A stretch of DNA of 24,396 bases. It comes from a virus. Positions 1 to 24,396 of the stretch are shown piece by piece. The translations under genes were made by a program, and so were the position numbers. The first letter of the stretch is position 1, and the number at the start of each line of letters is the position of its first letter. The stretch is taken from IMG/VR virus record IMGVR_UViG_3300017697_000093, positions 1 to 24,396 of that record. One strand, written 5' to 3'. The notes beneath the pieces are model-generated. The model saw only the letters and a program-made list of their open reading frames with translations. It did not search any database and was not told the DNA's origin.

Positions 1-2
1 TA

Positions 3-344
3 ATGCCTCGGATGCGAACTCTTGAGATTGAGGTCAATATCAAAAACCTCAAGAGTGACGGTGTTGCTGGTTGGTGTTACGAAGGTGATGGTAATCGGGA
101 CTTCTATATTGATGTTGATAAAAGTCTTACCGGTGCAGAGCTGTTATGCACTGTGTGCCATGAGATGGTGCATGTCTGGCAGAGCGCCACTCGCAAGATG
201 AAGGACACGACTTTTGGTCGTAAAATGTATATGGGTAAGGTCTATGATGAGACTACTGCATATGAGGATGAGCCTTGGGAGATTGAGGCGTATGCCATGC
301 AGGGTGATCTGTTGAAAAAATTTGGTGAGGAGTATATGGTATGA
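3..344 (+). CDS. Zincin-like metallopeptidase, possibly 5'-truncated
   Basis: The 113-residue reading frame carries an HEMVH motif (residues about 53-57), the HExxH zinc-binding and catalytic signature of zincin metallopeptidases. A downstream acidic stretch (DEPWEIEAYA, near residue 90) could supply the third metal ligand, as in SprT-like or ImmA-like peptidases. It is therefore likely a small zinc peptidase. The substrate is unknown. The first ATG lies at the window edge, so the true start may be upstream and the N-terminus may be incomplete. The stop overlaps the next gene's start (ATGA), which implies translational coupling with the cell-wall hydrolase. The catalytic motif is seen directly; the family assignment is inferred from motif and size only. 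Confidence 0.65.
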   Translation: MPRMRTLEIEVNIKNLKSDGVAGWCYEGDGNRDFYIDVDKSLTGAELLCTVCHEMVHVWQSATRKMKDTTFGRKMYMGKVYDETTAYEDEPWEIEAYAMQGDLLKKFGEEYMV

Positions 345-859
345 ATGCTCTTGAAGCAGCAATCATTGGGTTACTGATTGTAATACCGCAACCCGCAGCA
401 AAAACAATTATGCCGGACATGCCTGACAGGTCAGCCGAGTGCTTGGCCCTTAACATGTATCATGAGGCAAGAGGTCAGGGTATTGCAGGGGAACTTGCAG
501 TTACTGCGGTTGTATTGAACCGTGTTAATGATAAAAGATATCCTAATACCATCTGTGAAGTGGTGGAGCAAGGCCCAACACGAGTATCACAGAAATCTCC
601 TAACGTGACCTATCCAATTAAAAACAAGTGTCAATTTAGTTGGTATTGTGATGGTAAGAGTGATATACCAACTAATAAGAAGATATATAATAGGATGCTT
701 ACTCTTGCAAAAGCAATTCTTAGTGATAAGTTTCATTTTGTAGATATTACTGAAGGTGCAACGCATTATCATGCTAACTATGTTTTGCCGTATTGGGCAA
801 AAACGAAAACGAAAACTGTAGTGATACAGGATCATATTTTTTATAGGTGGGAGAAATAA
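341..859 (+). CDS. SleB-like cell wall hydrolase (candidate endolysin)
   Basis: This 172-residue protein matches the SleB/Hydrolase_2 pattern. It has an N-terminal block with YHEARGQ and then AVTAVVLNRV (about residues 40-60). Near the C-terminus it has an ATHYHANYVLPYWAK motif followed by a HIFYR end, as in SleB-type hydrolases that cleave peptidoglycan glycan strands. Residues about 5-20 are hydrophobic and alanine-containing, so the protein could be exported or membrane-tethered as a signal-arrest-release endolysin. This is inferred from hydrophobicity alone. The start overlaps the upstream stop by ATGA; a second ATG lies at 345. It is the only clear peptidoglycan-cutting enzyme in the window and is a reasonable lysis candidate. 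Confidence 0.82.
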   Translation: MNALEAAIIGLLIVIPQPAAKTIMPDMPDRSAECLALNMYHEARGQGIAGELAVTAVVLNRVNDKRYPNTICEVVEQGPTRVSQKSPNVTYPIKNKCQFSWYCDGKSDIPTNKKIYNRMLTLAKAILSDKFHFVDITEGATHYHANYVLPYWAKTKTKTVVIQDHIFYRWEK

Positions 860-1249
860 ATGCCAACTAATTTTGAGAATGTCAAACTTTTCATGAATAC
901 CTTTGATCAAGAAGTCAAAAAATCACCAAAACTACCTTCTGAAGAGGTAGTAGATTTGCGTCTAGACTTGATTGAGGAAGAGCTTCAAGAACTAACAGAT
1001 GCTTCATATAATGAAGATATGGTTGAAATTGCAGATGCTTTAACTGATATTCTATATGTCACTTATGGTATGGGTGCTGCTTTAGGTATTGACCTTGATA
1101 AATGTTTTGAGGAAGTACAGCGTTCAAATATGAGCAAACTAGGTGCCGATGGCAAACCTATCTATCGTGAAGATGGCAAGGTGATGAAGGGTCCAAATTA
1201 TTCACCGCCAAATTTACAAAGGATGGTAATGCCCGGACATATTAAGTGA
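860..1249 (+). CDS. mazG-like: MazG-like nucleotide pyrophosphohydrolase
   Basis: The 129-residue protein has the all-alpha NTP pyrophosphohydrolase signature. An EEELQEL segment is followed about 15 residues later by EIADALTDILYVTYG, the two acidic helices that bind Mg2+ in MazG-type enzymes. The C-terminal segment (SKLGADGKPIYREDGKVMKGPNYSPPNL) is typical of the single-domain phage and bacterial version. MazG-like enzymes hydrolyse (d)NTPs to monophosphates. Phage versions are common in marine myoviruses and have been linked to nucleotide salvage or ppGpp control, though that role is debated. It starts with ATG right after the hydrolase stop, and its own stop overlaps the next start (GTGA). 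The recognition is by motif and length. Confidence 0.88.
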   Translation: MPTNFENVKLFMNTFDQEVKKSPKLPSEEVVDLRLDLIEEELQELTDASYNEDMVEIADALTDILYVTYGMGAALGIDLDKCFEEVQRSNMSKLGADGKPIYREDGKVMKGPNYSPPNLQRMVMPGHIK

Positions 1250-1773
1250 GTCACTTTAGGTTTATCGAGAAGGACATTGATGTAAGTTCCATCCTTGCTG
1301 ATATCAAGGATGAGGATTGGGCAATAGCAGGATCACTAAAAGGTGCTGCTGGAGATACGAAACCATATGGATTTCTACCTCTCACAATGGCCGCAGTAAA
1401 GAGTGCTGATGATGATCCTAAGAAGACTGAGCTGCAACAGAACACTCCTATGTACTATCGTTATTCCGGTATCAGAAAGTGGTTGAAGACTTATAAACTT
1501 CATAGGCATTCACGAGCAGCATTCTTTAGATTGAAGCCAGGAGAGTCATTGGGACGCCACATCGATGAGGGTGAATATTATCTAACACGAGATAGATACC
1601 ATCTATCGTTACAGGGTACATATCTGTATACGGTTGAAGATGAATCTCATCAGATTGCACCAGGCACATTTTTCTGGTTTGACAATAAGAGAGTTCATGA
1701 ATCGTATAACAATGGTGATGTTGATCGTTTGACCTTTGTTTGGGATGTTCCCAAAGGTAGGAAAAATCCGTGA
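1246..1773 (+). CDS. Aspartyl/asparaginyl beta-hydroxylase-like protein
   Basis: The 175-residue product resembles the Asp/Asn beta-hydroxylase fold, a cupin-type 2-oxoglutarate/Fe(II) oxygenase. A GRHIDEG segment (about residues 104-110) supplies a possible H-x-D iron ligand pair. It is followed by RYHLSLQG, PGTFFWFDNKRVHESYNNG with a further His (about residue 150), and a DRLTFVWDV end that could hold the 2OG-binding Arg. Target and product are unknown; such proteins recur in marine phages without a proven function. The start is GTG, overlapping the MazG-like stop (GTGA), and the C-terminal stop overlaps the next GTG start, so this is one unit of a coupled accessory operon. Confidence 0.72.
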   Translation: MSHFRFIEKDIDVSSILADIKDEDWAIAGSLKGAAGDTKPYGFLPLTMAAVKSADDDPKKTELQQNTPMYYRYSGIRKWLKTYKLHRHSRAAFFRLKPGESLGRHIDEGEYYLTRDRYHLSLQGTYLYTVEDESHQIAPGTFFWFDNKRVHESYNNGDVDRLTFVWDVPKGRKNP

Positions 1774-2006
1774 CTGATAATGTAGTTTCTCTGACAGAGC
1801 TGATTGAATCTAGACTCAAGAAGCAACAGGAAATTGATTATTATCAAGAGACTCTAATAAGACTGCAAAGGAAAATTGGCGAGTTGAATAAAGAGGTTGA
1901 TATTACCACCTTGATTATTGATATGATTGAGTCTGAAAGGGTCTTGACAATTGATGAGAAAAGGGGTAAGATGTTATTGTTGGATGAAACAAGGAAAGAA
2001 GAATGA
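1770..2006 (+). CDS. Small coiled-coil protein, unknown function
   Basis: A 78-residue, highly charged protein with heptad-like leucine and isoleucine spacing (about residues 10-55), predicted to be helical or coiled-coil. I do not recognise a family. The GTG start overlaps the preceding stop (GTGA) and its TGA overlaps a downstream ATG, which fits the coupled translation seen throughout this operon. Coding status is supported by tight packing and frame continuity, not by homology. Confidence 0.6.
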   Translation: MTDNVVSLTELIESRLKKQQEIDYYQETLIRLQRKIGELNKEVDITTLIIDMIESERVLTIDEKRGKMLLLDETRKEE

Positions 2007-2041
2007 ACGCTGTTATGGATACTCTTGAGGAAATGCAATGA
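2003..2041 (+). CDS. Possible 12-residue mini-ORF bridging two genes
   Basis: An ATG overlapping the upstream TGA begins a 12-codon frame (MNAVMDTLEEMQ). Its TGA overlaps the ATG of the next gene. The mini-ORF contains GAGG, which serves as ribosome binding site for the downstream start. It may be a translational-coupling bridge or chance; a functional peptide is not claimed. Confidence 0.3.
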   Translation: MNAVMDTLEEMQ

Positions 2042-2265
2042 ACAAACAACTTGAGAATAAAATTAATCGGTGGTATGATACAAGTGTTGGGACTAGAGTG
2101 TGGCTTGCAAAACATTGGTATAGGTATATAACGTATGGGTGTCCCAATTGTTATCACCCTACAGGAAACTGTGGTTGTAATTCTAGTATAAACGAACCAA
2201 AAGGTTTTGCTGAAATAGCAGAATATACATACGACAATTATGGAGAACACTGGAAAAACCAATGA
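2038..2265 (+). CDS. Small protein with clustered cysteines
   Basis: A 75-residue protein of unknown function. It has a compact CPNC-x8-CGC cluster (about residues 35-48, GCPNCYHPTGNCGCN) that could bind a metal ion as a small zinc knuckle. The N-terminal half is rich in Trp, Tyr and Arg. An internal GAGG sits 7-10 nt upstream of the ATG. Its stop overlaps the next ATG (2262) by the usual ATGA arrangement. No family recognised; metal binding is inferred only from cysteine spacing. Confidence 0.65.
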   Translation: MNKQLENKINRWYDTSVGTRVWLAKHWYRYITYGCPNCYHPTGNCGCNSSINEPKGFAEIAEYTYDNYGEHWKNQ

Positions 2266-2747
2266 ACATATTCTATCTAGACCGTGACCCTGTGATTGCT
2301 GCACAGATGATGTGTGATAAGCATGTGGTCAAGATGATCCTAGAAAGCGCACAGATGCTCTCTACAGCGCATCGTGTTCTTGACGGGGATGAGTGTGCGG
2401 ATCGTAGGGGTCTGTATAAACTGGCGCATAAGAACCATCCTAGCACTATCTGGGTTCGTTCCAGTTTGGAAAATTACACATGGTTGTATGATCACATGGT
2501 TGCTCTCATGGTAGAGTATACTTATCGGTATGGCAAACACCATGCTACAGAACGGTTGCTTGCACCATTGTTTAAGTCTCCCAAGAATATGAATTTTGAA
2601 ACATTCTTTTCTGATCCACCTCAGTGTATGCCCGAAGAGTGCAAAGGTGATGACACTGTGATTGCTTATCAGAAATACTATATAGTAGAGAAATCAGGGT
2701 TTGCAAAGTGGAAAACCCGAGCTGCACCAGAGTGGTTTAATGCATAA
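2262..2747 (+). CDS. Conserved phage protein, unknown function
   Basis: A 161-residue soluble protein. The N-terminus (MNIFYLDRDPVIAAQ, then CDKHVVKMILESAQMLSTAHR) and the C-terminus (QCMPEECK, AYQKYYIVEK, FAKWK) follow a pattern I associate with a conserved uncharacterised protein found in many tailed phages. The paired CDKH and later HKNHP segments carry histidines and acidic residues that could be catalytic or metal-binding, but I cannot name a reaction. It begins inside the previous stop (ATGA) and ends the tightly coupled run that starts at position 3. I considered a pyrimidine-dimer glycosylase but see no DenV-like motif. Confidence 0.75.
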   Translation: MNIFYLDRDPVIAAQMMCDKHVVKMILESAQMLSTAHRVLDGDECADRRGLYKLAHKNHPSTIWVRSSLENYTWLYDHMVALMVEYTYRYGKHHATERLLAPLFKSPKNMNFETFFSDPPQCMPEECKGDDTVIAYQKYYIVEKSGFAKWKTRAAPEWFNA

Positions 2748-2768
2748 ACAATTGGAGTTGAATTTATA

Positions 2769-3068
2769 ATGCCGACATATATATTTTATGACCGTAATAC
2801 AAAAAAAGAATGGAATGAGATGATGTCTAATTCTGAACGTGTGCAATTCTTGGAGAATAATCCTCATATCAATCAAGTTCCCGGTGGTTTTGCCTATGTG
2901 GGAGATCATATCATGGGTGTTGGCCCAAAACAGGATGGTGGTATGACAGAGAACCTTCAACGCATTGCTGCTTCACATCCCGGCTCTGCCCTTGCAGATC
3001 GTTACGGTGGCGAACCCACCAAACAGCAAAAAACTCGTAGTGTTCTCAAAAAACACGGTGTAATATAG
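2769..3068 (+). CDS. FmdB-like small phage protein without the zinc cysteines
   Basis: A 99-residue protein. The N-terminal MPTYIFYDRNTKKEW and following MSNSERVQFLENNPHINQV resemble the FmdB putative regulatory family, whose members begin MPTYdyxCxxCGxxFE. Here the two CxxC knuckles are absent, so it would not bind zinc in the usual way. The C-terminal KQQKTRSVLKKHGVI is basic. It is followed directly by a T4-type late promoter box and the phoH leader. Function unknown; the resemblance to FmdB is by eye. Confidence 0.7.
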   Translation: MPTYIFYDRNTKKEWNEMMSNSERVQFLENNPHINQVPGGFAYVGDHIMGVGPKQDGGMTENLQRIAASHPGSALADRYGGEPTKQQKTRSVLKKHGVI

Positions 3069-3076
3069 TATAAATA
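3069..3076 (+). promoter_or_regulatory. T4-type late promoter box upstream of phoH
   Basis: TATAAATA exactly matches the T4 late promoter -10 consensus. Transcription would start at about 3083, giving a leader of roughly 125 nt before phoH. A gp33-like coactivator encoded at 6134 makes T4-style late transcription plausible. Function is inferred from the consensus match. Confidence 0.55.
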
Positions 3077-3120
3077 TAATCGATGCAGGCGAGATATCAA
3101 ACTTCAGCAAGGGACGCATA

Positions 3121-3222
3121 ATGTCTACGCAAGCTGGGAAGTCACTCCGCCCATGCATCAGAGGGGGGTCTGCGTTTGGAGGCCCCCCTCTTATTCCAAG
3201 GATATACAATGTCAAGCACTAA
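3121..3222 (+). CDS. Possible 33-residue leader ORF before phoH
   Basis: An ATG preceded by AAGGGA (good Shine-Dalgarno spacing) opens 33 codons reading through the GC-rich hairpin at 3160-3191 and past the phoH start, ending at 3222. It is itself preceded by a 12-codon ORF (3083-3121) whose TAA overlaps this ATG. The peptide is basic and rich in Gly, Pro and Ile, with no recognised family. It may be a translated leader that regulates phoH, or spurious. Confidence 0.3.
   Translation: MSTQAGKSLRPCIRGGSAFGGPPLIPRIYNVKH
3160..3191 (+). terminator. GC-rich hairpin in the phoH leader
   Basis: A perfect 9-bp stem, AGAGGGGGG (3160-3168) with CCCCCCTCT (3183-3191), encloses a 14-nt loop. It is followed by TATT rather than a long T tract, so it is a weak candidate for a Rho-independent terminator. 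It may instead be a leader attenuator or a 5' stabilising structure for phoH mRNA. The hairpin is seen directly; its role is inferred. Confidence 0.5.
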
Positions 3223-3922
3223 AAAGAACAAAGAAATTAATCAAAGTAGTTTAATAACAATCAAACCTATCACAGAAAATCAAAAGATAGTGTTTGAGTC
3301 GTTTAAGAATGCAAAGAACCAATTTTTATTTGGTGCTGCGGGCACTGGCAAAACATTTAGTGCGCTGTATCTTGCAATGCAGGCAGTTATGGATTTAAAA
3401 ACCAAATATGAGAAGGTAATTCTTGTTCGATCCCTTATTCCTACACGGGAAATTGGTTTCCTGCCGGGTGATGAGGAAGATAAGGCTGCACTATATCAGA
3501 TTCCATATCAGAATATGTTACAGTTTATGTTTGAGCAACCTAACGAGCAATCATTCAATAATTTATATGACCGTCTCAAGGGCCAAGGTACACTCTACTT
3601 TCTATCAACTTCTTTTCTAAGAGGATTGACATTTGATAACGCAATCATTATAGTAGATGAATGTCAAAACCTAAACTTCCATGAGCTGGATACAATTATC
3701 ACTCGTGTTGGCCAGGACTCAAAAATTATGTTCTGTGGAGATTTTGATCAAAGTGATTTGCAAAGAACAAATGAGAAAAATGGTTTACATAGTTTTCTTC
3801 GAATCTTAGAACAGATGGACGAATTTAACTGCACGGAATTTACTGTCGGTGATATTGTACGGAGTGGCTTTGTCCGGTCTTATCTTATCAATAAAATTAA
3901 ACTAGGAATAGGAATGGAATAA
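3209..3922 (+). CDS. phoH: PhoH-like P-loop ATPase
   Basis: The 237-residue protein is a PhoH-family ATPase. It has a Walker A motif, GAAGTGKTFSALYL (about residues 41-54), a Walker B, AIIIVDECQNL (about 144-154), and a FCGDFDQSDL segment typical of PhoH. It belongs to the PhoH/NAD(P)-binding-fold ATPases, and phoH is a frequent marine phage marker. Its biochemical role in phages is unsettled. I chose ATG 3209 because AAGGATAT lies 8 nt upstream and because residues encoded before it (from 3176) derive from the hairpin. It follows a late promoter box and a GC-rich leader hairpin. Confidence 0.93.
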   Translation: MSSTKKNKEINQSSLITIKPITENQKIVFESFKNAKNQFLFGAAGTGKTFSALYLAMQAVMDLKTKYEKVILVRSLIPTREIGFLPGDEEDKAALYQIPYQNMLQFMFEQPNEQSFNNLYDRLKGQGTLYFLSTSFLRGLTFDNAIIIVDECQNLNFHELDTIITRVGQDSKIMFCGDFDQSDLQRTNEKNGLHSFLRILEQMDEFNCTEFTVGDIVRSGFVRSYLINKIKLGIGME

Positions 3923-3956
3923 TGAATTTACAAGTAAGGATTCTTGTGTTAACATA

Positions 3957-4685
3957 ATGTTTAATCATGTAGGAGTAGAGTTGCAGCCTATAAAGGCAAC
4001 AAACCAAAATGGTGTTCGTCTATACACAACACCAGAGGGTAATAAGTACCCATCAATCACAACAGTCCTATCAGTTCGTAATAAGAAAGGTCTGATGGAA
4101 TGGCGTAAAAGAGTGGGTAATGAAGTTGCCAACCATGTAGCACGAACTGCTGCAAATCGTGGCACTAAGGTTCACCATATGTGTGAAGATTACCTCAACA
4201 ATATGGAGTCTAATTTTCCCAAGGAGTGGGAAAAACATAAGAAGAATTTTCTTCCATATTGTCTTTTTAGTCAATTAAAATCTGTTCTTGGTAATATAGA
4301 TAACATATATGCACAAGAAGCAGGGTTGTATAGTGATAAATATAAAGTAGCGGGCAGGGTTGATTGTATTGCAGAGTACAATGGTGTGCCGTCGATTATC
4401 GACTTCAAAACATCAACCAAAGAACGTAAAGATGAGTGGAATGAAAACTACTACATTCAAGGTTCTGCATATGCAGAGATGTTCGGAGAAAGAACTGGTA
4501 TTGAAATTTCCCAAGTGGTTATTTTAGTTGTTACCGAAGATGGAACTGTGCAGGAGTTTATAGAAGATAAACACTCGTATCTTGATGTTCTCACAGAAAC
4601 CGTTACGAAATGGAGAGAGAAAAATGACATTCAAGATTACGTTCCTAGCAATAATGATTTGCTGCTTGTTCCCAACAGTAGGTAA
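3957..4685 (+). CDS. PD-(D/E)XK (RecB/Cas4-like) exonuclease
   Basis: The 242-residue protein has the core of PD-(D/E)XK nucleases. GRVDCIAEYNG (about residues 131-141) supplies the first acidic residue. SIIDFKTSTK (about 145-154) supplies the D-x-K pair, and YYIQGSAYAEMF (about 164-175) matches the RecB-type QxxxY helix. The N-terminal YPSITTVLS and GTKVHHMCEDYL resemble phage exonucleases annotated as PDDEXK_1. It probably degrades or processes DNA during replication, recombination or host-DNA breakdown. Its 3' end overlaps the start of a secreted-protein gene by 62 nt in another frame. There is no strong Shine-Dalgarno, so the start is somewhat uncertain. Confidence 0.8.
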   Translation: MFNHVGVELQPIKATNQNGVRLYTTPEGNKYPSITTVLSVRNKKGLMEWRKRVGNEVANHVARTAANRGTKVHHMCEDYLNNMESNFPKEWEKHKKNFLPYCLFSQLKSVLGNIDNIYAQEAGLYSDKYKVAGRVDCIAEYNGVPSIIDFKTSTKERKDEWNENYYIQGSAYAEMFGERTGIEISQVVILVVTEDGTVQEFIEDKHSYLDVLTETVTKWREKNDIQDYVPSNNDLLLVPNSR

Positions 4686-4938
4686 TGCACAATTAACACC
4701 TGTGAATAAAGTTGTTGCCTGTGGCAATTCTACTTTTGTGTTAAATGCTATTAAGAAATATGAGGAAAATCCTGTGATGACGTTTAGCAATGCTCAAACG
4801 GGTTTGCAAACCATAGTGTTTATCAACAAAGAAACAGGTTCAGCAACCATTACAGAGTCGTCAAGTGACGGTAGTTTTATGTGTATTATTAGTAGTGGCA
4901 CCAAAGAGTGGGCACAAAAAACTTCTTTAGGGGGTTGA
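4624..4938 (+). CDS. Secreted small protein with signal peptide
   Basis: The start at 4624 is preceded by GGAGAGAGAAAA. The 104-residue product begins MTFKITFLAIMICCLFPTVG, a hydrophobic core followed by NAQL, a good Sec signal peptide with cleavage predicted after NA. The mature part (about 82 residues) has CGN near its start and a second Cys (FMCIIS), which may form a disulfide in the periplasm. Similar small secreted proteins with an early Cys-Gly are encoded by other marine T4-like phages. The first 62 nt lie inside the 3' end of the nuclease gene in a different frame. Role unknown. Confidence 0.78.
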   Translation: MTFKITFLAIMICCLFPTVGNAQLTPVNKVVACGNSTFVLNAIKKYEENPVMTFSNAQTGLQTIVFINKETGSATITESSSDGSFMCIISSGTKEWAQKTSLGG

Positions 4939-4965
4939 CATTGTTCTTTTTGTGTGGTATAAATA
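4935..4965 (+). promoter_or_regulatory. Sigma70-type promoter overlapping a late box
   Basis: TTGACA (4935-4940), a 17-nt spacer and TATAAA (4958-4963) form a near-consensus sigma70 promoter. The same -10 region reads TATAAATA (4958-4965), the exact T4 late promoter consensus, so the site could serve both early host polymerase and late phage-modified polymerase. It precedes the small genes at 4990 and the tmRNA. Confidence 0.8.
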
Positions 4966-4989
4966 ACATACAATTCAAGGATGATCAAC

Positions 4990-5136
4990 ATGGCTGAAGA
5001 AAAAGAAGATGACTACGACCCTGATGGAAAGTTTGGTGGCACATACGATTGGAACCTTGCTGCCCTAATAACTAAAGCCATCAAGGACGGCGATATTGAA
5101 ATTGATAAGCCGGTTGACCCATCAAAGGAAGACTGA
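4990..5136 (+). CDS. Small acidic protein, unknown function
   Basis: A 48-residue acidic protein (MAEEKEDDYDPDGKFGGTYD, then WNLAALITKAIKDGDIEIDKPV). AAGGA sits about 9 nt upstream of ATG 4990. The alternative ATG at 4981 abuts that ribosome binding site, so 4990 is preferred. No membrane segment or known domain. It is the first gene behind the 4935 promoter and precedes the tmRNA. Confidence 0.72.
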   Translation: MAEEKEDDYDPDGKFGGTYDWNLAALITKAIKDGDIEIDKPVDPSKED

Positions 5137-5137
5137 T

Positions 5138-5197
5138 ATGGAACAGCTAATCGTGAGGGTTCAAGATGAAGAACCCTCTAGTACGAAAAGTAAGTAA
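5138..5197 (+). CDS. Possible 19-residue peptide
   Basis: A 19-codon frame (MEQLIVRVQDEEPSSTKSK) begins one base after the upstream stop with AAGGAAG at good spacing. It overlaps the next small ORF in another frame. Too short to assign; listed only because the ribosome binding site and packing are good. Confidence 0.35.
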   Translation: MEQLIVRVQDEEPSSTKSK

Positions 5198-5285
5198 ATG
5201 GATGCTTAGAGCATATATTCTTTGGAGTATTTGTGCTGATATCACTTTACTTAGTGGAATTATATATCTGGTCTTTTGGGGATAG
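5166..5285 (+). CDS. Small single-span membrane protein
   Basis: A 39-residue frame preceded by GAGGG with 6-nt spacing. The N-terminus is basic (MKNPLVRKVSKWMLR), followed by one long hydrophobic segment (about residues 16-38: AYILWSICADITLLSGIIYL and on), predicting a single transmembrane helix with the N-terminus inside. It ends just before the tmRNA acceptor piece. Function unknown. Confidence 0.55.
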   Translation: MKNPLVRKVSKWMLRAYILWSICADITLLSGIIYLVFWG

Positions 5286-5310
5286 ATATATACAGATGTA
5301 ACGATGAAGG

Positions 5311-5575
5311 AAGTTGAAAACTGTAATGGACTCCGGGGCAGTACCGGACGCCTCCACCATAAGGATACTAAAAGGTGAAGGTTTTAGAGATTAGTGTCTT
5401 TATGATGGGGGCGATAATAGGTTTCGACATGCAGACAATAGATGACTGGAGTTACCGATTGGTCACGTTATGACTATATAAACTAAATGCAAACGATAAC
5501 GCATTTATGGGAGATTACGCTCTAGCAGCATAATCTTTCGGGGTTCGGTGGGTTCCTAGCAACAGAATACCCATC
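5311..5575 (+). ncRNA. ssrA: Circularly permuted two-piece tmRNA
   Basis: The acceptor piece comes first: T stem TCCGG/CCGGA (5332-5336, 5344-5348) with a 7-nt loop, 3' acceptor strand CGCCTCC (5349-5355), A, then CCA (5357-5359). The coding piece begins at 5407 with GGGGGCG, which pairs with the acceptor strand over 7 bp with one G-U pair. It continues with GGTTTCGA. CATGCAG (5428-5434) pairs with CTGTAATG (5321-5328) with one bulge, matching helix P2. The tag frame at 5489-5533 reads ANDNAFMGDYALAA then TAA. A hairpin with GGTGGGT and ACCCATC follows. The 3'-before-5' gene order is that of alphaproteobacterial two-piece tmRNA; the intervening segment (5360-5406) would be excised. Outer ends are approximate. 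It rescues stalled ribosomes and tags their products. Confidence 0.93.
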
Positions 5576-5594
5576 ACTTTATTAACAAAGGGTA

Positions 5595-5623
5595 TTGACA
5601 AAAAGATAATAACCTGATATACT
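5595..5623 (+). promoter_or_regulatory. Sigma70-type promoter for the beta-barrel-like gene
   Basis: TTGACA (5595-5600), 17-nt spacer, TATACT (5618-5623). Nearly consensus. It lies just after the tmRNA coding piece and about 70 nt upstream of the ATG at 5693. Confidence 0.85.
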
Positions 5624-5692
5624 ATGTATACAATGTCACTAACGAATGATGTCAATTGACATCCAAACAAATTAATTAAGGAGACTAAATAA

Positions 5693-6076
5693 ATGAGGGC
5701 ACTAATCATTGGAGCTGCACTTGCAGTTAGTATTTCTACGGTTGCAATGGCAGAAGAAAAGGCAGAAAATAAGACACTTGTTCCTAATTTGTCAGCAGTA
5801 GATTTTACTTTTATGACCGACACTGAATATAATGTGACGAATGAAACGGTGTTCACAGATTTTGGTGTTACTGCTGAAATGAAAGGTATTGATTTATCAC
5901 TCACTCCACAATTCAGTTGGGATGATCAAGAGATTTCTAATGTTGAATTTGCAGCAGGATATACATTTAATGTAAATGATTCTTTTGGTATTAGGCCTTA
6001 TGGAGAATTTAATCTTGATAAGGATTTTAATGTTGGAGATAAAATTGTTGGTGTGAAAACAACATACAATTTCTGA
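5693..6076 (+). CDS. Small secreted outer-membrane beta-barrel-like protein
   Basis: The 127-residue protein starts with a classical signal peptide (MRALIIGAALAVSISTVAMA, cleaved before EEK), so it is exported. The mature part is rich in alternating hydrophobic and polar residues, with repeated short strands (VDFTFMTDTEYNV, ISNVEFAAGYTFNV, SFGIRPYGEFNL), and ends in TTYNF. A C-terminal Phe after alternating residues is the BAM-recognition signature of outer-membrane beta-barrels. It most resembles a small barrel or half-barrel. A phage could use it to alter the host envelope, for example to block superinfecting phages, but this is inference. Its own promoter is at 5595, GGAG is upstream of the ATG, and a hairpin follows at 6092. 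Confidence 0.75.
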   Translation: MRALIIGAALAVSISTVAMAEEKAENKTLVPNLSAVDFTFMTDTEYNVTNETVFTDFGVTAEMKGIDLSLTPQFSWDDQEISNVEFAAGYTFNVNDSFGIRPYGEFNLDKDFNVGDKIVGVKTTYNF

Positions 6077-6091
6077 AACTAAAAGGTTATA

Positions 6092-6114
6092 GGGGGTTCC
6101 TTTTAAAAACCCCC
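6092..6114 (+). terminator. Hairpin terminator after the beta-barrel-like gene
   Basis: GGGGGTT (6092-6098) pairs with AACCCCC (6108-6114) around a 9-nt A/T-rich loop. It lies 16 nt after the stop codon. Only ATTTAT follows, so termination may be partial. A perfect 14-nt palindrome, CCATTTATAAATGG (6113-6126), adjoins it and includes a late-promoter-like TATAAATG. Confidence 0.55.
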
Positions 6115-6133
6115 ATTTATAAATGGAGTATAT

Positions 6134-6352
6134 ATGTCATTAAGCACATTAAAAGCTTTTTCAATGGAAATTGAAAAGCTTGCAATAGACAAGAACATCA
6201 CACATATGGATGCAGTTCTTGATTATTGTCACCGACAAAATATTGAGCCTGATACTGTGGGGCGTCTGATTTCCAAGAGTCTCAAAGAGAAGATTGAAGC
6301 AAACGCACGGGAACTAAACTTTCTCCCTCGACAGGCACAGCTTCCTATATGA
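6134..6352 (+). CDS. 33: gp33-like late transcription coactivator
   Basis: A 72-residue protein. The pattern THMDAVLDYCHRQNIEPDTVGRLISKSLKEKIEANARELNFLPRQ resembles the small gp33 homologues of marine T4-like phages. In T4, gp33 bridges RNA polymerase to the sliding clamp and the gp55 sigma factor, enabling late transcription from TATAAATA promoters. This is consistent with several such boxes in the window. GGAG lies upstream of the ATG. The stop overlaps the next ATG (ATGA). The identification is from remembered sequence pattern and gene neighbourhood (next to the gp59-like gene), not a search. Confidence 0.65.
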   Translation: MSLSTLKAFSMEIEKLAIDKNITHMDAVLDYCHRQNIEPDTVGRLISKSLKEKIEANARELNFLPRQAQLPI

Positions 6353-6516
6353 AACATCTCAAGGAAAACAACACTAACAACTACAATTTGTTGTTATTCT
6401 ATTTTATGCACCTTGCTCATGCGTGGGTGATGGCTATTGTTCTAATTATTCACGGGGTAATTCCCTGCATTCTAACTGATTGGGTATCGAAGCGTATCTG
6501 TAATGGAACCGATTGA
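6349..6516 (+). CDS. Small membrane protein (DUF6356-like)
   Basis: A 55-residue frame starting inside the gp33-like stop (ATGA) and ending 14 nt into the gp59-like gene. The N-terminus (MKHLKENNTNNYNLLLFYFM) is followed by a hydrophobic stretch with HAWVMAIVLIIHGVIPCILTD, which predicts one or two membrane helices. The IHGVIPCILTDWVSKRI end resembles the short DUF6356 family of phage and alphaproteobacterial membrane proteins. Function unknown. Overlap on both sides supports it as a real, coupled gene. Confidence 0.65.
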   Translation: MKHLKENNTNNYNLLLFYFMHLAHAWVMAIVLIIHGVIPCILTDWVSKRICNGTD

Positions 6517-7084
6517 CGTTTATCTAATGTACTGTGCTATGAAGGCACACTTTGGTAGGGGGAATTATGACTTTGTAACATACAAGGGTAAGACTCGTAT
6601 CAAACGTGATACATTTTATAAACGTAAGGACAGGTCGTTCTTTGTAAAGCTATCACGCAAGTACAAGACAGAACAAGAAATTCAAAACTACTTTGTATCA
6701 AATTTCATCAAAGACAAGAAGGGGTATATTGCCAACTTCAATGATGAGAACTATGAATCGTGGAAGTTGAAACGTCAGGGTTTCTTTGATCTGTTTGAGG
6801 TAGAGATGAAACCTCTTGTAGAAGCGTTTGAGGATTTGTTCGTAGTAAACGATGGACAACACCCTAAATTAATGAGAGAGTTTCTAGGTGGTCGAGTCTC
6901 TCTAGAGACAGTGATCATATTAGATGAACTGGTCAACTTTGGGCCTGATTGGGATAAAGCATTAGAGGATGATATTATATGGAATGATTTAAATAATCTC
7001 ATAGATAATTACGAAAGGTTCTTGACAATTGATCAAGAACAGTATAAGATAAGACTATTAAAACTCATAGAGGAGTCCATTTGA
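6503..7084 (+). CDS. 59: gp59-like replicative helicase loader
   Basis: The 193-residue protein matches the gp59 family pattern at its N-terminus: MEPIDVYLMYCAMKAHFGRG, then YDFVTYKGKTRIKRDTFYKRKDRSFFVKLSRKYK. This includes the conserved FYKRKDRxFF segment. T4 gp59 (217 aa) binds forked DNA and gp32 and loads the gp41 helicase. The partners are both here: gp32 at 8857 and the gp41-like helicase at 21001. The protein is slightly shorter than T4 gp59. Its stop overlaps the next ATG by one base (TGATG). The assignment is by motif recall and context. Confidence 0.82.
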   Translation: MEPIDVYLMYCAMKAHFGRGNYDFVTYKGKTRIKRDTFYKRKDRSFFVKLSRKYKTEQEIQNYFVSNFIKDKKGYIANFNDENYESWKLKRQGFFDLFEVEMKPLVEAFEDLFVVNDGQHPKLMREFLGGRVSLETVIILDELVNFGPDWDKALEDDIIWNDLNNLIDNYERFLTIDQEQYKIRLLKLIEESI

Positions 7085-7278
7085 TGGAACGAGTAGAAGG
7101 GTTCTTTGAGGCACGGTGCCGGGAACTAGAAAACCAAATCAAAGCATTGCAGTTTGAGAATGCTGAGATGTCAGTGAAAACTGGCGAACTGTCGGAGCGA
7201 GTTATTACTCTTGCTAATCGTCAACCCACTTGGCCAAAGGGTTATAAACCTCAACGCCGGGTAACCACTAACAAATAA
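7084..7278 (+). CDS. Small coiled-coil protein, unknown
   Basis: A 64-residue protein with a strongly heptad-patterned N-terminal half (FFEARCRELENQIKALQFEN and on), predicting a coiled coil, and a basic C-terminus (WPKGYKPQRRVTTNK). ATG 7084 overlaps the gp59 stop by one base. It ends 7 nt before a tRNA gene. No family recognised. Confidence 0.65.
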   Translation: MERVEGFFEARCRELENQIKALQFENAEMSVKTGELSERVITLANRQPTWPKGYKPQRRVTTNK

Positions 7279-7285
7279 ATGATGT

Positions 7286-7361
7286 GCCGCTATAGCTCAG
7301 TTGGTAGAGCAGGAGTTTTGTAAACTTCAGGTCCGGGGTTCAAATCCTCGTGGCGGCACCA
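7286..7361 (+). tRNA. trnT(tgt): tRNA-Thr (TGT)
   Basis: A complete cloverleaf with acceptor GCCGCTA/TGGCGGC (7 bp, one G-U), D arm GCTC/GAGC, anticodon stem GGAGT/ACTTC with loop TTTGTAA, and T arm CGGGG-TTCAAAT-CCTCG. The anticodon TGT (7319-7321) reads ACA. The CCA is encoded. It is inserted directly between the coiled-coil gene and thyX. It probably supplements host Thr-ACA decoding for the A/T-rich phage genes. Confidence 0.96.
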
Positions 7362-7376
7362 TTTATTGGAGATATT

Positions 7377-8042
7377 ATGAAAGTAAGATTGATTTCACAT
7401 TCTACACCAGATAATATTATTGGTGTGGATGATGCACAGGAGCTTATTGCATATTGTGCTAGAGTATCTAATCCTAATAATCAGAACAATAAGGATACCA
7501 GTGAAAAACTAATCAAATATCTGATTAAACACAATCACTGGTCGCCCCTAGAAATGGTTAGCGCATGTATTGAAATTGAGACTACTAGAGATATCGCAAG
7601 GCAAATCCTGCGGCATCGTTCATTCTCGTTTCAAGAGTTTAGCCAACGATACGCCGATCCTACTCAGGACTTAGCTTTTGAGACTAGGGATGCACGTTTG
7701 CAAGACCCTAAGAACAGGCAAAACAGCATTAAGTTGAGTGAGGAAGATCGTCGTCTTAATGAAGATTTTCGTATGAGACAGATGCTGGTTTGTAGACAAG
7801 CACGGGAGACATACGAGTGGGCGATTGAGAACGGTATTGCCAAGGAACAGGCTCGTGCAGTGCTACCAGAGGGTATGACTGTATCACGCTTGTATATGAA
7901 TGGCACACTGCGATCATGGGTACATTATATCGATCTACGAAGTGCAAATGGTACACAGCTAGAACATCAAGAGATTGCGATTGCGTGTGCATATGAGATT
8001 GCAAAGATTTTTCCTATCATGACGGATATCAGCGTTGTCTAA
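7377..8042 (+). CDS. thyX: Flavin-dependent thymidylate synthase ThyX
   Basis: The 221-residue protein carries the ThyX signature RHRSFSFQEFSQRY (about residues 80-93; RHRx7-8SxR). It also has HNHWSPLEMV (about residues 56-65) and the C-terminal LRSWVHYIDLR with HQEIAIACAYEI, all typical of ThyX. It makes dTMP from dUMP using reduced FAD and methylene-tetrahydrofolate. ATG 7377, 15 nt after the tRNA and with GGAG upstream, is preferred over an in-frame codon at 7350 inside the tRNA. Marine phages often carry thyX to support their own dTMP supply. Confidence 0.96.
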   Translation: MKVRLISHSTPDNIIGVDDAQELIAYCARVSNPNNQNNKDTSEKLIKYLIKHNHWSPLEMVSACIEIETTRDIARQILRHRSFSFQEFSQRYADPTQDLAFETRDARLQDPKNRQNSIKLSEEDRRLNEDFRMRQMLVCRQARETYEWAIENGIAKEQARAVLPEGMTVSRLYMNGTLRSWVHYIDLRSANGTQLEHQEIAIACAYEIAKIFPIMTDISVV

Positions 8043-8820
8043 AGCAGTCGTAATCGGCAATGGTGAGTCACGCAAGTGGTTCAGTGATAAACAGTATGAG
8101 GTGAATGCTGTCACATGGGGTTGTAATGCAATCTATCGTGATGTGATGGTAGACAACCTTGTAGCAGTTGATTATGGTATGCAGCAAGAAATCTATGAAA
8201 CATCTTTCTACAAGGATAATCAGTGTTGGTTTGCAAACTGGTCACGTCTTCCTGCTGAAGTTGCTGATGTTTTGTTTATGGGATATGATATTCCAAAGGA
8301 GTTTATACATAGGAGCAAGATTAAGAAAGAACATTGTGTAGTGTCGGGGAAAGACCCTTCTTCATTACAGGATAAGATTTCTGCTGCAATTGATCAGAAT
8401 CCAAGCTTGGATATGAAAGACCTTCGTATGAAAATGGAGAAGGATGTGGGTGTCTGGATTACTTATGTGGATGAGGAAGATTCTATAAATACGATTGACT
8501 TTCCTGTTGGATGGTCAGCAGGTAACACTGCATTGCACCTTGCATGTCAGCAGGGCGCAACAGAAGTTTATATCATGGGGTTTGACCTATCATCATGTGA
8601 TGAGCCGTTGAACAACGTGTATAAAGGGACAGATAATTATCTGTCAAGTGATGCAAGAGGTTTCAATTCAGTGAATTGGCAGAACCAAATGCAAACTGTT
8701 TTTAGAGAGTTCAAGGATGTACAGTTTTCTTGGGTAGATGCCACAGAGGAATTTGTTCAAGAAAATAATCTAAGTTACTTGACAAAAGCAGAGTTTTGTG
8801 ATACATTAGTTAAACTATAA
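8035..8820 (+). CDS. MptE-like/DUF115-type Rossmann-fold protein
   Basis: The 261-residue protein starts with TTG, overlapping the thyX stop by 8 nt. The N-terminal MSKAVVIGNGESRKWF is a nucleotide-sugar or nucleotide-binding-like loop. A second block, GWSAGNTALHLACQQGATEVYIMGFDLSS (about residues 160-189), resembles the MptE-like/DUF115 family and sialyltransferase-like Rossmann enzymes. These include 6-hydroxymethylpterin diphosphokinases and glycosyltransferases. A folate-related role would fit its position next to ThyX, but a modified-sugar role is equally possible. I am sure of the overall fold pattern, not of the reaction. Confidence 0.6.
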   Translation: MSKAVVIGNGESRKWFSDKQYEVNAVTWGCNAIYRDVMVDNLVAVDYGMQQEIYETSFYKDNQCWFANWSRLPAEVADVLFMGYDIPKEFIHRSKIKKEHCVVSGKDPSSLQDKISAAIDQNPSLDMKDLRMKMEKDVGVWITYVDEEDSINTIDFPVGWSAGNTALHLACQQGATEVYIMGFDLSSCDEPLNNVYKGTDNYLSSDARGFNSVNWQNQMQTVFREFKDVQFSWVDATEEFVQENNLSYLTKAEFCDTLVKL

Positions 8821-8856
8821 ACATACGAAAACATATATTACATAAGGAGAATACAT

Positions 8857-9741
8857 ATGTCGTTAAGTACACTCAAGAAGTCTAATTCTTTGGACAAGCT
8901 GCTTGGTGCAGTTCAAGCAGACGGTGGTGGTGGAGAAAAGAAGTCCTATGTGGATGATCGTCTCTGGAAGCCAGTAATGGATAAGAGTGGTAATGGTTAT
9001 GCCGTTATTCGTTTCCTTCCTGCCGTTGAGGGTGAGGATATGCCTTGGGCAAAGGTATGGAACCACGCTTTTCAAGGTCCAACAGGTCAATGGTATATTG
9101 AGAACTCTCTCACTACCGTTGGTCAGAATGATCCTGTGTCTGAAATGAACTCTGCATACTGGAACTCTGGTGTTGAGTCAGATAAGGAGATTGCTCGTCG
9201 TCAGAAGCGTAAGTTGCAGTATTTCGCCAACATCTATGTTGTTGAAGACCCTGCTAATCCTCAGAATGAGGGTAAGGTTATGCTCTATCGCTTTGGTAAG
9301 AAAATCTTTGACAAGTGCATGGAATCAATGCAACCTGCGTTTAAGGATGAGACTGCGGTCAATCCTTTTGACTTCTGGGAAGGTGCGAACTTCAAGTTGA
9401 AGCTTCGTAAGGTAGAAGGTTATTGGAACTACGATAAGTCAGAGTTCGAATCACCATCTGCTCTTTTTGATAATGATGATGAGTTGGAAGAGGTGTGGAA
9501 GAAGGAGTATCCTCTATCAGAGTTTACTGCTCCAACTAACTTCAAGTCCTATGATGAACTCAAGAAGCGTTTGGATATGGTTCTTGCAGGGACTACCACA
9601 GTGGGGAGTGCTGCTGCGGTTATGGAAGACGAACCTTGGGTTGCACCAAAGGTGGATACGAAACCTACTCCAGCGCCTAATATTGATAATGATGATGAAG
9701 GGGATAGTCTGTCCTACTTTGAAAAGTTGGCACAAGAGTAA
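8857..9741 (+). CDS. 32: gp32 single-stranded DNA-binding protein
   Basis: The 294-residue protein is a gp32 homologue. It has the N-terminal cooperativity region MSLSTLKKSNSLDKLL with basic LKK. An OB-fold core follows, with WYIENSLTTVG, LQYFANIYVVEDPANPQNEG, YRFGKKIFDK, FWEGANFKLKLRKVEGYWNYDKSEF and a gp32-type FKSYDELKKR block. An acidic tail (NIDNDDEGDSLSYFEKLAQE) ends the protein. T4 gp32 binds zinc through one His and three Cys, but the equivalent segment here (NHAFQGPTGQWYIENSLTT onward) has no cysteines. TAAGGAG lies just upstream. It is followed by a terminator. Confidence 0.95.
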   Translation: MSLSTLKKSNSLDKLLGAVQADGGGGEKKSYVDDRLWKPVMDKSGNGYAVIRFLPAVEGEDMPWAKVWNHAFQGPTGQWYIENSLTTVGQNDPVSEMNSAYWNSGVESDKEIARRQKRKLQYFANIYVVEDPANPQNEGKVMLYRFGKKIFDKCMESMQPAFKDETAVNPFDFWEGANFKLKLRKVEGYWNYDKSEFESPSALFDNDDELEEVWKKEYPLSEFTAPTNFKSYDELKKRLDMVLAGTTTVGSAAAVMEDEPWVAPKVDTKPTPAPNIDNDDEGDSLSYFEKLAQE

Positions 9742-9744
9742 GAG

Positions 9745-9772
9745 AAAGGGGGGAACCAAAGTTCCCCCCTTT
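9745..9772. terminator. Bidirectional Rho-independent terminator
   Basis: A perfect 12-bp stem, AAAGGGGGGAAC (9745-9756) with GTTCCCCCCTTT (9761-9772), has a CAAA loop and is followed by a T tract on plus. On minus the trailing sequence is TTTCTCTT. It sits between gp32 (plus) and the tape-measure candidate (minus), so it ends both transcripts. The minus gene's stop codon falls in the T tract. Confidence 0.93.
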
Positions 9773-9773
9773 T

Positions 9774-11756
9774 TTAATATGCCATGCCACGGTTTAACTC
9801 AACATTTCTCGTAAGGACTTGGTTGTACTTTCCTTCGTAGCTATTCTTGACGTTTGTGTATTGGTTGGCTTGTATAGGAGCAACAATGGGACTATCAAAA
9901 TTGCCAGCTCCTGTAGTTTCTGCACCCCTCTTACTTGCCTCAGCTGCAGCCGTAGCTCTTGATAAATCCAGAGCTACGAGGCTTCCTTCAATGCCAATTG
10001 AAGCAGCAGTGCCAGCGACTGGTACTACGCTAGCAATACCACTAGCTATTTCTAATCCTGCTCCAATAAAATCGCCACCTAATGCTCTCTTTGTGCCGAA
10101 AAACAACCCGGAAATTAGTCCTGCTACGGGGAAAGCTTTCAACGCCCCCTTTGCTAGGGATTTACCGGCCGCACCTGCAATTTTTGCGCTAGATGATACT
10201 GTTTTTGCAGCCTTCAATATACCCGTATTACTGACCGCACTTGATGTACTTCGTCTTAAAGCCATATCTTGTACGCTTCTTTGCGTTGCTTTTTCTGCAG
10301 CTCCCCTAGCAAGTCTTGCAGCAAGTGCTTTAGATGCACTATTTGATAACGCACTTGATGTACTTCGTCTTAAAGCCATTTCTCTTAGGTTTCTTTGCGT
10401 TGCTTTCATTGCATCTGCCGCAGCAAGTGCTTTCTCTGCAACTAATTTCTTGGCGGCAGCTGCCGGGGCGGCCACCTTTTTCTTGGCGGCCTCTGCAACT
10501 CTCGCCGCTTGTTGTGTAATTAATGTAGGTTTTTGTTTTAGTAAAGCTTTGCGTTGCTCTATAACTCTTTGGCTTACTGCTTGTCTTTGTGCCTTTTCTG
10601 CTTGTTGGACTCTTTTAATTCTATCAGCTTCTGCTTGTCTGGCAAGTCTTTCTTGTTTTTGAACTTCTTTAAGTCTATTAGCTTCTGCCAGTTTCGCAGC
10701 TCTTCTTACTGCTTGTCTTTGTGCCTTTTCTGCTTGTTGGACTCTTTTAATTCTATCAGCTTCTGCCCGTTTAGCAGCTTCGAGACGTTGACGCTGCTCT
10801 TTAGCTCTTTGCTTTACTTCTTTCGCCTTCGCCGCTCTTTGTGCCTTTTCAGCATCTCTTTGTGACTTCGAAACGCCTTCAGGTATTGCCGCCTTGGTGG
10901 AGCCCGTTAAAAAATTATATGCTGCAAACAACGCACCCACAGCAGCTGTTAATGGACCAAATATCAAAGCCAGTTTTGCAACAGTCATTAATGCGCCAAC
11001 ACTCAGCACACCCGCAACAATCAGGCCTATACCAGTTTTGTCACCAAATAATTCTTTAAATCCCTTTATGAGGCCGCCTTCTTCACCAAAGAATGCCTCA
11101 TAAAATCCTTTTAATTTTGGAATGAGAGTTCCAGAAATATACTTTGTTATTTTCTTGAAGGTGTCACTTTGCAGAAATTTACCAAGAGCAATCATCATTG
11201 CACCAATAGCAAGAGTAGAAAGAAGCGCCATACCACCTAACGCAGCGGTCTTCAACCCCTTCTTACCCATCTCAAATAGACCACCAATTCCAGCAGCAAT
11301 CTTATCTAGACGGGAACCATTCTTCTTTGCATCTGCTCTTGCTTCTTCTCTCATTTCTTTTTTAGCAGCAGGAGATGTTGCGTTTTTAATGCGTTGTGCG
11401 TAATCTGCCTTTCTTGCCTCATAACTTAATTTTTGAAACTCTTTATTGTCCTCTGCAATTTTACCATTTTCTTCTAATTCTTTTTTAAGAGCTATTGCCT
11501 GACCAGCAGATGTTTTACTCAATTCCTCTTCTTTTCTTGCAGATTCCCTTCTATCCTCATTCATTCTTTCCAGTTTTTTCACATTGTCTTTATGTTCTCT
11601 GGTCCTTTTGTCTTTGGAATTACGAACTTCATCACGCAAGTCAGTTAACTCACGGCTCTGGCTTAGCTTTGAGTCTGCTGCAGCTCTCTCGTTAGACCTT
11701 TGCAATTCTTCAATTGCTTTTGGAAATCTTGATGCAATTTCTTCTAAACTGGCCAT
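9774..11756 (-). CDS. Putative tail tape-measure or large tail structural protein
   Basis: This 660-residue protein is the largest in the window. Residues about 1-170 are charged coiled coil (RSNERAAADSKLSQSRELTD and similar). Hydrophobic stretches lie at about 180-205 (ALGGMALLSTLAIGAMMIAL) and 240-282 (LIVAGVLSVGALMTVAKLAL). Next comes a Lys/Gln/Arg/Ala-rich repetitive helix (about 295-440), then an Ala-rich repeat region and a Gly/Ala-rich hydrophobic C-terminal domain (FPVAGLISGLFFGTKRALGG). Long coiled coils with membrane-like segments fit a tape measure, as does a position downstream of the tail-assembly chaperone. I cannot align it to T4 gp29. The ATG has TAAGGAG 6-12 nt upstream. Confidence 0.6.
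   Translation of the reverse strand: MASLEEIASRFPKAIEELQRSNERAAADSKLSQSRELTDLRDEVRNSKDKRTREHKDNVKKLERMNEDRRESARKEEELSKTSAGQAIALKKELEENGKIAEDNKEFQKLSYEARKADYAQRIKNATSPAAKKEMREEARADAKKNGSRLDKIAAGIGGLFEMGKKGLKTAALGGMALLSTLAIGAMMIALGKFLQSDTFKKITKYISGTLIPKLKGFYEAFFGEEGGLIKGFKELFGDKTGIGLIVAGVLSVGALMTVAKLALIFGPLTAAVGALFAAYNFLTGSTKAAIPEGVSKSQRDAEKAQRAAKAKEVKQRAKEQRQRLEAAKRAEADRIKRVQQAEKAQRQAVRRAAKLAEANRLKEVQKQERLARQAEADRIKRVQQAEKAQRQAVSQRVIEQRKALLKQKPTLITQQAARVAEAAKKKVAAPAAAAKKLVAEKALAAADAMKATQRNLREMALRRSTSSALSNSASKALAARLARGAAEKATQRSVQDMALRRSTSSAVSNTGILKAAKTVSSSAKIAGAAGKSLAKGALKAFPVAGLISGLFFGTKRALGGDFIGAGLEIASGIASVVPVAGTAASIGIEGSLVALDLSRATAAAEASKRGAETTGAGNFDSPIVAPIQANQYTNVKNSYEGKYNQVLTRNVELNRGMAY
10236..10265. 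repeat. 30-nt direct repeat, copy 1 (tape measure)
   Basis: An exact 30-nt direct repeat of 10350-10379, offset by 114 nt (38 codons, so the reading frame is kept). It encodes the MALRRSTSSA repeat in the tape-measure candidate. Confidence 0.95.
10350..10379. repeat. 30-nt direct repeat, copy 2 (tape measure)
   Basis: The second copy of the repeat at 10236-10265. The encoded repeat units (AEKATQRSVQDMALRRSTSSA and an ATQRNLREMALRRSTSSA version) are part of a duplicated 38-residue segment. Confidence 0.95.
10573..10634. repeat. 62-nt exact direct repeat, copy 1
   Basis: An exact 62-nt repeat of 10705-10766, offset by 132 nt (44 codons). It encodes AEADRIKRVQQAEKAQRQAV in the coiled-coil region of the tape-measure candidate. 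The perfect identity implies a recent in-frame duplication or conversion. Confidence 0.95.
10705..10766. repeat. 62-nt exact direct repeat, copy 2
   Basis: The partner of 10573-10634. The 44-residue unit is a plausible ruler-lengthening step in a tape-measure protein. Confidence 0.95.
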
Positions 11757-11766
11757 GATTTACTCC

Positions 11767-12096
11767 TTACTTCTTTTTCGTAAGTGCTTGTGCGCCAAAG
11801 AACGCTGCAACGATACCGGCAACTGCGATGAAATACACACCAGCCATGTCACCAAGAATCTTGGCTGCCTGTTCCATATTGAAAACTATTGCAAGGACTA
11901 CGATAATAGGATACAACAACATACCACCAAGAGAGTACCATGCCATTGTGCGTTGTGCGTCACGCATTGCGTCTGCATCCTCAAGTTCCTTACGTTTGAA
12001 CTCCAGATACATTTGTTGTTCATCAGGACTAACCTTACCATCACCATTCGTATCTGCTGGATGGTGGCCTGATGCTTTAATTTCTTCCTCGCCCAT
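11767..12096 (-). CDS. EF-hand and two-helix membrane protein in tail block
   Basis: The 109-residue protein starts at 12096, preceded by TAGGAG at good spacing. Residues about 14-26 read ADTNGDGKVSPDE, a canonical EF-hand calcium-binding loop (D-x-N-G-D-G-x-V). After a charged helix come two hydrophobic segments (about 50-70, WYSLGGMLLYPIIVVLAIVF, and about 80-101, MAGVYFIAVAGIVAAFFGAQ) and a basic end (LTKKK). It is thus a membrane protein with a calcium-binding N-terminal domain. Position between the tail chaperone and the tape measure suggests a tail or DNA-injection role; a holin is an alternative because of the two-helix, basic-tail layout. Neither role is shown by the sequence alone. 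Confidence 0.7.
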   Translation of the reverse strand: MGEEEIKASGHHPADTNGDGKVSPDEQQMYLEFKRKELEDADAMRDAQRTMAWYSLGGMLLYPIIVVLAIVFNMEQAAKILGDMAGVYFIAVAGIVAAFFGAQALTKKK

Positions 12097-12100
12097 TTGA

Positions 12101-12999
12101 TTAACTCCTATTTTTTCTTTCTTGTTTATCGTACTCCGCTTTCTCATCCTCCAAATGTTGTATCAATAAGCCAGAGTATATTTCTCTCTCCCACGGCACC
12201 ATATTCTCCAATTCAGTTAAACTCCAATTATGATGCTGTATCAATGCAAAATTTTGTTTATAATAATTTTCCACAGAGTCGTGAGACAGCCCTATTCTAA
12301 AAAACTTTCAAGACCCTCTAATAATACTTCTCCCTTTACCTTTGTTTTCGGATTAACAACATCAACAACATGTCGTAATTTAGGCATAGTTTCAAAAAAA
12401 TTCATTACATTTTCTAACTGTTCTGTGTTAAATGAATCAATAAATTCTGTAATTTCATCTTGTGTCATATCAATTCTATTAATTGTTTCCTCTCCACTGA
12501 TAACACTTTCGATGCATTCATAAACCATAATCATAGACTGTTCAAATTCACCAAAATTTTCATTTAAACCTTGAAGGTCTTTTAACCTTGGATATCTTAA
12601 TTTTAGTTTGATATTTTCTGTAATGACAACTTCCTGTGTGTGTTCTACACTACGTTGTACAGCAATTTCCTCTAAGTTAACTTCAATCCCAACTATAGTT
12701 TCGTCGTCATCTGGGCAAATAACATCAAGTTTTATTTTAGCACCAGCAGATTTTGCTCTTAATTGTAAAAACACATATTCAACATCAAACATTGGTGCAG
12801 TATTAGCATTCACAACACCAAAGGTGCAATTTGATATTAGTGTTGCCATAGCATCAGCAATTTGTTTTTCATCTTCTGATTCTTGAGCAATCATTAAAAT
12901 CTTTTGTTCTTTGACTAAGAATGGTCGATATTTAATTTTCTCCTGTGTTGATGGTAATGTTAGCCTATATTCTGAGGCTTGTAATTTGGGTAATGCCAT
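12101..12999 (-). CDS. 26-51: gp26-gp51-like -1 frameshift fusion (about 299 aa)
   Basis: After the T TTT TTA heptamer (12304-12298), a -1 slip enters a 65-codon frame ending at TAA (12103-12101). It adds RIGLSHDSVENYYKQNFALI, then QHHNWSLTELENMVPWEREI, then YSGLLIQHLEDEKAEYDKQE. The MVPWEREIYSGLL segment resembles the gp51-like baseplate hub assembly factor of marine T4-like phages. In the -1 frame an in-frame TGA lies at 12310-12308, so this frame opens only one codon before the slip site, and no good start codon lies before the conserved block. The layout parallels lambda G/GT: short chaperone plus long fusion, both upstream of the tape measure. Fusion length and frame are computed from the sequence; function is inferred. 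Confidence 0.82.
12292..12999 (-). CDS. 26: gp26-like baseplate/tail assembly protein (0-frame product)
   Basis: The 235-residue zero-frame product matches the T4 gp26-like baseplate protein pattern: MALPKLQASEYRLTLPSTQE, then KIKYRPFLVKEQKILMIAQESEDEKQIADAMATLISNCTFG. It continues DVEYVFLQLRAKSAGAKIKLDVICPDDD and VNLEEIAVQ. It also has the size and location of a tail-assembly chaperone, between a tail-tube-fold protein and the tape-measure candidate. The ATG is preceded by AAAGGATGATAAATT. The frame ends at TAG (12294-12292), one codon after a T TTT TTA heptamer, so this is the short form of a two-product gene. Confidence 0.85.
   Translation of the reverse strand: MALPKLQASEYRLTLPSTQEKIKYRPFLVKEQKILMIAQESEDEKQIADAMATLISNCTFGVVNANTAPMFDVEYVFLQLRAKSAGAKIKLDVICPDDDETIVGIEVNLEEIAVQRSVEHTQEVVITENIKLKLRYPRLKDLQGLNENFGEFEQSMIMVYECIESVISGEETINRIDMTQDEITEFIDSFNTEQLENVMNFFETMPKLRHVVDVVNPKTKVKGEVLLEGLESFLE
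12298..12319 (-). promoter_or_regulatory. Programmed -1 frameshift signal
   Basis: The slippery heptamer T TTT TTA (12304-12298) is in the zero frame with AGT before it. It is one of the classical slip sites, as in P2 E/E' (T TTT TTG) and HIV. An SD-like AGAGGG (12319-12314) sits 9 nt upstream, like the stimulator of E. coli dnaX. No strong downstream stem was obvious. The zero-frame stop is one codon after the heptamer and the -1 frame stop one codon before it. Confidence 0.85.
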
Positions 13000-13015
13000 A
13001 ATTTATCATCCTTTA

Positions 13016-13675
13016 TCATAATCTGCTCAACACCTTTGGTATGTTCGCATTAATTGTTCGTTCTGCACCTGTGATTACTGTATCAAGAACCTTTTCCATA
13101 ATGTTGGGTGGTTGGTTATTAATATCAAGAGTTTCCCAATATTTATATTGCATAGTAATAGGTATCTTTATAATGTCACTTGCTGGACCTCCATCTAAAC
13201 TTGATGGGCCAATCTCTTTTGGAAAACACTCCATGAGTTTAATTCCATAACGTCTAGTGTTTTTTTGATCAAGAACATAGATTTCAATTTCTTTAATATA
13301 ATCTCTATAATACTTAACATTCCATGTTCCTCTGTCCCATGCCATTTCTTGCCAACTCTCAAAGAATACTCTTTCCTCTAGGTCACTACTTGCTTGAAAA
13401 GTCATAGAGAGTGTGCCGCCAAATGTGATACCGTCAACGATCTCTGGTGCAATACCATACATGTTAGAATCTGGTGATGTATTGAGCGCTCGGCCGGGCA
13501 AATCAAGAGATTCACATCGCAGAGAAATCTTTCTAGAATCTCCTTCTCCGGGGGATATGATAACAACATCATAATGACTTGGAAGTGCATAGCCATTGTC
13601 ACTATGAAACTCTGATAGAAAATTGTTTAATACGCCAAATGCAGTGGATTCTGCAAAATTTGCTAGTGTTGCCAT
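13016..13675 (-). CDS. Tail-tube-fold protein (gp19/gp54 family)
   Basis: The 219-residue protein matches the gp19/gp54 tail-tube fold. An N-terminal ANFAESTAFGVLNNFLSEFH is followed by YDVVIISPGEG, SLRCESLDLPGRALNT, GGTLSMTFQASSDLEERVFFESWQ and a C-terminal IKLMECFPKEIGP. RCESLDLPGR is the typical tube-protein beta-hairpin motif. It could be the gp54-like tube initiator or a tube protein; T4 gp54 is 320 aa and gp19 163 aa. ATG 13675 overlaps the previous stop (TAATG) and has GAGGG upstream; 13702 was rejected because it lies in the upstream gene. It is directly upstream of the gp26-like gene. Confidence 0.78.
   Translation of the reverse strand: MATLANFAESTAFGVLNNFLSEFHSDNGYALPSHYDVVIISPGEGDSRKISLRCESLDLPGRALNTSPDSNMYGIAPEIVDGITFGGTLSMTFQASSDLEERVFFESWQEMAWDRGTWNVKYYRDYIKEIEIYVLDQKNTRRYGIKLMECFPKEIGPSSLDGGPASDIIKIPITMQYKYWETLDINNQPPNIMEKVLDTVITGAERTINANIPKVLSRL
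13140..13147 (-). promoter_or_regulatory. Possible internal minus-strand late promoter
   Basis: TATAAATA on the minus strand inside the tail-tube gene, about 140 nt before the gp26-like start. It would add a late transcript for the gp26/gp51 and tape-measure genes. An 8-nt match inside coding sequence can be chance. Confidence 0.35.
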
Positions 13676-14238
13676 TAGATCATTGCCCTCGAATCTTTCC
13701 ATACCTCTGATGCAGATGACTTTTTAAACCTCTGCACAGGTAGTAGAGTTGCAATCGTAAATTCGTCTGCATCAATCCTACGAAACTGTGACTTGGTTTG
13801 TCCAGCAAGGTATTTGTGTATGGTTGGTTTGATGAGTTTCACGTTCTTTAGTTTTTGATAATCAACAATAAGTTTTGTTGATTCATCAAATGCGGTATTG
13901 TTTGAATAATCCACTAAACGATCCAATAACTTAATTCTTAGTGGAATGGGTAGGTAATGCAAGTTGATACCGAGAAACCCATCTGAATACATTTCTAGTG
14001 GTAATACCAATGGAAACGTGTCATAGTATGGCAGTTTCTTCTTGAACTTGGGATCATACATAAACATATTCAATCTACCATAGAATGGTTTGTTGTTTCT
14101 CTTACCATCTCTTATAAGATCAAGTGTGCCGGGTGTACCGAATTCTTTAATTTTTTCTTTATACCATGCAGTTGACTTTGGACGACCTCTCGCCTCATCT
14201 TTAACTGCTTGCATATATTTACTAGGAGCTCTTGCCAT
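13675..14238 (-). CDS. gp2-like DNA end protector candidate
   Basis: The 187-residue basic protein has a conserved block: MFMYDPKFKKKLPYYDTFPL, then VLPLEMYSDGFLGINLHYLP, then RIKLLDRL. I associate this pattern with a T4-like virion protein annotated as DNA end protector (gp2) in marine phages. T4 gp2 protects the packaged DNA ends from RecBCD and sits next to gp4, as here. The N-terminus is strongly basic. A minus-strand TATAAATA lies 5 nt before the ATG. The last codons overlap the next gene. The neighbourhood supports a head-completion role; the exact T4 name is not certain. Confidence 0.6.
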   Translation of the reverse strand: MARAPSKYMQAVKDEARGRPKSTAWYKEKIKEFGTPGTLDLIRDGKRNNKPFYGRLNMFMYDPKFKKKLPYYDTFPLVLPLEMYSDGFLGINLHYLPIPLRIKLLDRLVDYSNNTAFDESTKLIVDYQKLKNVKLIKPTIHKYLAGQTKSQFRRIDADEFTIATLLPVQRFKKSSASEVWKDSRAMI

Positions 14239-14242
14239 ATAC

Positions 14243-14686
14243 CTATTTATACGAAATACCCAGATGATCTTCAGTTAAAATCTTGAATTCCATACCATTA
14301 TCTGCACACCATTCTGTAGCATATCTCCACTTTGCATCATTTACACTATAAGTCACAATCTCATTCATCCATCGTCTAGTGCGTCTTTTGGGTTCCTTGG
14401 GTGGTTTGCACTGCACCTTGGGTTTCACCTCTATAACCATCTTCTTGATTCCACCATCAGCCTGTTTGACCTTGATGTAGAAATCTGGGAAATATCTGTG
14501 CATACGCCCATCCTTGGGTGATAAATAGGGTATAATGATCTCTTCACTACCCCATTCAATTATGGAAATGCTGTTGTCACAGTATACCATAAACTTACGT
14601 TCCCAGAGAGAACGATAAACTATGTTTCGTGGATCACCTTTATATTTTTTCGGATTGATCGGCGTGTATCGACCTTTGTATGACAT
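14243..14686 (-). CDS. 4: gp4-like head completion protein
   Basis: The 147-residue protein matches gp4 (gp50/gp65) of T4-like phages: MSYKGRYTPINPKKYKGDPR, then IVYRSLWERKFMVYCDNS, SIIEWGSEEIIIPYLSPKDG, HRYFPDFYIKVK and MVIEVKPK. The EWGSEE...DFYIKV...IEVKPK arrangement gives an endonuclease-like (PD-(D/E)XK / TnsA-like) core. Gp4 is thought to complete heads so tails can join and is an endonuclease fold. Its 3' neighbour is the gp2-like gene. Translation is from ATG 14686, with a short leader shared with the divergent gp48 promoter region. Confidence 0.88.
   Translation of the reverse strand: MSYKGRYTPINPKKYKGDPRNIVYRSLWERKFMVYCDNSISIIEWGSEEIIIPYLSPKDGRMHRYFPDFYIKVKQADGGIKKMVIEVKPKVQCKPPKEPKRRTRRWMNEIVTYSVNDAKWRYATEWCADNGMEFKILTEDHLGISYK
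14244..14251 (-). promoter_or_regulatory. T4-type late promoter box, minus strand
   Basis: TATAAATA on the minus strand, five bases before the gp2-like ATG. A T4 late start would fall near or on that ATG, giving a nearly leaderless transcript. It also contains the gp4 stop codon, so it may serve the downstream tail genes rather than gp2. Consensus match seen; use inferred. Confidence 0.45.
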
Positions 14687-14690
14687 TTGT

Positions 14691-14698
14691 TATAAATA
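14691..14698 (+). promoter_or_regulatory. T4-type late promoter for gp48-gp53-hub
   Basis: TATAAATA between the divergent gp4 and gp48 genes. The predicted start is near 14705, giving a leader of about 25 nt, with AAGGATA in place before ATG 14730. Strong positional support because it is intergenic and upstream of late genes. Confidence 0.75.
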
Positions 14699-14729
14699 GT
14701 TCCAATATAGAGTATAAGGATATTTAGAC

Positions 14730-15875
14730 ATGAGCAAAAGAGATGCTTTCGTAAACATCGCAAAGAACGCAGCGCAAAGTACTGCACAAAGATACGTCAC
14801 TTCTGTTGCTGATGGTCTTAGGTCGGGTCTTGGTGGTTCAACTAGTAGTTCTTCATCGGGCCCTCTTCAAACTGGATACAAAAAGCAAGAGCCTGGTATT
14901 CTTCTATATCCATCTGATGTTGGCACTAACATGCACCAAGCAAGTTACATTCTTTTTGCTCGACATTCTGTAACGGGTGCAAAGGTAAAATCAACAGCAC
15001 GCCCGCCACGAGCTAAAGAAATTTTTTCACCCCGTGGTGGTGATGGTGCAAGAGTATTTGATAGTGCTGCGACTCGTGCGGAACAGAAAAAGATCGACGA
15101 TGAGTATAACGCAAAACAATACAATCTTACCACTGCCGGTGCGGGTAGGAATGGTGGAAGCAATTCATTCATATTGCAAAGAAAAAATATTCAAAAAACT
15201 GGAACATTTATTGGGTTGTATATGCCCCCATCAGTTAATGTTAGTTACGCTATGGATTATTCTGAAGGTGAAATTGGTATAATGGGGGAAGCTCTTTTTG
15301 ATGTATTTAAAGCTTATCAAGACGGAACAACGAACATAGACAAGGCTAGAGAGACGGCCGGAAAGTTTGGCCAAGGTCTTGAAAAAATGGGCATTGGGAT
15401 GATTGATACGGTTATCCCCGGCGCAAAAGATTTATACGCAATTGAGCGGGGAGCAATTATTACACCCAGAACAGAAATGATGTTCAGGGGTGTTGGCAGA
15501 AGGTCATTTTCCTTTACTTTTACATTCATTCCCAAAGACAAAAAAGAATCACAAACAGTACATGACATTGTACAACAATTTAAAATTGGAATGACTCCAA
15601 GTTTTACAAATTCTGGTAGTACAAGAGAAATGACAATTCCTGATGTATTTTCAATTAAATACATGCACATTAATAATGACAACTCATACATCAACAAGAT
15701 TGGTAAATGTTTTTTAAAAACAATGGATGTTTCTTATGGTGGAGATAAATTTGTGACATATAATCCTGATCCTGACTCTGATATGACTGGTGCGCCACCT
15801 CAAAAAACAACCATCACTTTGGCTTTCCAAGAACTAGAAGTCTTGGATAGAGATAATATGGAGCGTGGTTTCTAA
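14730..15875 (+). CDS. 48: gp48-like baseplate tail-tube cap protein
   Basis: The 381-residue protein matches the gp48 family (T4 gp48, 364 aa). MSKRDAFVNIAKNAAQSTAQ is followed by a low-complexity Gly/Ser segment (about 30-45), then a C-terminal domain with RSFSFTFTFIPKDKKESQTV, HDIVQQFKIGMTP and a closing ALFQ-type ELEVLDRDNMERGF tail. The closing block matches the gp48/gp54 C-terminal pattern. It caps the baseplate and starts tube polymerisation. It follows a late promoter box and precedes gp53. Confidence 0.86.
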   Translation: MSKRDAFVNIAKNAAQSTAQRYVTSVADGLRSGLGGSTSSSSSGPLQTGYKKQEPGILLYPSDVGTNMHQASYILFARHSVTGAKVKSTARPPRAKEIFSPRGGDGARVFDSAATRAEQKKIDDEYNAKQYNLTTAGAGRNGGSNSFILQRKNIQKTGTFIGLYMPPSVNVSYAMDYSEGEIGIMGEALFDVFKAYQDGTTNIDKARETAGKFGQGLEKMGIGMIDTVIPGAKDLYAIERGAIITPRTEMMFRGVGRRSFSFTFTFIPKDKKESQTVHDIVQQFKIGMTPSFTNSGSTREMTIPDVFSIKYMHINNDNSYINKIGKCFLKTMDVSYGGDKFVTYNPDPDSDMTGAPPQKTTITLAFQELEVLDRDNMERGF

Positions 15876-15876
15876 T

Positions 15877-16419
15877 ATGTATTTTAATCAATTTCCTCTT
15901 ATTTACTATGATTCTGTCGGCAACGGAGAATCCAAGATAGTTACGCATTTGCTCAAAAGGGTAGCATTGCACAATAAAGCAAGGTCTGTGACTGCGTTAT
16001 ATGATACATATGATGTTAGAAATGGTGAGACACCAGAAATGATTGCACATAAGTATTATGGTGATGCAGAGTATCATTGGGTCATTCTGTTAGTCAATAA
16101 TATCACAGACAGGTATCATCAGTGGCCAATGAACACTCGCCAGTTCCTGGCACATATTGCCGAAAGGTACGACGATATGAATGCAACACATCACTATGAA
16201 ATTAATCAAGTATCTGGAGATATCACAAAAAAGATAGATATTGGTATTTCCAATATAGACATTAATGGAGATACTATTGCAGATGCAACACTGATTACGA
16301 ATAGGGAATATGAGGAATTTAAACAGGATGAAATTAGAAAGATACGACTGCTGGACCCTGAATATCTAGAGCAATTTGTTGAGGAATTTGAAGCACTGGT
16401 TACCAATACAGAGGATTAA
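15877..16419 (+). CDS. 53: gp53-like baseplate wedge protein
   Basis: The 180-residue protein begins MYFNQFPLIYYD and has a LysM-like block (DVRNGETPEMIAHKYYGDAE, then YHWVILLVNNITDRYHQWP) typical of T4 gp53 (196 aa). Gp53 holds wedge and hub together late in baseplate assembly. ATG 15877 is chosen over GTG 15865 because the protein pattern starts with MYF; GGAG lies upstream inside gp48. It is followed after 4 nt by the hub gene. Confidence 0.9.
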   Translation: MYFNQFPLIYYDSVGNGESKIVTHLLKRVALHNKARSVTALYDTYDVRNGETPEMIAHKYYGDAEYHWVILLVNNITDRYHQWPMNTRQFLAHIAERYDDMNATHHYEINQVSGDITKKIDIGISNIDINGDTIADATLITNREYEEFKQDEIRKIRLLDPEYLEQFVEEFEALVTNTED

Positions 16420-16423
16420 TTAA

Positions 16424-17734
16424 GTGGCAAAAAAAGAACTTAGAAGTGGCGGTGAGTTTAATATTATTCAAGCTGACCTAGTATTATCTACAGGAAGAGT
16501 GGTTGGGTTAACAGCATCTATTATGGGGCTCACTATATTTGAGAATATAAACCAGCTTACCGTTGGAGGAGTAATAACAATTCAAGATGCTTTTAATCTA
16601 GCATCCCTTGGGCCCATTATCGGACAAGAATATCTCAAACTCAAGATTGCAACACCAAATTTGACGGGCGGTGACAGTGTTATTGATTATACATCAAATC
16701 CATTTATGATTACTAGTATTGATGATAGGGTCCAAATCGGCAATGGTGTTCAAGCATCAACTATGTCATTCTCTTCAAGAGAACTTGTGCTCAATCAAAG
16801 GTCTAGAGTTAGAAGAGATTTAATAGGATCATATTCAGAAATTGTTGAAAGAATGTTGAAGACCGATCTAGATAGTGGTAAATCATTATATATTGAACCC
16901 AGTGCCGATAACAAAAAAATAACTGCCCCAAATTGCAAACCTTTTGATGTGGTAGCTATCGCAACTAAAAATGCTGTATCAAGAAAATTCAATGAATCAA
17001 CGTATCTTTTCTGGGAAAGTACAAAAGGATTCAACTTCAAAACTCTTGGAGATATGTATTCTAAACCGCCTGTTATGACATACGAGTACACTATGGCAGG
17101 AACAAGAACAAAAGACGGTGTTCGGGATATTATGGCAGAGTTATCTGCAATTGAAAATTACGCAATAACTGGCTCTCCTGATAGCATGTGGAATTATGTT
17201 AACGGTGTATTTTCATCTGAATTACTTGTTCACGATATCATATCTAAAAGTTACAAGAAACATACATATAAGTATAGTGATAATTTTTCGAAAGAACAAC
17301 ATCTTGGATCAAAAAGCCTTGCAGATAAAGACCCTGATGGGAAAGATGTATCATCCTTTCCTTCTAAACAGTTTCTTAAAAGTACAGTGGGTTTTGATCA
17401 AGATCAAAGTTTTGAGAATGAATATTATCAATATACATATGGTACAAACAAGTTGAACTTAATGCAATCACGAAATTCACAATTAGCAATGTTAGAATCT
17501 GGATTACAATTGAACATTGATGTTGTTGGTACAACTGCGGTAAGAGCTGGAGATATCGTAGAGATTAAAATTCCTAGTGTTTCTGCATACAAAACCGACA
17601 AAAACGAAACAGAAGATATGCTATATAATGGTAATTTTCTTATCAGAACTATACGTCATGATTTTGATATTATAAGTGAAAAACACACAATGTCTATGAA
17701 CGTCACTAAAGACGCCATGGGCAAATTAACATAA
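16424..17734 (+). CDS. gp27-like baseplate hub candidate
   Basis: The 436-residue protein starts with GTG, with GAGGAT about 10 nt upstream. It has the layout of a gp27-like hub: a strand-rich N-terminal domain (VVGLTASIMGLTIFENINQL, then TVGGVITIQDAFNLASLGPI, GQEYLKLKIATPN) and a C-terminal domain ending IRTIRHDFDIISEKHTMSMN. The tandem-domain pattern and the place after gp53 fit a hub; T4 gp27 is 391 aa. I see no lysozyme domain. A lysozyme-bearing hub gene, such as gp5, is not in this window. Confidence in hub is moderate. Confidence 0.65.
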   Translation: MAKKELRSGGEFNIIQADLVLSTGRVVGLTASIMGLTIFENINQLTVGGVITIQDAFNLASLGPIIGQEYLKLKIATPNLTGGDSVIDYTSNPFMITSIDDRVQIGNGVQASTMSFSSRELVLNQRSRVRRDLIGSYSEIVERMLKTDLDSGKSLYIEPSADNKKITAPNCKPFDVVAIATKNAVSRKFNESTYLFWESTKGFNFKTLGDMYSKPPVMTYEYTMAGTRTKDGVRDIMAELSAIENYAITGSPDSMWNYVNGVFSSELLVHDIISKSYKKHTYKYSDNFSKEQHLGSKSLADKDPDGKDVSSFPSKQFLKSTVGFDQDQSFENEYYQYTYGTNKLNLMQSRNSQLAMLESGLQLNIDVVGTTAVRAGDIVEIKIPSVSAYKTDKNETEDMLYNGNFLIRTIRHDFDIISEKHTMSMNVTKDAMGKLT

Positions 17735-17792
17735 GGAGAAGTCCATTCCAAACACCTCTATATCCCAACACAAACAGCAAAAGGAATTAAAA

Positions 17793-17984
17793 ATGGCTAA
17801 GACCAGACAACGCATCAAGAAGATGACCTTCCAGACACAAGAGCGTACTCCAGTTCATTATAGCTCACTTTCAGAGAATGATAAATACATTATAGAAGCT
17901 GCAGGATATAGAAAACAAGGACATAATGATAATGAAGACATATCACGAACTACAGGAAGGTCTTCAAGACCCCAATATATTTAA
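17793..17984 (+). CDS. Small basic protein, unknown
   Basis: A 63-residue basic protein preceded by AAAGGAATTAAAA. The N-terminus (MAKTRQRIKKMTFQTQERTP) is strongly basic. Its last 53 nt overlap the kinase-like gene in another frame, so the C-terminus may be constrained or incidental. No family recognised. Confidence 0.5.
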   Translation: MAKTRQRIKKMTFQTQERTPVHYSSLSENDKYIIEAAGYRKQGHNDNEDISRTTGRSSRPQYI

Positions 17985-18615
17985 AGCGTTCTTCCTTGCA
18001 GGTGGACCGGGCAGCGGTAAATCATACGTTGTCCGGTACTCCACTGGTGGGACAGGATTGCGTGTCGTAAACTCTGATGACGTGTTTGAGAAGTATCTCA
18101 AGGATGCTGGTCTCTCATTGAAGATGCCACCAGAGGAATGGGACGAAAATCAGAGGGAACGGGCACGGGCAAAGAAAGTCACTTCTGCTCGCCAAAAGAA
18201 CTATATCGAAGGACGTATCGGTATGGTAATTGACGGCACTGGTAAGGAATACGACAAGATTCGGCAACAGAAGGCAGACCTAGAAGCACTGGGATACGAC
18301 ACTCATATGATATTCGTTAACACCTCAATTGAGGTTGCATTGGAGCGTAATGCTAAGCGTGAGCGCACTGTGCCAGAAGATGTTGCCATTATTAGTTGGA
18401 AACAAGTACAGGGTAATATCGGTAAGTTTAGCTCCCTGTTCAGAGGCACTATGGTCATTGTTGACAACAACAAACCAGATGATAATATTGAGGTGGAAAC
18501 TTTCAAGGAAGTTAAGCGTCTACTAGGTAAAAAGGTTAGAAACACCCGTGCCAACCAGTGGATTGAGATAGAGATGAAGAAACGTGGTATTACAAGAAAA
18601 CCCAAGGGTTTCTAA
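17932..18615 (+). CDS. P-loop kinase (zeta-toxin/AAA-type)
   Basis: The 227-residue protein has a Walker A, AGGPGSGKSYVV (about residues 23-34), then VNSDDVFEKYLKDAG (about 45-60), IDGTGKEYDKIRQQ (about 100-113) and a basic lid region (ERNAKRERTVPED). This is the AAA_33/zeta-toxin-like kinase arrangement found in polynucleotide and metabolite kinases. The substrate cannot be predicted. Small kinases of this sort are common in marine phages. ATG 17932 is chosen; ATG 17926 two codons earlier is also possible. AAGGA lies upstream. It ends about 8 nt before an early promoter. Confidence 0.78.
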   Translation: MKTYHELQEGLQDPNIFKAFFLAGGPGSGKSYVVRYSTGGTGLRVVNSDDVFEKYLKDAGLSLKMPPEEWDENQRERARAKKVTSARQKNYIEGRIGMVIDGTGKEYDKIRQQKADLEALGYDTHMIFVNTSIEVALERNAKRERTVPEDVAIISWKQVQGNIGKFSSLFRGTMVIVDNNKPDDNIEVETFKEVKRLLGKKVRNTRANQWIEIEMKKRGITRKPKGF

Positions 18616-18623
18616 ATTAACTG

Positions 18624-18652
18624 TTGACAAACCCTTTTCTATGGTGTATACT
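18624..18652 (+). promoter_or_regulatory. Sigma70-type early promoter
   Basis: TTGACA (18624-18629), 17-nt spacer, TATACT (18647-18652). Its gene starts at 18681 behind AAAGGAAG. Same format as the promoters at 5595, 19103, 19500 and 20760. Confidence 0.85.
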
Positions 18653-18680
18653 AAGGTATAAACTGAGAAAAGGAAGACAG

Positions 18681-18899
18681 ATGACCAAGACTATTTCTCC
18701 TGAAATGAAGAGCTTCATGGAAGACCTTTGGGGTGCCGAGGGTGACTTCATTGATACGCCCCTTGGTAGGGGTCGTATTGAGAATGTCCGTACCAAAGCG
18801 GGTATCGACCTTGAAGTGATGGTTGCTATCAACGATGTGGATGGTTTCACTCTGTTCAACGGAACTGAGTTGGCAGCAGAACACGGTATTCGTTCATAA
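18681..18899 (+). CDS. Small early protein, possible beta-barrel (SH3-like)
   Basis: A 72-residue protein starting at 18681 with AAAGGAAG upstream. The block TPLGRGRIENVRTKAGIDLE and VMVAINDVDGFTLFNGTEL is strand-rich with a Gly turn, suggesting a small SH3-like barrel. No family recognised. Its TAA overlaps the next ATG (TAATG). It is a probable early protein because of the promoter at 18624. Confidence 0.65.
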   Translation: MTKTISPEMKSFMEDLWGAEGDFIDTPLGRGRIENVRTKAGIDLEVMVAINDVDGFTLFNGTELAAEHGIRS

Positions 18900-19102
18900 T
18901 GATACTGACCCTCAAAGGGCTTACTGGCCACGGTAAGAATCGTATCAGGGAACACGGAGACAAGTGGGAAGTCCTAGAGCTCCCCCCTGGTATTCTGAAT
19001 ATGAATCCTAAACCCAAACTTCCCCCTATAAAATCACTGAAAACAGGTGAATGGCGTTGGTTAGATGACGTTAATTTTTCTTGGATTCCGTGTCGATTTT
19101 AG
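18899..19102 (+). CDS. Small basic protein, unknown
   Basis: A 67-residue protein translated from an ATG that overlaps the preceding stop. The N-terminus (MILTLKGLTGHGKNRIREHG) and KPKLPPIKSLKTGEWRW are basic. No membrane segment. Its stop lies directly before the next promoter, so it closes a two-gene early unit. Confidence 0.6.
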   Translation: MILTLKGLTGHGKNRIREHGDKWEVLELPPGILNMNPKPKLPPIKSLKTGEWRWLDDVNFSWIPCRF

Positions 19103-19131
19103 TTGACAAATCCTATTCCATATGGTAATAT
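19103..19131 (+). promoter_or_regulatory. Sigma70-type early promoter with conserved leader
   Basis: TTGACA (19103-19108), 17-nt spacer, TAATAT (19126-19131), followed by GATATAATCAG and GAAAGAGG. It shares its leader with the promoter at 19500. The gene starts at 19161. Confidence 0.87.
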
Positions 19132-19160
19132 GGGATATAATCAGAAAGAAAGAGGTTCAC

Positions 19161-19394
19161 ATGAACACACTAAATGACATTCTTATCCAAGCACTGATCG
19201 ATTCTAAAGCAATGGGGGCTAAGGCTGCAGAAATGACCGCCGTGTTGTCTCCTATGACAGACTTCGAGCGTTCTGTGATGGAAGATGTTTTTGACTTCGG
19301 AGAAAAAGCCTTTGGTCTTAATAAGTATGAACTTATTGCTGATGGCGTTCTTGAACCCATTACTCGCAAGTTTTGGGCTTCGAAGTTAGACTGA
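19161..19394 (+). CDS. Small early protein, unknown
   Basis: A 77-residue helical-looking protein starting at 19161, with AAAGAGG about 7 nt upstream. The sequence (LNDILIQALIDSKAMGAKAA and LNKYELIADGVLEPIT) contains no known motif. It is the single gene between the 19103 promoter and the tRNA-Arg. Confidence 0.65.
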   Translation: MNTLNDILIQALIDSKAMGAKAAEMTAVLSPMTDFERSVMEDVFDFGEKAFGLNKYELIADGVLEPITRKFWASKLD

Positions 19395-19402
19395 GAAATA
19401 AT

Positions 19403-19479
19403 GGTTCCTTAGCTCAGTCGGATAGAGCAACAGCCTTCTAAGCTGTGGGTCATAGGTTCGAATCCTATAGGGACCGCCA
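19403..19479 (+). tRNA. trnR(tct): tRNA-Arg (TCT)
   Basis: A complete cloverleaf with acceptor GGTTCCT/AGGGACC, D arm GCTC/GAGC, anticodon stem ACAGC/GCTGT with loop CTTCTAA, and T arm ATAGG-TTCGAAT-CCTAT. The anticodon TCT (19437-19439) reads AGA. The CCA is encoded. It lies between two early genes, 20 nt before the next promoter. Confidence 0.96.
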
Positions 19480-19499
19480 AAAATAAATGCATTTTCTTC

Positions 19500-19528
19500 T
19501 TGACAAAGTTCTCTGACTATGTTAATAT
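19500..19528 (+). promoter_or_regulatory. Sigma70-type early promoter with conserved leader
   Basis: TTGACA (19500-19505), 17-nt spacer, TAATAT (19523-19528), then GATATAATCAGAGAGAAAGA and GG. The leader nearly repeats the one after the 19103 promoter. The gene starts at 19558. Confidence 0.87.
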
Positions 19529-19557
19529 TAGATATAATCAGAGAGAAAGAGGTTGTT

Positions 19558-19773
19558 ATGGAACTGACACTAGGTACGAAGATCATCGGGAACTTTGGTG
19601 GTTACGAGCCCCTGTGGGAAGGTGAGGTTGTTGAGATGACTTTCAATGCCAACCTTGCTAACAAAGAAGTCAAGGTTCGGTGGGACAACGGCTCTACTAC
19701 TTGGGTGGTTGGGAATGAGGTAGACGCCAATAAAGGAATTGGTTACTTCACAGAGGATGGGTTTTATGGATAA
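19558..19773 (+). CDS. Small early protein, possible SH3-like barrel
   Basis: A 71-residue protein beginning MELTLGTKIIGNFGG. The strands GEVVEMTFNANLANKEVKVR and WDNGSTTWVVGNEV suggest a KOW/SH3-like barrel, and it is loosely like the protein at 18681. AAAGAGG lies upstream. Its last 8 nt overlap the next start. No firm family. Confidence 0.65.
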   Translation: MELTLGTKIIGNFGGYEPLWEGEVVEMTFNANLANKEVKVRWDNGSTTWVVGNEVDANKGIGYFTEDGFYG

Positions 19774-20095
19774 GATTGACGCACTAACGAATACCCTGTT
19801 GGGTAAGACAACTGAGAAGGTTGCTGTAATACACGCAGCCTTTGAGGATGATCCCACTACGGTTGCATTCATTGAGATGGATGCGGCTCTTCCCCTACGG
19901 AAGAAGTTGGAGATCGCATTTGTCAAGACCAACACGATTTCTGAGGCATGGTGGCGCAATGAGGGTGTCACATATATCGGCACCGCTCCCACATGTCGCA
20001 GCACAAGTGTTGGTGATATGGTACTTGTCGGCAAAGATAAGTATGTATGTGAGGTGCTGGGTTGGAAGACCCTTGAAGGAGAAATTGTGAAATGA
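19766..20095 (+). CDS. Hypothetical protein
   Basis: A 109-residue protein. ATG 19766 is preceded by GAGGATGGG and is chosen over an upstream in-frame codon at 19739 in the previous gene. The C-terminus (GDMVLVGKDKYVCEVLGWKT) looks strand-rich; the N-terminus (MDKIDALTNTLLGKTTEKV) is helical. Its stop overlaps the next ATG (ATGA). Not recognised. Confidence 0.65.
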   Translation: MDKIDALTNTLLGKTTEKVAVIHAAFEDDPTTVAFIEMDAALPLRKKLEIAFVKTNTISEAWWRNEGVTYIGTAPTCRSTSVGDMVLVGKDKYVCEVLGWKTLEGEIVK

Positions 20096-20337
20096 TAAAG
20101 GCAATATTAATTATTGCATCATTAAATGGTGGTGGAGATTATGTGGCAAAAATGCCTGACATGCAGACTTGTTTGGATGTCAGGATGCTCATAACGGAGC
20201 AGAACTCCACATTAAAAACCTTGTGTATTCCCAGAGAAGACGATACTGTTAATTTAAAGACGCTCTTTAATGAGTTTACCAGCATGGTTAGAGAAATGAA
20301 GGAGATAGAAACTGATCATGAAGATATTAACAAATGA
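20092..20337 (+). CDS. Small protein with hydrophobic N-terminus
   Basis: An 81-residue protein starting inside the previous stop. The N-terminus MIKAILIIASLNGGG is short and hydrophobic and could be an export signal or anchor. Two cysteines (MQTCLDV and TLCIPR) may form a disulfide. Similar small Cys-containing proteins accompany replication genes in marine phages, but I recognise no function. It overlaps the next gene by 20 nt. Confidence 0.6.
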   Translation: MIKAILIIASLNGGGDYVAKMPDMQTCLDVRMLITEQNSTLKTLCIPREDDTVNLKTLFNEFTSMVREMKEIETDHEDINK

Positions 20338-20725
20338 TGAATATATCAAAGATGATCCAATAAGGCCCTCATTATCGTTTGAGTGGCGTAAGAGTGTGGG
20401 CGAGATGTATTATATTGGCGAAGAGGACAATCCAAGTGCTATAGTGTGTGTTGCAATGACGACACATATTCCTGAAGACACAAGAGACATTGCGTTGTCT
20501 AAACGAGGATCATTTGCTATACCTTACACTGTATGGAGTTATAAACCCAGAGCAGGTAGACGAATAATTATGGACTTGAGAGATTTGGCTATTCATAGTG
20601 GTTGGGAACGTCTTGTAACTATGTCACCAAAGACAGATATGGCGCACAAATTTCATATACAAAATGGTGCATTTTTGATTAAACAGAATGAAACAACTCG
20701 GAATTACGAATACGCTCTAGATTAA
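20318..20725 (+). CDS. GNAT-like acyltransferase (putative)
   Basis: The 135-residue protein has the pattern RRIIMDLRDLAIHSGWERLV, TMSPKTDMAHKFHIQNGAFL and ETTRNYEYALD, which resembles phage GNAT-type N-acyltransferases. In these a beta-bulge, an amphipathic helix and a late FH..NGA element form the acetyl-CoA site. The canonical Q/RxxGxG/A loop is not clear, so the catalytic assignment is uncertain. Overlaps the upstream gene by 20 nt. It ends before the promoter at 20760. Confidence 0.55.
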   Translation: MKILTNDEYIKDDPIRPSLSFEWRKSVGEMYYIGEEDNPSAIVCVAMTTHIPEDTRDIALSKRGSFAIPYTVWSYKPRAGRRIIMDLRDLAIHSGWERLVTMSPKTDMAHKFHIQNGAFLIKQNETTRNYEYALD

Positions 20726-20759
20726 GGCATTAGATTTCTTAAAAACTATGAAATATGAA

Positions 20760-20788
20760 TTGACAAATTATAATCCGTATGATATACT
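20760..20788 (+). promoter_or_regulatory. Sigma70-type early promoter for helicase unit
   Basis: TTGACA (20760-20765), 17-nt spacer, TATACT (20783-20788). It precedes the small gene at 20827 and the gp41-like helicase at 21001. Confidence 0.86.
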
Positions 20789-20826
20789 GTGTATATAATG
20801 AAAAAATCGTAGGATAATAAACTCAT

Positions 20827-20997
20827 ATGATTAATATAACCAAATACTATAAATTTGACACAAGCACACGTGAATCTGTATTGACTATTCCACCAGAGGA
20901 TATGTCAGTCATTCTGGAAGAAAATGGCTGGAATGAGAATACACTATTAGATATAGTGCAAAGACAGAATAGTTTCTATCTCAAAAAGAAAGAATGA
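20827..20997 (+). CDS. Small protein preceding the helicase
   Basis: A 56-residue protein (MINITKYYKFDTSTRESVLT and LEENGWNENTLLDIVQRQNS) first behind the promoter at 20760. AGGATAA lies 10-16 nt upstream. Its stop is 3 nt before the helicase ATG. No known domain. Position suggests a replication accessory, which is inference only. Confidence 0.6.
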   Translation: MINITKYYKFDTSTRESVLTIPPEDMSVILEENGWNENTLLDIVQRQNSFYLKKKE

Positions 20998-21000
20998 TAT

Positions 21001-22389
21001 ATGCAAACAATTGAGAGAACGACTCTATCAGAGCTGGTAGGCAATGAACAGTATGCGAGAAAAGTGCTTCCCTTTATACGAGGGGAGTACTTTGGTGATC
21101 GCACTGAGCGTATTGTATTTGAAGAGATACAGAAGTTTGTAGAGAAGTACAATGCCCTTCCTACTAAGTCAACGCTTGAGATAGAGATTGACACTCGGCG
21201 AGACTTGAATGAAACTGACATCAAGCGTGTATTAACTGTGGTTAAAGAGCTGGAGAATGACAAAGACGTGAACTTTGATTGGTTAGTAGAAACCACAGAG
21301 AAGTTCTGCAAAGATAAGGCGGTATATAATGCGATTGTTGAAGGTATATCGATCATTGATGGTAAGGATAAAGAACGAGGCCCGGATGCTATACCAAGCA
21401 TTCTTACAGATGCCTTGGCTGTGGGGTTTGATAATAGTGTGGGGCATGATTATCTGCTGGATGCAGATGCTCGATTTGAATACTACCATACAGTAGAGGA
21501 GAAGATTCCTTTTGATCTGGAATTCTTCAATCGTATCACCAAGGGTGGACTGCCACCCAAGTCATTGAACATTGCTCTTGCAGGCACTGGTGTTGGTAAG
21601 TCCCTGTTCATGTGTCACATGGCTGCCAATTGTATGAATCAGGGTAAGAACGTCCTTTATATCACTCTAGAGATGGCTGAGGAACGCATTGCTGAACGCA
21701 TTGATGCAAACCTCATGAATGTAACTATGGAAGATTTGCACAATCTACCCAAGACGATGTATGACAGCAAGATCGAAAAGATCATTCGAGAGACAAACGG
21801 ACAGTTGGTCATCAAGGAATATCCCACTGCATCCGCACATGCCGCACATTTTCGAGGGTTGCTCAAGGAACTGGCAATCAAGAAGAGTTTCAAGCCAGAT
21901 ATAATCTTCATCGATTATCTGAATATCTGTGCATCATCACGATTCAAGGGAGCAGCCAATGTCAATTCGTACATGTATATTAAGTCGATTGCAGAAGAAC
22001 TTAGAGGACTCGCAGTTGAAACTAACGTCCCAATTATGTCTGCAACACAAACGACTAGATCGGGGTTTAGTAATTCCGATGTGGGTCTCGAAGATACCAG
22101 TGAGAGTTTCGGTTTGCCAGCTACGGCTGATCTCATGTTTGCACTCATTACTAACGAGGAACTTGATGCGGTAAATCAAATCGCAGTCAAACAGCTGAAG
22201 AATCGATATAACGATGTTAATGTTAACAAACGATTTGTCATTGGTATTGACCGTGCAAGAATGCGATTGATGAACTTAGATGAAAATGAACAGAAAGGTC
22301 TATCCGATTCGCACCAAACAGAAGAGGTAGATGATTTTGATGAGCCCACGTTTGACAAGACAAGGTTCGGAGAAGGATGGCAAGTATGA
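21001..22389 (+). CDS. 41: gp41-like replicative DNA helicase (DnaB family)
   Basis: The 462-residue protein has the DnaB/gp41 core. The Walker A, LAGTGVGKSLFMCHMAANC (about residues 193-211), is followed by VLYITLEMAEERIAERIDAN (about 218-237). Walker B is DIIFIDYLNIC (about 299-309), followed by a Gln-Thr sensor, PIMSATQTTRSGF (about 343-355). The N-terminal about 150 residues are the primase-interacting region. It unwinds DNA at phage forks and would be loaded by the gp59-like protein (6503). The stop overlaps the next ATG (ATGA). The length equals T4 gp41 (475 aa) within expected range. Confidence 0.95.
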   Translation: MQTIERTTLSELVGNEQYARKVLPFIRGEYFGDRTERIVFEEIQKFVEKYNALPTKSTLEIEIDTRRDLNETDIKRVLTVVKELENDKDVNFDWLVETTEKFCKDKAVYNAIVEGISIIDGKDKERGPDAIPSILTDALAVGFDNSVGHDYLLDADARFEYYHTVEEKIPFDLEFFNRITKGGLPPKSLNIALAGTGVGKSLFMCHMAANCMNQGKNVLYITLEMAEERIAERIDANLMNVTMEDLHNLPKTMYDSKIEKIIRETNGQLVIKEYPTASAHAAHFRGLLKELAIKKSFKPDIIFIDYLNICASSRFKGAANVNSYMYIKSIAEELRGLAVETNVPIMSATQTTRSGFSNSDVGLEDTSESFGLPATADLMFALITNEELDAVNQIAVKQLKNRYNDVNVNKRFVIGIDRARMRLMNLDENEQKGLSDSHQTEEVDDFDEPTFDKTRFGEGWQV

Positions 22390-22916
22390 AGGTCATTGAC
22401 GACTATCTGCCAGAGGATGAGGTGAACGCACTCAATGCACTGCATATAGAGTATGCAAAGGTACACTGGATAGGTTGGGAGTACAAGACAACCACAAATC
22501 CACTGATTGATCTGGTTATGTCAACCAAACCCACACTGAGTAAACGAGCGCATGGTGCCACCGCATGGTACAATGTACGGCCTATAGACCCTGTGTGGCA
22601 TAGTGATATTCTATCCTACAACGATAAATATCCCACAAACCACCTACCAGAGTACACATATCTGTACTATATGAGGGAACCAGACAGCGGTGGACATCTG
22701 GAAATAGGGAATGAAAGCTGGTCAATCAACAAGACTTTTGAACCAAAAACCAATCGATTGCTATACTTTGATTCATGTCTGATGCACAGAGTACAGCCAT
22801 ATGAGGGTAATAGAGTGTCCGTAGCGTGGGTATGGTGGCCACTACCACCTGATCGATATGATTCGGCAGTGCTGACAAACACATCATATCATGTATTGGA
22901 AAGGGTATGGAAATGA
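22386..22916 (+). CDS. 2-oxoglutarate/Fe(II)-dependent oxygenase-like protein
   Basis: The 176-residue protein has the 2OG-Fe(II) motif: HxD in VWHSDILSYND (about residues 70-80), then a strand-rich core (EYTYLYYMREPDSGGHLEIG), a distal His in CLMHRVQPYEG (about 131-141), and Arg in NRVSVAWVWW (about 142-151). This is the PKHD/2OG-Fe superfamily pattern. It overlaps the helicase stop (ATGA). Substrate unknown; nucleobase, protein or metabolite hydroxylation are all possible. It is the second such oxygenase-like gene of the window. Confidence 0.82.
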   Translation: MKVIDDYLPEDEVNALNALHIEYAKVHWIGWEYKTTTNPLIDLVMSTKPTLSKRAHGATAWYNVRPIDPVWHSDILSYNDKYPTNHLPEYTYLYYMREPDSGGHLEIGNESWSINKTFEPKTNRLLYFDSCLMHRVQPYEGNRVSVAWVWWPLPPDRYDSAVLTNTSYHVLERVWK

Positions 22917-23224
22917 GTAGAATCGAACCAAACACATATGCATTTATTGTAAAGGAAGGCTATGATCATCCGGCGGTGGTAATGCTAGAGGGTGAATATA
23001 AGAATGTGGCATGGGGATATACGTCTGTGAGTATTCCAACAATGAATGATTCAGAAGACAGTGCAAAACTGCAATGGGAATTTGAAATCATTGACAGTGC
23101 AGGAAGAGAATGGAATGAGTTTAAAAACCAAACATTCGTAGACCTCATGGGCGATATTCTGTCTGACCAGATTGATGAACAACTAGAAGCAGGCACTCTG
23201 AAGTTTGGTAATGGAGATGGTTAA
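22913..23224 (+). CDS. Hypothetical protein
   Basis: A 103-residue acidic protein, largely strand-like in the first half (NTYAFIVKEGYDHPAVVMLE, WGYTSVSIPTM) and helical in the second (FVDLMGDILSDQIDEQLEAG). ATG 22913 overlaps the oxygenase stop (ATGA), with AAGGG upstream; ATG 22907 is possible. No family recognised. Confidence 0.6.
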   Translation: MSRIEPNTYAFIVKEGYDHPAVVMLEGEYKNVAWGYTSVSIPTMNDSEDSAKLQWEFEIIDSAGREWNEFKNQTFVDLMGDILSDQIDEQLEAGTLKFGNGDG

Positions 23225-23411
23225 TGAATATAACAGTCTCAAGGAGATAGAGCGTGATCTTAACGCCTGGTTTCAATATAAAGATTATCTCGTACAAAAT
23301 CAAAGACAATTCAGTACTAAGTATTGGGAATGGGCCATAGCGGAGAGTGACAGAAAGATTCGGTATCTTCATACAGCTCGTGATCAACGAATAAATGCAG
23401 GTCAACTATAA
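23217..23411 (+). CDS. Small helical protein
   Basis: A 64-residue helical protein (NEYNSLKEIERDLNAWFQYK, SDRKIRYLHTARDQRINAGQL). The first few in-frame starts (TTG 23205, ATG 23211, ATG 23217) all overlap the preceding gene; 23217 is used because no start has a strong Shine-Dalgarno. A late-type TATAAATA begins at 23407, overlapping its stop. Unknown function. Confidence 0.55.
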   Translation: MVNEYNSLKEIERDLNAWFQYKDYLVQNQRQFSTKYWEWAIAESDRKIRYLHTARDQRINAGQL

Positions 23412-23414
23412 ATA
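23407..23414 (+). promoter_or_regulatory. T4-type late promoter box
   Basis: TATAAATA 23 nt upstream of the DUF1289-like ATG at 23438, giving a very short leader with AAAGGAG. Sequence match to the T4 late consensus is exact; use is inferred. Confidence 0.6.
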
Positions 23415-23437
23415 ATAACTTCAAAGGAGTAAACATA

Positions 23438-23632
23438 ATGCCCAAAGCAAAATACTCTCCATGTATTAAAGTATGTACGCATGACGATGAAGGATACTGT
23501 CTTGGATGCTTACGCACAGTAGATGAAGTTCGTGGTTGGCGTAATAGAACAGAAGAAGAGCAACTCGCCGGCATAGAGATGCTAAGAGAAAGAAAAGAAA
23601 TACGATGGATTGCTTTTGACAATGGATGCTAG
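23438..23632 (+). CDS. DUF1289-family protein (cysteine-rich)
   Basis: A 64-residue protein with PCIKVCTHDDEGYCLGCLRT (about residues 8-27), i.e. C-x3-C-x7-C-x2-C, followed by VDEVRGWRNRTEEEQLAGIE. This matches the DUF1289 pattern (PC-x2-C-x-D...C-x-GC-x-R-T-x2-E-x3-W) of small bacterial proteins likely to bind iron-sulfur or zinc. DUF1289 is common in proteobacteria, so capture from a host is plausible. AAAGGAG is upstream. Its stop overlaps the purS start region. Confidence 0.85.
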   Translation: MPKAKYSPCIKVCTHDDEGYCLGCLRTVDEVRGWRNRTEEEQLAGIEMLRERKEIRWIAFDNGC

Positions 23633-23849
23633 GAAATATCGTGTTATTACCATGCTTCGTTCCGGTATCAAAGACAATCAAGGCACGGCAGTTGCTGCTG
23701 CTTTGAGAACTCTTGGATTCCCGGAAGTGATTGATTGCCGCATTGGTAAAATGTATGAGATTGATTATGAAGGCGATGATATAGAAAAAATTGCTAAGAA
23801 TATTAGTAATGAAGTGATGGAAGACTACACAATAGAAGAAATTCAATAG
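23622..23849 (+). CDS. purS: PurS, phosphoribosylformylglycinamidine synthase subunit
   Basis: The 75-residue protein follows the PurS pattern: MDARKYRVITMLRSGIKDNQ, GTAVAAALRTLGFPEVIDCR, IGKMYEIDYEGDDIEKI. Each block, G-x-x-D-x-Q-G-x-A-V...L-x-x-L-G-F, matches PurS (about 80 aa). PurS dimerises and holds the PurL-PurQ complex that makes FGAM in purine synthesis. Phages with purS are known from the marine T4-like group, where it supports nucleotide supply. ATG 23622 is chosen over the earlier 23610 because the family start (M-x-x-x-Y-R-V) fits. It lies in the end of the DUF1289 gene. Confidence 0.88.
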   Translation: MDARKYRVITMLRSGIKDNQGTAVAAALRTLGFPEVIDCRIGKMYEIDYEGDDIEKIAKNISNEVMEDYTIEEIQ

Positions 23850-23868
23850 ATGTTAAAAGGATGTAGTA

Positions 23869-24396
23869 ATGGGTAAGAGAAGTTCTTTTGAGAGAGTAGA
23901 GAGAGACTTCTATCCTACTCCTTGGCGTGCCGTAGAACCTCTTGTTTCACATTTACCAAAGAAGTTTGCTTTTGCAGAACCTTGTGGTGGTGATGGTGCA
24001 TTAGTAAATCACATTGAAACTTTAATTGATGGTGCTTGGTGTTCTTGGGTTTCAGATATTGAACCACAGAAAAAAGGTATTCATACTAAACACTTTAGAG
24101 ATTTGAGTGAACATGAGTTTTTAGAAGCTGATTATATTATTACAAATCCACCTTGGGATAGAAAACTTCTACATCCTATGATTGAATACTTTACTGCATT
24201 TAGACCAACATGGTTACTATTTGATGCTGACTGGATGCACACTAAACAATCCGCTTCCTTTATGCATAGATTACACAAGATTGTAAGTATAGGAAGAGTT
24301 AAGTGGATTGAGAATAGTAAGTCAACAGGCAAAGACAATTGTTGCTGGTATCTGTTTGACGCAAAGTATGATGGAGAGACAAAGTTTTATGGAAGA
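23869..24396 (+). CDS. SAM-dependent DNA methyltransferase (3' partial)
   Basis: The frame is open for 176 codons to the window end, so it is truncated on the right. Motif I is AEPCGGDGAL (about residues 36-45) and motif IV is IITNPPWDR (about 89-97), the N6-adenine/N4-cytosine methyltransferase NPP(Y/F/W) signature. YPTPWRAVEPLV (about 15-26) is the usual N-terminal motif X. Target recognition cannot be read from this part. AAAGGATG precedes the ATG at 23869. It may mark phage DNA against host restriction. Confidence 0.86.
   Translation, partial: MGKRSSFERVERDFYPTPWRAVEPLVSHLPKKFAFAEPCGGDGALVNHIETLIDGAWCSWVSDIEPQKKGIHTKHFRDLSEHEFLEADYIITNPPWDRKLLHPMIEYFTAFRPTWLLFDADWMHTKQSASFMHRLHKIVSIGRVKWIENSKSTGKDNCCWYLFDAKYDGETKFYGR

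Follow-up and report, generated by a model that had tools for sequence, protein, structure and literature searches.

The window, by which we mean the whole 24,396 bases of the IMG/VR virus fragment IMGVR_UViG_3300017697_000093, carries genes typical of T4-like phages, among them PhoH, an exonuclease, gp59, thymidylate synthase, gp32 and a tail tube cap gene. Between the exonuclease and gp33-gp59, in a locus order of the type found in Methylophilales phage Melnitz, lies a permuted two-piece tmRNA gene with promoter matches and small ORFs around it (Table 1). The first gene past the tmRNA, preceded by the conserved downstream promoter, encodes a small outer-membrane beta-barrel-like protein (5693-6076; PF13505, under its cut-off) and is retained in many relatives. 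Elsewhere in the window there is a match to a Zeta-toxin/AAA kinase domain (17926-18615; PF06414, E 1.8e-12) and, on the minus strand, a 660-aa ORF (9774-11756) that weakly matches families of endolysins and peptidases.

Table 1. Features at and around the tmRNA locus of the window
Feature	Position	Strand	Basis
Sigma-70-like promoter TTGACA-17-TATAAA, probable promoter of the small-ORF and tmRNA transcript	4935-4963	+	sequence, conservation
48-aa ORF, function unknown, located between the promoter and ORF1/ORF2; also in L083	4990-5136	+	sequence
ORF1 (MEQLIVRVQDEEPSSTKSK), overlaps ORF2 out of frame; little support for its being a gene	5138-5197	+	sequence
ORF2 MKNPLVRKVSKWMLRAYILWSICADITLLSGIIYLVFWG, 39-aa predicted single-span membrane protein	5166-5285	+	tblastn over relatives
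tmRNA acceptor piece (P2 strands, T arm, acceptor 3' strand, A73, CCA)	5298-5359	+	RF04321, RF01849, covariation
P2 strand GUAAC	5298-5302	+	pairs with GUUAC of the other half
T arm UCCGGGGCAGUACCGGA	5332-5348	+	sequence
Acceptor 3' strand CGCCUCC	5349-5355	+	sequence
A73	5356	+	sequence
Encoded CCA	5357-5359	+	sequence
Intervening segment, 47 nt, plain hairpin	5360-5406	+	fold, end-pairing test
tmRNA coding piece (acceptor 5' strand, GGUUUCGAC, P2 strands, tag frame, 3' helix)	5407-5578	+	RF01849 to 5578
Acceptor 5' strand GGGGGCG	5407-5413	+	sequence
Tag frame ANDNAFMGDYALAA with stop UAA (5531-5533)	5489-5533	+	translation; aligned to the last position of RF04321
Sigma-70-like promoter TTGACA-17-TATACT, TG extension, 3' of tmRNA	5595-5623	+	11/12 matches
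gp33-like late-transcription coactivator gene, synteny marker	6134-6352	+	tblastn to annotated Melnitz gene
gp59-like helicase loader gene, synteny marker	6503-7084	+	phrog_269, E 3.1e-57

Two Rfam covariance models recognised the gene with cmscan: RF01849 (alpha_tmRNA) matched 5242-5578 (+) with 98.5 bits (E 4.5e-26) and RF04321 (tmRNA_permuted) matched 5298-5533 (+) with 99.4 bits, both scores being approximately twice the curated cut-offs of 50 and 47 bits, respectively. A repeat Rfam search of the window's own genome gave the same tmRNA result, and Caulobacter was the sole control genome with a signal. A covariance search had been proposed in the preliminary description of this DNA, as had a run of ARAGORN, which reported no tmRNA at the locus in either its default or its tmRNA-only mode and found the two tRNAs of the window; these sit elsewhere, ruling out a tRNA misread as a tmRNA. 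A chance match is ruled out by the bit scores, shuffles and covariation. ARAGORN, the tool of the published phage count, can miss divergent tmRNA members. Direct DNA comparison of the window tmRNA with phage isolates returned short pieces only. On these sequence grounds the window is confirmed to carry a genuine phage-encoded permuted two-piece tmRNA gene, as the preliminary description had proposed.

The gene has the permuted arrangement, in which the acceptor half with its CCA is followed by the intervening segment and then by the coding half. The acceptor stem comprises seven base pairs (GGGGGCG/CGCCUCC), including G3-U70, and is followed by A73; G3-U70, the third acceptor pair, is the identity pair for alanine. 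The coding piece continues from its acceptor strand with the D-loop-like GGUUUCGAC, the two halves are joined by P2-type pairings (GUAAC/GUUAC, CUGU/GCAG and AUG/CAU), and a helix (GGUGGGU/ACCCAUC) lies in the 3' region of the coding piece. The tag frame begins with alanine, ends in a degron (ALAA) and has a stop codon. The order of the halves, the tag frame, the 7-bp acceptor and the P2-like pairings had all been described beforehand and hold; the extent then given, 5311-5575, falls on the gene and begins slightly late, as the P2 strand starts at 5298.

For 5298-5452, RNA folding yields -50 kcal/mol; shuffled sequences gave -32.6 (sd 3.6), a difference of 4.8 sd, and none of them folded as well. 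Covariation was assessed over 22 distinct phage copies, aligned with the intervening segment removed, on a structure of 29 pairs which was specified beforehand and built on one relative, L084. Paired bases filled 95.6% of the cells, and both-side changes occurred at 15 of the 29 pairs (56 cells), where shuffles gave means of 6.5 pairs (14.8 cells). With the pairing partner shifted by 1-3 columns, pairing fell to 39-51%. As the structure was drawn from a single member, this control is somewhat biased towards it; stronger evidence comes from the both-side changes found in the T stem, the acceptor and P2. The two P2 helices hold seven pairs with both-side changes among relatives, the G3-U70 pair is G-U in all 22 aligned copies, and around the tag a covarying hairpin before it and the 3' helix are seen. 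The view that the tmRNA is a functionless passenger captured from a host, for which the tmRNA remnants in some relatives (L101, L102) might speak, appears to be largely refuted by this covariation, and is made very improbable by the G3-U70 pair in all aligned copies, the intact tags, and a promoter and a locus that are conserved throughout a diverse lineage.

Strict DNA patterns for the tmRNA gene gave one match or none in viral contigs, and relatives were therefore gathered via gp32 and gp59. RF01849 matches were found, by our own count, in 67 of 90 distinct related IMG/VR records, 63 of them above the cut-off, many of the records without a match being fragments that end before the locus. Where both exonuclease and gp59 were present, a pairing-based finder located the tmRNA in 61 of 66 loci; from the other five, L003, L061 and L020 were not scanned, being pieces of the L083, L128 and L119 records, respectively, and L118 and L119 have a variant tmRNA with a 6-nt T loop, which RF04321 detects in L119. 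Since the gene is lost or damaged in some relatives (the remnant in L101/L102 and the 6-nt T loop of L118/L119), it is not essential to the lineage. A second weak alpha_tmRNA match (24-28 bits) lies approximately 225 nt past the first in G070 and G071, the records of L130 and L131, and is perhaps a partial second copy.

The nearest isolate to the window is Melnitz (41% identity in gp59 and 68% in gp32), whose genome (MZ577097) has the same gene order, its annotated SsrA being flanked by the exonuclease region and the late-transcription coactivator gene. The tmRNA of this OM43 phage has been described, in a paper which calls permuted tmRNA rare in phages and gives 53 two-piece structures, mostly aquatic, from a survey of 18,146 phage genomes (PMC9004378). 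A phage permuted tmRNA at a locus of the window's type is already known from Melnitz; the present results show that such a tmRNA, known mainly from that phage and certain of its relatives, occurs throughout a broad lineage which is for the most part uncultured.

The permuted form had been taken to point to the phage host. This is not well supported, as Melnitz has a non-alphaproteobacterial host and yet its tmRNA, at the corresponding locus, is of the alpha type (PMC9004378), and in a tree (145 columns) built from 36 phage tmRNAs and 53 alphaproteobacterial ones all phage copies, Melnitz included, form one clade with 100/100 support, apart from the bacterial sequences sampled. The gene thus travels with the phage lineage, and is best read as an old gene of that lineage, not as a marker of the window phage's host. 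The place of the clade among bacterial tmRNAs is left unfixed by the short alignment, a seeming recombination of gene parts and the limited bacterial sample; within the tree a long branch leads to the window copy and L083. A recent capture of the gene from one of the sampled hosts was rejected in view of the separate phage clade and of the bacterial loci with the lineage's D/P2 pattern, 12 of which were checked out of 22 and were not tmRNAs according to Rfam. In one bacterial genome (G478, locus L238) the tmRNA tag, ANDNVASQDFALAA, is very similar to those of phages, e.g., ANDNFASQDFALAA; the tree does not group them.

A TTG-type promoter match was found upstream of the tmRNA in 45 of 54 distinct relatives, against approximately 6% of shuffled sequences, and its second hexamer in relatives mostly ends 67 nt before the CCA, so that transcription would start near the P2 strand. 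The TATAAATA part of the upstream promoter also resembles the T4-type late motif. The promoter, putatively an early one, which the preliminary description had placed directly after the tmRNA is indeed a consensus match, and a TTGACA-promoter match lies downstream in 34 of 54 distinct relatives, mostly with the same hexamers and at a similar distance; being downstream of the tmRNA, it would serve the next gene instead.

The 22 distinct tags found in phage copies share the ending LAA without exception, and the AN..N start is kept in the complete relatives read. An LAA end is recognised by ClpXP in studied bacteria. No SmpB gene was found in the window, in six relatives or in the complete Melnitz genome, and host SmpB would thus be needed. 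Judged by membership of the tmRNA family, the most likely role is host-SmpB-dependent ribosome rescue with a degradation tag, and we give a probability of roughly 0.8 to the reading of the gene as a permuted two-piece ssrA of a T4-like (Melnitz/Kyanoviridae-related) marine phage which would act in this manner. A single transcript from the upstream promoter would fold into an extended hairpin, from which the 47-nt intervening segment would be cut out by host tRNA-processing enzymes; the two pieces would remain paired, be charged with alanine by host AlaRS and bind host SmpB. Ribosomes stalled on broken messages during infection would then be rescued and their products tagged for ClpXP-type proteolysis, the phage copy adding rescue capacity, or a phage-tuned tag, in infection. 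Counted against this reading are the divergence of the window copy, which with L083 is the greatest in the lineage (branch 0.37), the failure of ARAGORN to recognise it, and the lost or damaged copies of some relatives.

Re-labelling of products, also raised beforehand, is less likely than ordinary degradative tagging, which is favoured because every distinct phage tag ends in LAA. The Melnitz authors suggest that a phage's own tag redirects proteolysis, e.g., to degrade host proteins for amino-acid recycling, rather than serving general rescue (PMC9004378), and the phage tags do differ from most sampled bacterial tags whilst retaining the degron end. However, trans-translation acts on stalled ribosomes and therefore has no known means of choosing host proteins, and the lineage has many different tags (22 forms); redirection is thus considered unlikely. 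About as unlikely is an expressed decoy, tying up host SmpB or AlaRS and so inhibiting host trans-translation, in the way that the tRNA-like-domain RNA of mycobacteriophage DS6A inhibits tmRNA (PMC4131195, PMC11915505): a decoy would not require a tag, but neither the window nor any complete relative that was read has a broken tag frame, and the AN..N start and LAA end are kept.

Most bacterial intervening segments that could be read had 6-74 nt, while loci chosen for their length gave 92, 115 and 165 nt; the common lengths in the phage lineage are 159 and 177 nt, and these segments hold ORF2, which encodes a protein of 38 or 44 aa in which a single membrane span is predicted from inspection of the sequence. 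The layout is the same in each of the 26 distinct segments of the 159- and 177-nt types: the ORF2 start lies 41 nt past the CCA, and the stop codon ends one base short of the acceptor strand. Single-base codon differences in nested relatives, counted over the part outside the ORF1 overlap and in pairwise, non-independent fashion, were 325 synonymous against 93 nonsynonymous for the 159-nt type and 515 against 117 for the 177-nt type, an excess that is what would be expected of a protein gene under purifying selection. Searches with ORF2 gave a single weak hit in PHROGs and nothing in Pfam or among phage isolates. ORF1 was rejected as a separate gene, its start and length being variable.

Among 43 distinct phage segments 20 nt or longer, 41 have ends which pair for 12-14 bp just beyond the acceptor stem, a result matched by no more than 0.6% of shuffles. 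The ends of the window segment likewise extend the acceptor stem by approximately 14 bp (none of 500 shuffles as good), and such pairing is seen in several bacterial segments too. For the ORF2 types, one strand of the end stem is AAAGGAGAU, which is Shine-Dalgarno-like (AAAGGAG), and the other is made up of the last codons of ORF2, suggesting that the stem may control translation.

Other ORFs are found in the segments of L090/L144, L094/L188 and Melnitz, with an extra one in L125/L193. The ORF of Melnitz (L198, MZ577097, 3138-3302), unannotated in the published genome, begins in the intervening segment of its published tmRNA and, like that of L090, extends into the coding half, so that both are weaker as genes. 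The segment reaches 380 nt in L193/L194 and L125/L126, where a further 72-aa ORF stands ahead of ORF1/ORF2. In L118/L119 it is 574 nt long and filled by an HNH/endonuclease VII-type gene (phrog_3322, E 6.9e-20; 4332-4898 in L119); there the tmRNA T loop is one base short, and ORF1/ORF2 with their own promoter lie directly upstream of the endonuclease-bearing tmRNA.

ORF2 is nested in the segment in most relatives; in the window it lies past the upstream promoter and just upstream of the tmRNA. The stretch GUGGUAUAAAUAACAUACAAUU around the second hexamer of the window promoter is identical to that running straight into the tmRNA P2 strand in relatives such as L022. In L102 (1406-1615) an intact ORF2 gene follows a shortened acceptor-half piece, and just the tag end and 3' stem of the tmRNA are left 1.6 kb downstream (approximately 3256-3330), with methyltransferase-like genes between. 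These few loci suggest that ORF2 was once nested, stayed after its tmRNA was lost or replaced, and may have been kept for its own sake. In this phage lineage the segment is probably a slot for protein genes, mostly ORF2 but elsewhere the HNH endonuclease or other small ORFs, from which tRNA-type processing might release or expose a small mRNA, and the cargo of the window would have been displaced upstream.

The contents of intervening sequences named in a 2025 tmRNA database paper are a tRNA gene and a repetitive element only (PMC11915505), and the Melnitz paper, where it treats the tmRNA, makes no mention of an ORF in the segment (PMC9004378). No description of a protein gene in a tmRNA intervening segment was found in the literature, in which subscription papers were thinly covered, and priority is uncertain. 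The tmRNA itself is of a known kind and the nested protein genes look to be the new part. If true, a protein gene filling the removed segment of a permuted RNA gene is an unusual gene-within-gene layout, in which RNA processing and the translation of a small protein are possibly linked, and a related arrangement is accessible in the cultured Melnitz-OM43 system.

Compared with known systems, the window is closest to Melnitz, with which it shares the alpha-type permuted tmRNA, the locus PhoH-exonuclease-tmRNA-gp33-gp59, the type of upstream promoter and the tag end DYALAA. However, Melnitz has a 142-nt intervening segment with its unannotated ORF, whereas the window has the 47-nt hairpin, an upstream ORF2 and a divergent P2 region. 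Melnitz also has a glutamine riboswitch (RF01739) after the tmRNA, which its authors call common and not defining (PMC9004378), whereas the Rfam scan gave no riboswitch match in the window. Alphaproteobacterial ssrA (RF01849) is alike in gene order, acceptor, T loop type (GGCAGUA), tag start (ANDN) and, in some bacterial copies, the pairing of the segment ends; the phage copies nevertheless form a separate clade, and the mostly 6-74 nt bacterial segments read have no convincing ORF. As in L119, an endonuclease gene lies inside the tmRNA gene where group I introns carry homing endonuclease genes (PMC11915505), but L119 has it within the intervening segment of its permuted gene and not in an intron. 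The tRNA-like-domain-only RNA of mycobacteriophage DS6A is likewise a phage-encoded tmRNA-like RNA; unlike it, the window gene possesses the tag and P2 parts.

Follow-up and report, generated by a model that had tools for sequence, protein, structure and literature searches.

A gp26-like phage tail gene with a probable programmed -1 ribosomal frameshift into a gp51-like frame

The window, i.e. the whole stretch of 24,396 nucleotides analyzed here (positions 1 to 24,396 of IMG/VR virus record IMGVR_UViG_3300017697_000093), comes from an uncultivated marine T4-like phage and carries a T4-like tail module on its minus strand. The gp26-like gene of this module overlaps a second open frame at its 3' end. 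The features of the locus and its surroundings are as follows.

14686-14243 (-): gp4, head closure
14238-13675 (-): gp2, DNA end protector
13702-13016 (-): tail-tube-like gene, immediately 5' of gp26 (phrog_45, E=6e-30)
12999-12292 (-): gp26-like gene, zero frame (short form, TAC-N), 235 aa, with matches to PF12322 and phrog_150
12319-12314 (-): internal Shine-Dalgarno-like AGAGGG, 9 nt upstream of the heptamer
12304-12298 (-): candidate slippery heptamer T TTT TTA in zero-frame phase, one codon ahead of the stop
12298-12101 (-): predicted gp51-like C-terminal extension in the -1 frame, 65 codons plus the stop TAA
12292-12294 (-): zero-frame stop TAG, one codon past the heptamer
12290-12235 (-): possible long-range stem of GCTGT (12290-12286) with ACAGC (12239-12235), predicted fold
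12096-11767 (-): ORF for a small membrane/EF-hand-like protein, between the chaperone gene and the tape-measure-like gene
11756-9774 (-): coiled-coil-rich ORF of 660 aa in the tape-measure position, assigned from position and length only

The gp26-like locus thus has a tail-tube-like gene upstream (phrog_45) and a tape measure downstream that is placed by position only. The 660-aa ORF harbours repeats of KRAEADRIKRVQQAEKAQRQA-like coiled-coil stretches; it gave no Pfam match and no meaningful similarity to the putative tape measure of HTVC008M. An Ala/Ser/Leu-rich open frame of 271 aa runs antisense to it (9847-10662, plus strand) and looks like the shadow frame of a repeat gene. The product of the small ORF at 12096-11767 displays an EF-hand-like motif, DTNGDGKVSPDEQQ, together with a hydrophobic, possibly membrane-spanning stretch; its match to PF13202 (EF-hand_5, E=0.002) stays under the curated cut-off.

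The 3' end of the gp26-like gene reads CTT GAA AGT TTT TTA GAA TAG, and the phase of the heptamer permits tandem -1 slippage. An opening TGA at 12310-12308 and a closing TAA at 12103-12101 bound the -1 frame, which traverses the heptamer. The first ATG of this frame, at 12202, lies 96 nt past the slip, within a conserved block, in agreement with the preliminary description, according to which this frame has no convincing start. As in the -1 frameshift pairs of tail-assembly chaperones, the second frame is open across the overlap and a start of its own is not evident. Slippage would yield a fusion of 299 aa (234 residues plus 65 after the slip) with ESFLRIGLSHDSVENYYK as the peptide spanning the junction. 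All coordinates and lengths given in the preliminary description, among them those of TGA, the spacing of AGAGGG and the sizes of the two products (235 and 299 aa), were verified on the sequence, including the position of the heptamer one codon before the stop.

The short form belongs to the T4 gp26 family (PF12322, T4_baseplate), with a score of 205.8 bits (E=9e-61, residues 10-234) against a curated cut-off of 24.5 bits, and it also matches phrog_150 (baseplate hub, E=1e-63). In the -1 frame, the stretch from 12104 to 12307 hits phrog_634 with E=8e-28, and it also hits the C end of phrog_150. No meaningful match was obtained in NCBIfam or in a profile search of PDB sequences. An AlphaFold model of the short form (mean pLDDT 89.9) has gp26-type proteins and unnamed phage proteins as its closest structural relatives among predicted viral structures. 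No PDB structure matched the model at E<=0.001, a search in which Foldseek may miss distant members. Because the model shows no likeness to a solved structure, the assignment of a chaperone function draws on literature and synteny.

This AT-rich window contains many runs of six T's (36 on both strands, where shuffles expect 45), so the T run by itself proves nothing; its conservation does. All 78 of the closest IMG/VR relatives containing the gp26 stop have T TTT TTA, T TTT TTG or T TTT TTC one codon before it, with identical stop spacing after the heptamer. A set of 250 related loci was compiled from IMG/VR relatives, Kyanoviridae cyanophages, pelagiphages, a Methylophilales phage and phages of Vibrio, Aeromonas, Cronobacter, Caulobacter, Sinorhizobium and Rhizobium; Vibrio phage nt-1 and Caulobacter phage Cr30, used as seeds, had few relatives in IMG/VR. 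The preliminary description had proposed an alignment of homologous loci and named homologues keeping the overlap without the heptamer as evidence against its reading. T TTT TTN was found in phase, 0 to 8 codons ahead of the gp26 stop, in 247 of the 250 loci (seventh base C in 162, A in 42, G in 24 and T in 19), and the exceptions were limited to three. These loci share descent and such counts are therefore not independent events; nearby synonymous positions vary freely, however. Entropy at the six T's is zero over 198 distinct sequences, whereas in the rest of gp26 Phe is encoded by TTT in 77% of cases and comparable third positions are T in 63%. Of 38,190 codon positions elsewhere in the gene, 21 carry an in-phase T6 motif. 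A heptamer of the X XXY YYZ type, in phase with the zero frame and close to where the first ORF ends, is thus conserved, and its arrangement with the -1 frame is far beyond chance.

The three loci lacking the heptamer are those of Stenotrophomonas phage IME-SM1 and of two distant phages, Ackermannviridae phage IME250 and Vibrio phage D531. IME-SM1 (L092, near 1920) has five T's where its relative Yut3 (L254, near 1920) has six; Yut3 carries the standard GAT TTT TTC GGC TGA. With one T short, the gp51-like frame of IME-SM1 is out of its usual relation, and the record either miscounts the homopolymer or reflects a genuine loss. In the Ackermannviridae phages IME250 (L093) and KP6 (L258) the -1 C-terminal frame is kept without T6, and the sequence there is ATT TTC ATT TAA. 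The frame is likewise kept without T6 in Vibrio phages D531 (L094) and K469 (L257), where an ATG overlaps the gp26 stop. These two pairs may use a different slippery site or re-initiation. Since IME250 and D531 keep the -1 frame without T6, distant relatives may arrive at the long form in other ways.

At the protein level, the -1 frame is under selection from the slip site onward. Over 33 sequences of the window clade, for the stretch from the zero-frame stop to the first in-frame ATG of the window, pN/pS of the -1 frame was 0.275, compared to 1.20 and 0.96 for the two other frames, which both contain stops. The -1 frame upstream of the first ATG is under purifying selection. An alignment of 14 diverse loci showed unrelated residues before the heptamer and conservation starting at FF, which corresponds to the heptamer itself, with the conserved block FFRIxLxHxxLExYYKxNFALxQHHKYSLTELENMxPWEREIY. 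In the 243 full loci the -1 frame spans 57-69 codons.

Both elements expected to stimulate slippage were enriched at the site. The SD-like AGAGGG 9 nt upstream of the heptamer, pointed out in the preliminary description, is present and has an anti-Shine-Dalgarno duplex energy of -6.3 in the window. Over 201 loci, pairing with the anti-Shine-Dalgarno sequence 3-20 nt ahead of the heptamer averaged -6.7 kcal/mol versus -1.5 at random in-frame positions, and an energy of -6 was reached in 60% of the cases versus 7% in the background. The Glu codon of the element is GAG in 114 cases and GAA in 34, against 1160 GAG and 2844 GAA elsewhere. Downstream, in 202 loci, the first two 42-nt windows 3' of the heptamer had a mean folding z of about -1.8 relative to synonymous-codon shuffles, compared to near -0.2 over the remainder of gp26. 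A Bellamy-like group of cyanophages displays a hairpin around CAYATG with base-pair covariation (C-G to T-A, G-C to A-T).

The short-range downstream hairpin of the window itself is weak (z -0.27). The 60-nt stretch holding the predicted long-range stem GCTGT/ACAGC has a z of -1.86 versus synonymous shuffles; taken from this sequence by itself the signal is weak, and the stem is no more than a lead. Among 34 distinct close relatives, 19 have the distal CAG and all of these are without the proximal GACAGC arm; 12 have the proximal arm, all with CAA, and 3 have neither. A linked switch between the proximal arm and the distal Gln codon is a lead, with linked inheritance within 50 nt as the alternative. 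The stem states, although linked, are discordant with the gp26 tree (L019, L025/L032), which suggests recombination near the frameshift site.

The overlap could also be read as two separate genes, the gp51-like protein starting alone or by translational coupling and the heptamer being incidental. Database records indeed mostly annotate gp51 as a short CDS of its own, D531 and K469 have an overlapping ATG without T6, and a TAATG or TGATG overlap at the gp26 stop that would permit re-initiation does occur, but only in 12 of the 243 loci. In the window, however, a start at the first -1 ATG would leave out half of the conserved domain. Selection and conservation, moreover, extend 5' of this ATG, the latter from the heptamer onward, which argues against the independent downstream start that the preliminary description had named as evidence against frameshifting. 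Separate genes would also leave the invariance of T6, the SD-like element and the folding signals without a reason, and we consider this explanation very unlikely.

The T run itself invites two further explanations. Homopolymer runs can trigger transcriptional slippage: the RNA polymerase inserts or omits a base and a subset of the mRNAs is fused, which would also predict some of the strictness with which T6 is conserved. As a rule the runs at which a polymerase slips are longer, about 9 or more, and most loci have six T's with A, C or G as the next base; the SD-like element and the downstream stem, furthermore, indicate the ribosome, which makes a role of the polymerase most improbable. Homopolymers are error-prone in sequencing and assembly as well, as the single T by which IME-SM1 and Yut3 differ may illustrate, and the real gene might then be a single in-frame fusion. 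The frame relation is the same, however, in 247 of the 250 loci, from many assemblies and isolates. An error in the T run, also raised in the preliminary description, is excluded by the hundreds of contigs and refuted for the family; its probability is close to nil.

The gp26-like gene is therefore best regarded as a probable tail-assembly-chaperone gene with a programmed -1 ribosomal frameshift giving a short form of 235 aa and a long form of 299 aa; from the sequence data we put the probability of this reading at roughly 0.92. The same frameshift had been proposed in the preliminary description, and the anatomy of the site, the conservation, the selection on the -1 frame and the match to T4 gp51 all lend support to it. 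Most ribosomes would read AGT TTT TTA GAA TAG and stop, producing the short form. The AGAGGG element, together with an RNA stem downstream in most relatives, would cause a fraction of the ribosomes to slip by -1 on T TTT TTA, and these would continue for 65 codons to the long form with its gp51-like C-terminal domain. By analogy with G/GT of phage lambda, the shared N part may coat the tape-measure protein while the C part may recruit tail-tube subunits. We infer the occurrence and the efficiency of slippage as well as the chaperone function, a role taken from the literature.

The comparison with T4 changes how gp51 is to be understood. The C end of T4 gp51 matches phrog_634 (1e-23) and the C end of phrog_150, and is thus homologous to the extension in the window. 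T4 gp51 (249 aa) covers positions 13-280 of the 282 of phrog_150, while T4 gp26 (208 aa) covers only 14-235, and the two T4 proteins are mutually similar (BLASTP E=2e-6). As judged from these profiles, T4 encodes the long form in a dedicated gene, 51, and the short form in gene 26, where the lineage of the window has one gene and a frameshift. The gp26/gp51 fusion put forward in the preliminary description stands, with the refinement that gp51 is no separate gene in the window, T4 gp51 itself spanning the whole fusion profile. T4 and the window share the protein family (phrog_150, PF12322) and the short and long forms, but T4 has two diverged genes on opposite strands: gene 25 follows gene 26 and gene 51 lies on the opposite strand. 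The gene plan of T4 recurs in Karamvirus and in an Acinetobacter relative, whose gp26 genes lack the heptamer. It is conceivable, with about even odds, that a -1 frameshift with an internal SD, T TTT TTN and a downstream stem (its 3' arm mobile, proximal or distal) is the rule in most T4-like phages outside the T4 group and probably ancestral, genes 26 and 51 of T4 being a later replacement by gene duplication.

Frameshifts in tail genes, classically those of lambda and P2, were reportedly treated by Xu, Hendrix and Duda in 2004. Like lambda G/GT and P2 E/E', the gene in the window would shift by -1 shortly before its first ORF closes and would yield a short and a fused long form, and it has a putative place between tail tube and tape measure; the slippery sequences of the lambda and P2 genes differ or vary. 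The site also resembles that of E. coli dnaX in its SD-like element (about 10 nt upstream in dnaX), slippery heptamer and downstream structure, but dnaX is an unrelated gene with A AAA AAG as its slippery sequence and a frameshift product that is shorter rather than longer. A literature search found no paper directly on a gp26/gp51 frameshift; the work of Vladimirov et al. from 2022 is quoted here through citing papers, and its title refers to a mechanism other than frameshifting. In a 2025 paper, poly-T -1 signals in T4-like chaperone genes are, in the passage concerned, credited to this work (PMC12846349), and the PRFect paper likewise cites it there (PMC10885494; Vladimirov, Gautam, Davidson 2022, Virology 566:9-15). 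The Vandenendeviridae and Andersonviridae described in the former paper also have a -1 shift on a poly-T motif where TAC-N ends, with the downstream ORF annotated as hypothetical, but they are other phage families and conserve GTTTTT rather than the full T TTT TTN (PMC12846349). To the question raised in the preliminary description, whether such a frameshift was known for T4-like phages, these citing passages give an answer in part: it appears to have been, by Vladimirov et al. 2022. Tail-gene frameshifting, that in T4-like phages included, thus appears to be known already. Possible additions are the wide sampling of loci, the test of selection at the level of codons, the signals of SD-like pairing and of folding, and the account of why cyanophage gp51 is short.

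None of the database records examined has the fusion annotated. The 'two genes' of these records, gp26 and a truncated gp51, would be one recoded gene in phages that are very common in the ocean. Cyanophage gp51 was reported to have only ~20% of the length of other gp51 proteins, its first ~200 residues missing (Sullivan et al. 2010, PMC3037559). The frameshift would account for the residues that are 'lacking' in the short gp51 of cyanophages and marine vibriophages. The locus would then provide a clear case in which one lineage uses recoding, and another two genes, to obtain the same pair of short and long proteins.
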